Assembly (NCBI RefSeq): GCF_010730355.1 | Contig: NZ_AP022576.1 | Coordinates: 1,550,001-1,614,000, forward strand | Direction: 5' to 3' | DNA: 64,000 nt | Origin: Mycobacterium florentinum | Lineage (GTDB): Bacteria > Actinomycetota > Actinomycetes > Mycobacteriales > Mycobacteriaceae | Shown: in pieces, positions 1 through 64,000 of the stretch | Position numbering within the stretch: position 1 is the first letter of the stretch | Layout of the letters: each line of letters starts with the position of its first letter | Notes under the pieces: generated by a model | Told to the model about the DNA's origin: nothing | The model's database searches: none | Seen by the model: the letters and a program-made list of their open reading frames with translations, nothing else | Made by a program: the position numbers and the translations under genes

Positions 1-1
1 C

Positions 2-727
2 GGCCAGATCGTCGGTGGCCTGTTGGGTTGGGGCATAGAACAATCGGGCATCGATCCCGACTTTCAGCCCGCCCGCCTGACCGTTGACCTGTTGCGCCCC
101 GTGCTGATGCGGCCGGTACAGATTCAGACGTCGATACAACGGGAAGGCCGCCGGATCAGGCTGGTCGACGCAGCCCTGATTCAGCGCGACACGATCGTCG
201 CGCGGGCCAGTGCGCTGTTCCTGCGCCGCGGCGAGCATCCCGACGGCCAGGTGTGGTCCTTTCCGGTGCAGATGCCGGCGCTGCCGACCTCCTACGAGGG
301 CTTCCCGGCCGACATGCCGTTTCTCATCTGGGGATACGGCGCCACCTTCGAAGGCAGTCCCGGTATCGCCGCCGGCGAATGGGAGCAGTCCCACGCCCAG
401 AAGTTCGCCTGGGCGCGACTGTTTCGGCCGATGGTGCACGGTCACCCGCTGACACCGTTTACCCGCCTGGCCTTCGCCGGAGATATCACGAGCTCGCTCA
501 CGCATTGGGGCACAGGCGGATTGCGCTACATCAACGCCGACTACACCGTGACCGCGAGCCGATTGCCCGACGGCGAATTCATCGGGCTGGCCGCCCAAAG
601 CCACTACGGCACGGCCGGGGTGGCCACCGGCGCGGCCACCCTGTTCGACTGCCACGGCCCCATCGGCACCAGCTCCGCCCTCGCAGTGGCCCAGCCCGCC
701 GACGCATTCAAACCGACCTACACGTAG
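2..727 (+). CDS. acyl-CoA thioesterase-like protein (5' end outside window)
   Basis: The reading frame is open from base 2, so the gene begins upstream of the window; about 241 C-terminal residues are present. It resembles the two-hotdog acyl-CoA thioesterase (TesB-like) proteins of actinobacteria: an N-terminal part with FQPARLTVDLLRPV, which is the usual strand-helix junction of such hotdog domains, then a C-terminal half with the TASRLPDGEFIGLAAQSHYG segment typical of the second hotdog. The likely role is hydrolysis of acyl-CoA thioesters in the cytoplasm; substrate unknown. Its 3' end is 6 bases from the convergent LysR gene. A broken copy of its last ~260 bases lies at 7670-7857. The family call is by motif and is fairly secure; the exact substrate is not. 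Confidence 0.75.
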   Translation, partial: GQIVGGLLGWGIEQSGIDPDFQPARLTVDLLRPVLMRPVQIQTSIQREGRRIRLVDAALIQRDTIVARASALFLRRGEHPDGQVWSFPVQMPALPTSYEGFPADMPFLIWGYGATFEGSPGIAAGEWEQSHAQKFAWARLFRPMVHGHPLTPFTRLAFAGDITSSLTHWGTGGLRYINADYTVTASRLPDGEFIGLAAQSHYGTAGVATGAATLFDCHGPIGTSSALAVAQPADAFKPTYT

Positions 728-733
728 GAGACG

Positions 734-1636
734 CTAGGCCCGGCCCGGGGCGGTGAGGTGTGCCGTAGCGAGTTCGCGAAAGGCCGCCACCAGACGACTG
801 CGGTCCCCCGCGCGGCTCGCCACAACAACATGGCTGACTTCGACGCCTTCCAACGGAATGGTCGTGATATCGGGACGCAATCGCTCGTAAAAGCCGGTCG
901 TGACGGCGACCGCCTGCCCGGAGGCGATGAGTTCCAACCCGTCCTCGAGGGTGTCCAAGAGTGGGCCGTCGGGCGCCCCGCGCCCGTCGGGCCGAGGATC
1001 GATGCGCCAAAAGTCATTCCAGGCAGGGGCGCAGTGTCGAAATTTCGGTATTGGTTCGTCGGCGATGTCATCGACGGTGACCGCCCGCCTGCCCGCGAGG
1101 CGATGGTCGACGGCCACGACCAACACCCGGGGCTCGTCGTAGAGGATCGTGACATGCAGCTGGTCGGTGGAAAAGGGCAGCGGGGTCACCACCGCATCCA
1201 CCCGGTGGTCGAGCAGTGCATCGCGCGGCTCGTTCCAGTCCAGGTGCAGGGTTTCCACAGCGGCATCGGGGTGCTCGCGACGCAGCGCACGCACCACCGG
1301 GGTGATGATCAGACTTGTTGTGTAGCCGATGACGATTCGGCCGGGCTGCGCGGCGTCCCGGGCCTGCGCGGTGGCCTGGACTGCCGAGCGTAGTAGGGCC
1401 TTCGCCCGGGGCAGGAACACCTCGCCGGCATCGGTGAGCCGGGTGCTTTGCGGAGTGCGGTCAAACAGGCGGACGCCCATCTGCTGCTCCAGGCGGCGGA
1501 TCTGCCGGCTCAGCGACGGCTGCGCGACGCGCAGCTCGGCCGCGGCGCGGCCAAAGTGCCGGTGTTCGGCCACCGCGACGAAGTATCCGACTAGTCGCAG
1601 GTCGAGATCCACCACCCGCGATGCCGAATCAGGCAT
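734..1636 (-). CDS. LysR-family transcriptional regulator
   Basis: A 300-residue LysR-type regulator. Residues ~5-65 form the winged helix-turn-helix (FGRAAAELRVAQPSLSRQIR, then LEQQMGVRLFDR), followed by a periplasmic-binding-protein-like effector domain (IVIGYTTSL onwards). The frame is open further upstream to 1735, but I chose the ATG at 1636 because the family begins a few residues before the DLRLVGYFVAVAE helix and upstream residues look non-conserved. It is divergent from the LLM oxidoreductase at 1792 across ~155 bases, so by the common LysR arrangement it may regulate that gene and the esterase behind it. Effector unknown. Confidence 0.85.
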   Translation of the reverse strand: MPDSASRVVDLDLRLVGYFVAVAEHRHFGRAAAELRVAQPSLSRQIRRLEQQMGVRLFDRTPQSTRLTDAGEVFLPRAKALLRSAVQATAQARDAAQPGRIVIGYTTSLIITPVVRALRREHPDAAVETLHLDWNEPRDALLDHRVDAVVTPLPFSTDQLHVTILYDEPRVLVVAVDHRLAGRRAVTVDDIADEPIPKFRHCAPAWNDFWRIDPRPDGRGAPDGPLLDTLEDGLELIASGQAVAVTTGFYERLRPDITTIPLEGVEVSHVVVASRAGDRSRLVAAFRELATAHLTAPGRA

Positions 1637-1791
1637 GAGATCACTGTAGCCCTCCGGGTGCCTCGGCGGGTGGGACAGGAACGATGCCTGATTTGCATCG
1701 CGCAATGTGGAACAGGTCTTGGACACGCAACGCAATGCGGCATTGACTCGATGACAACAGCAGGTAGCGATCAGAAGGGCGGGGACAACAG

Positions 1792-2706
1792 ATGAAAATT
1801 GGGGTCGCCACCGTCATCACCGATGAGGGTATACGTCCGGACGTACTCGCAAAAGCACTGGAAGATCGAGGATTTGACTCGCTCGTCGTGGCCGAACACT
1901 CACACGTCCCGTCAAGTCGAGCCACTCCGTTCCCAGCGGGCGGCGAGTTACCGCGCGAGTACTACCGCTCCTATGACCCTTTCGTCGCGCTGACAGCGGC
2001 CGCTGTCGCCACATCCGAACTTCTGATTGGGCCCGGAGTACTTCTTCTGCCGCAACGGGACTCGATTCAAACGGCGAAGGCGATTTCCAGCCTCGATCAG
2101 ATATCCGCGGGTCGAGTGATGCTGGGCCTGGGCCTGGGCTGGAATCTCGAAGAGGCCGCCGATCACGGCGTTGCAGCCACGATGCGGGGCCAACTGCTCG
2201 ACGAAAAACTAGCTGCCATGAAAGAACTGTGGGCTAACGACGAAGCCGAATTCCACGGCCGTTATGTCGATTTCGATGCAACCTACTGCTGGCCCAAGCC
2301 CGCACAGAAGCCGCATCCAAGGATTTACTTCGGCGGATTCACTGCGGCCACGGTGTCTCGAGCACGGCGGCATCACGGTGGGTGGATGCCCATGGCCGTG
2401 CCGGTCGCCGATATGGTCCCCGCGCAGCTGAGCCTTCTCGAGGGCGCGACCGACATTCCAGTCAGCGTCATTGTGCCCGAAAACGTAGAACCCGATGTCC
2501 TGGATGCTTACCGCCGGCACGGCGCGGAACGAGCGCTCATCCTGCTTTCCACCAAATCCGAATCGGAAACGCTCCGGCTGCTCGACAGGATTGCGGCACA
2601 CACCGAAACACAGCTGAACCGCTGCTCGCTAGCAAATGCACTCTGGTGCAGCCATTTTCAAGGTCGATCGCAGCGGGTGATGCAGAACCGAAGGGCAATC
2701 CTGTGA
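1792..2706 (+). CDS. LLM-class (probably F420-dependent) oxidoreductase
   Basis: A 304-residue luciferase-like TIM-barrel oxidoreductase. Visible family features: the N-terminal strand MKIGVAT, the AEHSHVP segment that follows the first helix, the LLIGPGVLLLPQRD strand-loop and the GRVMLGLGLGWNLEE segment, all characteristic of the mycobacterial group that uses reduced F420 rather than FMN. The last ~30 residues (from about TETQLNRC) look non-conserved and are probably an extension. The stop codon overlaps the GTG start of the esterase at 2703 by four bases (GTGA), so the two are translationally coupled. Substrate not deducible; the cofactor is inferred from the family. Confidence 0.8.
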   Translation: MKIGVATVITDEGIRPDVLAKALEDRGFDSLVVAEHSHVPSSRATPFPAGGELPREYYRSYDPFVALTAAAVATSELLIGPGVLLLPQRDSIQTAKAISSLDQISAGRVMLGLGLGWNLEEAADHGVAATMRGQLLDEKLAAMKELWANDEAEFHGRYVDFDATYCWPKPAQKPHPRIYFGGFTAATVSRARRHHGGWMPMAVPVADMVPAQLSLLEGATDIPVSVIVPENVEPDVLDAYRRHGAERALILLSTKSESETLRLLDRIAAHTETQLNRCSLANALWCSHFQGRSQRVMQNRRAIL

Positions 2707-3623
2707 CGAGCAAGGAGTGCCGGGAGTTCGCGCAGTTCTGCGCTGCTGTGCGTGAGCGATTGTCGATTCACGATCTCAACCTGGCCACCGTTGGGGACAT
2801 CGTCGAGGCGGCCCACATCGCGGCGAAAGAACCCGAGGGCGTCACCTACGCGAAAGTCGATGCCGGCGGCGTCGAGGCCCTCTGGTGTGTCCCCGCCCGA
2901 AGCGACCCACGCTCCGTTCTGCTGCATAACCACATGGGGGGCAGCGTCGTCAGTTCGATGCACGCCGACCGGAAGCCCGCCGCACATATCGCCAAGGCCG
3001 CCGGTATGCGGTCGTTGGTAATCAACTACCGGCGCGCGCCGGAGCATACGTTCCCCGCGCAGATCGAAGACGTTGAGAAGGCCTATGATTGGCTGCTCGG
3101 CCAGGGTTACCGACCCGAGAACGTCGCGAGTGTCGGGCACTCAATCGGCGGCGCTCTCGCGGTCAGCCTGGCCGTTGGGTTGCGTAACAGGGGGGCCGCG
3201 CTGCCCGGCGCGATTCTGTCCATCTCGCCCTGGTGCGACCTGAGGCTCTCAAGCAGGTCCATCGAAACGAATGCGGACGTGGACATGGTGCTGTCGCGCG
3301 GGTTGCTGGAGTTTTTCCGGTCCTGCTGGCTCGATAAGACGGGTATCCACTGGCACGATCCGCGGGTGAACCTGCTTGAAGCCGACTTACGCGGCCTTCC
3401 GCCGATCGCAATCTTCTACGGCACCGACGAGCTGCTCGCGGACGAGGCGGTGCGGCTCGCACTGCGCGCGAAGGCGGCTGGCAACGATCAACAACTGCGG
3501 TCCGTCGACGGCGGCCAGCACTCCTTCATCATGGGCGCCGGCCGGGTTCCCGAGGTCGATGATGCCATCGCGGAAATGGGCAAGTGGTTACGGCGGAAGC
3601 TCCTGCTGAGGGCGCCGCCGTGA
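2703..3623 (+). CDS. alpha/beta-hydrolase fold-3 (HSL-type) esterase
   Basis: A 306-residue esterase of the hormone-sensitive-lipase type, placed at the GTG that overlaps the upstream stop; the same frame continues upstream but without a family match. The family's oxyanion motif HGGG is present as HNHMGG (about residue 78), the nucleophile elbow is GHSIGG (serine about residue 147; family norm GDSAGG), the acid is likely in FYGTDELLADE and the histidine in GGQHSF near residue 280. Only the deviations in the first two motifs are unusual. It is expected to hydrolyse short acyl esters in the cytoplasm. Coupled to the LLM oxidoreductase, so the pair may act on the same substrate. Confidence 0.8.
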   Translation: MTSKECREFAQFCAAVRERLSIHDLNLATVGDIVEAAHIAAKEPEGVTYAKVDAGGVEALWCVPARSDPRSVLLHNHMGGSVVSSMHADRKPAAHIAKAAGMRSLVINYRRAPEHTFPAQIEDVEKAYDWLLGQGYRPENVASVGHSIGGALAVSLAVGLRNRGAALPGAILSISPWCDLRLSSRSIETNADVDMVLSRGLLEFFRSCWLDKTGIHWHDPRVNLLEADLRGLPPIAIFYGTDELLADEAVRLALRAKAAGNDQQLRSVDGGQHSFIMGAGRVPEVDDAIAEMGKWLRRKLLLRAPP

Positions 3624-3691
3624 TCGGAAGGCCAGCGCAAAAGACCGAAACCTTTTGCTGTTCAGTAGAAACGAAAGGAGCCTGACGGCCC

Positions 3692-4210
3692 ATGTCCGTT
3701 CCCGCCGTGTCTCCCGGTCTCTCGATTGCCCATCGGATCGCAAGTCCGGTCGCGCGGTCGCGGCCCGGTATCAGCTTCCTCCGCAACATCGGCTCTCGAG
3801 TCGATCCGACTTTGCTCTGGCACACGCAGGGGCGAATCTCCTCCGTTTGGCCCTTCCCGGCCGTCGTTATGACGCATGTTGGCGCCAAGTCGGGCAGGAC
3901 CCGCAACAGTGCACTGGTGTACTTCACCGATCGAGGGCGGGTCATTCTCATCGCCTCAAACTTCGGTGAATCCCGAAATCCGGCTTGGTATTACAACGTC
4001 AAAGCGAATCCGATCGTGATACTTTACGCCCGCGGCATCTGTGGCCATTTCATGGCCGAGGAAATCTACGGTGCCGAACGCGACCGTCTGTTTCAGCGCG
4101 CAAAAGATGCCCCCGGGCCCTACGGCCGTTACGAGCAGGCTGCTGCCGCCGAATCCAGATATCTTCCGGTCCTTGGGTTTACGCCTTGTCACACGAAAGG
4201 GCTGCATTGA
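3692..4210 (+). CDS. Ddn-like deazaflavin-dependent nitroreductase family protein
   Basis: A 172-residue member of the F420H2-dependent split-barrel (FDOR-A, Ddn-like) family. The diagnostic stretch is MTHVGAKSGRTRNSALVYF followed by RVILIASNFGESRNPAWYYN and VKANP, which in the family forms the F420 phosphate and deazaflavin pocket. A GAAAGGAG Shine-Dalgarno lies 12 bases before the ATG. The gene follows the esterase by 68 bases and precedes the GMC pseudogene by one base, so it may once have been in one operon with them. The family acts on quinones, lipids or xenobiotics; the natural substrate here is unknown. Confidence 0.8.
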   Translation: MSVPAVSPGLSIAHRIASPVARSRPGISFLRNIGSRVDPTLLWHTQGRISSVWPFPAVVMTHVGAKSGRTRNSALVYFTDRGRVILIASNFGESRNPAWYYNVKANPIVILYARGICGHFMAEEIYGAERDRLFQRAKDAPGPYGRYEQAAAAESRYLPVLGFTPCHTKGLH

Positions 4211-4211
4211 T

Positions 4212-4660
4212 ATGACAAAGCAAAAAGACGCCGACGGTGAGCACTGCGACATGCTCGTCATAGGAAGCCTCTTGGGCGGAAGCGTCGCGGCGCTCGAGTT
4301 GACGGAAAAGGGAGATGGCTTACGCATCTCGGCGGTGTGGCGGAAGCGGTCCGACGAAGACTTCGCCGAAACAACCTGGGATATTGAGCGATTCGCATGG
4401 CCACCCCGGGGGCTCAAAGGCGTACAGCGCATTTATTTGCTGGCGAAGGTCATGGTCCACGCCGGAGTCGGTATCGGCTCCCGTGTACTCCAGCGGATAC
4501 GGAATTCTCGGCCGTCAACCAACGGCGCCCGCGCTGCGTCGAAGGACTCCGAATCTGCCGCGACCATCATGCCCACCGCGTCTTCGAGCAACACCATGGC
4601 GACGATTTACTCGAACACAGAGCGCGTGCGGCGGAGTTGACCGGCGGCGAAATGACAGCG
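4212..4660 (+). pseudogene. GMC oxidoreductase (cholesterol-oxidase-like) remnant, ends joined by internal deletion
   Basis: The open part encodes an N-terminal fragment resembling cholesterol-oxidase-type GMC flavoproteins: CDMLVIGSLLGGSVAALELT is a degraded FAD-binding segment, and DEDFAETTWDIERFAW then GVQRIYLL match what I recall of mycobacterial ChoD. After ~95 residues the text jumps to what looks like the family's extreme C-terminus: VEGLRI in frame 2 (about 4538), then AATIMPTASSSNTMATIY in frame 3 (4558-4611), then the AAEL of the final helix back in frame 2. About 400 residues are missing and there are at least two frameshifts. I see no possibility of a functional oxidase. Fragment recognition is by eye. 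Confidence 0.6.
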
Positions 4661-4668
4661 CGAATGAG

Positions 4669-5616
4669 ATGACAATGAACGATGCCAACGGGTTGGCTCT
4701 CTCGTCCTCCCCGCGAGAGGGCGAGAGTGAGGCTGAATGTGCGATGCGCTTCGAGCGCGAGGCGCTGCCATTGCTCGATGCGCTCTACCGGGCTGCGCTG
4801 GCGCTGACGGGGGATCGACTAGAAGCAGCGGATCTGCTGGAAGACACGATGATGAACGCCCACCGGCAATTCGGCTCATTGCCCCGGAGCGTCAACCTGA
4901 GGGCTTCGTTGTATCGACTCTTGACCAACGCCTACATCGGTAGTCTTCGCGCTCGACACCGTCGGCTGGCCGAAGGTCTGAACGGCGCGACCATCGATTG
5001 TCAATTGGCGACGGCTCCAGAGCACCCATCGACACGGCTGAGCTTGGCGGAGGTGGAGGCGCTCGAGGCGTTGCCGGCCGCAGTGATCACAAAAGCCTTG
5101 CAGGCGTTGCGGCAAGACACCCGCATGGTGGTGTACTACGCCGACGTGGAGGGCTTCACTTACGCAGAGATCGCCCACATCACCAACCGCTCGGTCAGCG
5201 CGGTGATCGCACTGCTCTACCGCGGCCGCCATCAATTGCGGTGCCTGCTGCTCGCTGCTTGCAGTGAGCGGGCAGCATGCCGGTTTCCGGTGCAAGCGCC
5301 GGAAGCGGCGGGGGTCCAGGGCGCGACGTCGCAACACGCGACGCTGCATCGGTTGACCGAGAACGCCACTTGCACAGAACAAATGGACTGGTTCGATCGT
5401 GACATCGTTCGCTTTGTCCTGTTGTGGGGGCCGCACGGGGAAGGGTGGGACGAGTTTGTCTATCCCACGTTTGGCATGACGGTTGAGCAGTTGGTAGACA
5501 GATTCCGCGGGATCATCGAGACTTTCGTACCTCGTCTTGGGTGCCTCGCCAAGTCCGATCGCGAACTCTTGGACAGGGCCCGCCAGCTCCCAACGATCTT
5601 CGGGCAAGCGAGGTAA
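4669..5616 (+). CDS. ECF-type sigma factor with C-terminal extension
   Basis: A 315-residue protein from the ATG at 4669. Residues ~25-95 match sigma region 2 of the SigH-like group (LLDALYRAALALTGD, DLLEDTMMNAH, NLRASLYRLLTNAYI), and residues ~150-195 match region 4 (VVYYADVEGFTYAEIA, SVSAVIALLYRGRHQLR). ECF factors usually end near here; this one continues for ~115 residues, the last ~80 of which (from MDWFDRDIVRFVLL) look like a separate small folded domain. No anti-sigma factor gene is adjacent. It would direct RNA polymerase to a regulon that cannot be inferred from the window. The extension could sense a signal or replace an anti-sigma factor; that is speculation. Confidence 0.75.
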   Translation: MTMNDANGLALSSSPREGESEAECAMRFEREALPLLDALYRAALALTGDRLEAADLLEDTMMNAHRQFGSLPRSVNLRASLYRLLTNAYIGSLRARHRRLAEGLNGATIDCQLATAPEHPSTRLSLAEVEALEALPAAVITKALQALRQDTRMVVYYADVEGFTYAEIAHITNRSVSAVIALLYRGRHQLRCLLLAACSERAACRFPVQAPEAAGVQGATSQHATLHRLTENATCTEQMDWFDRDIVRFVLLWGPHGEGWDEFVYPTFGMTVEQLVDRFRGIIETFVPRLGCLAKSDRELLDRARQLPTIFGQAR

Positions 5617-5620
5617 ACAC

Positions 5621-6445
5621 TCACCCCTGAGACCGTTGGCCCTTGAAGTAAACGAATTGGTGCGACGTGGCCAGCAGTGCTCGGTTCCGACTCCACAGCT
5701 GTGCGCTCTGGTCGAAGTACCCGCCCGAGAATCGGTTGGCGTGGGCGGTTCCTAAGACGAAGTCACCGCCCAGGGCATCAAGCTGCCGCTGATCGGCATG
5801 GAAATAGGTCGTCAACGAGATGGTTCCGGACGGGACGAATCCGCCGCGACGCAAGAACACTCGCGGGCAGAAGATGTCGCACAGAGCGGCCAGAGCCGGA
5901 TAGTCGACAGGGCGTTGTGCGTTGTCGCGCATCCACATGGTGCTCGTCGATACCTCGTTGGGCTGCGCGTGTTCACCCGGAAAGGCGCCCGCAACGAACC
6001 GCGCGTCGTAAAGGTGTCCCCAGGCGATGAAGTCACCCGGAACGCCGGGGACGAGCTGTTCTGGCGGCGGCGCGGCCGGCGGGTGCGCTTCGGTACTGGC
6101 CCAGGTATCGCGACGGACGCCGAATACCGCGGTCGCGATGGTTGTGACCGCGCCGTCCTGACTGAGTTCGGCGAGCCAGTGTTGATTGGTGCGGTTGGTG
6201 CGCGCGGCCCGAAGCGAGATGTCGAAATCACCGTCGGCGGTGGGCGCCGCGAAGTTGACGGTCAGCGCCAGTGGCTCGCCGATGCGGTCCGGGTGCGTCT
6301 CAATCGCACGCAGCATGACGGCAGCGGTGATCCCGCCGAACGGGCCGACAAAGTTGGCCCACTCCGGATGGGTACGACCGCGCCTGACGTTTCCGTCGAT
6401 GGTGTCAAGGTGGATGGCATTGTCGAACGGGTGTGGTGGGGTCAT
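5621..6445 (-). CDS. acyl-CoA thioesterase family protein
   Basis: A 274-residue two-hotdog thioesterase-like protein. The N-terminal hotdog contains HPEWANFVGPFGGITAAVML, the usual start of the first hot-dog helix, and AALTVNF-like strands; the C-terminal hotdog contains SGTISLTTYFHAD and DFVLGTAHANRFSGGYFDQ, the final family motif. It probably cleaves acyl-CoA. The start overlaps the stop of the upstream alcohol dehydrogenase by four bases (ATGA), so the two are a coupled operon. It is a paralogue-level relative of the thioesterase at base 2, though the two are clearly different in sequence. Confidence 0.75.
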   Translation of the reverse strand: MTPPHPFDNAIHLDTIDGNVRRGRTHPEWANFVGPFGGITAAVMLRAIETHPDRIGEPLALTVNFAAPTADGDFDISLRAARTNRTNQHWLAELSQDGAVTTIATAVFGVRRDTWASTEAHPPAAPPPEQLVPGVPGDFIAWGHLYDARFVAGAFPGEHAQPNEVSTSTMWMRDNAQRPVDYPALAALCDIFCPRVFLRRGGFVPSGTISLTTYFHADQRQLDALGGDFVLGTAHANRFSGGYFDQSAQLWSRNRALLATSHQFVYFKGQRSQG

Positions 6446-7476
6446 GCAGGTTCCTTGGCTGCCCCCGTGGTGAGTACCACCCGGAAGCGGGCCTGGTTGG
6501 CCAGCATTCTCTGATAGCCATCGGCGGCCTTCTCCAATGGCAGGACCTCCACCATCGGCCTAATACCTTGCAGTGCAGCGAAATTGAGAGCGTCCTCGAG
6601 GTCGTTCGCGTCGCCGACCGGGTGGCCGCGCACCATGCCCGAGATATTGATCAGCTGCACCGGAGTGACCTGCACCGGGTCGGCCAAGAGTGCCAGCATC
6701 AGCAGTTCACCGTGCAGTCCCAGTCCGCCGATCGTGGCGGAGATCGCCTCGGCATTGGTGGCGGTGGCCGCGATGACCCGGGCCCCACCCAGGCTCTGCA
6801 GTTCGCCGGCCACATCGCTGGTCAGCGAGTCGATGCAGTAGTGAGCGCCCAGTTCGCGGGCGAGGTGACTTTTCTCGGCGCCGCGCGCGATCGCGACGGT
6901 GCGAAAACCCATTTTGACCGCGAACTGAATCCCGAGATGGCCAAGGCCACCAATCCCGAGGATGGCGACCAGATCGCCGGGCCCAGCGCCGGTGCGGCGC
7001 AACGAATTAAACATGGTCAGTCCCGCGCATGCGAGCGGCGCGGCCTCAACGGCCGATAGTTCATCGGGAATACGGGCCAGGGCGTTCGCCGGCGCCACGA
7101 CGTATTCGGCGAATCCGCCGGGAAACGTTGCGCCGGTAACCATACCGGCCTCGCAATGCACCAAGTCGCCGCGCCGGCAGCTGCGGCACTGCTCGCAATA
7201 GCCGCCCGACGCCCCGATCGCCACCCGTTCACCCTCGCGCCAACCCCCCACACCCTCGCCGAGCGCGTCGATGTGCCCGGCGATCTCGTGACCCGGCGTG
7301 AGCGGGAACTGCAGACCCGGCCACTGGCCGTCGACGAAGTTCGCATCGGAGTGGCAGATGCCACACGCTTCCACCGCGACCCGCACGGTGCCGGGTGCGG
7401 GATCGGTCAGAGTTCGATCGACAAGGGCCAGTTGTCCTTGCGGTGAGCTGACTTGCGCCGCGCGAAACGTTGTCAT
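6442..7476 (-). CDS. zinc-dependent alcohol dehydrogenase (MDR family)
   Basis: A 344-residue medium-chain alcohol dehydrogenase. Catalytic zinc ligands are visible in ACGICHSD (Cys ~37) and TPGHEIAGH (His-Glu ~60); the structural zinc site is CEQCRSCRRGDLVHC with the expected spacing. The NAD(P) Rossmann motif is ILGIGGLGHLGIQ near residue 170. The length is normal for bacterial class I-like ADH. It is first in a two-gene operon with the thioesterase and would oxidise or reduce alcohols/aldehydes in the cytoplasm; substrate unknown. Confidence 0.88.
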   Translation of the reverse strand: MTTFRAAQVSSPQGQLALVDRTLTDPAPGTVRVAVEACGICHSDANFVDGQWPGLQFPLTPGHEIAGHIDALGEGVGGWREGERVAIGASGGYCEQCRSCRRGDLVHCEAGMVTGATFPGGFAEYVVAPANALARIPDELSAVEAAPLACAGLTMFNSLRRTGAGPGDLVAILGIGGLGHLGIQFAVKMGFRTVAIARGAEKSHLARELGAHYCIDSLTSDVAGELQSLGGARVIAATATNAEAISATIGGLGLHGELLMLALLADPVQVTPVQLINISGMVRGHPVGDANDLEDALNFAALQGIRPMVEVLPLEKAADGYQRMLANQARFRVVLTTGAAKEPA

Positions 7477-7669
7477 GATGCGCCTTTCCGACTCTTCCTT
7501 TGCCGCAACGTCTGCCTACGAGTCTTTGGCAGTCCGCGACGTGTGTCCAAGACCTAATCGGCACCGCGCGATACCGAAACGACATGGGCCGAGGCGGCCG
7601 AACACGCGAACACGCCACGGCCGCCATGACGGATACTCGAATCTGCTTGGGGCATCAACGATGCCGTGT

Positions 7670-7857
7670 CGCCCGGCCTTCGCCGGCGACATCACCAGCT
7701 CGCGCACGCATTGGGGCACACGCGGATTGCGCTACATCAATGCCGGCTACACCGTCACCGCGAGCCGCTTACCCGACGGCGAATTCATCGGATTGGTCGC
7801 CCAAAGCCACTACGGCGCGACAGGCCCGCCGATGCGTTCAAACCGGCCGATACCTAG
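7670..7857 (+). pseudogene. thioesterase 3'-end remnant, direct copy of 464-726
   Basis: Bases 7670-7830 read FAGDITSSRTHWGTRGLRY then TVTASRLPDGEFIGL in frame 2, almost identical to the C-terminal part of the thioesterase at 464-612. About 80 bases are then missing and the copy resumes in another frame with PADAFKP and the stop TAG at 7855-7857, matching 693-726. The N-terminal two-thirds of the gene are absent. The two copies are in the same orientation and bracket a ~7 kb block. Confidence 0.8.
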
Positions 7858-7960
7858 TCCATCGGCGGCGCAGCGAGTGGGCCATCACCGTTCGTATGGT
7901 CCCGTCCGCCCGTCGGTCTGCTCGACCCTCGAAATCTCGCACTACATGCGGTGTTTGGGC

Positions 7961-7966
7961 TATGCT
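7961..7966 (+). promoter_or_regulatory. candidate -10 element (TATGCT) for the cyclase operon
   Basis: TATGCT, fitting the mycobacterial TANNNT consensus and preceded by GGGC, lies ~95 bases before the leader ORF. No convincing -35 hexamer is present, which is common in mycobacteria. Confidence 0.25.
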
Positions 7967-8059
7967 GACCCTCCACAAGCCGTAGAGCGGATCTGCGCAG
8001 TCCCGCAGCGAGGGGACCGTCACTGCGGTGGGTGGACATTTCCCTTGGAGGGGAGTGCC

Positions 8060-8137
8060 GTGTACATGCGCCTCAGCCTGCCATTCTCCAGCGTCGCCGT
8101 GGAGACGACGCCCAAGACGGTGTGCCCTGCGCCGTGA
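8060..8137 (+). CDS. possible 25-residue leader peptide
   Basis: A GTG (8060; ATG alternative at 8066) follows a strong GGAGGGGAG Shine-Dalgarno at 8047-8055. The frame encodes 25 residues (VYMRLSLPFSS... ending CPAP) and its TGA at 8135-8137 overlaps the GTG at 8134 that is my preferred start for the large cyclase gene, which has no Shine-Dalgarno of its own. This is the usual geometry for translational coupling. No family match is possible at this length; the alternative is that translation of the large gene starts at the GTG at 8032 and that this frame is unused. Confidence 0.35.
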   Translation: MYMRLSLPFSSVAVETTPKTVCPAP

Positions 8138-11100
8138 CGACGCCACTGCTCGACATCGACGGCCGGGTGGTCGACCGACGGCAGGAGCTCACCGAACTCC
8201 GAACCGCGGTAGAAACGGCCGGACGGGTCAGCGGAGGATGCGTCCTGCTCAGCGGCGCTCCCGGAGTGGGCAAGTCGACGCTCACGCAGGCCTTCGGCGT
8301 CGAGGTCTCCGGCCGCAACTGCGTCTTCGCCTACGGCAGGTGCCGAGACGGTGCGCCGGCGCCGTACTCGGCCCTGGCGGACGCACTGAGCTCGGTGGTC
8401 CGGACCATGGAGGTCACCGGCCCGGCCGAGCGCGATGGTTGGCGTGCCGACCTGGTCAACGTGATGTCCGGGTTTACCGGCGTTCTCTCCGAACTCGTAC
8501 CCGAACTGGCGCCGGTGCTGGGCGAATCGTCGGACGACGCCGACCTGGATGCCGCGGATGCGCGCCGTCGCCTGCACCGTGCCGCCATCCGGCTGGTGTC
8601 GACCACGGCGTCCTACCGCCCGGTGGTGCTGGCGCTCGATGACCTGCAGTGGGCCGACCGCGACACGCTGCTGCTGTTGTCCGAACTGTTGACGGTGTCG
8701 CCGCGCAACGTGTTGGTCGTCGGTGCGCACCGCACGGGTGAGTTCGACCCGAGCGCCGCGGGCTTCAAATCGGAAAGCCTCAACACCATCGAGCTGAAAC
8801 CGCTGGCTCCCGAAGATGTCGAGGAGCTGCTCGCCGCCGTGTGCGGCCAGAGTGTGGAGCTGGGCGACGTGGCCGCCGAATTCCACCATCGGACCGGCGG
8901 CAACCCGCTGCAGGTCCGCCAGCTGCTGTACCGCGCGCAACGCGAAGGCGCGCTGGTCCCGGTCGGCCCCGGCGGCCACCCGAGCTGGGATCTGCGGGTG
9001 CTGATGTCGATCGAGGTCTCGGCCACGGCCGCCGAGTTCCTCGGCCGCTATCTCGAGCAACTTCGCCCCGCCGACCGGGAGGTGTTGAGTTCGCTGTCGT
9101 GCATCGGCGGCGAGTTCGACCTCGACGACGCCACGGCAGCGGCCGCGCTCTCGCCCGACGTCGTGGCGCATACGCTCTGGGCGTGCCTCGAGCTTCGCTT
9201 GCTCGAGGCACTCGACGGCGGCGGCCAGCGGATCACCAACGCGATCAGCCGCGACGCCCGCTACCGGTTCAGCCATGACCGCGTGGCCGAGGCGGCACGC
9301 GCGGGGCTGTCCGTCGACGAGATGCGCGCCATTCACCTGCGCATCGGCCGGCGGCTGGTCGCGCTTGGGGACGATCGGGTGTTCGAAGCCGCGCGCCACG
9401 TCGGCATCGGTGGCCTGGGGCTGGCCGACGACGTCGAACGCACCCAGTTCGTCGAGGCGGTAAGGCGGGCGGCACGAAAGGCCCGGGCGCAGGCGTCGTT
9501 CCCGTTGGCCCTCGGGTACTGCCGGAGCGCGCTGGACCTGCTCGGCGAGCAGCGTTGGGCTTCGCACTTCGAGCTGACCCGGGAGCTGCAGCTCGACGCC
9601 GCCGACGCCGCGCTGCTGGTCGGTGACGTGCCGGCGCTCAATGCGCTACTCGACGAGGCCGAGGAGCATCTGCACGAACCTGCGGACCGCGCCCGGCTCG
9701 CCTACCTCCGGCTCAAGGGGCGGGTAGCGGAGAACCGTCTCCAAGAGGCACTCGAGATCGGGCTGCAAGCGCTCGACGAGTTGGGCGAAAGGGTGGCGGG
9801 CGACGCGGGCAAGCCCCGCATGAACAACGCGATCGTCCGGACGAGATTGACGATGCGCCGCTGGAGCAACGAGCGACTGTTGGGGCTGCCGCACTGCGAC
9901 GACCAGCGGGTGATCGCGCTGCACCGGATTCTCGCCGAGCTCTGCAACCTGTCGGTCCTCATCCGGCCCAACCTCTTGACGTTGCTGGTACGAAAACAAC
10001 TCGATCTCACGTTGGCGCACGGCCACACGCCGTCCTCGCCGCTTGTCGTCACCGGGTACGGAATTGTCCTCGTGCTGCTCGGTGACCACGCGGGCAGCCA
10101 GCGCTTCGGCGAGGTGGGCATGCTGCTGGCAGAGCGCCCGGAGTTCCGGGAGGCCCGGCCGCAGACGGTGTTCATGCACCTGGACTACATCCGTCTCTGG
10201 CGCCACCCGATCCGCGACGGCTTGGGCGAGCTTCGCGATGCCGTCGAGGAAGCTCTCGACCAAGGCGACCAGGAAAACGCCGGATTCCTGGCCGCCGTCC
10301 TGCTCTCCCAGTCGTTCTGGGTCGGTCGCCCGCTCGCTGAGATCGACGCCCTCGCGAGCTCGCTGATCCCCCAAATCCGATCCCAGCCCGTGCCCAGCGC
10401 GCTTTGCCAGGCGATGCAGCAGCTCTGCCTCAACCTGATGGGCCGCAGCGCCGATCCCTTGCTCTTGGCCGGCGAGAGTGGCTACGACGAGCGAGACGTG
10501 CTGCCGGCGGCCCGCCGCGAGGGCGACGAGGTGGCCCTGGGCGTCGCCGCGGCCATGAAGCAGGGGCTGCACTTCTGGTGCGGCGACTACGTCGGCGCGG
10601 TGGCCGCCACCCTGGAGGCGATCGAGCACCTCGGCGGTCTGGACGGCACCACACCCGCACAACTCGTCTATCTGCTCGGCGCCCTCAGCATGATCCACAC
10701 CGCGCCGCGCGAGCGCTCGACGGCCCGCTTCGTGCACCAGACCCTGGCGTCGCACCGCAAGTGGGCCGCGACCGCACCGGACAACTACGCGGCACCGTAT
10801 GCGCTGATCCAGGGAGCGTGGGCGCACGCACGCGGGCAACACACCAAAGCGGAGCACTACCTTCACCAAGCGATCGAGCTGGCGGAGAAATATCAACTTC
10901 CCATCATCAGTGCGCGCGCCCACGAGCAGGCCGCAGCACTCTACGCCGAGACCGGGCGCACGACGCTGCACGAGCACATGCTGCGGTCGGCGTACCAGCG
11001 CTACCTGAATCTGGGTTTCGCGGTGCGCACGGACTGGCTCGCGCGAGAGCACCCCTGGCTACTGCGACGCGATCTGACGGGTTCGGCCGGAATCGACCCG

Positions 11101-12450
11101 GTCGGCGCGCATCAGCTGCTGCACGCGCTATCGGGGGCGCGGACCCCGGACAGCTTGGCCAACATCATTCTGGGCTCGGTTGCGGACACCACCGGTGCGG
11201 GCCGCGTCCTGTTCCTGACCGGTGAACCGGAGAACCTGTCGGTCCGCGCCATCAACGACCACGGCGACATTTCGATCGTGGACGGGCCGTGGACCGAGGT
11301 GCCCTATGACAGGGATATCGTGCGCCGCGTGGTGGACGGTGGCGCCCCGGTCATCGTTGCCGCCGACGATCAGCCGACTCAGGCATCACGACCGTCCATA
11401 CTCGGCGCCCCAATAGCGGTTCGGGACAAGATAATTGGCGTGATTTATGCCGAGCGGGACGAGCCCGGCCGAAATTTCGGCGCCGACCACGAGCAGGCCG
11501 TCGGCTTCCTGTGCGCCCAGGCCGCCGCGTCCCTGTGGAACTTCCAGCTCGAGGCGCGCCTTCGTGCCGCCGACGAGTACCGACAGTCGCTCATGGACGT
11601 GCAATCGAGATTCGTGCCCAACGAACTGCTGCGCATCCTCGACATCGACGACCTTCGCCGCGTCCGCAGTGGCTACCGGGTCGAACGCGAAATGACAGTT
11701 CTCATCAGCGATATCCGCGGCTATACGACCATCATCGAGGACATGAACGTCGCCGAGGCGGGCAACTTGGCGATGGGCTTTCTACGGGCCGTGGAGCTTC
11801 CGATCATCAGCTACCACGGCATGATCCAAGACGTACGTGGGGACGAGATCGTCGCCGTCTTCGAGTCCGAGGCCGACGCCGTGCGGGCGGGATTGGCGAT
11901 GCTGCGCTCCCTGCAGGAGCACAACCAGGAACGCAAGGCGCTGGGCTCCGAGGAGCTGCGGGTGGGCATCGGCATCAACACCGGCGCGGTAGCGGTGGGA
12001 CTCGTCGGCGGCGTGAACCGCATGGTGCTCACCATCATTGGCGACGCGGTGAACCTGGCGGCGCGCATCGAAAGCACCAACAAGCGCTACGGCTCCGCCG
12101 TGCTCATCTCCGATCGCACGAAGAAACGGCTCGCCGATTCGGAGCAGTTCGACGTCCGTCGCATGGAACGCGTCATGGTGGTCAACCGACGGCGACCGGT
12201 AACGATTTACGAAGTGTACGACGAGGATTCGGCTGCACTTCGCGATGCGAAGCGCGCGGCGCAGCCCGCATTCGACAAGGCCTTCACACTGTTCGACGCG
12301 GGCGATGTCGCCGGCGCGCGCGCCGCCTTCGAACGATGCCGCGAGTTGCTGCCCGACGATCCGGTCGCGCCACTGCATCTGGCGCACTGCGACGCGGTGG
12401 CGCGCGGTGAGATGACCCCTGGTCAAGATGTGGCGCTGCTGAACAAGTAG
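8134..12450 (+). CDS. AAA-ATPase/GAF/class III nucleotide cyclase regulator
   Basis: A 1438-residue multidomain protein. Residues ~10-330 form a STAND-like AAA ATPase (P-loop GAPGVGKST at ~41, Walker B LALDDLQWAD at ~167); a long helical repeat region follows (~400-960, TPR-like); a GAF domain occupies ~990-1150; and a class III cyclase catalytic domain ~1186-1335. The cyclase has both metal aspartates (ISDIRGYT and RGDEIVAVF) and the GDAVNLAARIE transition-state segment, but the substrate-specifying lysine of the usual K-x-x-GD appears as Asp (DVRGD). A last ~70 residues are TPR-like. Start: GTG 8134, coupled to the leader ORF; the frame is also open to a GTG at 8032. Likely a soluble signal sensor making cAMP or another cyclic nucleotide, sited 104 bases before the shell-protein operon. 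Confidence 0.8.
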   Translation: MTTPLLDIDGRVVDRRQELTELRTAVETAGRVSGGCVLLSGAPGVGKSTLTQAFGVEVSGRNCVFAYGRCRDGAPAPYSALADALSSVVRTMEVTGPAERDGWRADLVNVMSGFTGVLSELVPELAPVLGESSDDADLDAADARRRLHRAAIRLVSTTASYRPVVLALDDLQWADRDTLLLLSELLTVSPRNVLVVGAHRTGEFDPSAAGFKSESLNTIELKPLAPEDVEELLAAVCGQSVELGDVAAEFHHRTGGNPLQVRQLLYRAQREGALVPVGPGGHPSWDLRVLMSIEVSATAAEFLGRYLEQLRPADREVLSSLSCIGGEFDLDDATAAAALSPDVVAHTLWACLELRLLEALDGGGQRITNAISRDARYRFSHDRVAEAARAGLSVDEMRAIHLRIGRRLVALGDDRVFEAARHVGIGGLGLADDVERTQFVEAVRRAARKARAQASFPLALGYCRSALDLLGEQRWASHFELTRELQLDAADAALLVGDVPALNALLDEAEEHLHEPADRARLAYLRLKGRVAENRLQEALEIGLQALDELGERVAGDAGKPRMNNAIVRTRLTMRRWSNERLLGLPHCDDQRVIALHRILAELCNLSVLIRPNLLTLLVRKQLDLTLAHGHTPSSPLVVTGYGIVLVLLGDHAGSQRFGEVGMLLAERPEFREARPQTVFMHLDYIRLWRHPIRDGLGELRDAVEEALDQGDQENAGFLAAVLLSQSFWVGRPLAEIDALASSLIPQIRSQPVPSALCQAMQQLCLNLMGRSADPLLLAGESGYDERDVLPAARREGDEVALGVAAAMKQGLHFWCGDYVGAVAATLEAIEHLGGLDGTTPAQLVYLLGALSMIHTAPRERSTARFVHQTLASHRKWAATAPDNYAAPYALIQGAWAHARGQHTKAEHYLHQAIELAEKYQLPIISARAHEQAAALYAETGRTTLHEHMLRSAYQRYLNLGFAVRTDWLAREHPWLLRRDLTGSAGIDPVGAHQLLHALSGARTPDSLANIILGSVADTTGAGRVLFLTGEPENLSVRAINDHGDISIVDGPWTEVPYDRDIVRRVVDGGAPVIVAADDQPTQASRPSILGAPIAVRDKIIGVIYAERDEPGRNFGADHEQAVGFLCAQAAASLWNFQLEARLRAADEYRQSLMDVQSRFVPNELLRILDIDDLRRVRSGYRVEREMTVLISDIRGYTTIIEDMNVAEAGNLAMGFLRAVELPIISYHGMIQDVRGDEIVAVFESEADAVRAGLAMLRSLQEHNQERKALGSEELRVGIGINTGAVAVGLVGGVNRMVLTIIGDAVNLAARIESTNKRYGSAVLISDRTKKRLADSEQFDVRRMERVMVVNRRRPVTIYEVYDEDSAALRDAKRAAQPAFDKAFTLFDAGDVAGARAAFERCRELLPDDPVAPLHLAHCDAVARGEMTPGQDVALLNK

Positions 12451-12554
12451 TGCACTACTCTACTTGCACAACTTCGGCGATTCACTTGCGCACATGTTGA
12501 TCGGGTCTGCATGATTTGAGCGACAGCCGGGGGCCGTCCTAGGGAGTGGCAGCC

Positions 12555-13322
12555 ATGTACCTGAGTGCGGAGCGGTTGGCCCTGGCCAATCAATCGGTCA
12601 AAGAGACGTTCGAGCAGTGCAGCATCGTTTGGCAGGCCATCCCGAACTGGGATACCGGCGACCCCGGCCAGATCCGGGTGGCGGACGGCAAATACAACAC
12701 ACCGGGCTTTCTCAATCTCGGTGTCGAGGAAGAGGAATTCGAAGTAACGCTCGCGCAGGCGAACGGGCCGACCCCCGATTCACTGCTCACCGAAGTGATG
12801 GCGGCGAGCAAGACGCTCGCCAAAAAGGTCGACGACGACATCCTCCCGAAACTCTATGCGGGCGCAGCAACGACTTACCCGACGAAGGCCGGCGCCCAGG
12901 AACTACAAGACACGCTGATCAAGGCCCGAGCGGATGTCGAGGATGCCGGCTGTCGGGCGCCGTCCTGCCTGCTCACCAACACGACTGGGCTCGCCAAACT
13001 CAGCCAACTGGTCAGTGGGGCCTCGATCCTTCCGGTGCTCGTCACCGCGGCGAACTTCAACGCGCTGCACCGATCCACGCAACTTGATCCTCCCGATTCA
13101 GGTCCCCGGATGGTCTTGATCGGGCGACGCCGGCGGATTCCTCAGGGCGCCGCACCCGAGGCGTCGCCCGGTGAAGAGCCGGTGGACGTCGCCGTCAGCC
13201 TCGCACCCAGCCTGGAGATCGACGGCGAAACCGGCACGGGCGCAATCAAGCTGACCGTGCGGATCCGCTACGCATTGAGGATCACGGATGCCACCGGTCT
13301 CGTCGCTATCCACAACCCCTAA
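12555..13322 (+). CDS. putative HK97-fold encapsulin-like shell protein
   Basis: A 255-residue protein from the ATG at 12555 (AGGGAG Shine-Dalgarno 8 bases upstream; GTG at 12546 is an alternative). No enzyme motif is visible. The layout fits an HK97-type capsid/encapsulin subunit: an N-terminal helix, an E-loop-like stretch (NWDTGDPGQIRVADG ... FEVTLAQ), a helix ending in VDDDILPKLYAG, a spine helix (ELQDTLIKARADVEDAG) followed by APSCLLTNTTGLAKL, where encapsulins have GPYTLVINTDRW, and a closing strand pair LAPSLEIDGETG / IKLTVRIRYALRI that lines up with the LSIGYEDRE / VRLFITETFTF end of Thermotoga encapsulin. Size is close to family 1 encapsulins. It overlaps the polyprenyl synthase by 35 bases. 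The fold is inferred by eye and needs structural prediction; it could instead be an unrelated beta-rich protein. Confidence 0.5.
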   Translation: MYLSAERLALANQSVKETFEQCSIVWQAIPNWDTGDPGQIRVADGKYNTPGFLNLGVEEEEFEVTLAQANGPTPDSLLTEVMAASKTLAKKVDDDILPKLYAGAATTYPTKAGAQELQDTLIKARADVEDAGCRAPSCLLTNTTGLAKLSQLVSGASILPVLVTAANFNALHRSTQLDPPDSGPRMVLIGRRRRIPQGAAPEASPGEEPVDVAVSLAPSLEIDGETGTGAIKLTVRIRYALRITDATGLVAIHNP

Positions 13323-14496
13323 GCCACGTCACGGTGGTGTGAGCCCGACGGCGCCCAACCCGCTCGAGGACTATCTGGCGCTGTGCAAGCAAGCCTGCGA
13401 CGGCGAGATCGACCGGCTGTACGGCCCCGGTGAGCGCGGATCCAACGCGCTCTACGACCTGATCCTCGACTACCCGCTGCGCGGCGGGAAAGCGTTGCGG
13501 CCGGCACTGAGCATCGCGACCTGCCTGGGGCTCGGTGGCCACCTCGAGGCAATTCTTCCGACCGCCGCGACGCTGGAGCTCTACCACAACGCGTTTCTCA
13601 TCCACGACGACATCGAGGACGAATCATGGTGGCGGCGTGGCAAACCCACGCTGCACATCGACCACGGCGTGCCGATCGCGGTCAACGTCGGCGACGCCAT
13701 GCTGTCACTCTCGCTACAACCGCTGCTGGACAACGTCGAACGCGTCGGGCTCGGGGCCGCCCTGCGCATCCTGCGGGCCGTCGCCAAGATGACCCGGATG
13801 ACCGTTGACGGCCAGGCGCTGGAGCTCGAGTGGGTCCGGTCCAACACCTGGAAGCTCGACGACGCCGACTACCTCGAGATGGTGGAGCTCAAGACCAGCT
13901 GGTACACGTTCATCACGCCGCTACAGGCCGGCGCGATCGCGGCCGGCGCCGCGCCCGAGCGGATGGCTGCGCTGGAGTCGCTCGGCCGCCACCTCGGCGC
14001 GGCGTTCCAGATCACCGACGACCTGCTGAACTTGCGGGCCGATCCCGAGGAGTACGGCAAGGAGATCGGCGGCGACCTGTGGGAGGGCAAGCGAACCCTG
14101 ATGCTGTTGCACACCCTGCGGTGCGCCGAACCGGACGACCAGGAGCGCGCCGTGGCGATTCTGGCCAAACGCCGCCCGAGCGCGGACGGTGAGCTCGGGC
14201 TGACCGAACTGCTCGATCGGCTGGCCGCCCGAGGCGAACTGTCCCAGACCGGCCGGGCCGAAATCGAGGAACGGCTGCAGGGGCATCATTCTTCGGAATG
14301 TAAGAGCCTCGACGACATTCAGTGGCTCTACGAATTGATGCACCGGGTAGGCTCGCTGCAGCACGCCCGGAATATCGCCGCGGGACACGCTCAGAAGGCG
14401 GGCGCCCTACTCGCCGGTCTCGACTGGTTCCCACGCAGCCGCCACCACGACGTGCTGGCCGACCTGGTGGACTACGTACACGGGCGGACCCGATGA
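13288..14496 (+). CDS. polyprenyl (geranylgeranyl-type) diphosphate synthase
   Basis: A 402-residue trans-isoprenyl diphosphate synthase. The first aspartate-rich motif is HDDIED near residue 110, with the neighbouring RRGKPTLH basic segment, and the second is ITDDLLN near 245, where the last Asp of DDxxD is Asn. GGKALRPAL matches the family's substrate-binding GGKRLRP box. It condenses isopentenyl diphosphate with an allylic diphosphate to give a C15-C20 or longer chain; alanine five residues before HDDIED hints at a product longer than farnesyl, a weak inference. The start is the ATG at 13288 (TGAGG, 7 bases upstream), inside the shell gene; GTG 13339 is possible. The stop overlaps the next start (ATGA). 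Confidence 0.9.
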   Translation: MPPVSSLSTTPKPRHGGVSPTAPNPLEDYLALCKQACDGEIDRLYGPGERGSNALYDLILDYPLRGGKALRPALSIATCLGLGGHLEAILPTAATLELYHNAFLIHDDIEDESWWRRGKPTLHIDHGVPIAVNVGDAMLSLSLQPLLDNVERVGLGAALRILRAVAKMTRMTVDGQALELEWVRSNTWKLDDADYLEMVELKTSWYTFITPLQAGAIAAGAAPERMAALESLGRHLGAAFQITDDLLNLRADPEEYGKEIGGDLWEGKRTLMLLHTLRCAEPDDQERAVAILAKRRPSADGELGLTELLDRLAARGELSQTGRAEIEERLQGHHSSECKSLDDIQWLYELMHRVGSLQHARNIAAGHAQKAGALLAGLDWFPRSRHHDVLADLVDYVHGRTR

Positions 14497-14951
14497 ACCC
14501 CGAGGCCCTGATCGCCATGCTGGCGGAGCTCGAGCGGATCCGCGAGGTCACTCTCGACCTCATCGAGCGGGAGAGCCCGTCGTTGCACCCGGCCCCGCCG
14601 GATGAGGCGTGCGGGACGGAGCGAACCGTGTTCGACCTACTCGTCGGCGCGCGCCGCGCGGTCCTGGGTAACCCCGCGGCCGCCCGAGGCGTGCACGACC
14701 TACTCCTGACCGAAGGCCGCCGCTACGCCAACACCCCGCGCGGGGCGCGGCTGCGCGACGGGCTGATCGCCTCCGAGGCGGTGGAGAACCTGCGACGCGT
14801 CTGGGAAATGGTGAGCCTCAACGTCCTCGGCGGTCCCGCCGCGCCCAACGGGTCCCCCGACGCCTGGGCCGACCTGCTGGCCGACGCTGTCATCGGACAA
14901 GGCCTAGACGATTCCGTCCTGGATCGCTTGCGGCCCGAGGGGTTCGCATGA
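14493..14951 (+). CDS. hypothetical protein of the shell/isoprenoid operon
   Basis: A 152-residue, mostly helical acidic protein I do not recognise. It has no signal peptide, membrane segment or catalytic motif; the N-terminal ~30 residues (EALIAMLAELERIREVTLDL) form a likely amphipathic helix. It overlaps its neighbours on both sides by four bases, so it is made in step with the polyprenyl synthase and the next small protein. It may be an assembly or adaptor protein, purely from context. Confidence 0.8.
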   Translation: MNPEALIAMLAELERIREVTLDLIERESPSLHPAPPDEACGTERTVFDLLVGARRAVLGNPAAARGVHDLLLTEGRRYANTPRGARLRDGLIASEAVENLRRVWEMVSLNVLGGPAAPNGSPDAWADLLADAVIGQGLDDSVLDRLRPEGFA

Positions 14952-15223
14952 CGCTGACCGATCCTCGCGAAGCGCTCGCCGACCAGAGCGATTTCATCGG
15001 CTACCTGGTTGGCCTCGCCGCTCTGGCCCGGGTGGTCCACACCCTGGCCGCCGACAGCAACCGCCGAGTCGAGGCACCCCGCGACGCAGATGACTTCGTG
15101 CACGTCCTGCTCGGACTTGCCAGCCTCGGTGTGGCGATCGAACGCGTCGCGGGTTCGGCTATAGCGCAACAGATTACGGGTGCCGAGCCGCCCACGCCAC
15201 CGGATAGGCGGTGGCTGCGATGA
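14948..15223 (+). CDS. small hypothetical protein of the shell/isoprenoid operon
   Basis: A 91-residue protein of unknown function beginning at an ATGA overlap with the previous gene and ending at an ATGA overlap with the CrtC-like gene. Two hydrophobic-leaning helices (FIGYLVGLAALARVVHTLA and FVHVLLGLASLGVAIERVAG) separated by a charged loop suggest a helical hairpin, either membrane-peripheral or a partner-binding bundle. No family recognised. Its conservation of tight coupling suggests stoichiometric production with the others. Confidence 0.75.
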   Translation: MTLTDPREALADQSDFIGYLVGLAALARVVHTLAADSNRRVEAPRDADDFVHVLLGLASLGVAIERVAGSAIAQQITGAEPPTPPDRRWLR

Positions 15224-16242
15224 GCATGCTGCTGGCCCGCAACGACTTCCTGCGCGCCCCGCTGCTGGCCGCCGCCCGGCCGGCGGATTTCAAGGAATGG
15301 CACCACTTCGTGGTCCAGCGGCCGGGCTTGCGGCTCTTGATCAACTTCAGCATCAACAACGAGGTGTTCGGCGCGAATGCAGTCCGGCTAGCGCCGCGCG
15401 TCATCGTGATCGCTCACGACGAGAACTGGACCGGCGCCATCGAGCGGTTCGACGAGTGCGCCCTGGACGTCTCGGCCGATTTGGGCGAACTGACCATCGG
15501 CGCAAACCGGATGACCGTGTTGCCCGACGGCTACCACGTATCAATCGACCTGCCCGACAAGGGTATTCGGGGCGAAATGCACTTCACCTCGGTGAGCCGG
15601 CCATTCCTGGTGCGCAACGAACCCGCGGGTGAAGGCAGGATCAGCTGGCTTTTCGTTCCGAGGCTGCGCGCGCGGGGATGGCTGCACATCGGCGGCTGGG
15701 AGCACCGCATGGAAGACGACCTCGCCTATCACGACCACAACTGGGGCCGGTTCCGGTGGGGCGACGACTTCGGCTGGACGTGGGGCACCATTTTGCCCAG
15801 CGGACCCGGGGATCCGTGGTCGATGGTGTTCGCGGAGATCACCGACCGCAGCCGGTTGCGCTGTGTGTCCCGCTCCCTCTACGTGTGGCACCACGACGAG
15901 CCCGCCGCGATATTCCGGCACGCGGCGATACAGACGCGCTCGGACGGCAGGCTCGCCCGCCCGGCCGACTGCACCTTGCCGCCCCCGATGCGACTGCTGC
16001 TGGACGGTGAGGTGCCGGGTGTGCCGGAACGGATCGACATCACCGCGACGCGGGCGAGCGACAGCATGCGTGCGGAGTTCCGTTCGCGGTCCTATGCCCG
16101 TCTGGCGCAGCCGAGCGAGGTATACCTCGACCGATCGACGGTGCTCTGCGAAGCAGACGGTACCGTGCACGCAAGCGGCACGATCAAGGGCGAGGACTTC
16201 GACTTCGCCGGCACTGGTGTATTCGAGTTCCTTTATGGTTGA
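15220..16242 (+). CDS. CrtC/AttH-like (carotenoid 1,2-hydratase superfamily) protein
   Basis: A 340-residue protein with the signature of the AttH/hydroxyneurosporene-synthase (CrtC-like) double-lipocalin family: DDLAYHDHNWGRFRWGDDFGWTWG near residues 165-190, where the HDHNWG box is the family hallmark. CrtC adds water across the C1-C2 double bond of carotenoids; other members act on terpenoids or have unknown activity. ATG 15220 overlaps the previous stop; the GTG at 15211 is an alternative. Its place between a prenyl synthase and a desaturase-like flavoprotein supports a role in modifying a polyprenoid, but the substrate is inferred only. Confidence 0.75.
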   Translation: MSMLLARNDFLRAPLLAAARPADFKEWHHFVVQRPGLRLLINFSINNEVFGANAVRLAPRVIVIAHDENWTGAIERFDECALDVSADLGELTIGANRMTVLPDGYHVSIDLPDKGIRGEMHFTSVSRPFLVRNEPAGEGRISWLFVPRLRARGWLHIGGWEHRMEDDLAYHDHNWGRFRWGDDFGWTWGTILPSGPGDPWSMVFAEITDRSRLRCVSRSLYVWHHDEPAAIFRHAAIQTRSDGRLARPADCTLPPPMRLLLDGEVPGVPERIDITATRASDSMRAEFRSRSYARLAQPSEVYLDRSTVLCEADGTVHASGTIKGEDFDFAGTGVFEFLYG

Positions 16243-16639
16243 ACAGATTTCATCGCTGCTGCGGCGCTCTGTCGAGCACCTGGAGGACGAGGTGCCCGAC
16301 AGTTACCGCCGGCTGGTCGCAGAGTTCGGCCCGATGGTGGTCGAACTCGACGTCGACGGCGAGGTGTTTTCGGTTCGCGGCGGCGACCGACTTCAGGTGT
16401 CCGACGGTGCGGCACAGCCGGCCGGTGTCCGGATCGCCACCTCGCGCGTGACCATCCTCGATCTGCTCGACGCCGGGGTTGGGCTTGGCGAGGCCGTGGA
16501 GGCGGGCCGGATATCGGTACGCGGTTCGCTCGACGACGTTCAGCGTGCCCACGACTCGCTGCGAGCATACGTTGACGCCGCGGTCCGGGCGTCCACACAA
16601 CCCGCACTGCTGACCGAACTGCGGGCGGGGACAACATGA
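16235..16639 (+). CDS. SCP2-like (sterol carrier) domain protein
   Basis: A 134-residue protein that overlaps the CrtC-like gene by eight bases. Strands FGPMVVELDVDGEVFSVRGGDRLQV followed by RIATSRVTILDLLDAGVGLGEAVEAGRISVRGSLDD fit the SCP2/alkyl-sulfatase C-terminal sterol-transfer fold, where the DLLDG...A...G.i.V.GD pattern is typical. Such domains bind lipids in a hydrophobic tunnel, so it may shuttle the prenyl product between enzymes of this operon. It ends in an ATGA overlap with the flavoprotein gene. Family call by pattern. Confidence 0.65.
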   Translation: MVEQISSLLRRSVEHLEDEVPDSYRRLVAEFGPMVVELDVDGEVFSVRGGDRLQVSDGAAQPAGVRIATSRVTILDLLDAGVGLGEAVEAGRISVRGSLDDVQRAHDSLRAYVDAAVRASTQPALLTELRAGTT

Positions 16640-19599
16640 CCCAGCCCATCACGACGCCGGCATCCTGCGAACGACGCCCCACGGTAGCGGTGCTCGGGGC
16701 CGGCATCGCCGGGCTGACCGCCGCTCACGAACTCGCCGAACGCGGCTTCGTGGTCACCGTGTACGAGGCACGAGAAGACGAACGCAACGGGCTGGGGGCC
16801 GAGCCGGCAGGGACCTACCCGCCCGTCAAGCTCGGCGGCCTTGCGGCATCACAGTATTCGACGGTGGGCACGCACGACGGGAGCCAAGCCGAGCTGCGTC
16901 CCTTCCCGGGCCGGCGGGGCCGGCCGCGTCCCCCCGAGCGAGCGGTGGCGGGTGAACATGGCTTTCGCTTCTTCCCGGCCTATTACCTACACATCTGGGA
17001 CCTGTTCCAGCGCATCCCGGTCTATCAGCACTTGCAATCGACCGGCTGGACACCAACCTCACGCACGATTTATGACAATGTCCGGCGAGTAATCACCCAG
17101 GGCGCCACTGCGAACGGCGAGCCGTCCCTCGTCTTTCCCCGCGAACTCCCACGCAACCCCGTCGAGTTTCTCGGAATCTTCGGTCAACTCCAGACATTGG
17201 GCTTCACCCCAGGCGACATCTCAACCTTCCAAAACAGGATGCAGCGCTACCTCGTCACCAGTCCCCTGCGCCGCACGCTGGAACTGCAGAACCTGTCCGC
17301 GTACGACTTCTTTGTCGGACACGACCGCAAGACCGGAACCAATCAGTTCTCGTACACGCCGCATTGCGATCTGCTGCTGCGCCAAATGCCAAGGGTCCTG
17401 GTCGCTCTCGACTCGAAATGGGGGGACGCGCGCACCAACATCAGCACCAATCTCCAGCTGTACCTGAGTATGGAACGCCGCGACAACAAGGCCGACGGGG
17501 TGCTCAACGGTCCTACCACCGAGGCGTGGTTCGACCACTGGTACCGCCATCTCGTGGCACTGGGCGTCCGCTTCGTCCGCAACGCGGCGACACGCCTCGA
17601 CCCTCCCGCCTTCGACCGCGCGCTGCCGCCCCATCTGCGACCCCGCGCGCAGATCACGTTGGCCGACGGCACCCGGGTGACCCCGGAGTACACGGTCGTC
17701 GCCGTCGACGCCCCGGTTGCCGAAAACATCACCACCGCGCTGCGCGCGGCGGGCACCGGCGGCACCGTGGCCAGGCTGGACGGTTTCACCACCATCCCTC
17801 CCCCGCCCGACGGTCCCCTGCAGCCCGGTATGACGCGCCCCGAGCGACGCCGCGATCCCTACTCGATGGATGAGCTGGGCCGGGTGCCGTGGGATCGGTT
17901 CCAAACGCTGTGCGGCATCCAGTACTACTTCGACACGGAATTTCAACTGGTCCGCGGACACATGTTGTACGTCGGCACGGAGTGGGGGCTGTCGTCGATC
18001 AACCAGACCGGGTTGTGGGAGAAGCGGCCGGTTCTGGACCGCGACGGCCACGTCTCGGTGCTGTCGGTCGACATCGGGGATTTCAATACTCCTTCCAGTC
18101 ATCTGGTCGACGAGTTCGGCCGGGGCAAGGCGGCCCGCGACTGCACTGCCGACGAAATCGCGGCCGAGGTGTGGCGCCAGATCGTCGCCGCGCTCGCCAG
18201 CAGCGCCGAATCCGTTGAGAGTGAGGTCATGCCGTGGCCCGCGTGGTACGCGCTCGATCGCGGCCTGGTCATGGCCGGCGGACCCGGTCAGGGCCACGGC
18301 CGCGTTGTTCGCAACGAGACACCGTATCTCGTTCCCATCGTGGGAGATTGGGACAATCGACCCGGCAGCGACCCGTGGAACCCGCACGGAACATCCTGGA
18401 CGAGTACACCGAACGAGGACGGGTGGCTCGAAGACCTCGAACAATCGAACGTCTGGCAGGCCCGCCATGGCGGCTATCAGGTGCACAACAATTCGGTAGT
18501 GTTCGCGGGGACCTGGAACAAGACGTTCACTCGGTTGACGTCGATGGAGGCCGCGTGCGAGTCGGGACGCCATGCCGTCAACGCCATTCTCGACCACTAC
18601 ATCTGGGTTGGCTCAGGCGGTTTCGATCGCCGGGACAAGACCACGCCACTGAGCTGGGAGTTCCCCTACGGCTTCCTCGATCAAGGTCTGTCGAGTCCGA
18701 TTCGGATGCCGACGCCGGCCGGTGACTACTGCTACGTGTTCGACATGGAAAACCGCGAGCCGGCCGAGACTCGTCCGCTACGCGTACTCGACTCGAAATA
18801 CTGCCAGCAGTCGCTGCCGCATCCGTTGGACGCGCCGATCCCAGTCAGCGTTCCGCCGTTCCCCAACCCCACACTTGCTGGAGGTCAGCAAATGTCCATG
18901 CCTGCAATGGATTACAACCAGCAGTTGCTAGCCAGTCTCCAGAGTTGGCGACAGCTTCTCGAGCAGTGGACGGCCATGGCGCCCGGGTCGCCATTCCCGA
19001 CCGCGCCGCCCGCGCCAGGGCCGTTCGCGCCCCCCGCGCCGCCGTTCGTGCCGCCCATGCCGTTCACCCCCCCGATGGCTGCGGCGGCGCCGGCGCCACC
19101 CGCGCCGGCTGACTACAGCCAGCAACTGCTCAGCTACCTTCAGGCGTGGCGGCAGTACCTCGAGGAGGCGACGGCCACGGTGCCGGCATCGCAGCGGACA
19201 TCGACCACGGCTACCCCCAAGAACGGCGGTAAAGCCAGTCCTGACCGCGGGCCGGATGTGCTGATACCACCCGGCAACGACGCCGGGAGCAAAGGCATGC
19301 CGCAGAGTGGCGATGGTAAGAAATCGCCACCCAACTGGTCACCGGTCTATCGAGAGCCCAGCACTGATTCCGGGGCGCAATTCGCCCCGACCCGCGTCGA
19401 CCCGGCCGCATCGGCGGCTCGGCCCGAAGCCTCGCGGCCGGTAGCCGAAACGCCCCGCGAGGCGGTGGGTTCGCCCTTCCTCAGCGTGATGAATCGCGTC
19501 GACCCCGCTGCGTCGCCGCAGGTCGCACCGAAATCGCTGTTCTCCCGGCCCGGCAGTTCGGCAGTTCTTCGGGAAGGCAGCGAAACGGGTTCGTCCTGA
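16636..19599 (+). CDS. carotenoid-desaturase-like FAD oxidoreductase with long disordered tail
   Basis: A 987-residue flavoprotein. The N-terminal FAD motif is VLGAGIAGLTAAHELAERG (about residue 20), then VTVYEAR, and a long EHGFRFFPAYYLHIWD box that resembles desaturase-like amine-oxidase-fold enzymes. The catalytic part runs to about residue 740 (FAGTWNKTFTRLTSMEAACESG near 630-650 is the C-terminal FAD-contact region). The last ~235 residues are proline-rich and low-complexity. They carry two near-copies of an amphipathic block, DYNQQLLASLQSWRQLLEQW (18910-18969) and DYSQQLLSYLQAWRQYLEEA (19111-19170), and two RVDPAAS copies near 19398 and 19497. The gene is last in the shell operon and likely oxidises a prenyl chain. 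The tail could be a shell-targeting domain; that is inference. Confidence 0.8.
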   Translation: MTQPITTPASCERRPTVAVLGAGIAGLTAAHELAERGFVVTVYEAREDERNGLGAEPAGTYPPVKLGGLAASQYSTVGTHDGSQAELRPFPGRRGRPRPPERAVAGEHGFRFFPAYYLHIWDLFQRIPVYQHLQSTGWTPTSRTIYDNVRRVITQGATANGEPSLVFPRELPRNPVEFLGIFGQLQTLGFTPGDISTFQNRMQRYLVTSPLRRTLELQNLSAYDFFVGHDRKTGTNQFSYTPHCDLLLRQMPRVLVALDSKWGDARTNISTNLQLYLSMERRDNKADGVLNGPTTEAWFDHWYRHLVALGVRFVRNAATRLDPPAFDRALPPHLRPRAQITLADGTRVTPEYTVVAVDAPVAENITTALRAAGTGGTVARLDGFTTIPPPPDGPLQPGMTRPERRRDPYSMDELGRVPWDRFQTLCGIQYYFDTEFQLVRGHMLYVGTEWGLSSINQTGLWEKRPVLDRDGHVSVLSVDIGDFNTPSSHLVDEFGRGKAARDCTADEIAAEVWRQIVAALASSAESVESEVMPWPAWYALDRGLVMAGGPGQGHGRVVRNETPYLVPIVGDWDNRPGSDPWNPHGTSWTSTPNEDGWLEDLEQSNVWQARHGGYQVHNNSVVFAGTWNKTFTRLTSMEAACESGRHAVNAILDHYIWVGSGGFDRRDKTTPLSWEFPYGFLDQGLSSPIRMPTPAGDYCYVFDMENREPAETRPLRVLDSKYCQQSLPHPLDAPIPVSVPPFPNPTLAGGQQMSMPAMDYNQQLLASLQSWRQLLEQWTAMAPGSPFPTAPPAPGPFAPPAPPFVPPMPFTPPMAAAAPAPPAPADYSQQLLSYLQAWRQYLEEATATVPASQRTSTTATPKNGGKASPDRGPDVLIPPGNDAGSKGMPQSGDGKKSPPNWSPVYREPSTDSGAQFAPTRVDPAASAARPEASRPVAETPREAVGSPFLSVMNRVDPAASPQVAPKSLFSRPGSSAVLREGSETGSS
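18880..18894 (+). promoter_or_regulatory. internal Shine-Dalgarno and ATG inside the flavoprotein gene
   Basis: GGAGG at 18880-18884 stands seven bases before an in-frame ATG at 18892 (MSMPAMDYNQQ), exactly where the disordered repeat tail begins. Initiation here would yield a separate 235-residue tail protein in addition to the full-length enzyme. Confidence 0.4.
18910..19170 (+). repeat. two copies of a ~20-residue amphipathic repeat in the protein tail
   Basis: Copy 1 at 18910-18969 and copy 2 at 19111-19170 share D-Y-x-Q-Q-L-L-x-x-L-Q-x-W-R-Q-x-L-E, with 14 of 20 residues identical, separated by a Pro/Ala-rich linker. The helices are amphipathic with Leu/Trp on one face. Confidence 0.8.
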
Positions 19600-19606
19600 G
19601 CGGAAT

Positions 19607-20058
19607 TCAGTCCATCAGCTGCGCGGCGATTGTCGCTCCGAGGTTCCAGCATGCCTCGACGTCGTCCTTGCTGGGTTTGCCCGAAACGACCACGGTGTCA
19701 GCGGCTTTCACCCAACCCAGGCCCGTCGTGATCCCGTCGACCGCGCGCTGCGCACCCTCGGTGCCCTCGTTGCCGTGCAGATACAAGCCGAACGGCCGTC
19801 CCTGCGTCGAATCGAGCAATTGGTAATAGGAACAGTCGAATGCATGCTTGAGAGCACCGCTGATGTAGCCGAGATTGGCCGGCGTGCCGAGCAGATATCC
19901 GTCGGCTTCCAGCATCTCGACGGGCGAGACCGTCAACGCCGGCCGTCTGATGACCTCGACGCCTTCGATCTCGGGGTCGGTCGCCCCGGCCACCACCGCC
20001 TCGAACATCTCCTGGCAGTGCGGCGACGGCGTGTGGTGCACGATCAGCAGCGTCTTGC

Positions 20059-20062
<4 letters not shown>
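19607..20062 (-). CDS. flavodoxin/NADPH-dependent FMN reductase-like protein
   Basis: A 151-residue flavodoxin-like protein, orthologous in position to Rv2771c. The N-terminal strand and phosphate loop are TLLIVHHTPSPHCQEMFEAV; DGYLLGTPANLGYISGALKHAFD is the FMN-ring loop of the family. The true start is the GTG at 20062, which overlaps the stop region of the upstream TPR gene by four bases. It likely binds FMN and may shuttle electrons or reduce quinones. It is last in the dapB-TPR-flavodoxin group. Confidence 0.8.
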
Positions 20063-21368
<1,306 letters not shown>

Positions 21369-21466
21369 TCACCGAGTGGATCCCGCCGCCGCAGTTCGAC
21401 CTCGGCGAGCACCAACGACTACCACCACCTGCAACGGCTCCCGGGTGACGACGATGCCGGCCGAGG

Positions 21467-22555
21467 CTAGAGCTTGAACCGCCCGGCGAATCCGCGCAGC
21501 GGCAGGTCCGCACTGGTGATGAGCCCCGGGGGCGCCGCCACCACCGACCTGATCGAGGCGAGGGCGGGCATGCCGGTCACGGTCATGCCGATCGAGGCGA
21601 AGTTGTCCGGGTTGCTCAGGTCGACGCCGGGCTTGGGGAAGATCATGTGCTTGTTGTAGACGCAGGGGTCGCCCTTGATCGCAGTGATGTAGCAGCCCTT
21701 GATATCCCAGTGCGGGTCGGTGTGCGGGGTCATCTGCCATTCCAAATGCGTCTCCACCCGGGGCACCCCGTCGACCATGCCCTGGTACCTGATGTAGTTG
21801 CCGCCCAGGGAACCCTTGGGCAGGATGTACCAGCCCAGGTCGACGTCCTTGGTGCAGGCACCCAACTCGTAGCTGAACTTGACCTCGTCGAGTTCGACGT
21901 CGAAGCAATCGGCCATCATCAACACGCTGTCGGCGAACACGCGGGTGTATTTCTCCAGCTTGGCCGGGATCGACGGATCATCCACGGGCAGGCCGTAACC
22001 CACCTCGATCCAGGTGTCCTTGGAGTGGTGACACGACACGTCGACGGACTCGATCGTGGTGACGTTTTCGATGTCGGCGACGTCGGCCGAGCACACCACG
22101 CCGAGGATCTGGTTGAGCCCCGGGTTCATCCCGGTGCCATAGAATGTCGTGCCGCCCTTCTCACACGCCTCGGCCAGCAGCCGGCTCACCGGCTTGCCGG
22201 ACGGGTGCGGATGGTTCGTGTCGCGATGCCACCCGGTGATCCAGTCGGCGGTGGTGACGATATCGACGCCCGCCTCGAGCACCTGTACGTAGAGATCCTC
22301 GTCGGGGAACACGCCGTGGAACGTCAGCACGTCCGGCTTGGCGGCGATGATCTCCTCGATGGTCCCGGTGAACTTCACCCCATTGGGCCCCACGCCGGCG
22401 AACTCGCCCGTGTCCTTGCCGACCTTATCCGACGAATACGCATGCACGCCAACGAGTTCCAGATCGGGCTGGGTCGCGATCCGCCTGATCATCTCCGAGC
22501 CGACGTTTCCACTTCCGACCTGGAAGACGCGGATCGGTCCAGCGGGTGCATTCAT
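21467..22555 (-). CDS. DapB-like NAD(P)-binding amine dehydrogenase family protein
   Basis: A 362-residue cytoplasmic protein of the dihydrodipicolinate-reductase-like/2,4-diaminopentanoate-dehydrogenase group. The nucleotide-binding motif is FQVGSGNVGSEMIRRI at residues ~9-24; TTADWITG and GTGMNPGLNQIL are conserved in the group. The catalytic role is not established for mycobacterial members. It is five bases downstream of the Rieske oxygenase gene on the same strand, so the two probably act on one substrate class, perhaps a steroid or terpenoid. The start is the ATG at 22555, just after the oxygenase stop; longer frames have no match. Confidence 0.75.
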   Translation of the reverse strand: MNAPAGPIRVFQVGSGNVGSEMIRRIATQPDLELVGVHAYSSDKVGKDTGEFAGVGPNGVKFTGTIEEIIAAKPDVLTFHGVFPDEDLYVQVLEAGVDIVTTADWITGWHRDTNHPHPSGKPVSRLLAEACEKGGTTFYGTGMNPGLNQILGVVCSADVADIENVTTIESVDVSCHHSKDTWIEVGYGLPVDDPSIPAKLEKYTRVFADSVLMMADCFDVELDEVKFSYELGACTKDVDLGWYILPKGSLGGNYIRYQGMVDGVPRVETHLEWQMTPHTDPHWDIKGCYITAIKGDPCVYNKHMIFPKPGVDLSNPDNFASIGMTVTGMPALASIRSVVAAPPGLITSADLPLRGFAGRFKL

Positions 22556-22560
22556 TGCAT

Positions 22561-23586
22561 TCAGCCTTTCTGGGATGCTGCGGACACTTCGGCGGCGCTG
22601 CCACCGATGCCGTCGGGATAGAACTGCTTGGCCCACTGGCGAATTGCCGTGAACCCTTCGTACTCGTCGGTGGCCAGCGCGGGCGGATCCGAATACCGCT
22701 GGTGCTGCCAGATTTCGATGTCCTGCTCGAACTGCCGGATGACCTCTCGGCCGAACTCCTGTGCCTTGGTCTCGGCGCGGACCGGATCCTTGTGCGGCGC
22801 GCGGCCGATGTAGACCATGAACCGGACGTCGGAGGTGCACTCGTCGACCGGCGTGACCGCGGAGATGGTGCGGTTGTCGATCATGCCCCAACTCTTGGTC
22901 ACCGCGATTCCCAGCCCGCCGTTGACGGCCTCGACGCCGCTGTTCACGTCCTCGATCCGCTGCCCGTCGTCGCCTTCGAACGTGATGGTGAAATCCACGA
23001 AGGACACGGGCTCGGCGAAGTCGTGGCGGGTGAAGACCGGCACGATCGGCGTGTTGTGCACGTATTTGAAGTGCGCGAAGTCCACCCCGTTTTCCAGCAC
23101 GTACTGCGGATGCAGCTCCAGGCCGGCGCGGTACAACCGCTGCTGCGGGTAGTAGCCGTCGGCGCTGCTGCCGTCACCGAATGCGGCGAAAACGTCCGGG
23201 GCTTCGAAGAAAGGCTCGCGACGCTCGACGTCATGCCAGATGTAGACCGACTCGTTGCGCTCCACCACGGGATAGGTGCGCACCCGGCGCCCCCGGTTGG
23301 GGCGGTCCTGATACGGAATGCGCACGTTGCGGCCCTCGTTGCTCCACTGCCAGCCGTGGAACGGGCACTGCAACACCTCGCCGACGACCTTGCCGCCGTA
23401 TCCCAGATGCGCACCCAGGTGTTCGCAATAGGCGTTCATGACGGTGAGCTGGCCGGACTCGGCCCGCCAGGCCACCATTTCCTGGTCGAAGTACTTCATC
23501 TTGTGGACGTCCCCGATGCTGATCTCCTCGGACCAGGCGACCTGGAACCATCCCGTCGGTTTCATCGACAACGGCGGCTTGGCCAT
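22561..23586 (-). CDS. Rieske non-heme iron oxygenase (KshA-like)
   Basis: A 341-residue oxygenase component. The Rieske cluster ligands are CEHLGAHLGYGG and CPFHGWQW (C-x-H, then C-x2-H) near residues 54-78; the mononuclear iron site is VDFAHFKYVHNT with Asp, His, His in the expected places near 170-180. The overall layout resembles steroid 9-alpha-hydroxylase KshA. A GGAGGA Shine-Dalgarno precedes the ATG. It needs a separate ferredoxin-reductase, possibly one encoded elsewhere (a candidate lies at 24888-25964). A divergent TetR gene starts 90 bases away and is the likely regulator. Confidence 0.85.
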   Translation of the reverse strand: MAKPPLSMKPTGWFQVAWSEEISIGDVHKMKYFDQEMVAWRAESGQLTVMNAYCEHLGAHLGYGGKVVGEVLQCPFHGWQWSNEGRNVRIPYQDRPNRGRRVRTYPVVERNESVYIWHDVERREPFFEAPDVFAAFGDGSSADGYYPQQRLYRAGLELHPQYVLENGVDFAHFKYVHNTPIVPVFTRHDFAEPVSFVDFTITFEGDDGQRIEDVNSGVEAVNGGLGIAVTKSWGMIDNRTISAVTPVDECTSDVRFMVYIGRAPHKDPVRAETKAQEFGREVIRQFEQDIEIWQHQRYSDPPALATDEYEGFTAIRQWAKQFYPDGIGGSAAEVSAASQKG

Positions 23587-23663
23587 CAGAGCTGTCCTCC
23601 AACAATCACAGTACCTTCTATGAAAAAGTTAGTCTGCTCGGCCGCCGCATGCAAGCCATCGAT

Positions 23664-23669
23664 TAGGAT
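23664..23669 (+). promoter_or_regulatory. candidate -10 (TAGGAT) of a leaderless TetR transcript
   Basis: TAGGAT is followed after exactly six bases by the ATG of the TetR gene at 23676, which would place +1 on the start codon. No Shine-Dalgarno is present. Confidence 0.5.
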
Positions 23670-23675
23670 CGGCCG

Positions 23676-24341
23676 ATGGCGCAGCGGGCTACCAGGCACG
23701 TTTCGGAGGCCGGCATCGTGGGCCGCCGGCCGAACCGGCGCGGCAGCGCGACCCGCGAGAACATGCTCGAGGCCGCGTTGCGATCACTGGGCTCGGGCGA
23801 ACCGGGCTCGGTGTCGGCCAATCGCATCGCCAAGGAGATCGGCGCCACCTGGGGTGCGGTGCAGTATCAGTTCGGCGATACCGACGGGTTCTGGGCGGCG
23901 GTGTTGCACCGCACCGCGGAGCGGCGCGAGTCGACGTTCTCGACCCTGTCGACACCGATCCGGCCGAACGCACCCCTGCGCGAGCGCGTCAGCGCCATCA
24001 TCGAAACGCTGTACCGCGGTCTGGCGTCGCCGGATTCACGCGCGATCGAAAATCTGCGCGCCGCCCTCCCCCGAGACCCCGACGAGCTGGAGCGCCTCTA
24101 CCCGCGCACCGCCGCGGAATTGTTCTCCTGGGGCAAGAGCTGGCTGGAGACCTGCCAGAACGCGTTCGCCGGGCTCGACGTCGATCCGGACCGGGTCCGC
24201 GAGGTGGCCGCGCTGATCCCGGGTGCGATGCGCGGCCTGGTGTCGGAGCGTCAATTGGGTTCGTACGCCGACCTGGACATGGCCCGGCGAGGTCTGATCA
24301 ACGCCCTGGTCGCCTATCTCGAGCACTCCCGGGCCGACTGA
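23676..24341 (+). CDS. TetR-family transcriptional regulator
   Basis: A 221-residue TetR regulator. The helix-turn-helix lies at residues ~28-75 (RENMLEAALRSLG ... SANRIAKEIGATWGAVQYQFGD), followed by a helical ligand domain. It is divergent from the Rieske oxygenase/DapB-like operon and is its most likely repressor. Ligand unknown. The GNAT gene follows after 15 bases. Confidence 0.85.
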   Translation: MAQRATRHVSEAGIVGRRPNRRGSATRENMLEAALRSLGSGEPGSVSANRIAKEIGATWGAVQYQFGDTDGFWAAVLHRTAERRESTFSTLSTPIRPNAPLRERVSAIIETLYRGLASPDSRAIENLRAALPRDPDELERLYPRTAAELFSWGKSWLETCQNAFAGLDVDPDRVREVAALIPGAMRGLVSERQLGSYADLDMARRGLINALVAYLEHSRAD

Positions 24342-24344
24342 CCT

Positions 24345-24350
24345 TACAGT
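24345..24350 (+). promoter_or_regulatory. candidate -10 (TACAGT) of a leaderless GNAT transcript
   Basis: TACAGT precedes the GTG at 24357 by six bases, so +1 would be the G of the start codon; there is no Shine-Dalgarno. Confidence 0.45.
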
Positions 24351-24356
24351 GGCCCT

Positions 24357-24881
24357 GTGAAATCCAGGGACGTCAAGATCCGCAGGGCCGGGCCAGGCGA
24401 TTTCGAGAAGGTCGCGGCGATGCACTACCCGGTGTGGCGGCAGTCCCTGGCCGGAATCCTGGAGGATCACGTGCTCGACGTGATCTCGACGCCGAAATTG
24501 TGGGCCACCGTGAAATACCCGGAAGCGTTGATGCAGCCGGGCTGGGGCATGTGGGTTGCCGAGGCCCGCGGCAAGCTACTGGGCATGACGGTCTTCGGGC
24601 CCGACGCCGCCAATCCCAATGACGTGAAGATCGACGCTCTCTACACCGCGGCGGACGCAAAGGGGCTAGGCGTCGGTGTGCGCCTGCTCAACAAGGCCGT
24701 GAATTCGAATCCGTCGGGTGATGTGGTCTTGTGGTGCGCCGAGGTAAGCGCCGAAGCACGACAGTTCTACGAAGACAATGACTTTCAGCTTGAAGACCGG
24801 ACTCTGGTTTGGGAGCCGCTGCCCGGCGTGAGTGTGTCCCACGTGGGCTATCGACGTCGCAAATCGGCGCCCGAAGGCTGA
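24357..24881 (+). CDS. GNAT-family N-acetyltransferase
   Basis: A 174-residue GNAT protein, in the position of Rv2775. The acetyl-CoA loop appears as YTAADAKGLGVGVRLLNKAV (about residues 100-118; family pattern Q/RxxGxG/A), and REFYE-like EARQFYEDNDFQLEDRTLVW is the usual last part of the fold. It acetylates an unidentified amine. Start GTG 24357 is supported by the promoter spacing. Confidence 0.85.
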   Translation: MKSRDVKIRRAGPGDFEKVAAMHYPVWRQSLAGILEDHVLDVISTPKLWATVKYPEALMQPGWGMWVAEARGKLLGMTVFGPDAANPNDVKIDALYTAADAKGLGVGVRLLNKAVNSNPSGDVVLWCAEVSAEARQFYEDNDFQLEDRTLVWEPLPGVSVSHVGYRRRKSAPEG

Positions 24882-24887
24882 GCGCGC

Positions 24888-25964
24888 TCACGCGTCGATG
24901 ACCAGGCGCGCGGCCTTGGCCCGCGACATGCAGACCAGCATCTCATCGTCGCCCACCACCGTGCGCCCGCGGTGATCAACCTGTCCGGCAAGCACTTTGA
25001 CCTTGCACGTCCCGCAGAAGCCCTGCTGGCAGGAGTACGGGGTGGTCGGATCGTGATCGCGCATCACGTCCAGCGCCGAGCGGTTGGCGGGAACGTGCAG
25101 CACCCGGTGCGACCGCGCCAGCTCCAGCTCGAACGGTGTGCCGTCGACGACGGGCGCCGGGCTGAATCGCTCGTAATGCAATGGCGCCTCGGCGTGTTCG
25201 TTGCGGGCCAGGCGGACCACCTCGAGCATCGGGCCCGGGCCGCACACGTAGACGGCCGTCGCCGGCCCGGCACCGGCGAGCAGATCGTCGACGGCAGCAC
25301 ACCGGCCGTTTTCGTCGTCGGCCCACACCGTCACCCGGTCCGGCGCCACCGCCACCACTTCGTCGAGCAACGGCATGTACTCCCGGCTGCGCCCGGCATA
25401 GATTGCCCGCCAATTGATTCCGCGCTGCTGGGCCACCTGGATCATCGGCAGAATGGGCGTCACGCCGATGCCGCCGATCACGAATAACACGTCACGCTCG
25501 GCCGCGCCGAGATAGAAGGCGTTGCGCGGGCCTTCGAACACCAGCGTGTCGCCCACACCGAACGCCTCGTGCATTTCGATCGAACCGCCTCCGCCGTCGG
25601 CGATCCGGCGCACGGCGATGCGGTAGTCGGTGCGCCGCCCGGGCGGACCGCACAGCGAGTATTGACGTCGCCGCCCCGACGGCAGCACCACATCGATGTG
25701 CCCGCCGGGTGTCCAGGGCGGAAGCAACCCGCCGCCCGGGTCGGCCAGCGTCAACGCGACCACATCGGGTCCGACGAGTTCGCGTTTTGTGACGACGGCG
25801 GATTGGGTACGCCGCACCGGCTTGATCCGCGAGGGCTCCCACCTCGACACCGAACTGAGCCCGTCGAACAACACCCGGATCCCCCACAGCACCGTGCCGA
25901 GGCGGTCGCGGTCGCGCCGGCCATAGAGGTCGGCGGGCCTACTCGTCCAGATGCTTTCCCGCAC
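24888..25964 (-). CDS. flavin/2Fe-2S oxidoreductase (phthalate-dioxygenase-reductase type)
   Basis: A 358-residue electron-transfer reductase like Rv2776c. A flavin domain with RQYSLCGPPG (RxYS motif, ~residue 105), an NAD domain starting FVIGGIGVTPI and containing VYVCGPGPML, and a C-terminal plant-type ferredoxin with CQQGFCGTC and a fourth Cys in EMLVCMSRA. It would carry electrons from NAD(P)H to an oxygenase. Start GTG 25964 (AGGGGA upstream). It is last in a three-gene operon with the hydrolase-SDR fusion and the diiron-like protein, one of which may be its partner. Confidence 0.85.
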   Translation of the reverse strand: MRESIWTSRPADLYGRRDRDRLGTVLWGIRVLFDGLSSVSRWEPSRIKPVRRTQSAVVTKRELVGPDVVALTLADPGGGLLPPWTPGGHIDVVLPSGRRRQYSLCGPPGRRTDYRIAVRRIADGGGGSIEMHEAFGVGDTLVFEGPRNAFYLGAAERDVLFVIGGIGVTPILPMIQVAQQRGINWRAIYAGRSREYMPLLDEVVAVAPDRVTVWADDENGRCAAVDDLLAGAGPATAVYVCGPGPMLEVVRLARNEHAEAPLHYERFSPAPVVDGTPFELELARSHRVLHVPANRSALDVMRDHDPTTPYSCQQGFCGTCKVKVLAGQVDHRGRTVVGDDEMLVCMSRAKAARLVIDA

Positions 25965-25975
25965 AGGCAAATCCC

Positions 25976-27742
25976 CTACGTCGGCCGAATGTCCAACCGC
26001 GCCAGCAGCCGGATCGCCGACGGGCTGATCCGGCGCATCGCGTAGCCGATCCTGGATTCCGCGGCGACCGGCAACACCGCGGGGCCGGTCTTGATGGCCT
26101 TGACGATCGCCCGGGCCACGGCCTCCGGGGTGTAGTTGCGGCGCCGGTAGGCCACGTCGGCCTTGTCCCGGGCGCGTTCCTGCTCGTCGTCCGACATCCC
26201 GGCGTAGACGGTATTTTTGGCGATATCGGTGTTGACGAATCCGGGACACACCGCGGTGACGGTGATGCCCTCGTCGGCGAAGTCGGCCCGCAGCGATTCG
26301 CTGAACCCCAGCACCGCCGCCTTCGTGGTGCTGTAGGCGACCATGGACTTCGACGGCAGGTACGCCGACGCGGAAGCCACGTTGATGATCGCGCCGCCCT
26401 CGCCACGCTCGACCATCTGCGCGCCGAACGCCCGGCTGCCGGAGATCACACCGCGCAGGTTGACCCCGATGATGTCCTCCCAGTTACCCGGGCTGGTCTC
26501 CAGGAACCGGCCCGCCATCCCGATCCCGGCATTGTTCACCAGGATGTCGACCACACCGTGGTCGTTGAGTACCTGTGCGGCAAGGTCGTTCATCGCCTTT
26601 TCGTCGCTGACGTCGGCCTGGTACACCACGGCCTCGGCGCACGCGGCGCGAACGGCGTCCGCGGTTTCGTTGGCCGCGTACAGGTTTCGATCGACGATGA
26701 TCACCTTGCGGGCACCGTGACGGGCCAGTTCCACGGCGGTGGCCCGGCCGATTCCGGCACCCGCGCCGGTGATCAACGCGAGCTTGCCCCCTATCTCGTG
26801 CGGGCCGCCCCGTACCGAGGGCTCACCGGCGGTGAGGGTGCCGGCGACGGTGCGGTCGATCCACTCACTGGTCAGCCGGGCCACGACGTCGGGACGCGAC
26901 GTCACCACCCAGTGACCGCCCTCGATCGAAACCACCCTTCCCCCAGCGGGAATGGCGCCGGTGAAGCGCTGCAGAGCGGGCGTCACGAAGAGGTCCATGC
27001 GCGGCACGAGCACCTGGACCGCGACGTTGGTCTTGGGTAGTTCGCGTCCCGGCATCAGCATCGGCGAGGGCATGTTGGCCCGATACAGGTTCAACCCGTT
27101 GACATAGTCGGCGATCGACCGCGGCGTCACGCGACGCTGGCTACGCGTGCTCGATCGCCCGATACGTTCCACGGCTTCAACGACTTTCACGCCGATGCCG
27201 GAATGGAAAGCCGCTTCGGGCACGCCCGGGCACAGGAAGAAGCCGATGTAGGTCGACGCCATCAGCTGCCCCGCCACCTGGGCCAGCGACCGCGGGTTGC
27301 GCGCCGACCGCAAGAACCTGCCCGCGTACTGCAGATGCGGGCCCGAGATCGAGGTGAACGAGGCGATCTTGTCCATCACCGATTCGTCGGTGATGGCCGC
27401 CCAGGCCTGAATCGAGCCCCAGTCGTGGGCCAGCAGGTGGACCCGCTCGACCCCGAGGCTGTCGATCACCGCGCCGAGATCGGACACCAGATGCTCGAAC
27501 GCATACCCGGATTGCTTTGCCGGACGCGATGATTCGCCCGCCCCGCGTACATCGTAGGCGACGAAGTTGTAGCGGCCGGCGTAGTTCTGCGCGAACTCCT
27601 CGGCGACCGGATCCCAGACGTGGTGGTTGTCGGGCCAGCCGTGGATGGCCAGGATGGTCGGTCGCGCCGGGTCGATTTCGGTGTAGCGATGGACGGCCAG
27701 GGCCACACCGTTGGATGCGGTGAATCCGAAGTTGATGGTCAT
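25976..27742 (-). CDS. alpha/beta-hydrolase (epoxide-hydrolase-like) fused to a short-chain dehydrogenase, EphD-like
   Basis: A 588-residue fusion, the same architecture as M. tuberculosis EphD. Residues ~1-290: alpha/beta hydrolase with HGWPDNHHVW (oxyanion loop) and LLAHDWGSIQAWA, where the Asp is the nucleophile of epoxide hydrolases. Residues ~310-588: classical SDR with TGAGAGIGRATAVELARHG (cofactor), NNAGIGM and YSTTKAAV (catalytic Tyr-x3-Lys). EphD has been linked to mycolic acid metabolism in published work; whether this copy does the same is unknown. It starts three bases after the diiron-like gene and precedes the reductase by 11. Confidence 0.85.
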   Translation of the reverse strand: MTINFGFTASNGVALAVHRYTEIDPARPTILAIHGWPDNHHVWDPVAEEFAQNYAGRYNFVAYDVRGAGESSRPAKQSGYAFEHLVSDLGAVIDSLGVERVHLLAHDWGSIQAWAAITDESVMDKIASFTSISGPHLQYAGRFLRSARNPRSLAQVAGQLMASTYIGFFLCPGVPEAAFHSGIGVKVVEAVERIGRSSTRSQRRVTPRSIADYVNGLNLYRANMPSPMLMPGRELPKTNVAVQVLVPRMDLFVTPALQRFTGAIPAGGRVVSIEGGHWVVTSRPDVVARLTSEWIDRTVAGTLTAGEPSVRGGPHEIGGKLALITGAGAGIGRATAVELARHGARKVIIVDRNLYAANETADAVRAACAEAVVYQADVSDEKAMNDLAAQVLNDHGVVDILVNNAGIGMAGRFLETSPGNWEDIIGVNLRGVISGSRAFGAQMVERGEGGAIINVASASAYLPSKSMVAYSTTKAAVLGFSESLRADFADEGITVTAVCPGFVNTDIAKNTVYAGMSDDEQERARDKADVAYRRRNYTPEAVARAIVKAIKTGPAVLPVAAESRIGYAMRRISPSAIRLLARLDIRPT

Positions 27743-27745
27743 GGA

Positions 27746-28654
27746 TCAGTGCGATGCCCTTGCTGCAGGAGAGACGGCCAGATAGTCGACCGCTCGCCCA
27801 AGCCCGCCCAGTTGCGAGGGGTGGAAGCCCGGCCGGTAGTAATCGGCGATACCACGCAGGAATCGTAGCGGGCCGGGCAGCAGCCCCCGGCGGGCCGCTT
27901 TGACGTAGTCGCGCCAGCGCGGCTTGGTGCCCGGCGGCAACAGCGGGTCCACCGAATACAGGTAGCGCACACCGCGAATCCACAGCAGCAACATCGCCGG
28001 CGAGACCACCAGCTGTGCGCGCACCCGCCGCCAATACCCGGCCCGCAGATGCTTCATGGTGTCGAAGGCCACCGCCTTGTGCTCGACTTCTTCGGCACCG
28101 TGCCAGCGCAGCATGTCCAGCATCACCGGGTCGGTGCCGATCGCGTCGTGCGCCGGAGTGTTCAGAATCCACTCGCCCAAGATCGCGGTGTAGTGCTCGA
28201 TCGCGGAGACGAACGAGACCTGCTCGGCCAGCCAACTATCCTGGCGCCGCTTGCTCCACCCCGGCCGCGATCCCAGCACCTTCTCGAACATCCACCTGAC
28301 CTGGCCGGTGTAGGGCGTCACGTCGATGCCCCGCGCGTCGAACCGGGCGAGCACGCCCGCGTGCGCCCGCGAATGCACCGCCTCCTGGCCGATGAATCCC
28401 TGCACGTCGAGGCGCAGCTGGTCGTCCTGGATCAACGGCAGTGCTCGCTTGAACACCTCGACGAAGAACTCCTCACCCGCGGGCAGCAGCAGGTGCAGGA
28501 CGTCGAGCATGTGCGTGGTGAACGGCTCGCCGGGCACGTAGTGCACCGGCAGCTTCGCCCAGTCGAATGCCACATCACGCGCCTCGAGCACGAGACGCTC
28601 ATGGTCGAGCGACGTGTCGTGCGGACCCGCGGCCTGGTCGTCGACGGTGAACAT
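27746..28654 (-). CDS. PF10118-type putative metal-dependent hydrolase, ferritin-like (diiron) pattern
   Basis: A 302-residue protein corresponding to Rv2777c. The family is annotated as a metal-dependent hydrolase, but the sequence has helices with carboxylate/histidine pairs typical of diiron proteins: GQEAVHSRAH, AIEHYTAILGE and GAEEVEHKAVAFD (E-x2-H repeats). That suggests an oxygen-activating diiron site, which I infer. ATG 28654 is preceded by AGGTAGGGGG; an ATG at 28705 in the same frame lacks it. First gene of the trio with the hydrolase-SDR and the reductase. Confidence 0.7.
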   Translation of the reverse strand: MFTVDDQAAGPHDTSLDHERLVLEARDVAFDWAKLPVHYVPGEPFTTHMLDVLHLLLPAGEEFFVEVFKRALPLIQDDQLRLDVQGFIGQEAVHSRAHAGVLARFDARGIDVTPYTGQVRWMFEKVLGSRPGWSKRRQDSWLAEQVSFVSAIEHYTAILGEWILNTPAHDAIGTDPVMLDMLRWHGAEEVEHKAVAFDTMKHLRAGYWRRVRAQLVVSPAMLLLWIRGVRYLYSVDPLLPPGTKPRWRDYVKAARRGLLPGPLRFLRGIADYYRPGFHPSQLGGLGRAVDYLAVSPAARASH

Positions 28655-28711
28655 ATGGCCCCCTACCTGCGCGTTTACTCCGACAAAAGTCGTCTCGGTG
28701 AACATCGGGCA

Positions 28712-28731
28712 TCGCAAGTATAAGTTTGCGA
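28712..28731. promoter_or_regulatory. inverted repeat TCGCAA-N8-TTGCGA upstream of the diiron-like gene
   Basis: Perfect six-base arms (28712-28717 and 28726-28731) lie ~60 bases before the ATG of the diiron-like gene, between it and the aldR stop. It could be an operator; no regulator can be assigned. Confidence 0.35.
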
Positions 28732-28776
28732 CACGAATATGCGAAACCGCCGGTACTGGGTTTCTTGCGGACCCTG

Positions 28777-29292
28777 CTAGATCGGGGCTGCTCCACGGAG
28801 ATGTTCGAAGATCAAGGAGGTCTGAGTTCCGGCGACATCGGCGTCGGCGTTGAGGTTCTCCACCACGAACGAACGCAGGTCTTCGGTGTCGCGGGCGGCG
28901 ACGTGCAGGATGAAATCGTCTGCGCCGGCGAGGAAATAGACATCCATCACCTGTCGCCGGCCGCGGATCTGGTGGATGAAGCTGCGGATCTTGCCGCGCG
29001 CGTTGGATTGCAGGGTCACCGAGATCATCGCCTGCAGCGGCATTCCCGCCGCCACCGGGTTGATGTCGGTGTAGAAGCCCCGGATCACGCCGAGGTCCAC
29101 CAGCCGCCGTACCCGCCCGTGACACGTCGACGCCGCGATTCCGACCGCCTCGGCCAGCGCGTTGTTGGTGATGCGTGCGTCGGCGTGCAGCAGGCTCAGA
29201 ATCTTGCGGTCCACGGCGTCAAGGTCGGCGGGCCGAACATCCTTCGGCACATCAGCCAGTCCGCCTGCCATATCCGTTGACTTATCGGTCAT
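28777..29292 (-). CDS. aldR: Lrp/AsnC-family regulator AldR
   Basis: A 171-residue Lrp/AsnC regulator in the position of Rv2779c (AldR). N-terminal HTH: LDAVDRKILSLLHADARI and EAVGIAASTCHGRVRRL; the C-terminal RAM domain binds amino acids (DVYFLAGADDFILHVAARD). In mycobacteria AldR controls ald in response to alanine. The gene is divergent from ald; its start is six bases from TAACAT, part of a palindrome shared with the ald promoter. Confidence 0.88.
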   Translation of the reverse strand: MTDKSTDMAGGLADVPKDVRPADLDAVDRKILSLLHADARITNNALAEAVGIAASTCHGRVRRLVDLGVIRGFYTDINPVAAGMPLQAMISVTLQSNARGKIRSFIHQIRGRRQVMDVYFLAGADDFILHVAARDTEDLRSFVVENLNADADVAGTQTSLIFEHLRGAAPI

Positions 29293-29297
29293 AAGCC

Positions 29298-29317
29298 GAT
29301 GTTATGAAATTAACATC
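29298..29317. promoter_or_regulatory. palindrome containing both divergent -10 boxes of aldR and ald
   Basis: GATGTTATGAAATTAACATC: perfect seven-base arms around TGAAAT. Read on the minus strand the left arm gives TAACAT, six bases from the aldR ATG at 29292 (leaderless). Read on the plus strand the right arm gives TAACAT at 29311-29316, suitable as the ald -10. A protein binding this site would cover both promoters; AldR is the natural candidate. Confidence 0.6.
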
Positions 29318-29359
29318 AGCCTGTTTGCCACTTCGCCGAAACTTCTTCACAATTGGGGC

Positions 29360-30475
29360 ATGCGAGTCGGTATTCCAACCGAGACCAAAAACAACGAATT
29401 CAGGGTGGCCATCACCCCGGCCGGCGTCGCAGAACTGACGCACCGCGGCCACGAGGTGCTGGTCCAGGCCGGCGCCGGAGACGGTTCGGCAATCACCGAC
29501 ATGGAGTTCAAGGCGGCGGGCGCGCAGCTGCTCAGCTCCGCCGAGCAAGTGTGGGCCGATGCCGACCTGCTGCTCAAGGTCAAGGAGCCGATGCCCGCGG
29601 AGTACGCCTTGCTGCGTTCCGGGCAGGTCCTGTTCACCTATCTGCACCTGGCCGCGTCGCGTGCCTGCACCGACGCGTTATTGACTTCCGGCACAACCTC
29701 GATCGCTTACGAGACGGTGCAGACCCCCGATGGGGCGCTGCCGTTACTGGCCCCGATGAGCGAGGTCGCCGGCCGGCTGTCCGCTCAGGTCGGCGCCTAT
29801 CACCTGATGCGGACCCAGGGTGGCCGCGGCGTGCTGATGGGCGGGGTGCCGGGCGTCAAGCCCGCCGACGTCGTGGTCATCGGCGCCGGCACCGCCGGTT
29901 ACAACGCGGCCCGCATCGCCGGCGGCATGGGGGCCAGCGTGATGGTGCTGGACCTCAACATCGACAAGCTGCGCCTGCTCGACGCCGAGTTCACCGGGCG
30001 CATCCAGACTCGCCACTCGTCGGTCTACGAGCTCGAGGGTGCCGTCAAACGCGCCGACCTGGTGATCGGGGCCGTGCTGGTGCCCGGCGCCAAGGCGCCG
30101 AAACTGATCACGAATTCACTTGTCGCACAGATGAAACCGGGCGCGGTGCTGGTGGATATCTCGATCGACCAGGGCGGGTGCTTCGAGGATTCGCGGCCCA
30201 CCACCCACGACGACCCGACGTTCGCGGTGCACGACGCGCTGTTCTACTGCGTGGCCAACATGCCCAGCGCGGTCCCGAAGACCTCGACCTACGCGCTGAC
30301 CAACGCGACCATGCCGTATGTGCTCCGGCTCGCCGACCACGGCTGGCGAGACGCCTGCCGGTCGGATCCGGCCCTGGCGAAGGGCCTCTCGACGCACCAG
30401 GGCGCGCTGTTGTCGCAGCGGGTCGCCGCCGACATCGGCTTGCCGTTCACCGAGCCGTCCGGCGTGCTGGCCTGA
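29360..30475 (+). CDS. ald: L-alanine dehydrogenase
   Basis: A 371-residue NAD-dependent alanine dehydrogenase, the same length as the M. tuberculosis enzyme. It interconverts alanine and pyruvate plus ammonia, and reduces glyoxylate to glycine. Residues equivalent to the known active site are visible: Arg15 (NEFRVAIT), Lys75 (LLLKVKEP), His96 (TYLHLAA), and the Rossmann motif [19 protein letters not shown] near 172-190. ATG 29360 follows the AldR-type palindrome by ~43 bases. Its stop is three bases from the convergent beta-lactamase. Confidence 0.95.
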
Positions 30476-30478
30476 CGC

Positions 30479-31363
30479 TCAGCCCGGCCCGGTCAGCCAT
30501 CCGAACACCGACTTCGTCACCTCGGCGATGAGTGGCCGCAGCGCGTCGGCGTCCCGATTGGCCGACTGCGAGCGCGTCATCAACGACAGCAGCACGCGCT
30601 GCCCGGCCGGCCCGTAGACCATGCCGATGTCGTTGGTGCTGCCGTAGTCCCCGCTGCCGGTCTTGTCGGCGGTGGTCCACCCCGGCGGCAGACCGGCCCG
30701 CATGCTCGAGGTCACATTGCCGCGCATCCACTGTTCCAACTGGCTGCGCTGCGCGTCGCCGAGAACCGTTCCCGTGAACAGGTTTTGGATACCGATGCCC
30801 AGGGCTCGCGGGGTGCTGGTATCGCGCGGGTCGCCGGGGATCGCGGTGTTCAATTCGATCTCCCACCGGTCGAGCCGCGTGCGCTCGTCGCCGATCGAGC
30901 GGGCGAAGTCCGTGATCGCCGGCGGTCCGCCGATCTGCGCCAACAGCAGGTTGGCGGCGACGTTGTCGCTGCGCTGCAACGCGGCCGCGCACAGCTGCGC
31001 GAGTGCCATGGTGTTACCGGCCTGCGGCGCGGTCACCGGGGAGTTGGGCAGCAGCGCGGCGGGATCGATGAAAACCCGTTGCTGCAAATCCAATTCGCCG
31101 CGCTGCACCTTCTGCAGCACCCGCGCCGCGGCGTAGGCCTTGAACGTCGAGCACATCGCGAACGGGTCGTCGTCGCGATGTGCCACGGTGCGTCCCGACC
31201 CGAGATCCGTCGCGAGAAGCGCGATGTACGCGTCGTATTGACGCTCCAGCTCGGCCAGGCGGTCGTCGACCTGCGCCGGGTCGGCGTGCAGGGTCGCGCA
31301 GGCGGCCAGCGCCGGAATCGTCATGGCGGCCAGCAACATCCGCCGGCGGGTGAGCTCGGGCAC
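30479..31363 (-). CDS. bla: class A beta-lactamase, exported lipoprotein (BlaC-like)
   Basis: A 294-residue serine beta-lactamase. All class A motifs are present: STFK (nucleophile Ser, ~residue 72), SDN (~132), the omega-loop DRWEIELN with the general-base Glu (~168) and KTGSGDY (~236). The N-terminus has a twin Arg (TRRRMLL) and a lipobox (LAAC at ~19-22), so it is probably Tat-exported and lipidated. It hydrolyses penicillins/cephalosporins. In M. tuberculosis, as I recall, blaC lies at Rv2068c, not between ald and the nitronate monooxygenase gene, so the location differs. Confidence 0.93.
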
Positions 31364-31369
31364 GGCGCG

Positions 31370-32398
31370 TTAGTCGTTGGGTGTGAGACTCGCGACGATA
31401 TCGGCCACCGGACCCGGCTGTGCGTTGCGGAACGACGTCCCCGCCCAGAGGTTCATGCCCTGCGGATCTTCGCGCTCGGCCGCGGCCTCGCGGATCGGCA
31501 ACGTCATCTGGTTGACCTCGGGATAGCCCAGCGGCGCCACGTTGTCGAACAGACGAATGAATTCGTTCTCCAGACTGCGCGCATACCGGCCCGAGAACGC
31601 GCGCGTGACGATGGTCTTGGCGAAGAGTTGGTTCTTCATCGCGACGCGCTGCCCGGTGGTGGTGCCGGCTTCGTCGGTGAGCAGTAACGCGGTTCCCACC
31701 TGAGCGGCCACCGCTCCCCTGCGCAGCACACCCGCGACATCCTCGGCGGTGCCGAGCCCGCCCGCGGCGATGATCGGGATGTCGCGATGCGCGCGATGGA
31801 TGCGGTCGATCAGCTGATGCAGTGTTTCGCTGCCGGGGTCCATGTCGGGCGCGAAGGTGGCGCGGTTTCCCCCGGCATTGGGGCCCTGGACCACCAGGCT
31901 GTCCGCACCGGCGGCGACGGCCACCCCGGCCTCGTAAAGCGATGTCACCGTGACCATCACCAACAGCCCGAGCGCTCCCAGCCGCCGGATCACATCGGGC
32001 GACGGCACTCCGTAGGTGAAGGACACCAGCTCCGGGCGCAGGTCGGCGACGACTTCGAGCTTGCGCGCCCAGTCGTCGTCGTGACCGAATTCGGGCCGGC
32101 CCACGTAAACCTGGTAGTGCTCGGCGATCGATTCGAGCGCTTCCGCGTAGTAGTCCAGTGCGACCCAGTCGGCGACACTGGGTTGCGGCACAAGCAGGTT
32201 CACCCCGAGCGGACCGGTGGTGGCGGCGCGCGCCGCGGCCACGTCCTGCGCAAACTGATCCGCGCTCACGTACCCGGCGGGGACGAAACCGAGTCCGCCC
32301 GCGTTGGACACCGCGGCCGCCAATGCCGGGCTGCCGGGTCCGCCCGACATCGGGGCGCCCACGATCGGCACCGCGATATCCCAAAAACCCAGTACCAT
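31370..32398 (-). CDS. nitronate monooxygenase (NMO/2-nitropropane dioxygenase family)
   Basis: A 342-residue FMN TIM-barrel protein corresponding to Rv2781c. Family features: VPIVGAPMSGGPGSPALAAAVSNAGG at the N-terminus, GADSLVVQGPNAGGNR (about residue 165) and IIAAGGLGTAEDVAGVLRRGAVAAQVGTALLLTDE (FMN phosphate site, ~215-250). Oxidises alkyl nitronates. It is 6 bases from the beta-lactamase start. Its own ATG lies six bases from TAAATT, which overlaps the stop codon of pepR. Confidence 0.88.
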   Translation of the reverse strand: MVLGFWDIAVPIVGAPMSGGPGSPALAAAVSNAGGLGFVPAGYVSADQFAQDVAAARAATTGPLGVNLLVPQPSVADWVALDYYAEALESIAEHYQVYVGRPEFGHDDDWARKLEVVADLRPELVSFTYGVPSPDVIRRLGALGLLVMVTVTSLYEAGVAVAAGADSLVVQGPNAGGNRATFAPDMDPGSETLHQLIDRIHRAHRDIPIIAAGGLGTAEDVAGVLRRGAVAAQVGTALLLTDEAGTTTGQRVAMKNQLFAKTIVTRAFSGRYARSLENEFIRLFDNVAPLGYPEVNQMTLPIREAAAEREDPQGMNLWAGTSFRNAQPGPVADIVASLTPND

Positions 32399-32402
32399 CC
32401 GG

Positions 32403-33785
32403 CTAATTTACCATCGCCCGAAGTTGTTGCGGCAGAGATCGTTTCGAAGCATACGGCCCGAGGACCGCGGCACCATAGCGCTTGGTCAGCAACTGGCTGG
32501 CCACCGCGTTGACCTGATCGACGGTGACGTCGTCGATCTTCCGCAGGGTGTGCTCGATGCTGCGGTGCTTGCCATAGTTCAATTCGCTACGACCGATGCG
32601 ACTCATACGAGAACTGGAGTCTTCCAGGCCCAGGACCATCCCGCCACGCATAGAACCCTTGGCGATGCGGCATTCCGCCTCGGTGATGCCGTCGCGGGCC
32701 ACCGATTCGAGCACCTCGCTGGTCACCCGCATCACGTCGGCGAACCGCTCGGGCAGGCACGCCGCGTAGACCGACAGCGCGCCGCTGTCGGAGAACATGT
32801 CGACCGAGGAGTAGACCGAGTAGGCCAGCCCGCGCAGCTCGCGAACCTCTTGGAACAGCCGCGAGCTCAACCCGCCACCCAGCGCGGTGTGCAGCACCGA
32901 CAACGCCCAGCGATGTTCCCAGCTGCGTCCGGGGGTGCGCACGCCCAGCAACACGTGGGTCTGCTCGGCGTCCCTCTTGGCCACCGACAATCCGGGTTGG
33001 CCGTTGACTCGTCCGGTGCCCTTGCGCGGCGAAATGGGCTGGCGCCCACGCACCAGACGCGATCCGAAGTGTTCGCGCACCAAGCCGACCACCTCGTCGT
33101 GGTCGACGTTGCCGGCCACCGCGACGACCATCCGTTCCGGCGTGTAGCGCCGCATGTGGAAGGAGTGCAGCTGCGACCGCGTCATCGCCGAAACCGATTG
33201 CGCGGTACCGATCACGGGGCGCCCGACCGGATGATCGCCGAAGAGCGCCGAGAGGAACATGTCCCCCAGCGCGTCCTCCGGGTCGTCATCGCGCATCGCG
33301 ATCTCCTCGAGGACGACGTCGCGTTCGAGCTCGACGTCCTCGACGGCGCAGCGGCCGTTGAGGACCACGTCGGCGACGAGGTCGACGGCCAGTTCGAGAT
33401 CGCTGTCGAGCACGTGCGCGTAGTAGCAGGTGTGCTCCTTGGCGGTGAACGCGTTCAGCTCGCCGCCGACGGCGTCCATCGCCTGGGCGATGTCGACCGC
33501 GGTACGGGTCGGCGTCGACTTGAACAGCAGATGCTCGAGGAAGTGCGCCGCACCGGCAACGGTCGCGCCTTCGTCGCGCGATCCGACACCGACCCACACC
33601 CCGACGGACGCGGAGCGCACCGCGGGCAGGTACTCGCTGACCACCCGCAGGCCGCCCGGCAAGGTGGTGCGGCGCAAGGTGGCCTGCGGCGCAGCTTGCG
33701 CCTCGGCGGCTTGCTTACCCCGCCGCAGGGCACCCGCTCGGCCGGGGCGCGCCCCGGGTAAGTCAGCTGCTGGCTGTCGCGGCAT
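32403..33785 (-). CDS. pepR: zinc protease PepR (M16 peptidase family)
   Basis: A 460-residue M16 (pitrilysin-type) metallopeptidase matching Rv2782c. The inverted zinc motif HFLEH is in [14 protein letters not shown] (about residue 79), with the distal Glu in the family's usual helix ([16 protein letters not shown]). The C-terminal half is the inactive structural domain. It is presumed to degrade small peptides in the cytoplasm. Start ATG 33785 overlaps the 3' end of gpsI by 23 bases, so the two are cotranscribed. Confidence 0.9.
32405..32410 (-). promoter_or_regulatory. candidate leaderless -10 overlapping the pepR stop codon
   Basis: On the minus strand TAAATT overlaps the last codons of pepR (the final T is the first base of its TAG) and is followed after six bases by the NMO ATG at 32398, so +1 falls on the start codon. 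Confidence 0.45.
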
Positions 33786-36021
33786 CGGCTGGCGCGGTCT
33801 CCTGAGGGGCATCGGCGGGTGCTGCGCCGTCTTCCTCGACCAGGACCAGCGAGATCTTGCCCCGCTTGTCGATGTCGGCGATCTCCACGCGCAGCTTGTC
33901 GCCGACGTTCACCACGTCCTCGACCTTGGCGATGCGCTTGCCCTTACCGAGCTTGGAGATGTGCACCAGACCGTCGCGGCCGGGCAACAGCGAAACGAAG
34001 GCACCGAAATCCGTTGTCTTGACCACGGTTCCGAGGAATCGCTCGCCCACCGTGGGCAGCTGCGGGTTGGCGATGGCGTTGATCCGGTCGATCGCGGCCT
34101 GCGCCGAAGGACCGTCGGTGGCGCCGACGAACACGGTGCCGTCGTCCTCGATGGAGATCTGTGCGCCGGTCTCCTCGGTGATGGCGTTGATGACCTTGCC
34201 CTTGGGCCCGATGACCTCCCCGATCTTGTCGACCGGCACCTTGATGGTGGTCACCCGCGGCGCGTAGGGGCTCATCTCGTCGGGGGCGTCGATGGCCTCG
34301 GCCATCACCTCGAGAATGGTCAGTCGCGCGTCCTTGGCCTGCGCCAGCGCGCCCGCGAGCACCTGCGACGGGATGCCGTCGAGCTTGGTGTCCAGCTGCA
34401 GCGCGGTGACGTAGTCCTTGGTACCGGCGCACTTGAAGTCCATGTCGCCGAACGCATCCTCGGCACCGAGGATGTCGGTCAGGGTGACGAAACGGCGTTC
34501 GGTCTTCCCGTCGACCTCGACGTCGTCAGAGACCAGGCCCATCGCGATACCGGCCACCGGCGCCTTGAGCGGAACGCCCGCGTTCAGCAGCGCCAGCGTG
34601 GACGCGCAGACCGATCCCATCGACGTCGAACCGTTGGAGCCCAACGCTTCCGACACCTGACGGATCGCGTAGGGGAATTCCTCGACGCTGGGCAGCACCG
34701 GAATCAGCGCCCGCTCGGCGAGCGCGCCGTGCCCGATCTCACGCCGCTTCGGCGAACCGACGCGGCCGGTCTCGCCGGTGGAGAACGGCGGGAAGTTGTA
34801 GTGGTGCATGTACCGCTTGGAGGTCTCCGGCCCGAGCGAGTCGATCTGCTGGGCCATCTTGACCATGTCCAGCGTGGTGACACCCAGGATCTGGGTCTCG
34901 CCACGCTCGAACAGCGCGCTGCCGTGCGCCCGCGGCACGACGGCGACCTCGGCCGACAACGCGCGGATGTCGGTGATGCCGCGGCCGTCGATGCGGAAGT
35001 GGTCGGTCAGGATGCGCTGGCGGACCAGCTTCTTGGTCAGCGCGCGGAACGCGGCACTGACCTCTTTTTCCCGGCCCTCGTAGGTCTCGGCGAGCCGCTC
35101 GGCCACCTCGGCCTTGAGCTCGTCGGTGCGCGCGTCGCGCTCGGCCTTGCCGCCGATGGTCAGCGCCTTGGCCAGCTCGTCGGTGGCCACCGAGGCGACC
35201 GAGTAGTAGACGTCTTCCTGGTAGTCCGGGAACGTCGGGTACTCACCGACCGGCTTGGCGGCCGCGTCGGCCAGCTCCTGCTGAGCGGTGCACAGCGCGG
35301 CGATGAACGGCTTGGCGGCCTCCAGGCCTTCGGCCACAACGGTTTCCGTCGGCGCCTGCGCGCCGCCCTCGACGAGCTCGATGACCTTTTCGGTGGCCTC
35401 GGCCTCGACCATCATGATCGCGACGTCACCCTCGACCTTGCGGCCCGCGACGACCATGTCGAACACGGCCCGCTCGAGCTGCTCGACGGTCGGGAACGCG
35501 ACCCACTGGCCGTCGATCAGCGCGACCCGCACGCCCCCGATCGGACCGGAGAACGGCAACCCGCTGATCTGAGTGGACGCCGACGCGGCGTTGATCGCCA
35601 GCACGTCGTACAGGTCGTTGGGGTCCAGGCTCAGGATCGTCACGACGACCTGAATCTCGTTGCGCAGCCCGGAGATGAACGACGGCCGCAGCGGGCGGTC
35701 GATCAGCCGGCAGGTCAGGATCGCGTCAGTGGAGGGCCGGCCCTCGCGACGGAAGAACGAACCGGGGATACGCCCGGCGGCGTACATCCGCTCCTCGACG
35801 TCCACCGTCAACGGGAAGAAGTCGAAGTGTTCCTTGGGCGCCTTGCTGGCGGTGGTCGCCGACAGCAGCATGTTCTCGTCGTCGAGGTAGGCGACGACGG
35901 CACCGGCGGCCTGCTGGGCCAGCCGGCCGGTCTCGAAACGGATGGTGCGGGTACCAAAGGTCCCGTTGTCGATTGTGGCGGTCGATTCGTACACGCCTTC
36001 ATCAATTTGAGCTACAGACAT
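33763..36021 (-). CDS. gpsI: polyribonucleotide nucleotidyltransferase (PNPase/GpsI)
   Basis: A 752-residue PNPase, standard length for mycobacteria. Two RNase PH domains (residues ~30-150 and ~330-560, with [20 protein letters not shown] and [14 protein letters not shown]), a KH domain (~600-660; [20 protein letters not shown]) and an S1 domain (~670-735; [18 protein letters not shown]). It degrades RNA 3'-5' phosphorolytically and adds tails. The upstream leader (36022-36120) has a pronounced inverted-repeat structure. The 3' end overlaps pepR. Confidence 0.97.
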
Positions 36022-36352
36022 AGGTGTCCGTACAGCCTCTCTGAGTTATTCAGCTTTTTCGCGTGGTCACACGCAACCCGCAGAGGGTTCGGAGCTTCCC
36101 TGAATAACTAGAGTCTGAATGCGGCTACGGCCATCGATCGAAGCGGCCGACCTGCCCCAGATCCGGAGAGCCCGGCTGCCACTACCGAAGACCGCCCGAT
36201 ACAGACCGGGTTGCTTCCGTCGTGACACGCTGGAACGGAACACACGGATCTGCGCGCACCGCACCAGTTGTTCGGGCCAAACAGGCCCAGAACGCTCTCA
36301 CTCTACACTGGCGAACTTGGCCGGCCAGGAAGGCGTGGGAGCGGGCCAGGCG
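36022..36352. other. rpsO-gpsI intergenic leader region, no gene seen
   Basis: 331 bases with no supported gene; the short minus-strand ORF at 36067-36264 has no family match. As I recall, M. tuberculosis has lppU (Rv2784c) between these genes; nothing like it is here. The gpsI-proximal ~100 bases carry a strong inverted repeat described separately. Confidence 0.7.
36044..36109 (-). promoter_or_regulatory. branched stem-loop structure in the gpsI mRNA leader
   Basis: A perfect ten-base inverted repeat (AGTTATTCAG at 36044-36053 and CTGAATAACT at 36100-36109) encloses two smaller perfect hairpins: GCGTG/CACGC at 36061-36074 and AACCC/GGGTT at 36075-36089. The last stem base lies ~22 bases before the gpsI ATG. 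In RNA this would fold as a multi-branched junction covering the leader. E. coli pnp is autoregulated through a leader hairpin; a similar role is an inference here. Confidence 0.55.
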
Positions 36353-36622
36353 TCAGCGACGCAGGCCCAGCCGGTCGATCAGCGAGCGGTAGCGCTCGAC
36401 GTCGATCTGCGAGATGTACTTGATCAGGCGGCGCCGGCGACCCACCAGCAGCAGCAGGCCGCGCCGCGAGTGGTGGTCGTGCTTGTGCACCTTGAGGTGC
36501 TCGGTGAGATCGGCGATCCGCTTGGTCAGCAGCGCGATCTGCGCCTCCGGCGATCCGGTGTCGGTGTCATGCAGGCCGTATTGGCCCAGAATTTCTTTTT
36601 TCTGCTCGGCAGTAAGCGCCAC
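36353..36622 (-). CDS. rpsO: 30S ribosomal protein S15
   Basis: An 89-residue S15 with the complete family pattern: [60 protein letters not shown] and [13 protein letters not shown]. It binds the central 16S rRNA junction during 30S assembly. Located between ribF and gpsI as usual. Confidence 0.98.
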
Positions 36623-36707
36623 GAAATAGCTCCATCAATAGGTCCGCGAAGGTTCAATGTCCAGGCGCGGCCGCCGCGAACCGCAGCACACGCCGATATC
36701 GCCCGGA

Positions 36708-36713
36708 AGTTTA
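36708..36713 (-). promoter_or_regulatory. candidate -10 (TAAACT) upstream of rpsO
   Basis: TAAACT on the minus strand lies ~90 bases before the rpsO ATG. It fits TANNNT, but the -35 region is not clear; low confidence. Confidence 0.25.
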
Positions 36714-36812
36714 GCAGCCAACCCGCACCCGCCCCGAATCGTGGGATGCGCGGTCAAACCAGCACGCTTCCACAGCGATCGCTTACCAAACGATCTCAAG
36801 TGCTTGAGCAGC

Positions 36813-36828
36813 ACAAGTGAGCACTTGT
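36813..36828. repeat. inverted repeat ACAAGTG-AG-CACTTGT between ribF and rpsO
   Basis: Perfect seven-base arms with a two-base spacer, ~40 bases past the ribF stop. A related weaker palindrome (TCAAGTGCTTGA) lies at 36796-36807. A short terminator without a U-tract or an operator are both possible; I cannot decide. Confidence 0.35.
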
Positions 36829-36871
36829 TTACCTCAGCTGAAGGCGCCGGCGACAACCGCCCGAAGTCCGT

Positions 36872-37843
36872 TCAGTCGGAGAGCAGGGTGCGGGTCCGCT
36901 CGGTGTCGACGCCGATCTCGGCGACCAGCTCCTTCACCGAATCGAACTTCTGCTGTCCGCGGATGCGGGCGACGAAGTCCAGCGCGACAAGCTGTCCGTA
37001 CAGGTCGGCGGTGGTATCGAGGACGAACGCTTCGACGGTGCGGGTGCGTCCGGAAAAGGTCGGGTTGGTGCCGACCGAGACGGCCGCCTGGTAGCGCTCC
37101 CCCGGGATCACGGTGCCGGTGGCCGGGCCGTGTCCGAGCACGGTGAACCACGCGGCATACACGCCGTCGGCCGGGATGGCCGAGTACATCGGCGGCGCCA
37201 CATTGGCTGTGGGGTAACCCAATTCGACGCCGCGCCCGTGACCGCGGACCACGACGCCCTCCACGCGGTGCGGACGGCCCAGCGCCTCGGTGGCCGCCAC
37301 CATGTCACCGGCGTCCACGCAGGATCGGATGTAGGTGGACGAGAACGTCACGTTCTCGTTGCTGTGATGCTCGGAGAGCAGCGACATCGACTCCACCGCG
37401 AATCCGAACCGGTCACCGGCTTTGCGCAGCGTGTCGACGGTGCCCAGCGCCTTCTTGCCGAAGGTGAAGTTCTCCCCCACCACGACCTCGACCACGTGTA
37501 GGTGCTCCACCAGCAGCTCGTGAACGTAGCGCTCCGGCGTCAGCTTCATGAAGTCCGTGGTGAACGGCATCACCAGGAACACGTCGACACCCAAATCCTC
37601 GACGAGCTCGGCACGTCGGGTCAGGGTGGTCAGCTGCGCCGGGTGACTGCCCGGATAGACCACTTCCATCGGGTGGGGATCGAACGTCATCAGCACGGTC
37701 GGCACGTTGCGTGCCCGTCCGGCTTTCACCGCGTGCGCAATCAATTCGGCATGACCGCGGTGCACGCCGTCGAACACCCCGATCGTGAGCACGCATCGGC
37801 CCCAGTCAGTGGGAATCTCATCTTGGCCGCGCCACCGCTGCAC
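36872..37843 (-). CDS. ribF: bifunctional riboflavin kinase/FAD synthetase
   Basis: A 323-residue RibF. The N-terminal FMN adenylyltransferase has TIGVFDGVHRGHAELI (residues ~19-34; HxGH-type nucleotide motif) and SSTYIRSCVDAGDM; the C-terminal riboflavin kinase has GHGRGVELGYPTANV (phosphate loop) and AVSVGTNPTF. It converts riboflavin to FMN and FAD. The start is the GTG at 37843, seven bases after TAGGCT; longer frames upstream have no match. Confidence 0.95.
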   Translation of the reverse strand: MQRWRGQDEIPTDWGRCVLTIGVFDGVHRGHAELIAHAVKAGRARNVPTVLMTFDPHPMEVVYPGSHPAQLTTLTRRAELVEDLGVDVFLVMPFTTDFMKLTPERYVHELLVEHLHVVEVVVGENFTFGKKALGTVDTLRKAGDRFGFAVESMSLLSEHHSNENVTFSSTYIRSCVDAGDMVAATEALGRPHRVEGVVVRGHGRGVELGYPTANVAPPMYSAIPADGVYAAWFTVLGHGPATGTVIPGERYQAAVSVGTNPTFSGRTRTVEAFVLDTTADLYGQLVALDFVARIRGQQKFDSVKELVAEIGVDTERTRTLLSD

Positions 37844-37850
37844 GATCGCA

Positions 37851-37856
37851 AGCCTA
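37851..37856 (-). promoter_or_regulatory. candidate -10 (TAGGCT) of a leaderless ribF transcript
   Basis: TAGGCT on the minus strand precedes the ribF GTG at 37843 by seven bases; no Shine-Dalgarno is visible. Confidence 0.35.
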
Positions 37857-37972
37857 CGGTGCACTCTGGCCCGACGCGCCGTAGGATCCCGATTCCGCGG
37901 CACCGGCGTGGGCATTTCGCGATATCAACGCCGACTGTGCCGGTCAGCACGCCACATGAGACCTAGATTGCC

Positions 37973-37978
37973 TAAACT
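37973..37978 (+). promoter_or_regulatory. candidate -10 (TAAACT) of a leaderless sirR transcript
   Basis: TAAACT is eight bases before the GTG at 37987, within range for a leaderless start; the flanking ATTGCC/GCGGTT could also be a metal-repressor site. Confidence 0.3.
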
Positions 37979-37986
37979 TTGCGGTT

Positions 37987-38676
37987 GTGAGGGCTGACGA
38001 AGAGGCTGGCGGTCTCACCGCGGTCGGCCAGGACTATCTCAAGGTCATCTGGAATGCCCAGGAGTGGTCCGTGGAAAAGGTCAGCACCAAGATGCTGGCC
38101 GACCGGATCGGGGTGTCGGCCAGCACCGCGTCGGAGTCGATCCGCAAACTCGCCGAGCAGGGACTGGTCCACCACGCGAAGTACGGGGCGGTAACCCTGA
38201 CCGATGCGGGACGGCGCGCGGCGCTGGGGGTGGTGCGCCGGCACCGGCTGCTGGAGACCTTCCTGGTCAACGAGCTCGGCTACGGCTGGGACGAGGTGCA
38301 CGACGAGGCCGAGGTGCTCGAGCACGCCGTATCGGATCGGCTGGTGAACCGGATCGACGCCAAACTCGGATTCCCGCAGCGCGACCCGCACGGCGACCCG
38401 ATCCCGGCGTCCGACGGCCAGGTGCCCACCCCCCCGGCGCGCGAGCTGTGGGCGTGCGAAGAGGGCGAAACCGCGACGGTGGCCCGCATCTCCGACAAGG
38501 ACCCCGAGATGCTGCGGTACTTCGACAGCGTCGGGATCAACCTCGACTCGCGACTGCGGGTGGTGACCAGGCGCGAATTCGCCGGCATGATCTCCGTCGC
38601 GATCGAATCCGACGACGCCGAGACCACCGTCGACCTGGGCAGTCCCGCCGCGCGGGCAATCTGGGTCGTGGCCTAG
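37987..38676 (+). CDS. sirR: DtxR/MntR-family metal-dependent transcriptional repressor
   Basis: A 229-residue DtxR-family repressor matching Rv2788 (SirR). Residues ~10-75 form the winged HTH (KVSTKMLADRIGVSASTASESIRKLAEQGLVHH), residues ~75-140 the metal-binding and dimerisation domain (RHRLLETFLVNELGYGWDEVHDEAEVLEHAVSD with the conserved His/Glu ligands), and ~155-225 an SH3-like/FeoA domain. It probably senses Mn or Fe. Start GTG 37987, probably leaderless. Its stop is four bases from the convergent TetR gene. Confidence 0.92.
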   Translation: MRADEEAGGLTAVGQDYLKVIWNAQEWSVEKVSTKMLADRIGVSASTASESIRKLAEQGLVHHAKYGAVTLTDAGRRAALGVVRRHRLLETFLVNELGYGWDEVHDEAEVLEHAVSDRLVNRIDAKLGFPQRDPHGDPIPASDGQVPTPPARELWACEEGETATVARISDKDPEMLRYFDSVGINLDSRLRVVTRREFAGMISVAIESDDAETTVDLGSPAARAIWVVA

Positions 38677-38680
38677 CTGC

Positions 38681-39421
38681 CTAGCGCGTGGCAGTGACCG
38701 CGGGCCGGGCGGCCTGCTGCAATGCGGACAGCGCCGCACGGGCCTGCTCGAGTGCGGAGTCCAGGCTTTCGACGCGTGAGCGGATGCTGCCGGAGAACTG
38801 GTCGGTCCGATGAGCGCTGAGCGCCGGCGCCAGGTAAGTGCGAACTCGGTTGATGACGGCGTCGGGGCTTCGGTCGGTCTGCATTACGGCGAAGTAGAGC
38901 TGCTCGACGGTCCAGTGCACGATTTCGTCGACAGGCACATCGTCGCGTACCTCTCCGGCGGCGCGGCCGGCCTCGATCGCGGGACCCAGCGTGGCGTTGG
39001 CGATTGCGTCCGCTTCGGGACCGAAGTCGCCCGCCGGCTTGAGCGCGAAGAACTCACGGACGATCGGGTCGTTGGGCAATTCGCGCACCAGATAGAGAAA
39101 CGCCGCCTCGAGCTTGGCGAAGGTGCCTACCTGGCGGGCCATTTCCGTCGTGCATTCGCGCGTGAAGCGATCCGAACGCGCCAGCGCAACCGCGACGACG
39201 AGCTGATCGCGGCCGCCGAGCTTGCGGAAGGCGGTGGCGCGCGAAACGCGGGCGGCCGCGGCAATCGCCTCGATGGACAGTTGATCGACGCCGTGGTGAC
39301 GCAGCCAAACGTCGGCCGCCCGAATCAGCCGGGCCCGCAGGGCATCCGGCCGCGCCGCGGTGTCCGGGCCACCGCTGATGTCAGCCGCGGGACTCAGGCG
39401 CGGCATATCGCTGGATGACAT
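38681..39421 (-). CDS. TetR-family transcriptional regulator
   Basis: A 246-residue TetR regulator with HTH at residues ~30-75 (RLIRAADVWLRHHGVDQLSIEAIAAAARVSRATAFRKLGG). The ligand domain is followed by a ~25-residue alanine-rich tail. ATG 39421 is preferred; an upstream in-frame start at 39430 is possible. It is divergent from the cytochrome P450 gene across ~140 bases and is the likely regulator. Confidence 0.85.
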   Translation of the reverse strand: MSSSDMPRLSPAADISGGPDTAARPDALRARLIRAADVWLRHHGVDQLSIEAIAAAARVSRATAFRKLGGRDQLVVAVALARSDRFTRECTTEMARQVGTFAKLEAAFLYLVRELPNDPIVREFFALKPAGDFGPEADAIANATLGPAIEAGRAAGEVRDDVPVDEIVHWTVEQLYFAVMQTDRSPDAVINRVRTYLAPALSAHRTDQFSGSIRSRVESLDSALEQARAALSALQQAARPAVTATR

Positions 39422-39563
39422 GAACGGCACGAACTAACGACTCGGACCGGAAACGAAAAAAGTGACATAGACCACACCCCCAATGGTACTGTAGCTGAGC
39501 TTCGTCTCAAGAGGGAGATTTTTTACCCAGAGAGTCGCACGTTGCTCAACTCGAGGAGTGACC

Positions 39564-40727
39564 ATGCAGATCGGCTGCCCCGCACTGCCAAAGCTCGAAT
39601 CGTTGCCTTTCGCCACTGACCGCAATGCGGCGTGGAGTGCGCTGCTGGCGGCCGGAAAGGTCGCGGTGTCCGATACCGGTGTCTACTTTCTGAGCAGCGC
39701 CGACGCCGTCGAACTGGCGGCGACCTCCCCCGAGCTGTTCTCTTCGCAAGGGGCCTTCGGATTCGCCGGAATGCCCTTCCCCTTGGTACCGATCCAGTCC
39801 GATCCGCCCGAGCACACCCGTTACCGCAAGACGCTGGACAAGTTCTTCGGGCCCCGGCGAATGGCCGAGCGGGCCCCGCAATTGCGGAATCAGGTAGCTG
39901 ACCTCATCGATGCGATCAAGGCGTCCGGGGATACCTGCGACGTCATGGGCGCGCTCGCCATTCCCTTTCCCTCTCAAGTGTTTTTGACACTGTTCGGCCT
40001 GCCGCTGGCCGACCTGGACAAGCTGCTCGCCTGGAAGGACACCCTGCTCAACTTCTCGACAGAGGACAGCGTGCCGTCACCCGAGACCATGGCACTGGGC
40101 ATCGAGATGACGACCTATCTGACCGAGCGCATCGCCGAACGACGCGCGGCTCCCGGAGACGACGATCTGTTCACCTTGCTGGTGACCGACACCGGCGAAG
40201 GTGCACTCACCGACCCCGAGATCATCGGGCTGTGCTTCCTGTTCATCGCCGCCGGTCTGGACACCGTGACCGCGGCCGCCGGGTTCGCACTCCACGAACT
40301 GGCGCGCAACCCGTCGCTGCGCGCGAAGCTCGCCGCCGATGAGAGCGCGGTTCCGAACTTCATCGAAGAGCTCCTGCGTGTCGACGGCCCGGTACCCCAT
40401 GTGCCACGGATAACCACGGCGGACGTCGAAGTGGGAGGAGTGCTGATCCCCGCCGGCTCACAGTGCTGGCTCGGAGTCGGGACCGCCAACCACGATCCCG
40501 AGCGATACCCGGACACCGACGTCATCCACGACACCCGCGTCAACCACTTCGCGTTCGGTCGTGGACCGCACCGCTGCCTGGGTTCACATCTCGCCCGCTT
40601 GGAACTGCGCCTCATCATCGAGGAATGGAACCGGCGGATCCCCGAGTGTTCGGTGCTGCGCGAACCCACGGTGGGGTGGCCGCGCGGAATCCTGCACTTC
40701 GACGAACTACATCTCAAGATCGGCTAG
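39564..40727 (+). CDS. cytochrome P450
   Basis: A 387-residue P450. The I-helix oxygen-activation motif is [13 protein letters not shown] (AGxDT, ~residue 232), the ExxR helix is FIEELLRV with ..HVPRIT, and the heme loop is [16 protein letters not shown] (Cys ~350). It needs a ferredoxin and reductase supplied elsewhere. A GAGGAG Shine-Dalgarno precedes ATG 39564 (GTG 39558 alternative). It ends exactly one base before the convergent fadE21 stop. Not part of the Rv2788-Rv2789c interval of M. tuberculosis as I recall it, so a species-variable insertion. Substrate unknown. Confidence 0.92.
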
Positions 40728-41978
40728 TCAGCCGGCCAGCAGGCCCTTGGCGATGTGGGTGACCTGGACCTCGTTGCTGCCGGCGTAAATCATCAGCGAC
40801 TTCGCGTCACGGGCCAGCTGCTCTACGCGGTACTCGGCCATGTAGCCGTTGCCGCCGAACAACTGCACGGCCTCCATCGCGACCTCGGTGGCCGTCTCCG
40901 AGGAGTACAGCTTGACGGCCGAGGCCTCGGCCAGCGTCAGCGGCTTACCGGCCTGCTGACGCTCGATCGTCATGAAGACCATGTTCTGCACGTTCATCCG
41001 GGCGATCTCCATTTTCGCCAGCTTGAGCTGGATCAGCTGGAACTGCCCGATGTTGCGGCCCCACAGCGTGCGGTTCTTCGCGTAATCCACGCAGAGCCGG
41101 TGACATTCGTCGATGATGCCCAGCGCCATCATCGCGATCCCGATCCGTTCGGCGGCGAAATTGTCGCGGGCGCTTTCGCGGCCGTCACCGCTGGCATGCT
41201 GTTCGCTCTCGCCGAGCAGCCGGTCCCGGCTCAGCCGCACGTTGTCGAAGAACAATTCGCCGGTCGGCGAGGACATCATGCCCATCTTCTTGAACGGCTT
41301 GCCCTGCGTCAGGCCTTCCATCCCCGCGTCGAGCACGAACACCAGCACCGGACGGTTCCGCTTGTCCACGGAAGCGTCGCCCTCGTCGAGTTTCGCGTAG
41401 ACGACCAGCACGTCGGCGTAGGGCCCGTTGGTGATGAATGTCTTCTGCCCGTTGAGGATGTAGTCCTCGCCGTCGCGCTTGACGTAGGTCTTCATGCCGC
41501 CGAACGCGTCCGAGCCGGAGTCCGGCTCGGTAATCGCCCACGCCGCAATCTTTTCCAGCGTCATCAGCTCCGGCAGCCAGCGCTCCTTCTGGGCCAGCGT
41601 GCCGCGGCTCATGATGGTCGCCGCGCCCAGGCCGAGGCTGACCGACGCGGTGCTCAGCAATCCGATGCTGACCCGCGCGATTTCGGAGACCAGCACCGCG
41701 ACCATCGACTGCTGGCCTAGGCCGCCGGAATCATCTGCGCTGTCCGGCTTTTCGCCCTTGGGTTCACCGTTGGCCTTGGCGCGCTCGCGGTCCAGCATCT
41801 TCTTGACCGACTCGGCGGCCATGGCGTCGAGGCCGAACTGGCTGAAGAACTTACGCGCGATCGGATACGGCGACAGCGCACCGGTTTCCAGTTCGTCCAG
41901 ATGCGGGCGGATTTCCTTGTCCACGAACTGACGAACGGCATCGCGCATCATCAGGTCGGTGTCGGACCATTCGATCAC
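40728..41978 (-). CDS. fadE21: acyl-CoA dehydrogenase FadE21
   Basis: A 416-residue acyl-CoA dehydrogenase matching Rv2789c. Visible: WAITEPDSGSDAFGG (FAD/substrate loop), LNGQKTFITNG, and the C-terminal LFGGNGYMAEYRVEQLARDAKSLMIYAGSNEVQ. At the usual catalytic Glu position (YEGT) there is Ala (YAGS), but Glu in the helix AAERIGIAM is placed as in isovaleryl-CoA dehydrogenase, so this is the Glu-on-helix-G type and probably acts on branched acyl-CoA. Start GTG 41978; longer frame upstream unsupported. Confidence 0.92.
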   Translation of the reverse strand: MIEWSDTDLMMRDAVRQFVDKEIRPHLDELETGALSPYPIARKFFSQFGLDAMAAESVKKMLDRERAKANGEPKGEKPDSADDSGGLGQQSMVAVLVSEIARVSIGLLSTASVSLGLGAATIMSRGTLAQKERWLPELMTLEKIAAWAITEPDSGSDAFGGMKTYVKRDGEDYILNGQKTFITNGPYADVLVVYAKLDEGDASVDKRNRPVLVFVLDAGMEGLTQGKPFKKMGMMSSPTGELFFDNVRLSRDRLLGESEQHASGDGRESARDNFAAERIGIAMMALGIIDECHRLCVDYAKNRTLWGRNIGQFQLIQLKLAKMEIARMNVQNMVFMTIERQQAGKPLTLAEASAVKLYSSETATEVAMEAVQLFGGNGYMAEYRVEQLARDAKSLMIYAGSNEVQVTHIAKGLLAG

Positions 41979-42003
41979 AGTGTTCCCCCCGGCCGTTTGG
42001 TGC

Positions 42004-43206
42004 TCAGCGCTCGGCCCGTTGGTACGCGGTGACGACCGCTGCCCCGCCCAGCCCGATGTTGTGTTGCAGTGCGGCACTGACGTTGTCGACCTGACGCTTG
42101 TCGGCCTGGCCGCGCAGCTGCCAGTTGAGCTCGGCGCACTGCGCCAGCCCGGTCGCGCCCAGCGGGTGGCCCTTGGAGATCAGGCCGCCGGACGGGTTGA
42201 CCACCCAGCGCCCGCCGTAAGTGGTGTCGCCGTTGTCGATCAGCTTGGCCGCCTCCCCCTCGCCGCACAAACCGAGGGCTTCATAGAGCAGCAGCTCGTT
42301 GGCCGAGAAGCAGTCGTGCAGCTCGATCACCTGGAAGTCCTCCGGGCCCAGACCGGACTGGTCGTAAACCCGTTGCGCTGCTTGCACATTCATGTCGTGG
42401 CCGATGAGCCCCTTGGCACTGCCGTCGAAGGTGGACTTGAAGTCGGTCGTCATGGCCTGCCCGACGATCTCCACCGCCTGCTCGGCCAGTCCATGCCGGT
42501 CGACAAATCCCTCCGAGGCCAGGATCGCCGCACCCGAACCGTCCGACGTCGGCGAGCACTGCAGCTTGGTCAGCGGGTCGTAGATCATCTTCGCCGCGAG
42601 GATGTCGTCGAGGGTGTACTCGTCCTGGAACTGTGCGAACGGGTTGTTCACCGAATGCTTGTGGTTCTTGTAGCCGATCTTGGCGAAGTGCTCGGCGGTG
42701 CTGCCGAACTTCTTCATGTGCTCGCGCCCCGCCGCGCCGAACATCCACGGCGCCGCCGGAAAGGCGAACTCGCTGATCTCGGCCATCGCCTGGACGTGCT
42801 TGTCCATCGGGTTGGTGCGATCTTCGTAGGTCGTGGCCAGCGATCCGGGCTTCATCTTCTCGAACCCCAGCGCGATCGTGCAGTCGGCCAATCCGCCGCG
42901 AATCGCCTGCGCGGCCAGGAACAGCGCGGTGGAGCCGGTCGAACAGTTGTTGTTGACGTTGACGATCGGGATGCCGGTCAGGCCGAGTTCGTAGAGGGCA
43001 CGCTGCCCCGCCGTCGACTCGCCGTAGACGTAGCCGACGTAGCCCTGCTCGATTTCGCTGTAGTCGATGCCCGCATCGGTCAGCGCGTTGGTCCCCGACT
43101 CGCGCGCCATATCCGGGTAGTCCCACCCCTCGCGGCGGCCCGGCTTCTCGAACTTCGTCATGCCGACGCCGATGACATAAACCTTGTTGGACATCTTGCT
43201 GGACAT
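42004..43206 (-). CDS. ltp1: thiolase-like lipid-transfer protein Ltp1
   Basis: A 400-residue SCP-x thiolase-like protein matching Rv2790c. Conserved residues: [18 protein letters not shown] (first Cys, ~residue 93), [12 protein letters not shown] and [17 protein letters not shown]. This group acts in lipid/sterol side-chain beta-oxidation, possibly as an aldolase or thiolase. It is upstream of fadE21 on the same strand (25-base gap), fitting a beta-oxidation pair. Confidence 0.92.
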
Positions 43207-43285
43207 TCCTGCCCCTTCCGAACGGTAGGCCGCCTAGTCATCCCAGTGTGCAACGCGGCCCAACCAACCGCTCGGCCGGGACCCG

Positions 43286-44179
43286 CTAGAGCGTGGCGGG
43301 ACGAATCACCACGACGGACTTGGTCCGCGAACCCTCGTCGCGCAGCAGCGCGATCACCCGGCCGTCATCGTCGCTGGCGGCGTACACACCGTCGATTCCG
43401 GCCGGCGACAAGGACCGGCCGTGGCTGGTCGCCTCGACCTCGTCGGGGGTCAGGACGCGGCGCGGGAACACCAGCAGGCACGCGTCGTCCAGTGTCCAGC
43501 TCAGCCGCGGCTGCTCGGCGAGTTCGTCGAGCGTGCGCGCCTGGTCCAGCTCGAAGCGCCCGACGCGGGTGCGCCGCAACGACGTCAGATGCCCACCCAC
43601 CCCCAGCGCGGACCCGAGATCGCGGGCCAGCGCGCGAATGTAGGTACCCGACGAGCAGTCGACGTCGACGTCGACGTCGATCACCGGGCCGGACCGCCGG
43701 GTCGCCGACACCTCGAACCGGTCGATGCGCACCGGGCGGGCCTTGAGCTCGACGGCCTCGCCCTCACGAACCAACTGATAGGCGCGCCTGCCCCCGACCT
43801 TGATCGCGCTGACCGCCGACGGCACCTGTTCGATATCGCCGCGCAGCCCGGCCATCGCAGCCTCGATCGCCTCGTCCGCCACGCGCTCGGCCGAGATGCT
43901 CTGCAGCAGTTCACCTTCGGCATCCTCGGTGGAGGTGGTCTGGCCCAGCCGGATAGTGGCCGCGTACGACTTCGAGGATGCCGTCAACAGGCCGAGGATC
44001 TTGGTGGCGCGGTCGATGCCTACCACCAGCACGCCGGTGGCCATCGGGTCCAGCGTGCCCGCGTGGCCCACCCGCCGGGTGGAAAAGATGCGCCGGCAGC
44101 GCCCGACCACGTCGTGGCTGGTCATTCCGGACGGCTTGTCGACGACGAGAATGCCCGGGCCGGTGGGGCTTTCGGTCAT
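43286..44179 (-). CDS. truB: tRNA pseudouridine(55) synthase TruB
   Basis: A 297-residue TruB (Rv2793c). The catalytic Asp is in [17 protein letters not shown] (residue ~44). [27 protein letters not shown] and [15 protein letters not shown] are all present. It modifies U55 in the T-loop of tRNAs. Its ATG overlaps the pptT stop by four bases. Confidence 0.95.
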
Positions 44180-44850
44180 AGCACGATCGCGGTGAGCACG
44201 AGTTCGCGGTCGACCGACCAGCGGCCCCGCAGCGCGGTCAGCGGCGGACCCGACAGTGCCTCCGGATCGATCAGGATCTGCGAGACGAACGTGCCGCCAG
44301 CCGGGCCGTCGGCCTCGAAACGGATGTGGGCGTCTTCGAACCCCAGCCACCGCTTGGTCAGCGGATACCACGCTTTGTAGGTTGCCTCCTTGGCGCAGAA
44401 CAGGATTCGATCCCAATGCAGACCGTCCGGCATCGCCAGCGGAATCTCGGTGCGCTCGGCCGGCAGGCTGATCGCGTCCAGCACGCCGTTGGGCAACACG
44501 TCGTGCGGTTCGGCATCGATGCCCACCGAGCGCACCGCGGCACTGCGCCCCACCACCGCCCCGCGATACCCGGCGCAATGAGTGAGGCTGCCGACGACGC
44601 CGTCGGGCCAGCAGGGTTCTCCCTTGTCGCCCTTGAGGATTGGCACCGGCGGCAGGCCCAGCTCGCCCAGCGCGATCCGGGCGCAGTACCGAACGGTGAT
44701 GAACTCGTTGCGCCGCTTGGCAACCGACTTGGCGATCAACGGCTCTTCTTCGGGCAACGGGTCCAGACCGGGCGGGTCGGAGTACACCTCCGAATACGCC
44801 ACCTCGGAGGTCGCCGGCAACACCGACGACACCAGCATGTCCGCGGTCAT
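44176..44850 (-). CDS. pptT: 4'-phosphopantetheinyl transferase PptT
   Basis: A 224-residue Sfp-type phosphopantetheinyl transferase (Rv2794c). Motifs: [30 protein letters not shown] (metal-binding Asp/Glu) and [13 protein letters not shown] (catalytic Glu-Lys). It activates carrier proteins of polyketide and siderophore synthases and is essential in M. tuberculosis. The gene is flanked by four-base overlaps with pptH and truB. Confidence 0.95.
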
Positions 44851-45812
44851 TTCGATTGCCGCTGCCGCAATTTCTCCCGGAACTGCTCGGCCTGCGCCTT
44901 CATCTCGGGAGTGATCACGAAGTGCCCGCCGAAGTCGTTGAGGTAGCCCGGCGCGTACTGCGGATCCGGCAGCACCTGGCGCAGCCAGCTGTGCGGCTTG
45001 CGGCGCTTCCACTCGCGCGGGTAGCCGACCGAGACTTCTTCGAATCGCACGTCGTCGTACCAGGTGGTCCGCGGGATGTGCAGGTGTCCGTAGACCGAGC
45101 AGACGGCGTTGTAGCGGGTGTGCCAGTCGGCGGTCTTGGTGGTGCCGCACCACAGCGAGAACTCCGGGTAGAACAGCGCATCGCAGGGGTCGCGCACCAG
45201 CGGGAAGTGGTTCACCAGGACGGTCGGCGTCATCCAGTCGAGCTGTTCAAGGCGCGCCCGGGTGATGTCCACCCGTTCGCGGCACCAGGCGTCGCGGGTG
45301 GGATACGGCTCGCAGGACAGCAGGAATTCGTCGGTCGCCATCACGTTTTGCCGGCGCGCGATTTCCAGGCCTTCGGCTTTGCTCCGCGCCCCCTCGGGCA
45401 AGAAGGTGTAGTCGTAAAGCAGGAACATCGGCACGATCGTGGCCGGGCCGCCGCGTTCGGTCCACACCGGGAAGGGATGTTCCGGCGTGATCACGCCCAT
45501 CTCGTCGCAGATGTTGACCAGGTAGTCGTAGCGCGCCTTGCCGAACACCTGCATCGGGTCTCGATTGGTGGTCCACAGCTCGTGGTTGCCCGGCACCCAG
45601 ATCACCTTGGCGAACCGGCGTCGCAGCAGGTCAAGGGCCCAACGAATCTCGTCGGTGCGCTCGGCGACGTCGCCGGCGACGATCAGCCAGTCGTCCGGCG
45701 ACGTCGGATGCAGCGATTCGGTGACCGGCTTATTGCCCATGTGACCCGTGTGCAGGTCGGACACCGCCCACAGCGTCGGCTGTGCCCCGTTCGTCGAGTC
45801 CCGAGTAACCAC
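44847..45812 (-). CDS. pptH: metallophosphoesterase PptH (phosphopantetheinyl hydrolase)
   Basis: A 321-residue calcineurin-like phosphoesterase in the position of Rv2795c, known as PptH, which removes phosphopantetheine from carrier proteins and so opposes PptT. Metal ligands: [11 protein letters not shown] (Asp, His), [24 protein letters not shown], and VYGHLHIPR. Start GTG 45812. Overlaps pptT by four bases. An opposed enzyme pair in one operon. Confidence 0.92.
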
Positions 45813-45968
45813 AAGTAACCAGCCTAACGATCCGGCGCGGCTACGCCGGTTCCGCTGCGGCTTTTCGGCGTTTGCGGGCTGTCGGTTAGAACAAGTTCAG
45901 GTTTGGCTGTGACCCCGCGCACGTGACTTGTAAACTCCCGGCAAGGGACGGCCGAGGCAGGGGGAATC

Positions 45969-46550
45969 ATGTTTTCCAAGGTGCGCCTGCTCGCGGCGCT
46001 CGGTGCGGTGATGACGGCGGTCATAGCGGGCACCGTGGGCTGGCAGGGCGCACCGCCGGTCGGCTCGGGCAAAACCGTCGATCTGCGGTCGACGGCGCAG
46101 CCGATGGAAACCACGATGAAAAGTCCGATCATCGCGACCACCGACCCGAGCCCGTTCGATCCGTGCCGGGACATCCCGTTCGACGCCCTGCAGCGGCTCG
46201 GGCTGGCGTTCACCCCGCCCGAGCCTCAGGACGGGCTGCGCTGCCAGTTCGACGCGGGCAACTACCAGCTGGCCGTCGAGCCCATCATCTGGCGCACCTA
46301 CGAACAGTCCCTGCCGCCGGACGCCCTGGAGACCACGATCCAGGGGCACCGCGCCGCAACGTACTGGGTGCTCAAGCCGACCTACCACAACAGCTACTGG
46401 TTCTTCTCCTGCATGGTGGCGTTCAAGACCAGCTACGGCCTGCTGCAGCAAGCGCTGTTCTACTCGACGGTGTACTCCAACCCCGAGGTCGACTGCCCTT
46501 CCACAAACCTGCAACGGGCCAACGACCTCACGCCGTATTACAAGTTCTAG
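45969..46550 (+). CDS. secreted DUF3558-type protein
   Basis: A 193-residue exported protein. A signal peptide is clear (KVRLLAALGAVMTAVIAGTVG, residues ~4-24) and no lipobox Cys follows, unlike most of the DUF3558 lipoproteins. The DPCRDIP motif at ~65 and the CQFDAGNY and WFFSCMV cysteines fit the DUF3558 fold. Shine-Dalgarno AGGGGGAA before ATG. Function unknown; cell-envelope location inferred. Confidence 0.75.
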   Translation: MFSKVRLLAALGAVMTAVIAGTVGWQGAPPVGSGKTVDLRSTAQPMETTMKSPIIATTDPSPFDPCRDIPFDALQRLGLAFTPPEPQDGLRCQFDAGNYQLAVEPIIWRTYEQSLPPDALETTIQGHRAATYWVLKPTYHNSYWFFSCMVAFKTSYGLLQQALFYSTVYSNPEVDCPSTNLQRANDLTPYYKF

Positions 46551-46645
46551 CCCCGTCGCGACACCGGTCAGCGCGAACCTTTGTTGCTGAAATGAATTCC
46601 CGTCGGCGTAAATTTCCTTTGCCGGTCGGCCTTAACCTGGTTGAC

Positions 46646-48346
46646 GTGAGCATGACATCGACTCGACCCGCCGAGCCCGCGCTGCACGGCCTGACCCAGG
46701 CCGCCGTCAACGCCGCGGGCCGGCTACTGGGTCTGCGGCCGGCCACCACCGGCTACCGCGTGAACCGAGTCGAGGTCCCGATGCGCGACGGGGTGCGGCT
46801 GGTGGCCGATCACTACGCACCGGCCACCTCCAGCCCGGCCGGCACCGTGCTGGTGCGCGGACCCTACGGGCGTGGGTTTCCGTTCTCGCTGGTGTTCGCC
46901 CGGCCGTATGCCGCCAGGGGCTACCACGTCGTGGTGCAGAGCGTGCGCGGCACGTTCGGGTCCGCGGGTGTGTTCGAGCCGATGGTCAACGAAGCCGCCG
47001 ACGGCGCCGACACCGCCGCATGGCTGGTCCAGCAACCCTGGTTCACCGGTAGCTTCGCCACCATCGGCCTGTCGTATCTGGGTTTCACGCAGTGGGCGTT
47101 GTTGCAGGACCCGCCGCCGGAACTGGCCGCGGCCGTCGTCTCGGTGGGCCCACACGATTTCCATGCCGCGGTGTGGGACACCGGCTCGTTCACCACCGAC
47201 TTTCTCGGGTGGAGCGACATGATGTCCCACCAGGAGGACGCCAGCCGGCTGCGGGCCGGAATCCGCCAGCTGCTGGCTCCCCGCAAGGTGGCGCAGGCGG
47301 CCGCCGGCGTCCCGTTCGGCGAGTCGGCACGCGCACTGCTCGGCACCGGCGCGCCGTGGTTCGAATCCTGGGTGGAGCACCGCGATCAGGACGATGCGTT
47401 CTGGGAGCCGATGCGATGCGCCGCCGCGCTGGACCGCGTGCAGGTACCGGTCTTGCTGATGGGCGGCTGGCAGGACATCTTCCTGGGCCAGACGCTGCAG
47501 CAGTACGCCCACCTGCGCCGCCGCGGCGCGGACGTCGCGCTCACGGTCGGCCCCTGGACCCACCCCCAGATGCTCAGCAAGGGGCTGGCCACCAACGCGC
47601 GCGAGACCTTGGACTGGCTGGACACCCATCTGGCAGGCACGTCGACGAGCCGGCCCAGCAGAGTTCGCGTCTGCGTCACCGGCCAGGGCTGGCGCAACCT
47701 GCCCGACTGGCCGCCGGTGACCTCGCAGCGCGCCCTGTACCTGCGGCCCGGCCGCTACCTGGACGACACGTCGCCCACCGACCTGCCGAAGCTGCCGCCG
47801 GCGACGTTCCGCTACGACCCCGCCGACCCGACCCCGACCACCGGCGGCCCGCTGCTGTCGCCGCTCGGCGGTTACCGCGACGACAGCCGCCTCGCGTTGC
47901 GCGACGACGTGCTGACCTTCAACAGCGCGACGCTGCTGCACGATCTGTGCGTGTACGGAAACCCGGTCGTCGAGCTGGCGCACCACGCCGACAATCCGCA
48001 CGTCGACCTGTTCGTCCGGGTCAGCGAGGTCGACGCGAAGGGCCGGTCGCGCAATGTCAGCGACGGCTACCGGCGGCTGAGCGCGCCCGCGAGGACGGTC
48101 AAGATCGAACTCGACCCGATCGCGCACCGCTTCCGCGCCGGCTCGCGCATCCGGCTGCTCATCGCCGGCAGCTGGGTTCCCCGTTACACGCCCAACCCGG
48201 GCACCGACGAACCGATGCTGACGGCCCGGGAGTCGAAGCCGGCCACCCACACCGTCGCCTACGGGCGCTCCCGGCTGCTGCTTCCGGTCGGCCCACTCGA
48301 CCTGTCAGCCAACGGCGTCGCGAACCCGGGCGGCGACGCCGGCTAG
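46646..48346 (+). CDS. CocE/NonD-family X-Pro-type hydrolase
   Basis: A 566-residue serine hydrolase corresponding to Rv2800. Catalytic features: VVVQSVRGTFGSAG (oxyanion), GLSYLGFTQW (nucleophile Ser, family GxSYxG, ~residue 138), an Asp in MGGWQDIF and His in VGPWTHPQM; then a beta-jellyroll C-terminal domain (~350-566, FRYDPADPTPTTGG and related). Acts on acylated or amide substrates such as cocaine ester in the prototype; the natural substrate is unknown. Start GTG 46646 or ATG 46652. The 3' end overlaps the convergent DUF1802 gene by 42 bases. Confidence 0.85.
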   Translation: MSMTSTRPAEPALHGLTQAAVNAAGRLLGLRPATTGYRVNRVEVPMRDGVRLVADHYAPATSSPAGTVLVRGPYGRGFPFSLVFARPYAARGYHVVVQSVRGTFGSAGVFEPMVNEAADGADTAAWLVQQPWFTGSFATIGLSYLGFTQWALLQDPPPELAAAVVSVGPHDFHAAVWDTGSFTTDFLGWSDMMSHQEDASRLRAGIRQLLAPRKVAQAAAGVPFGESARALLGTGAPWFESWVEHRDQDDAFWEPMRCAAALDRVQVPVLLMGGWQDIFLGQTLQQYAHLRRRGADVALTVGPWTHPQMLSKGLATNARETLDWLDTHLAGTSTSRPSRVRVCVTGQGWRNLPDWPPVTSQRALYLRPGRYLDDTSPTDLPKLPPATFRYDPADPTPTTGGPLLSPLGGYRDDSRLALRDDVLTFNSATLLHDLCVYGNPVVELAHHADNPHVDLFVRVSEVDAKGRSRNVSDGYRRLSAPARTVKIELDPIAHRFRAGSRIRLLIAGSWVPRYTPNPGTDEPMLTARESKPATHTVAYGRSRLLLPVGPLDLSANGVANPGGDAG

Positions 48347-48865
48347 CGCGGCATCGTCGTGGATCGGCTCCGCCAGCGCCGGCCGTGCGGGCAGCTGCAC
48401 CCAGCTGGTGCAGCCTCCGTACTCGGGCGTGCGGGTCAGGCGGATCGGCTCGACCAGCGGACTCACCGACACCACCAGCGCGGCGAGTTTGTGTTTAGGC
48501 CGGAAATCGAGTCGGTCGGCCCGCACCGACTCGTCGGTCCAGATGTGCAAGTCCTCGATCTCCGCGAGCCGCTCGGGCCGGTTAACCGGAAGCGCGGCAA
48601 CCACTTTCGCCGACGCACGAATCACCAGCCGGTCCTCGGTGCTGTCGGCCGCCGCCGCGGCCAGCAGGTCGTGATGCTCGGGACGGACCCGCGCGGCGTG
48701 GCTGTGCGCGACCGTCGGGAACAACAGGAACTCACCGGCCGCGACTTCGAACCGCTTCTCCCCGATGCCGCCCTTGCGCAGCAGCACATACTGGCGCCCC
48801 TGCAGCAGTGCATGCACGGCCGCGCTCCACTCCTTGAGCGCGGGCGTCGTTGCGGTGAGCGTCAT
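48305..48865 (-). CDS. DUF1802 family protein
   Basis: A 186-residue protein. The family begins LKEWSAAVHALLQGRQYVLLRKGGIGE and then FLLFPTVAHSHAARV, both present here. Function unknown; no catalytic motif. Overlaps the following DUF2277 gene start by four bases (ATGA), and its 3' end overlaps the CocE-family hydrolase gene in the opposite direction. Confidence 0.7.
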   Translation of the reverse strand: MTLTATTPALKEWSAAVHALLQGRQYVLLRKGGIGEKRFEVAAGEFLLFPTVAHSHAARVRPEHHDLLAAAAADSTEDRLVIRASAKVVAALPVNRPERLAEIEDLHIWTDESVRADRLDFRPKHKLAALVVSVSPLVEPIRLTRTPEYGGCTSWVQLPARPALAEPIHDDAALAGVAARVRDAVG

Positions 48866-49131
48866 TTCGTCGCGGCGAGGCGGGCGACAACCTCGGGGCG
48901 GCGCAACGGCGGCACGGTCTGGGGCGGCTGACGGCGCGGTGGCAGGGATTCCAGCAGGCGCGTCGTCGTCTGCGTGACCTCGGCGACCGCGGCCTCGAAC
49001 GCGTCGACGTTGGCCGCCGACGGGCGCGTGATGCCACTGACTTTGCGCACATACTGCCGCGCCGCCGCGGCGATCTCCTCAGCGGTGGCCGACGGCTGCA
49101 AACCGCGCAGTTCGGTGATGTTTCGGCACAT
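48862..49131 (-). CDS. DUF2277 family protein
   Basis: An 89-residue protein starting MCRNITELRG, the diagnostic opening of DUF2277, followed by YVRKVSGITRPS. It is helical and has a Pro-rich end. Function unknown. The ATG is six bases after TATCGT, so it is probably leaderless. Precedes and overlaps DUF1802. Confidence 0.8.
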   Translation of the reverse strand: MCRNITELRGLQPSATAEEIAAAARQYVRKVSGITRPSAANVDAFEAAVAEVTQTTTRLLESLPPRRQPPQTVPPLRRPEVVARLAATK

Positions 49132-49137
49132 CCCTCC

Positions 49138-49143
49138 ACGATA
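49138..49143 (-). promoter_or_regulatory. candidate -10 (TATCGT) of a leaderless DUF2277 transcript
   Basis: TATCGT on the minus strand is six bases from the ATG at 49131; the intervening GGAGGG lies too close to the ATG to be a normal Shine-Dalgarno. Confidence 0.4.
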
Positions 49144-49266
49144 GGCGGCGTTCGGCGGCTCGGCGCGAGCAATCGGTTCGATGTTCGCCTCGAGTCGAGG
49201 GCCGGCCCGGTCAGCAACACAGGAATTTTGAATTCGTCGGCACCAGAGCTACCGCAATCTGCTGAA

Positions 49267-49280
49267 TACTGTATACAGTA
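49267..49280. promoter_or_regulatory. perfect palindrome TACTGTATACAGTA upstream of the PPE gene
   Basis: A 14-base perfect palindrome ~78 bases before the PPE ATG. Its half ATACAGTA recurs in the palindrome before pntAa (60524). GntR-type operators have this look; the regulator is not in the window. Confidence 0.5.
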
Positions 49281-49357
49281 GTCACTTCGAGAGCTTCGCA
49301 CACCGGCTGCACCATCGGCGACACACGGCACCGGGCCAAGGGCAGAACGAGGGACCA

Positions 49358-50632
49358 ATGGATTTTGGGGCGTTGTCACCCGAAGTGAATTCCGGCCGAA
49401 TGTATTCGGGCCCCGGGCCGGCGACCCTGCTGGCCGCCTCGGCGGAATGGGAGGAGTTGGCCGCGGAGATGCACCTCGCCGCCAGTAGATGCGAGTCGGT
49501 GGTCGCTGCACTGATCGGTGAATCGTGGCGCGGCTCGTCTTCGACGGCGATGACGGAGGCGGTTTTGCCGTACGCCAGCTGGGTCAGGAGCACCGCCGCG
49601 CGATGCGAGGACGTCGCCATCAAGGCGACCTTGGCAGCGTCCGCGTACGAAGCCGCCTACTCGATGATGGTGCCACCGCCGGTGATCGTGGCCAACCGGG
49701 CTCGCCTTGCGGCGTTGACCGCCAGCAACCTCGTCGGGCAGAACACGCCCGCCATCATGGTTGCTGAGGCCGAATACAGCGAAATGTGGGCCCAGGACGC
49801 GGCGGCGATGTACACCTACGCGGCCAATTCTGCTGGTGTGTCCGGGCTTTCATCCTTTGCGCCGCCGCCACGCACGACTGATCCCGGCGCGGGGGCCTCG
49901 ACCAAATTGTTGAATTCGGCCGCAATGACGCTGCAAGGACTCGCGAGCCCCGGAAATGGCTCATCGATAGCGGGTGCTGGAGCACCGCTGGCGGCGTCGG
50001 GAATTTCCTCCTCGCTGACGATGCTGTCGCGGCTGGCCAAAACCTCCGCCAAAAGCGCAGGCAAGACCACAACTGCCGGAACGCAGGCTGCCGCGCAACT
50101 CGCCTCCACCGCGATGGCCACCCTGCTCGACATCCCCGGCAGCACCGCACCCGAGATCGGTTCCAGCGCACTGGGCTTCGGCTCGGACGGCTTCGGCTTG
50201 AGCACCGACATCAGCGGGTTCGCTCTGGACCTGGCCGGTTCCGGCCTCGAATTGGTCGGCGGCGATTCGCTTTTGGGCGCCGAGGAGGCGGTGCCCGCTG
50301 AGCTCGGTGCGCTCGGGCCGCTGGACGTGCTGAACCCGTTCGCCGACCCCTGGTCGGCGGGATCGAGCGGCGAACCCTCGGCGGACCTCGGTCATGCGTC
50401 CCAACTGGGAACCTTGTCGGTACCGCCCGGTTGGGCCGATGCGCTCTCGAAAGACGCGGGCAACCCGGGAATGCACACCTCGGCGGGCCACCACGGCCCC
50501 GCGGCAGGGGCGGCACATCGCCACGCCGCCAAGCTTCCCATGGGCGGCATGGTGGGCCACGAATCTTCAGGTGCGGCTCGCCGAGTGGGCGTGCAAACCT
50601 CCCTCATCCCACGCTCACCGATCGGAGGCTAG
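49358..50632 (+). CDS. PPE family protein, SVP subgroup
   Basis: A 424-residue PPE protein. The N-terminal PPE domain (residues ~1-170) begins MDFGALSPEVNSGRMYSGPGP with the WxG-like EEWAEL hairpin (SAEWEELAAEMHLAA), and the C-terminal half contains LGTLSVPPGWADA, the SVP motif. PPE proteins are exported by ESX systems, usually with a PE partner; there is no adjacent PE gene. A Gly/Ser/Ala-rich linker spans ~170-340. GAGGG Shine-Dalgarno. Confidence 0.92.
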   Translation: MDFGALSPEVNSGRMYSGPGPATLLAASAEWEELAAEMHLAASRCESVVAALIGESWRGSSSTAMTEAVLPYASWVRSTAARCEDVAIKATLAASAYEAAYSMMVPPPVIVANRARLAALTASNLVGQNTPAIMVAEAEYSEMWAQDAAAMYTYAANSAGVSGLSSFAPPPRTTDPGAGASTKLLNSAAMTLQGLASPGNGSSIAGAGAPLAASGISSSLTMLSRLAKTSAKSAGKTTTAGTQAAAQLASTAMATLLDIPGSTAPEIGSSALGFGSDGFGLSTDISGFALDLAGSGLELVGGDSLLGAEEAVPAELGALGPLDVLNPFADPWSAGSSGEPSADLGHASQLGTLSVPPGWADALSKDAGNPGMHTSAGHHGPAAGAAHRHAAKLPMGGMVGHESSGAARRVGVQTSLIPRSPIGG

Positions 50633-50754
50633 CCGAGCGCCATCCGCCAAAGTGATGACCCACTTCACTTTTCGTCATAGCGAGCGGCCCCGCGACCCAT
50701 GACAATGGGTACGTTGGGCGAGCCCGACCCGGTGACCCGACGGGAGGAGATCCG

Positions 50755-51159
50755 TTGATCCGACCATCATTTGGTGACGCGTTGCGCGAATTGCTGTTCT
50801 GCGCGCACCGCAGCGTCGATGACGTCATGAACGCATTCTTCGATCAGGGCTACCAGCATCGCGACTGCGGAGGGGCTTACACGCGAGACGAGTTCGCCGT
50901 TCTCGCCGCGACCGCTCGCGCGGATATCGCACGCGGGAACGTGTTCACGCTCGAAGAATTCCGCTTCTGGAATCGCTACGCCGCACGATTTGTCCTCGAG
51001 ATCGCCAAAACTGACGGTTCAGCCGAGCATGTCGAGGTCTACGTCATCGGTCAGTACTCGATCGACGGCAGATTCCTGAAGTTGAACCAGGCTCGTCACT
51101 CGGTTCCCAGTGTGGAATGCGTTGTGGGAGACAGGCTCAGAGCCCAACCGGTTGCCTAA
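50755..51159 (+). CDS. hypothetical NTF2/SnoaL-like protein
   Basis: A 134-residue protein starting at TTG 50755 behind GGGAGGAG. The ending HVEVYVIGQYSIDGRFLKLNQ fits the closing strand of SnoaL-like/NTF2 folds (a cone-shaped pocket, sometimes an isomerase or limonene-epoxide-hydrolase-like enzyme). The assignment is tentative. Its 3' end overlaps the convergent HDAC-family gene by four bases. Confidence 0.55.
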   Translation: MIRPSFGDALRELLFCAHRSVDDVMNAFFDQGYQHRDCGGAYTRDEFAVLAATARADIARGNVFTLEEFRFWNRYAARFVLEIAKTDGSAEHVEVYVIGQYSIDGRFLKLNQARHSVPSVECVVGDRLRAQPVA

Positions 51160-52085
51160 CCCTTGATCAGCTCACCGACGTGGGACGCGACGGAATCCGC
51201 CAGTCCCTGAAGGTCGTAGCCTCCCTCCAGCACCGCCACCAGCCGGCCGTCACAAAGCCTTTCGGCCGAGTTCATCAGCTCGCGGGTTACCCAGCCGAAG
51301 TCGTCGGCGGTCATCGTCAGCGAGCCAAGGGGGTCGCGCTCGTGTGCATCGAATCCCGCGGACACCAAGATCAACTCCGGAGCGAACCTGTCGAGCGCGG
51401 GCAGTATTCGTTGCTGAAAGGCCTCGCGCAGCTCGGCCCCGCCGTCGCCGGGCTTCAGCGGCGAGTTGAAGATGTTGCCGACCCCGGTTTCTGCCGCGGC
51501 ACCCGTGCCGGGAAACAGTGGCATCTGATGGGTGGACGCATACAGCACATCGGAATCGGAGTAGAAAATCTGCTGCGTGCCGTTGCCATGGTGAACGTCG
51601 AAATCGACGATCGCGACCCGCATCAGTCCGTACTTCTGCTGCGCATGCCGCGCCCCGATGCTGATGTTGTTGAACAGGCAAAAGCCCATCGCCCGTTCCG
51701 TTTCGGCGTGGTGGCCCGGCGGCCGGCAGGCCACGAAGGCATTCTGGACCCGCCCGGTCAGCACGCCGTCGATCGCCTGCAGCGTGCCGCCCACTGCGCG
51801 CAAGACCACTTCCCACGTCGATGGCTCCATCATCGTGTCGCCGCCGTCGAGGTACACATAACCCTGTTCTGGACGGGCGGCTTCCAGGCCGTCGACGTAG
51901 CGGTTCGAATGCGCATTGCGGGCCGTCCCGAGGTCGGCCAGCTCGGCTTGCTCGCGCAGCAACGTGTCGAATTGCGGCTGGCTGAGGACGGCTTCCACCA
52001 CGCGGTAGCGGTCCGGCCGCTCCGGATGCCCGGCTGCGGTCTTGTGGTTGGCGAAACTGGGATGGTGCAGCAGCAGGGTGGACAT
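51156..52085 (-). CDS. histone-deacetylase-family amidohydrolase
   Basis: A 309-residue protein of the HDAC/acetylpolyamine amidohydrolase superfamily. Zn-site and catalytic residues: RPPGHHAE (His pair ~125), DFDVHHGNGTQ (zinc Asp/His ~160) and AGFDAHERDPLG (second Asp ~245). It removes acetyl groups from acetyl-lysine or acetyl-polyamine substrates. Cytoplasmic. Convergent with the SnoaL-like gene. Confidence 0.88.
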   Translation of the reverse strand: MSTLLLHHPSFANHKTAAGHPERPDRYRVVEAVLSQPQFDTLLREQAELADLGTARNAHSNRYVDGLEAARPEQGYVYLDGGDTMMEPSTWEVVLRAVGGTLQAIDGVLTGRVQNAFVACRPPGHHAETERAMGFCLFNNISIGARHAQQKYGLMRVAIVDFDVHHGNGTQQIFYSDSDVLYASTHQMPLFPGTGAAAETGVGNIFNSPLKPGDGGAELREAFQQRILPALDRFAPELILVSAGFDAHERDPLGSLTMTADDFGWVTRELMNSAERLCDGRLVAVLEGGYDLQGLADSVASHVGELIKG

Positions 52086-52178
52086 GGCGGCGAACCTCTT
52101 TCCAGGGTCGTGGACTTCCAGACCGAAGGATGATCTTCTGCCTGAATACCGTAGGCGAGTGCTGATCGATTTTCGCTA

Positions 52179-53315
52179 TCAGCCCAGCGAGGATCGGGTG
52201 CTTTCGCGGATCAACCGTTCGGTGACCACGGTCAGTAGTTGGGCGGCGTACTTCGTGCAGCGCGAAAGATCGGGCTCGAGTTCGTTGAGGGTGCGCACCG
52301 CGCCGAAGCCGGCGGTTTGGGCTTGAGCGCTCGTCAACGTCGATACTCCGGCGATGGCGAAAGTGGGTATGCCATGCGGGCGGGCGCATCGTGAGACCCC
52401 CACCGGGGCTTTGCCGCGCAATGATTGGCCGTCCAGGGATCCTTCACCGGTGACGACCATCCTGGCGCCCAACAGCTTTCGATCGAGGTCGACGAGATCG
52501 AGGATCATTTCGATGCCCGGCCTCATTCTTGCGTGCAAGACGGCGAGCGCGGCGAATCCCACCCCTCCCGCGGCACCGGCCCCGCGTGCGTCACGGTAGT
52601 CGGCTCCCACGGCTCCGGCCACCAGGTCCGCCCATCTGGACAGGCTGTCGTCCACTTCTTCGACCTGGTCGCCGAGCACCCCTTTTTGCGGTCCGTAGAC
52701 CGCGGCCGCACCAAGTGGCCCGCACAGCGGGCTGTCCACATCGGCGGCCAGCGTGACCGTGGCCGCGGCGAGGCCCGGGTGCAGCCCGCTCAGATCGAGG
52801 TGGGCAGCATCGGCCAAGCCCCGAGCGCCGAGTGCGATCGGGCGACCGCGGCGATCGAGTATCTCGGCACCCAGCGCCATCAGCATCCCGGCGCCGCCGT
52901 CGGTGCTGGCGCTTCCGCCGACACCGATGACGATGTCCCGGCAGCCGTCGTCGAGCGCCCGGCCGATAACGCTGCCCAGCCCATAGCTCGTCGCCGTCAC
53001 CGGCGCCGGTGACGGCGACGGAAGTCGTTGCAGGCCACAGACATCAGCCAACTCGACGACCGCACGGTTACCCTTGCGGGCATACCCGGTGTGTACCAGC
53101 GCGCCGGTCGGCCCGCACGCATCGGCGCGCACCGGTTCGAATCCGGCCGCCAACACGGCGTCCAGGGTGCCCTCTCCCCCGTCAGCGACGGGGCAGACGA
53201 TCGGGGTGATCATCGGGTCTGCCCGGCACACCCCCTGCGCCATTGCCCGCGCGGCCTGCTCGGCTGTCAACGAGCCCTTGAACTTATCCGGCGCCAACAC
53301 GATGCTGCCCCTCAC
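52179..53315 (-). CDS. glxK: glycerate kinase
   Basis: A 378-residue glycerate kinase of the GlxK/GarK type. Characteristic: VLAPDKFKGSLTA at the N-terminus, VADGGEGTLDA, and the glycine-rich GVGGSASTDGGAGML near residue 135. Glycerate is phosphorylated by ATP to 2- or 3-phosphoglycerate. It is divergent from hyi across 275 bases that contain paired TTCCG-N5-CGGAA palindromes. Start GTG 53315. It would complete the route from tartronate semialdehyde to glycolysis with the neighbouring genes. Confidence 0.9.
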   Translation of the reverse strand: MRGSIVLAPDKFKGSLTAEQAARAMAQGVCRADPMITPIVCPVADGGEGTLDAVLAAGFEPVRADACGPTGALVHTGYARKGNRAVVELADVCGLQRLPSPSPAPVTATSYGLGSVIGRALDDGCRDIVIGVGGSASTDGGAGMLMALGAEILDRRGRPIALGARGLADAAHLDLSGLHPGLAAATVTLAADVDSPLCGPLGAAAVYGPQKGVLGDQVEEVDDSLSRWADLVAGAVGADYRDARGAGAAGGVGFAALAVLHARMRPGIEMILDLVDLDRKLLGARMVVTGEGSLDGQSLRGKAPVGVSRCARPHGIPTFAIAGVSTLTSAQAQTAGFGAVRTLNELEPDLSRCTKYAAQLLTVVTERLIRESTRSSLG

Positions 53316-53590
53316 GAGCAGGCCCTCCCATCAGAAATCAGGCAATGGGCCGGCATTCCGATGCGCGGAATTCCGCTTCCATCCCAGCAACCTCACACGC
53401 GTGGCGTGCGGCTGTCAAAGGCAGAGCGCACCACAGGTGGCGCAGTCATCGAAACTGCTTATCAAATCTGACAATTGAGGTTGTACGAATCCCGCCGAAC
53501 CTTGACAGCCACAGCAGGTATCGCATTGACTCATTTCGTATCTCGATGCGGCAATTCCGCGATACGGAAATCAGATCCGGAAGGAAACCG
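53316..53590. promoter_or_regulatory. divergent glxK-hyi control region with twin palindromes
   Basis: Two copies of the same inverted repeat flank the region: ATTCCG-ATGCG-CGGAAT at 53355-53371 near the glxK start and TTCCG-CGATA-CGGAA at 53555-53569 near the hyi start. The first runs straight into a third half-site, making CGGAATTCCG at 53366-53375. IclR-family regulators bind such sites; an IclR gene is at the far end of the operon. Confidence 0.55.
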
Positions 53591-54451
53591 ATGGCTGGCG
53601 CGACGTATACGGTGAACTGCTCGATCCTCTTCACCGATCTGCCCGTACTGGACCGGCCGGCCGCGGCGCGAGCGGCGGGCTTTGAGGCGGTGGAGTTCTG
53701 GTGGCCGTTCATCGAAGCGACACCCCCTGAGCCGGACGTCAAGGCCTTCGTCCGCGCCATCGAACAGGCCGATGTGCGGTTGTCCGGACTGAACTTCTTC
53801 GCCGGTTACATGGCCGGTGGCGACCGGGGAATCCTGTCGGATCCCGCACTGACAACCGAGTTCCGCGAGAATGTGCATGTCGCTGTCGACATCGCCGAAA
53901 GCCTGGGCACCCGGGCCTTCAACGCCTTGTACGGCAACCGAATCGAGGGCATCGCGCCGGCGGTGCAAGACGAGGTCGCGGCCAAGAATCTTGCCTACGC
54001 GGCGCAAGCTGCCCAGCGCATCGGCGCGACGGTGCTCGTCGAGCCGGTCAGCGGCGCGCCCCGCTACCCCCTCAAGACGGCGGCCGACGCGATTCGCGTC
54101 ATCGACCGCGTGCATGCCGAATCGGGTACCACCAATCTGCGGCTGTTGGCGGACCTCTATCACCTGCATGTCAACAACGACGATGTGACCGCGGCCCTGC
54201 TGTCCAACTACGAGCAGATCGGGCACATTCAGATAGCCGATGCGCCCGGGCGCGGGGAACCGGGCACCGGTGAGGTCCCGCTGGGCGAATATCTCGCCAT
54301 CCTGCTGGGACGTGAATACAGCGGCTACATCGGTTTGGAATACAAGTCTTCTCGGCCCGACACCTTCGACTGGCTGCCGAAGGCCGAACGAGGTCGCGGC
54401 GGCGTCAACGTCGAATCCCTGAAAACACTGACAGGAACGAGGAATCAGTGA
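53591..54451 (+). CDS. hyi: hydroxypyruvate isomerase
   Basis: A 286-residue TIM-barrel isomerase. Metal-binding Glu residues appear in TVLVEPVSG (~residue 152) and GLEYKSS (~250), the spacing seen in E. coli Hyi. It interconverts hydroxypyruvate and tartronate semialdehyde. First gene of the hyi-glxR-gcl-iclR operon; its stop overlaps glxR by four bases (GTGA). The ATG has AAGGAAA upstream. Confidence 0.9.
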   Translation: MAGATYTVNCSILFTDLPVLDRPAAARAAGFEAVEFWWPFIEATPPEPDVKAFVRAIEQADVRLSGLNFFAGYMAGGDRGILSDPALTTEFRENVHVAVDIAESLGTRAFNALYGNRIEGIAPAVQDEVAAKNLAYAAQAAQRIGATVLVEPVSGAPRYPLKTAADAIRVIDRVHAESGTTNLRLLADLYHLHVNNDDVTAALLSNYEQIGHIQIADAPGRGEPGTGEVPLGEYLAILLGREYSGYIGLEYKSSRPDTFDWLPKAERGRGGVNVESLKTLTGTRNQ

Positions 54452-55341
54452 GCACGATCGGCTTTATCGGACTGGGCATCATGGGCAGCCCGATGGCTTG
54501 CCATCTCGCCCGCGCCGGCCACACCGTCATCGGCTACAACCGCTCGCCGGGCCGCGCCGCGGAGCTGCTCGAAGCCGGCGGGACGGAAGCGGACTCGATT
54601 GCCGACGCCGTGAAGAACGCCGACGTGGTGGCGGTCATGGTGCCCGACTCCCCCGACGTGCGAAACGTATTGCTCTCCGAGGAAGGTGTTTTCGCCCACG
54701 CTCAACCCTCGACGCTGGTGATCGACTTCTCCTCCATCCGCCCCGACGTCACCGCCGCGCTGGCCAAGGAAGCCGCCCAACGCGGCCTGCGTCTGATCGA
54801 CGCCCCGGTGTCCGGCGGTGAACCCGCCGCCAAGAACGCGACGCTGTCGATCATGGTCGGCGCCACGGATGACGACTTCGCCGCTGCCAAACCGATTCTC
54901 GAGATCGTCGGTAAGACCATCGTTCACGTCGGCCTCAACGGCGCGGGGCAAACCGTCAAGGCCGCGAACCAGCTGATCGTCGCGGGCAATATCGAACTGC
55001 TTGCCGAAGCGATCACCTTCCTGCGTGCCTACGGCGTCGACCTGGACGCGGCGGTCAAAGTGCTCGGCGGCGGGCTGGCCGGCTCGGCGGTGCTCGACCA
55101 AAAAGCCCCGAAGATGCTGGCACGCAACTTCGATCCAGGTTTCCGGATCGCACTGCACCACAAAGACTTGGGCATCGTCACCAGCGCCGCCCGCCAGGCC
55201 GGCGTGGTCATCCCGCTGGGCAGTGCCGTTGCGCAGCTGATGGCCTCCGCCCTGGCGAACGGGGACGGCTCTCTCGATCACTCCGGCCTGCTGCGGGGTG
55301 TCGAACGCCTCTCCGGGCACCAGGAAGGCGGAAACCGATGA
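54448..55341 (+). CDS. glxR: 2-hydroxy-3-oxopropionate (tartronate semialdehyde) reductase
   Basis: A 297-residue beta-hydroxyacid dehydrogenase. Cofactor motif [20 protein letters not shown] (residues 4-23), substrate loop [13 protein letters not shown] and catalytic Lys in [12 protein letters not shown] (~170). It reduces tartronate semialdehyde to D-glycerate with NAD(P)H. Start GTG 54448, overlapping hyi; overlaps gcl by four bases at the end. Three coupled genes make the enzymes of a single short route. Confidence 0.93.
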
Positions 55342-57131
55342 CCCGGATGCGTACGGTCGACGCGGTCGTCAAGATCCTCGAAATCGAAGGCGCTACCCAG
55401 GCATTCGGGTTGCCCGGCGCGGCCATCAACCCGTTTTACTCGGCGATGCGGGCGCACGGTGGAATCCGGCACCTGTTGGCCCGCCACGTCGAGGGCGCCA
55501 GCCACATGGCAGAAGGCTACACCCGTGCCGCACCCGGCAACATCGGTGTGTGCATCGGCACCTCGGGCCCGGCGGGAACCGACATGGTGACTGGATTGTA
55601 TTCAGCCAGTGCCGATTCCATTCCCATCCTGGCGATCACGGGCCAGGCCCCGGTCGACAAGCTGCACAAAGAGGACTTTCAGGCAGTCGACATCGCGGCG
55701 ATCGCGGCACCCGTGACGAAAATGGCCATGACGGTTCTCGAACCCGGGCAGGTCCCCGGTGCCTTCGCCAAGGCGTTTCACCTGATGCGCTCGGGCCGGC
55801 CCGGCCCCGTCCTGATCGACCTGCCCATCGACGTCCAGCTGGCCGAAATCGATTTCGACCCGGCGGCATACGCCCCCCTCCCGGTCTACCGGCCCAAGGC
55901 CACCCGGACGCAGATCGCCAAAGTGCTCGACATGCTGGTCACCGCGCAACGCCCGCTGATCATCACCGGTGGGGGGATCATCAACGCCGACGCCGCCGAA
56001 CTACTCGTTGAGCTGGCCGAGCTACTCGACGTCCCCGTGGTGCCCACCCTGATGGGCTGGGGCAGCATTCCCGACGACCACCGGCTGGCCGCCGGCATGG
56101 TCGGGTTGCAGACCGCCCACCGCTACGGCAATGCCACCCTGCTCGAATCGGATTTCGTGCTGGGCATCGGCAACCGGTGGGCCAACCGCCACACCGGCGG
56201 GCTGGACACCTACCGGCGAGGGCGCCGCTTTGTTCACATCGACATCGAACCCACCCAGATCGGCCGGGTCTTCGCCCCCGATCTCGGCATCGTCTCCGAC
56301 GCGAAGGCTGCGCTGGAGCTCCTGGTGGTCGCGGCGTCGAAGCGACGTGCGGCGGGCGACCTCCCCGATTGGACCGGCTGGGTCCGCGACTGCCAAGATC
56401 GCAAAAAGACGATGCACCGCAAGACCCACTTCGACGACATACCCATCAAGCCCCAACGCGTCTACGAGGAGATGAACCGGGCGTTCGGCCGTAATGCACG
56501 CTACGTCACCGCGATTGGGCTCTCCCAGATCGCCGGAGGCCAATTCCTGCAGGTATTCAAACCCCGGCACTGGATCAATTGCGGACAGGCCGGACCGCTG
56601 GGATGGACGATTCCCGCCGCGCTGGGCGTGGTCGCCGCGGACCCCACCGCCACCGTGGTGGGATTGTCGGGTGACTACGACTTCCAGTTCCTCATCGAGG
56701 AACTGGCCGTCGGCGCGCAATTCAACCTGCCCTACGTCCATGTCGTGGTCAACAACTCCTACCTCGGGCTGATCCGGCAGGCTCAGCTCAACTTCGACAT
56801 GGACTACTTCGTTTCCCTGGCGTTCGACAACATCAATTCCCAGGAATCCGGTGACAGCGATCTGCCCAAGGGCTACGGTGTCGACCATCGTCGGGTCGCA
56901 GAAGGATTGGGCTGCAAAGCGATTCAGGTCACCGACCCCGCACTGATCGCGCCGGCGCTCACCCGCGCCCAGCAACTCGCCCGCGAACACAAGGTGCCCG
57001 TAGTGGTCGAGGTCTTCCTGGAACGCATTACCAACATCGCGATGGGCACCGATATCGACAAGATCACCGAGCACAATGAATTGGCAACCACCATCGACGA
57101 TTCCCCCACCGCCGCAATGCTGTTCGACTGA
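55338..57131 (+). CDS. gcl: glyoxylate carboligase
   Basis: A 597-residue ThDP-dependent enzyme joining two glyoxylates to tartronate semialdehyde and CO2. In Gcl the glutamate that normally activates ThDP is Val, which is seen here in [14 protein letters not shown] (about residue 51), distinguishing it from acetolactate synthase. FAD- and ThDP-binding regions are [12 protein letters not shown] (~450) and [15 protein letters not shown] (~475). The C-terminus is the Gcl-type ITEHNELA. Coupled to glxR by four bases; IclR regulator 13 bases downstream. Confidence 0.95.
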
Positions 57132-57144
57132 CCCGTCGCCTGCC

Positions 57145-57915
57145 GTGCCCTGCCCCGCCGACCGCACCAGCGGCATCCAGTCGGTGGAGCGCGCGTTCGG
57201 GGTACTCGAGATACTGGCCGCCATGGGCGGGACGGGCCCGCTCGGCGAGCTCGCGGCACGCGCGGATCTCCCCCAACCCACGATGCACCGGCTGGTCCGG
57301 ACGTTGCTGAGCATGGGGTATCTGCGGCAGCTGCCCAACCGGCACTACTCGTTGGGGCCCGGGCTGATCCGATTGGGCGAGAGCGCGGCTGCGCTCATCG
57401 GCAGCTGGTCACGTTTGCATCTGAGCGAGTTGGTCGACCGCACCGGTGAGACGGCGAACATGGCGGTGATGGACAACGATATGGCCGTCTACGTTGCTCA
57501 GGTCCCCTCCCCGCATTCGATGCGGATGTTCACCGAGGTCGGCCGGCGGGTCTACCCGCATTGCACCGGTGTGGGCAAGGCGCTGCTGATGCAACTGCCC
57601 GACGACGCAATGCGGGCGCTGGTGGCACGAACCGGGATGCCCGCAGCGACCGAGAATTCGCATACGACGGCCGACGGATTACTGCAAGACCTCACGTTGT
57701 GTCGCGCCCGTGGTTATGCGGTCGACGAAGGTGAGCAGGAAATCGGCGTCCGATGCTTCGCCGTGCCGGTGCCCGACGCACCGTCCCTGACGGCCATTTC
57801 GATCTCCGGGCCCGCGGTGCGAGTCACGTTGAACTCCGCACCGACAATTACGCCGCTGTTGAAGCGGGTCGCCCGCGACATCGCCGCCGAGTTCGACAAG
57901 GGCGCCGCCCTCTAG
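57145..57915 (+). CDS. IclR-family transcriptional regulator
   Basis: A 256-residue IclR regulator from GTG 57145 (a start further upstream at 57076 would overlap gcl by 56 bases). N-terminal HTH SGIQSVERAFGVLEIL ... LPQPTMHRLVRTLLSMGYL (residues ~8-60) and a C-terminal effector domain (GRRVYPHCTGVGKALL onward). As the last gene of the glyoxylate operon it probably binds the twin palindromes before hyi and glxK and may respond to glyoxylate, as GclR/AllR do in enterics. Its 3' end overlaps the convergent PE gene by four bases. Confidence 0.88.
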   Translation: MPCPADRTSGIQSVERAFGVLEILAAMGGTGPLGELAARADLPQPTMHRLVRTLLSMGYLRQLPNRHYSLGPGLIRLGESAAALIGSWSRLHLSELVDRTGETANMAVMDNDMAVYVAQVPSPHSMRMFTEVGRRVYPHCTGVGKALLMQLPDDAMRALVARTGMPAATENSHTTADGLLQDLTLCRARGYAVDEGEQEIGVRCFAVPVPDAPSLTAISISGPAVRVTLNSAPTITPLLKRVARDIAAEFDKGAAL

Positions 57916-58220
57916 GCCCCCCGCCCGGTGGCGGCGGCGTTGACGGCCTCGGCCACGGCATACGAATCCGCGCTTTCCGCCATCGTTTTGACCAACGTCT
58001 CGTGGACCTCGGCAGCCTGTGCGCTGACCGACCGGTACATCTGGGCGAGCATCATGAATTGTGCTGCGACAAGCGCGGAAACCTCGTCGGCCGCCGCGGG
58101 GACCACTGCGCCGGTGACGCCCGCCGCGGCCGCATTCTGAGCATTCATCGCACCACCGACGGCACCCAGCTGTGCGGCCGCTACCGCCAGGGCTTCGGGG
58201 TGGACAGTGAGGAACGACAT
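57912..58220 (-). CDS. PE family protein
   Basis: A 102-residue minimal PE protein: MSFLTVHPEALAVAAAQL at the N-terminus contains the PE diad, followed by the two-helix PE domain and the YxxxD/E secretion signal near the end (YAVAEAV). Normally partners a PPE; none is next to it (the nearest, at 49358, is 8 kb away). It is 12 bases downstream of pyk on the same strand, behind AGGAG, so it is probably in the panE-pyk operon. Confidence 0.9.
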   Translation of the reverse strand: MSFLTVHPEALAVAAAQLGAVGGAMNAQNAAAAGVTGAVVPAAADEVSALVAAQFMMLAQMYRSVSAQAAEVHETLVKTMAESADSYAVAEAVNAAATGRGA

Positions 58221-58232
58221 GTGCTGTTCTCC

Positions 58233-59414
58233 TCAGCGCTTGGCAACCGACGGGCCCAGTGCCGCGGTCCCACCCGCGATGGCGTAGCGCACCGCGACCG
58301 CCCGCAGCCGCCGTAGCACCAAACGGGTTGCGGCCAAGACGACCTCACCCAGGAGGTCGCGGTGGGCGTCCTCACGGCCGGCCCAGTACGGCGGTTCTCC
58401 CCGGTCGATCGCCGCCTCCGCCTCGTCGACGATGCGCGCCATCGTGGTCACGGTGTGCGCCGGATACGCCCCGACGCTGGTCTCCGCGGACAACATCACC
58501 GCGTCCGCGCCGTCGAGCACCGCATTGGCCACGTCGGAGACCTCGGCTCGGGTCGGGCGCCGATCGGAGACCATCGAGTCGAGCATGTGAGTCGCGACGA
58601 TGACCGGCTTGTCGGCATCGCGGCATAATCGGATGACTCGCTTTTGGACCAGCGGTATCTGCTCCAGCGGCATCTCGACCCCAAGATCACCGCGCGCGAC
58701 CATCAATCCGTCGAAGGCCGCGACGATCGCCGGTAGGCACGAGACGGCCTCTGGTTTTTCCAGTTTGGCGATGACGGGCACCCGCCTGCCGACCTCCGCC
58801 ATGATGGTGCGGGCCAGCTCCGCCTCCCCGGGTGCCCGCACGAACGACATGGCGATCATGTCCACACCGAGGTTCAGGGCGAACTTCAGGTCGTCAATGT
58901 CTTTGTCGGACAACGTCGGAGCGCTGACTGCGACGCCGGGCAATGAGATGCCCTTGTTGTCGCTGACCGGTCCGCCATGAATCACCTCGCAGTCGATGTC
59001 CGTGCCGTTGATCTCCACCACCGCCAGGTCGATTCTGCCGTCGTCGACCAGCAGCCGATCACCGGTTTTCACATCGGAGGCCAGGCCGCCGTAGGTGGTG
59101 GAGACCCGGTCGTGATCGCCCGGGCAGGCGTCGGTGGTGATCGCGACTTTCTCGCCGACGTTCCACACCACCGGCCCGTTGGCGAAGCGCCCCAGCCGAA
59201 TCTTGGGGCCTTGCAGGTCGGCGAGCACCCGCACCGGCCGTCCGCGCCGGGCGGCGATCTGACGGACCAGGTCGTAGCAGGCCGAATGCTCCGCATGCGT
59301 GCCGTGGCTGAAATTCAGCCGGGCGACATCCATTCCGGCGTCGATGAGTTCGGTCAGGCCCCCAGCGGTGGCGGTTGCGGGTCCCAGCGTGCAGACGATC
59401 TTCGTAGTGCGCAT
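58233..59414 (-). CDS. pyk: pyruvate kinase, C-terminally shortened
   Basis: A 393-residue pyruvate kinase; bacterial enzymes are normally ~470. The catalytic barrel and B domain are complete: KIVCTLGPAT, DVARLNFSHGTHAEH, LADLQGPKIRLG, SDNKGISLPG, IAKLEKPEAV, MVARGDLGVEMP and the PTRAEVSDVANAVLDGADAVMLSAETSVG loop. The C-terminal allosteric domain is cut after ~35 residues (ending GPSVAKR), just before the PE gene. It probably keeps barrel activity but lacks normal regulation. Start ATG 59414 with AAGGGA; 17 bases after the reductase gene. Context suggests it drains phosphoglycerate from the glyoxylate route to pyruvate. Confidence 0.85.
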   Translation of the reverse strand: MRTTKIVCTLGPATATAGGLTELIDAGMDVARLNFSHGTHAEHSACYDLVRQIAARRGRPVRVLADLQGPKIRLGRFANGPVVWNVGEKVAITTDACPGDHDRVSTTYGGLASDVKTGDRLLVDDGRIDLAVVEINGTDIDCEVIHGGPVSDNKGISLPGVAVSAPTLSDKDIDDLKFALNLGVDMIAMSFVRAPGEAELARTIMAEVGRRVPVIAKLEKPEAVSCLPAIVAAFDGLMVARGDLGVEMPLEQIPLVQKRVIRLCRDADKPVIVATHMLDSMVSDRRPTRAEVSDVANAVLDGADAVMLSAETSVGAYPAHTVTTMARIVDEAEAAIDRGEPPYWAGREDAHRDLLGEVVLAATRLVLRRLRAVAVRYAIAGGTAALGPSVAKR

Positions 59415-59431
59415 ACCAAGTGTCCTTTCCC

Positions 59432-60457
59432 TTAATGCAGGGCGGCTTGTGGTTGTTGTTGCGAAATCTCGGCACTGTGCGACGGCGCCAATCCACTGGT
59501 GCGGGCGAGCAGGCTGGTCGCGGCGTGCACCGTGCGAAGCGTCGGCGCGCCCGCTCCGGTCAGATCGGCGAGCTCGACCACCGCGGACACGATCGCATCC
59601 AGTTCCAGCTGCTTGCCCGCTTCCAGATCTTGCAGCATGGAGGTCTTGTGGTGACCCACGTTTTCGGCACCCCGCAACCGTTTCTCGATCGAGATATCCG
59701 GTGTACTGCCCAATCTCGCGGCGATGTCCAGGGTCTCCTCCATCAGCTGGATCACCACCCGCCGCGTGTTCGGGTCCTGGCACATCTGCACCATCGTCGA
59801 TCTGGTCAGCGCGCTGAGCGGGTTGAATGCCACGTTACCCATCAGCTTGATCCAGATGTCGTTGCGCAGATCCGGCTCCACGGGGCATTTCAGCGCGCCG
59901 GCGATCATCGCTTCGCTCAGCGCCTTACAGCGCGCGGACAGCTCTCCCGAGGGCTCACCGATGGAAAAGCGTGTCCCCTCGAGGTGACGAACCACGCCTG
60001 GCGCCTCCAGCACCGTCGCCGGGTACACCACGCAACCGATCGCTCGCTCCGGAGACAGCACGGCGCTGGTGGCGCCACCGGGATCGACGGCCTCGATCCG
60101 GTGTCCCCGATACGGACCCGGCAGCTGGTGGAAATACCACCAGGGAATACCGTTCTGCGCGGCCACAATTGCCGTGTCCGGCCCCATCAACGGCTCGACC
60201 AGCGGACCGCACGTCGGGTAGCTGTGCGCCTTGAGGCCCAAAAAGACGTAGTCAACCGGCCCGATCTCGGCCGGGGAGTCCGTCGCGGCCGGATGCGCCA
60301 CGAAATCACCGCGCGAGCTGAGCACGCGGACACCATTTTTCCGGATGGCCCGCAGGTTGTCGTTTCGCGCGATCAGATGAACGTCGGCACCGCCGCGGTG
60401 CAACGCCGCGCCCCAATAGGCGCCGATGGCTCCGGCTCCAACGACTGCAATCCTCAC
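59432..60457 (-). CDS. ketopantoate reductase (PanE/ApbA) family protein
   Basis: A 341-residue NADP-dependent 2-ketoacid reductase of the PanE/ApbA family. Cofactor motif VVGAGAIGAYWGAALHRGG (residues ~5-23), FLGLKAHS, Lys in NDIWIKLMGNVAFNPLSALT (catalytic, ~190-205). Start GTG 60457. Family members also reduce other 2-oxo acids, so a role in glyoxylate/hydroxypyruvate metabolism is possible besides pantoate synthesis. First gene of the panE-pyk-PE operon, divergent from the transhydrogenase genes. Confidence 0.82.
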   Translation of the reverse strand: MRIAVVGAGAIGAYWGAALHRGGADVHLIARNDNLRAIRKNGVRVLSSRGDFVAHPAATDSPAEIGPVDYVFLGLKAHSYPTCGPLVEPLMGPDTAIVAAQNGIPWWYFHQLPGPYRGHRIEAVDPGGATSAVLSPERAIGCVVYPATVLEAPGVVRHLEGTRFSIGEPSGELSARCKALSEAMIAGALKCPVEPDLRNDIWIKLMGNVAFNPLSALTRSTMVQMCQDPNTRRVVIQLMEETLDIAARLGSTPDISIEKRLRGAENVGHHKTSMLQDLEAGKQLELDAIVSAVVELADLTGAGAPTLRTVHAATSLLARTSGLAPSHSAEISQQQPQAALH

Positions 60458-60523
60458 AGAGTCCCCTCTCGCATCCCGCATGCACAGAGCCGTCTGGCGA
60501 CTCAGGTTCCGGTCATCATTATT

Positions 60524-60536
60524 GCATACAGTATGC
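60524..60536. promoter_or_regulatory. palindrome GCATACAGTATGC between panE-like gene and pntAa
   Basis: Perfect six-base arms around A, extending to ATTGCATACAGTATGCGAT (60521-60539) with one mismatch. It sits centrally in the 186-base divergent region, so one regulator could control both operons. The ATACAGTA core matches the palindrome upstream of the PPE gene at 49267. Confidence 0.5.
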
Positions 60537-60643
60537 GATCCGCGTATGTTGAACCCAACGCGCTCTCTGCGGAGACGTCGCGGACTGTCACCCGTGCCGG
60601 ACGGCGATCAGCGTGCCTTGTCGCCGAGCCAAGGAAGAGGAAT

Positions 60644-61735
60644 ATGCCTGCGATCGGAGTGCCTCGCGAAACCGCCTCTGGCGAAAGCCGAGTCGCCCTG
60701 GTACCCGCCGTCGTCGAACGCTTGCGTGCCGCCGGCCACCATCTCGTCGTCGAGACGGGTGCGGGAGAGGGAGCGTTGATTCGCGACGAGGACTATCGCA
60801 AGGCCGGGGCCGTGATCGGTGACCCGTGGTCGGCCGACGTCGTAGTCAAGGTGAACCCGCCGACCGCACTGGAGATCGGCCGGTTGAAGCAGGGCGCCCG
60901 CCTGATCGGCTTCCTGGCACCCCGCACCCGGCCGGAGCTCAGCGATCAATTGCGACGAGCGGGTGTCTGCGGTTTCGCGATGGAAGCCGTGCCCCGGATT
61001 TCGCGTGCGCAGACCATGGATGCACTTTCTTCCCAGGCCAACGTCGCGGGCTACAAGGCGGTGCTGTGTGCCGCGCAATGCTCGACCCGCTTTTTCCCGA
61101 TGATGACCACGGCCGCCGGAACAGTAAAGCCGGCAACGGTTTTGGTGCTCGGCGTCGGCGTCGCCGGACTTCAGGCGCTGGCCACGGCCAAACGGCTGGG
61201 CGCGCGCACCACCGGATTCGACGTTCGCCCCGAGGTGGCCGAGCAGGTCCGGTCCCTGGGCGCCAAGTGGCTCGAACTCGGCGTCACCGCGGCGGGCGAA
61301 GGTGGATACGCCCGCGCTCTGACACCCACCGAGCAGGCCGAGCAGCAACGCCAACTGACCCAGGCGATCCAGGGCTTCGACGTGGTCATCACCACCGCTT
61401 CGGTCCCCGGTCGCGCCGCACCCAAACTGGTCACCGCCGAGGCGGTGCGGCTGATGCGCAGCGGCAGCGTGGTCGTCGACCTCGCCGGCGAAGCGGGCGG
61501 CAACTGCGAACTCACCGTGCCGGGCGAGACGGTGCTGCGGCACGACGTCACGATCGCGGCGCCGTTGAACCTTCCGGCCAGCATGCCCGAGCACGCCAGC
61601 GAGCTCTACGCCCGCAACATCGCGGCCCTGCTGGAACACATGCTCGACGGTGCGGATGCGCGCGATCTGTCCGACGAGATCCTCGACGCCTGCTGTGTCA
61701 CCAAATCCGACAACGAGTTGACGGGAATCCGATGA
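60644..61735 (+). CDS. pntAa: NAD(P) transhydrogenase alpha subunit part 1
   Basis: A 363-residue soluble domain-I subunit binding NAD(H). RETASGESRVALVP opens the family; the Rossmann motif LGVGVAGLQALATAKRLGA lies near 170 and RxxxxxQ-type ...FDVRPEVAEQVRSLGAKWLEL follows. Start ATG 60644 behind AAGGAAGAGG. Overlaps pntAb by four bases. Alanine-dehydrogenase-related, but its gene order with pntAb/pntB fixes the identity. Confidence 0.93.
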   Translation: MPAIGVPRETASGESRVALVPAVVERLRAAGHHLVVETGAGEGALIRDEDYRKAGAVIGDPWSADVVVKVNPPTALEIGRLKQGARLIGFLAPRTRPELSDQLRRAGVCGFAMEAVPRISRAQTMDALSSQANVAGYKAVLCAAQCSTRFFPMMTTAAGTVKPATVLVLGVGVAGLQALATAKRLGARTTGFDVRPEVAEQVRSLGAKWLELGVTAAGEGGYARALTPTEQAEQQRQLTQAIQGFDVVITTASVPGRAAPKLVTAEAVRLMRSGSVVVDLAGEAGGNCELTVPGETVLRHDVTIAAPLNLPASMPEHASELYARNIAALLEHMLDGADARDLSDEILDACCVTKSDNELTGIR

Positions 61736-62046
61736 CGCTGGTCGCCAACCTGGCAATCCTCACGCTGGCCGGCTTTGTCGGCTTCGCGGTGATCTCCAAG
61801 GTGCCGAACACGCTGCACACACCACTTATGTCCGGCACCAACGCAATTCACGGCATCGTGTTGCTCGCCGGCCTGGTACTCGTCGGCCGGTCGGCCACCG
61901 ATGCATTCGACCGGCTGTTGCTGGTCATCGCCATCGCCTTCGGTGCGATCAACGTCGTGGGTGGCTTCCTGGTGACCGATCGCATGCTCGGCATGTTCAA
62001 GAAGAAGCCCAGCGCCCAGACCGGAAAGGTTGCGTCGCCGAAGTGA
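61732..62046 (+). CDS. pntAb: NAD(P) transhydrogenase alpha subunit part 2 (membrane)
   Basis: A 104-residue membrane subunit with three or four hydrophobic helices (ANLAILTLAGFVGFAVI, HGIVLLAGLVLVG, LLVIAIAFGAINVVGGFLV). It forms part of the proton channel. ATG 61732 overlaps pntAa and its end overlaps pntB (GTGA). Confidence 0.92.
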   Translation: MTLVANLAILTLAGFVGFAVISKVPNTLHTPLMSGTNAIHGIVLLAGLVLVGRSATDAFDRLLLVIAIAFGAINVVGGFLVTDRMLGMFKKKPSAQTGKVASPK

Positions 62047-63431
62047 ATGAACTCATCGCGGTTCTCTATATCGTCGCGTTCGCACTGTTCATCCTCGGCC
62101 TCTCGGGCCTGACCGGCCCCCGCACCGCCGCACGCGGCAATCTGACTGCGGGCGTTGGCATGACGATCGCGATCGTGGCCACCCTGCTGACGCCCGGCAC
62201 GAACAACTGGTGGCTGATCGCGTTCGGGCTACTGCTTGGGTCGGTGGTCGGTGTGCCCGCCGCGCAGCGGGTCAAGATGACCGCGATGCCTCAGATGGTG
62301 GCACTGTTCAACGGCGTGGGCGGCGGTGCGGTGGCTCTGGTGTCGTGGGTGGAATTCCGCGACAGTCACGGCTACGCCGCCGCGCCGGTCTATGTGGCGA
62401 TCGCTTCGCTGTTCGCCGCCATCGTCGGCTCACTGTCGTTCTGGGGATCGCTGATAGCTTTCGGAAAATTGCAAGAAGTGTTGCCGGGCAGGCCGATCGG
62501 GCTCAGACGAGCGCAGCAGCCGCTCAACCTGGTACTGCTGCTCGCCTCCGTCGCCTGCGCGGGCGCCATCGGAGCCGGCCAGCGCGCACCGGTCGTCTTC
62601 ATCGGTGTGCTCGTCTTCGCGGCGGTGCTCGGCGTGATGGTGGTGCTGCCCATCGGCGGCGCCGACATGCCGGTGGTGATCTCGCTACTCAACGCGCTCA
62701 CCGGCCTGTCGGCCGCGGCGACCGGACTGGCGCTGGACAACACGGCGATGATCGTCGCCGGAATGATCGTCGGAGCATCGGGAACGATCTTGACCAACCT
62801 GATGGCCAAGGCGATGAACCGTTCGATCCCCGCCATCGTCGCCGGCGGATTCGGTGGCACCGGCGCGAGCGCGGACGGCCGGGACGGGGCCGTCGACCAG
62901 ACCGTGCGCCAGACCAGTGCCGCTGACGCGGCATTGCAGATGGGCTATGCCAGCCAGGTGATCATCGTGCCCGGCTACGGCATGGCGGTGGCACAGGCCC
63001 AGCACGTGGTGCGCGAAATGGCCGGCCTCCTGGAGGGACGGGGCGTGGAGGTTCGGCATGCCATCCATCCGGTGGCGGGTCGGATGCCCGGGCATATGAA
63101 CGTCTTGCTCGCCGAGGCCGATGTCCCCTACGAGCAGCTCAAAGAGATGGACGAAATCAACGGCGAGTTCAGCCGCGCCGACGTGGCCCTGGTGATCGGC
63201 GCCAACGACGTGACAAACCCTGCCGCACGGTCGAATCCGGCATCCCCGATCTACGGCATGCCGATCCTCGACGTAGACCAGGCCAGGTCCGTCATCGTGC
63301 TGAAGCGCTCGATGAATCCCGGGTTCGCCGGCATCGAGAACGAGCTGTATTTCAACGAGAAGACCTCGATGCTATTCGGCGACGCGAAGTCGTCCGTCGC
63401 CGAAATCACCCAGGAACTAAAGGTTTTATGA
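62043..63431 (+). CDS. pntB: NAD(P) transhydrogenase beta subunit
   Basis: A 462-residue subunit: about eight membrane helices (residues ~1-260) followed by the soluble NADP(H)-binding domain III, marked by VIIVPGYGMAVAQAQHVV (~300), HPVAGRMPGHMNVLLAEA and LVIGANDVTNPAARSNP. The complete PntAB pumps a proton while converting NADH plus NADP to NAD plus NADPH. Start GTG 62043. The formate dehydrogenase gene follows after ~104 bases on the same strand, so formate-derived NADH could feed it. Confidence 0.95.
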   Translation: MNELIAVLYIVAFALFILGLSGLTGPRTAARGNLTAGVGMTIAIVATLLTPGTNNWWLIAFGLLLGSVVGVPAAQRVKMTAMPQMVALFNGVGGGAVALVSWVEFRDSHGYAAAPVYVAIASLFAAIVGSLSFWGSLIAFGKLQEVLPGRPIGLRRAQQPLNLVLLLASVACAGAIGAGQRAPVVFIGVLVFAAVLGVMVVLPIGGADMPVVISLLNALTGLSAAATGLALDNTAMIVAGMIVGASGTILTNLMAKAMNRSIPAIVAGGFGGTGASADGRDGAVDQTVRQTSAADAALQMGYASQVIIVPGYGMAVAQAQHVVREMAGLLEGRGVEVRHAIHPVAGRMPGHMNVLLAEADVPYEQLKEMDEINGEFSRADVALVIGANDVTNPAARSNPASPIYGMPILDVDQARSVIVLKRSMNPGFAGIENELYFNEKTSMLFGDAKSSVAEITQELKVL

Positions 63432-63534
63432 CACTGCGGCGCGATCGCCCCGCGACCGAAACGCTTGACCGCCACATCTCCGCGGCGGCAGGAAAAGAGC
63501 CGAGGATCGGCGGCAAGAAAGGAATCGAGATTCA

Positions 63535-64000
63535 ATGTCAAAAGTGGTTTGCGTCCTCTACGACGACCCGGTAACCGGATATCCCACCGAATTCCCGCGC
63601 GACGGCCTGCCTCACCTGGACCGCTACCCGGACGGGCAAACGCTGCCGACACCGTCGGCCATCGACTTCGCGCCGGGCACGCTGCTGGGCAGCGTCTCCG
63701 GCGAACTCGGCCTGCGCCCCTACCTCGAGGGTCTCGGTCACGAATTGGTCGTGATCTCGGACAAGGAGGGCAAGAATTCGGAGTTCGACAAGCACCTGCA
63801 CGACGCGGAAATCGTTATTTCGCAACCGTTTTGGCCGGCGTACCTGACCGCCGAACGGATCGCGCGCGCCCCCAAGCTCAAGTTGGCGGTCACCGCGGGC
63901 ATCGGCTCGGATCACTACGACCTGGACGCGGCGATCGATGCCGGCATCACGGTCGCCGAGGTCACGTTCTGCAACAGCATCAGCGTCGCCGAGCACGTCG
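63535..64000 (+). CDS. fdh: NAD-dependent formate dehydrogenase (3' end outside window)
   Basis: The first 155 residues of a metal-independent formate dehydrogenase of the D-2-hydroxyacid dehydrogenase family. [64 protein letters not shown] and [14 protein letters not shown] match the Pseudomonas sp. 101 enzyme nearly word for word, including the formate-contact Ile and Asn. It oxidises formate to CO2 with NAD. ATG 63535 behind AAGAAAGGA. It is absent from complete-ORF lists because it runs off the window. Confidence 0.92.

Follow-up and report, generated by a model that had tools for sequence, protein, structure and literature searches.

The window, the whole stretch of 64,000 nucleotides from Mycobacterium florentinum analysed here, contains eight consecutive genes of interest, listed below with the features identified within them.

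8032..12450, + strand: AAA_16/GAF/class III cyclase protein, 1472 aa (Pfam AAA_16, GAF, Guanylate_cyc); the true start possibly lies somewhat later
12555..13322, + strand: shell protein, 255 aa, HK97 fold by predicted structure, Family-1-encapsulin-like
13288..14496, + strand: polyprenyl diphosphate synthase (PF00348) containing DDIED; 402 aa when started at ATG 13288, with GTG 13339 as an alternative start
14493..14951, + strand: u1, helical protein, 152 aa, present in the same 24/198 genus genomes as the shell (model pLDDT 55)
14948..15223, + strand: u2, 91 aa, two conserved segments, a variable linker and a fixed C-terminal RWLR (alignment and codons)
15209..15220, + strand: candidate targeting peptide RWLR at the u2 end ([R/S][W/F]LR in 24/24 genomes; low column entropy)
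15211..16242, + strand: CrtC/AttH-like protein, after the names of some homologs; start GTG 15211, or ATG 15220 with a 4-bp overlap
16217..16639, + strand: SCP2-like lipid carrier (PF02036, E 0.02); start possibly ATG 16235
16636..19599, + strand: FAD oxidoreductase with desaturase/HpnE-like N-terminal part, 987 aa including the fused tail (PF13450, NCBIfam HpnE)
18892..19599, + strand: proline-rich tail module bearing two helical repeats, joined to the oxidoreductase here but an ORF of its own in 10/24 genomes
18910..18966, + strand: tail helical repeat 1 (scoring beyond the 99% level set by 200 shuffles)
19111..19167, + strand: tail helical repeat 2 (scoring beyond the 99% level set by 200 shuffles)

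An earlier note on this DNA had described seven genes, from the shell to the flavoprotein, as overlapping end to end. All seven ORFs lie on the + strand where it placed them. The overlap is confirmed from the synthase onwards, where adjacent genes share between 4 and 26 bp, according to which start codon is used; the 35 bp shared by shell and synthase assume that the synthase starts at 13288, and in some relatives, with starts picked by script, the synthase begins just 3' of the shell stop. The shell start at ATG 12555 is common to relatives, and GTG 12546 is also open. The AAA/GAF/cyclase gene and the separable, disordered tail of the flavoprotein had been missed.

The unit is strictly conserved where it occurs. 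Shell and u1 are found in an identical set of 24 of the 198 Mycobacterium genomes, and in every one of these 24 the order and strand of eight genes are kept: AAA/GAF/cyclase, shell, polyprenyl diphosphate synthase, u1, u2, CrtC/AttH-like protein, SCP2-like protein and FAD oxidoreductase. The linkage of the shell gene to prenyl enzymes, on which the earlier note depended, is thus present in all shell-bearing genomes of the genus. The cyclase gene is part of the conserved unit, being directly 5' of the shell in 24/24 loci (cut by the contig end in locus L020), and the SCP2-like ORF was likewise found in all 24. Ka/Ks values range from 0.05 to 0.58 across all eight genes (7 close pairs), which, together with the preserved order, argues for more than chance association. 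Within Mycobacterium, the eight genes are passed on or lost together.

Outside Mycobacterium, searches of 396 genomes of the phylum, which scored few candidates per genome (6 for the shell, 9 for u1), returned the shell in 6 genus members plus a weak partial match (G459, E 5.7e-4), and u1 in these six genomes as well, again with a single weak match besides (G484, E 1.6e-4). Among 246 genomes of the class, six genus members have the FAD enzyme at E<=1e-20; these six also carry the CrtC-like protein, which has two weak matches in addition. A further weak shell match (E 8.3e-4), carrying one stop, was seen in genome G095. Shell homologs are named from M. colombiense and M. simiae, and a cluster of CrtC-like homologs (P0240) bears the name of Mycobacterium avium subsp. 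paratuberculosis; the system therefore extends beyond environmental species.

The shell protein deserves special consideration. Structure prediction gave, instead of the non-HK97 fold that the earlier note had named as speaking against a shell, a confident HK97 fold (pLDDT 91.6), aligned over its full length of 255 aa and without an inserted domain in the model. In the fold search the nearest solved structures are encapsulins, and these match the model clearly better than phage capsids do; the rows listed include no Family 2A shell and carry no information on that family. The model has a long N-terminal helix at residues 5-22; encapsulin rows align mostly from residue 1, phage rows from residue 7 or later.

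At the sequence level the window protein matched nothing in Pfam, NCBIfam, PHROG or PDB sequences. Weak matches to PF04454 occur in 3 of 32 shell relatives (best E 0.0019) and to NCBIfam encap_f1 in one (E 0.067), the window protein having neither; for comparison, the encap_f1 model gives 323.6 bits to a classical encapsulin. Unrelated families reach similarly weak E-values in shell members, namely AlphaC_N2 (0.0039, two members) and FtsK (0.00085, one member). A profile-profile comparison with 30 Family 1 sequences returned a probability of 0.1, which counts only weakly against Family 1 kinship because both alignments are narrow (Neff about 2.5-2.7). Urease beta subunits, the sole PDB matches of the 48-row shell profile (E about 2), were taken as chance.

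Phage major capsid proteins in BFVD also match the shell model, with E down to 1.2e-12, and phage major head PHROGs match a few shell members. Sequence change, moreover, is faster in the shell than in the enzymes (mean identity 0.52 versus 0.77 for the synthase), and the distance correlations of the shell to some of the other genes are the lowest. Along with the HK97 fold itself, these observations would suit a domesticated phage capsid kept for another purpose, such as phage interference or an unassembled structural role, and co-transcribed by chance with a lipid-modifying operon. We regard this origin and use as quite unlikely, given the clearly better fit of encapsulins, the perfect co-occurrence of shell and u1, and the surroundings of the unit: of eight flanking proteins scanned, six fall into metabolic or regulatory families, the other two being without match, while no viral relative of the shell was found in 50,697 phage records or in viral contigs. 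A prophage capsid was rejected on the absence of phage genes among the scanned flanks and of viral relatives.

The product of 13288..14496 is certainly a polyprenyl synthase, as annotated before (PF00348, E 9.4e-60), with the DDIED motif in 24/24 genomes. The NF041169 cargo model, considered with regard to Family 2B prenyl cargo, gives it 178.9 bits against a cut-off of 450, and IdsA_Meth scores higher (189.1). The flavoprotein, earlier called desaturase-like, proved to belong to the FAD/NAD(P) Rossmann enzymes (PF13450, E 4.2e-8); its HpnE match in NCBIfam (E 5.2e-8) is far under the cut-off of that model and spans 31 residues only. For the proposed SCP2-like carrier, PF02036 matches at E 0.02, which does not reach the family cut-off. 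Pfam gives no meaningful match for the CrtC/AttH-like protein, and a PDB profile search gives none; its assignment draws on a few listed homologs whose source names are 'AttH domain-containing protein' or 'Hydroxyneurosporene synthase'. The isoprenoid pathway of the unit is incomplete on paper, since Pfam shows no phytoene synthase, squalene synthase or terpene cyclase in it. Neither the synthase nor the CrtC-like protein carries an obvious targeting tag of its own.

The remaining components are less conventional. The model of u1 is of low confidence (pLDDT 55), and its PDB profile search gave a single match at E 1.4. In all 24 genomes u2 ends in [R/S][W/F]LR after a variable linker, the entropy being 0.08 bits at this end versus 1.96 in the linker (144 sequences). 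Judged from sequence, the RWLR end is a candidate targeting peptide; it sits on this small protein, not on an enzyme. The proline-rich tail with helical repeats is fused to the oxidoreductase in 14 genomes and encoded by a separate ORF in 10, and is a separable, disordered module. An irregular, recurrent PP...GSQ-like motif was also observed in it. An SL[FY] motif lies near the tail end in 18/24 genomes; as a signal it was considered too loose for a claim.

With the sole clear tag-like end located on u2, and the tail a separate protein in 10/24 genomes, the shell might assemble around u2 or the tail protein only, leaving the enzymes outside, on its surface or at the membrane; the particle would then be a scaffold or a lipid carrier, not a reaction chamber. 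Lipid handling, suggested by the SCP2-like protein (E 0.02), would agree with this. The fusion in 14/24 genomes, however, ties at least the FAD enzyme to the tail, and the strict linkage of all eight genes also argues against it, making such a particle rather unlikely.

Our preferred reading, to which we assign a probability of about 0.62, is that the operon specifies an encapsulin-type compartment, confined to the genus, in which isoprenoids are modified and whose shell is Family-1-like. The interpretation of the earlier note is supported by the predicted fold and by the linkage to prenyl enzymes; a shell holding a prenyl pathway would be a coherent arrangement, now with a candidate loading motif. 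The 255-aa protein, with its predicted HK97 fold, would assemble into the shell. Going by their families, the synthase would make a prenyl diphosphate chain, which may be modified, by hydration, desaturation or otherwise, through the CrtC/AttH-like protein and the FAD enzyme; the SCP2-like protein could carry the hydrophobic product. Loading may proceed by short motifs, with the RWLR tag on the flexible linker of u2 acting as in Family 1 cargo and the proline-rich tail with its helical repeats tethering or gathering enzymes. The AAA/GAF/cyclase protein encoded upstream is probably a sensor or a source of signals for the system. More tentatively, and with somewhat less than an even chance of being right, the unit could represent a separate, Mycobacterium-restricted encapsulin family, in which a Family-1-like capsid was taken up for isoprenoid metabolism independently of Family 2B. 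The several enzymes of a hydrophobic pathway would then be loaded by u2, a small dedicated adaptor with its RWLR end, and by a disordered, multivalent scaffold that is separable, while a cyclase/ATPase sensor exerts control.

If true, a Family-1-like shell fixed in an isoprenoid operon would imply that terpenoid chemistry took capsids into service at least twice. The operon would then be an example of a native encapsulin with several enzymes, possibly loaded through an adaptor and a scaffold. Bioengineering would gain a short tag that is new, and a genus known by its lipids would have an organelle related to them.

The fixed gene set, which combines enzymes of isoprenoid synthesis with a virus-derived shell protein, probably encodes a previously undescribed kind of protein-walled mini-compartment. 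No description of the operon was found among the literature matches listed; relatives might be contained in the results of Kashif-Khan et al., whose structure-based metagenomic search for encapsulins is described in PMC12136054. The M. marinum mevalonate operon was set aside, having a different gene set, and the word encapsulin is absent from the passages of PMC12632256 that present it. A Family 3 (natural product) encapsulin was rejected, as PF05065 matched none of the 32 shell members and no peptide-biosynthesis family occurs in the eight genes; a Family 4 (A-domain) encapsulin, of ~100 residues, is excluded by the 255 aa and the full-length HK97 alignment.

Family 2B is the comparison suggested by the gene content. 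The earlier note mentioned known encapsulins next to terpene or prenyl enzymes; in the relevant sections of PMC8346489 prenyl and terpene cargos belong to Family 2B, with cNMP-domain shells, and this shell is of another type. According to the same sections, 2B operons often hold polyprenyl transferases, nearly all in Actinobacteria, and the prenyl cargo has a disordered N-terminus of 50-100 residues. As there, an HK97 shell gene adjoins a polyprenyl synthase in a member of the Actinobacteria. Unlike there, the 255-aa shell lacks a cNMP-binding domain in the E-loop (by the model, and with no Pfam match), and the synthase lacks the long disordered N-terminus, only about 12-25 residues preceding its conserved start in the 24 genomes (starts picked by script). 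The two-component shell of Streptomyces lydicus (9bje) exemplifies a Family 2B-type shell, but in a xylulose kinase system. The transferases common in actinobacterial 2B operons, and the cyclase gene adjoining the shell, might recall a highly reduced 2B prenyl encapsulin whose cNMP domain was lost and whose cyclic nucleotide signalling moved to the neighbouring cyclase; we consider this derivation highly improbable. The shell is not of the Family 2B type.

With Family 1 the shell shares, in its predicted model, the HK97 fold and an elongated N-terminal helix replacing the phage-like N-arm, a feature ascribed to that family in the cited part of PMC8346489. Its nearest members are Myxococcus xanthus EncA (8vjo) and the encapsulins of Dendrosporobacter quercicolus (9i8e) and Quasibacillus thermotolerans (6nj8), with 13-16% identity in the best rows. 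The cargos listed there for Family 1 (DyP, ferritin-like and others, mainly peroxidase and ferritin-like) are absent from the operon by Pfam. The C-terminal motif of u2 on its variable linker resembles a Family 1 targeting peptide, although its letters differ from the known GSL-type tags. New here is the Family-1-like shell, where prenyl encapsulins described so far, as far as the account in PMC8346489 goes, use Family 2B shells; beyond gene order, the unit adds the u2 end motif and the separable oxidoreductase tail.

Seven genes on the forward strand of the window overlap their neighbours by 4-35 bp, according to which start codons are chosen, and a cyclase gene ahead of them is a member of the same conserved unit:

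8032-12450, + strand, AAA_16/GAF/class III cyclase protein, 1,472 aa
12555-19599, + strand, seven genes in this order: shell protein with predicted HK97 fold (12555-13322, 255 aa), polyprenyl diphosphate synthase (13288-14496), u1 (152-aa protein, 14493-14951), u2 (91-aa protein, 14948-15223), CrtC/AttH-like protein, SCP2-like protein and FAD oxidoreductase with a long tail
18892-19599, + strand, proline-rich tail, fused here to the FAD enzyme

The genome is a single contig of 6.22 Mb and encodes two further polyprenyl synthases elsewhere. A classical encapsulin of Pfam family PF04454 is present in the same genome (G000:C1:4409701-4410450), and given this, two unlike HK97 shells may occur in one cell. 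Upstream of the cyclase gene, the ORF at 7298-8137 contains a stretch (about 7670-7860) that by eye is nearly identical to part of the 23-727 product; this looks like a small partial duplication. Just past dapB, positions 22561-23586 encode a Rieske oxygenase whose C-terminal domain is of the KshA type (3-ketosteroid 9alpha-hydroxylase family).

Searches of one genome per species identified the shell in 24 of 198 genomes of the genus, and u1 in the identical 24. The loci of the remaining 23 shell-bearing genomes were retrieved for comparison of gene order with the window. All eight genes were collinear on one strand in 24/24 loci, with the cyclase protein at the head in every case and with two flaws: a contig end truncates the cyclase gene of locus L020, and in L027 the CrtC-like gene (9653-10683) is fragmented over more than one frame, by either decay or sequencing error. 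Downstream neighbours on the dapB side are common to eight loci and were not found in the other 16 retrieved stretches, so the unit probably occupies more than one genomic site; together with its patchy presence, this suggests that within the genus the unit has moved or has been lost repeatedly. No relatives were found in phage, plasmid and viral-contig collections. Outside the genus, searches for the shell and u1 in 396 genomes of the phylum, and for the FAD enzyme and the CrtC-like protein in 246 of the class, gave nothing convincing, with a few weak partial matches in each set. Weak partial matches of this kind that other actinobacterial families gave with the shell or with u1 (L117 in genome G459, L124 in G484 and L017 in G095; E-values of 1e-4 to 1e-3) are possibly due to chance. 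Among the 120 shell homologs listed, of 526, the named ones belong to Mycobacterium or Mycolicibacterium, bar one cluster labelled as a Solirubrobacteraceae MAG.

Across seven close pairs, Ka/Ks ranged from 0.05 to 0.58 over all eight genes and from 0.15 to 0.49 for the shell. No other gene of the unit is as poorly conserved as the shell: in the 24 genomes, mean pairwise identity was 0.52 for it and 0.53 for u2, against 0.77 for the synthase and 0.76 over the initial 700 residues of the FAD protein. Loci L025 and L027, for example, are 84% identical to the window in the synthase but 48-49% in the shell. Low entropy marks shell residues 1-28 (0.81 bits), 135-141 (0.48) and strand 210-225 (0.71), the variable parts being the E-loop (2.1 bits) and loop 103-113 (2.7). 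As the N-terminal helix of classical (Family 1) encapsulins is described as contributing to the cargo-peptide pocket (PMC8346489), by analogy this pattern would be expected of a lumen-facing binding surface.

Thirty-two members of the shell family (alignment A2) were scanned singly against Pfam, NCBIfam and PHROG. Among Pfam families, PF04454 recurred most often (3/32, best E 0.0019); a single member matched NCBIfam encap_f1 (E 0.067), and the three commonest PHROG families, with 8, 5 and 3 of the 32 members (best E 4.2e-4), were all major head proteins. Each match is weak; jointly they agree with the predicted fold. Counting against this, unrelated families were also matched, among them AlphaC_N2 in two members (E 0.0039) and FtsK in one (E 0.00085). 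The encap_f1 model itself works, since a classical mycobacterial encapsulin scored 323.6 bits on it. Local profile-profile comparison of the shell with 30 classical encapsulin sequences gave no match.

In u2, a variable linker separates two conserved segments from a fixed end, which reads RWLR in 19 genomes, RFLR in four and SWLR in one. Its codons vary (CGG, AGG or CGA for the first arginine, AGC for the single serine; CTG, CTC, CTA or TTG for leucine), which argues that the terminal peptide is itself conserved, beyond its overlap with the following gene. Among the best 120 of 674 u2 homologs, the end is RWLR in 119 and LWLR in one. The count over 24 genomes is the fairer of the two, because these homologs were best-scoring and were retrieved by a profile that includes the motif. 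In the 120 plus the 24 genome copies, entropy was 0.08 bits in the last four columns vs 1.96 in the linker. The last residues of the synthase and u1 are also conserved, but directly after conserved sequence. In the 19 genomes to which the pattern could be applied, the u2 linker is 17-24 residues long; known Family 1 tags are described as binding through hydrophobic contacts and through ionic ones (arginine or lysine), at the end of a flexible linker of 10-20 residues (PMC7925596). We consider u2 a candidate tag bearer for loading.

A proline-rich tail makes up residues 753-987 of the FAD protein, and a helix-like repeat of about 19 residues occurs in it twice. This tail is fused to the enzyme in 14/24 genomes and forms a separate ORF directly downstream in the other ten (L018, L019, L021, L022, L024, L026, L077, L079, L082 and L083); in some of these (L018, L019 and L022) the stop and a new in-frame start are a few bases apart. 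Both repeats exceeded the shuffled 99% level in 23/24 genomes, the exception being L082, which has a run of unknown letters. Fusible or separate, repetitive and disordered, the tail is a natural candidate for a tether of the enzymes.

Directly supported elements of the mechanism proposed here are the predicted fold, strict linkage, selection, the conserved u2 end and the separable tail. The shell protein would assemble, with u2 bearing the tag and the tail acting as tether; the synthase would build a prenyl diphosphate, the chain of which the CrtC-like and FAD enzymes might modify, while the SCP2-like protein could serve transport and the cyclase protein regulation. Pfam identified no phytoene synthase, squalene synthase or terpene cyclase in the unit.

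The shell probably works like an encapsulin. In its predicted fold and N-terminus it resembles Family 1, but it differs in sequence and in cargo, the Family 1 cargos described in PMC8346489 being DyP, ferritin-like proteins and a few others, alongside 90 unassigned operons. Prenyl transferases are reported as cargo of Family 2B, whose shell carries a cNMP domain within the E-loop (PMC8346489, PMC12407261); the Mycobacterium shell is without the Family 2B marks and is thus assigned to neither family. The cyclase beside a shell free of a cNMP domain is a curious parallel to Family 2B, where that domain is described inside the shell (PMC8346489). A bolder reading, with a probability of about 0.38, would make the unit a separate, Mycobacterium-only encapsulin family, in which a Family-1-like capsid would have been recruited for isoprenoids independently of Family 2B, with u2 as adaptor, a disordered scaffold and control by a cyclase/ATPase sensor.
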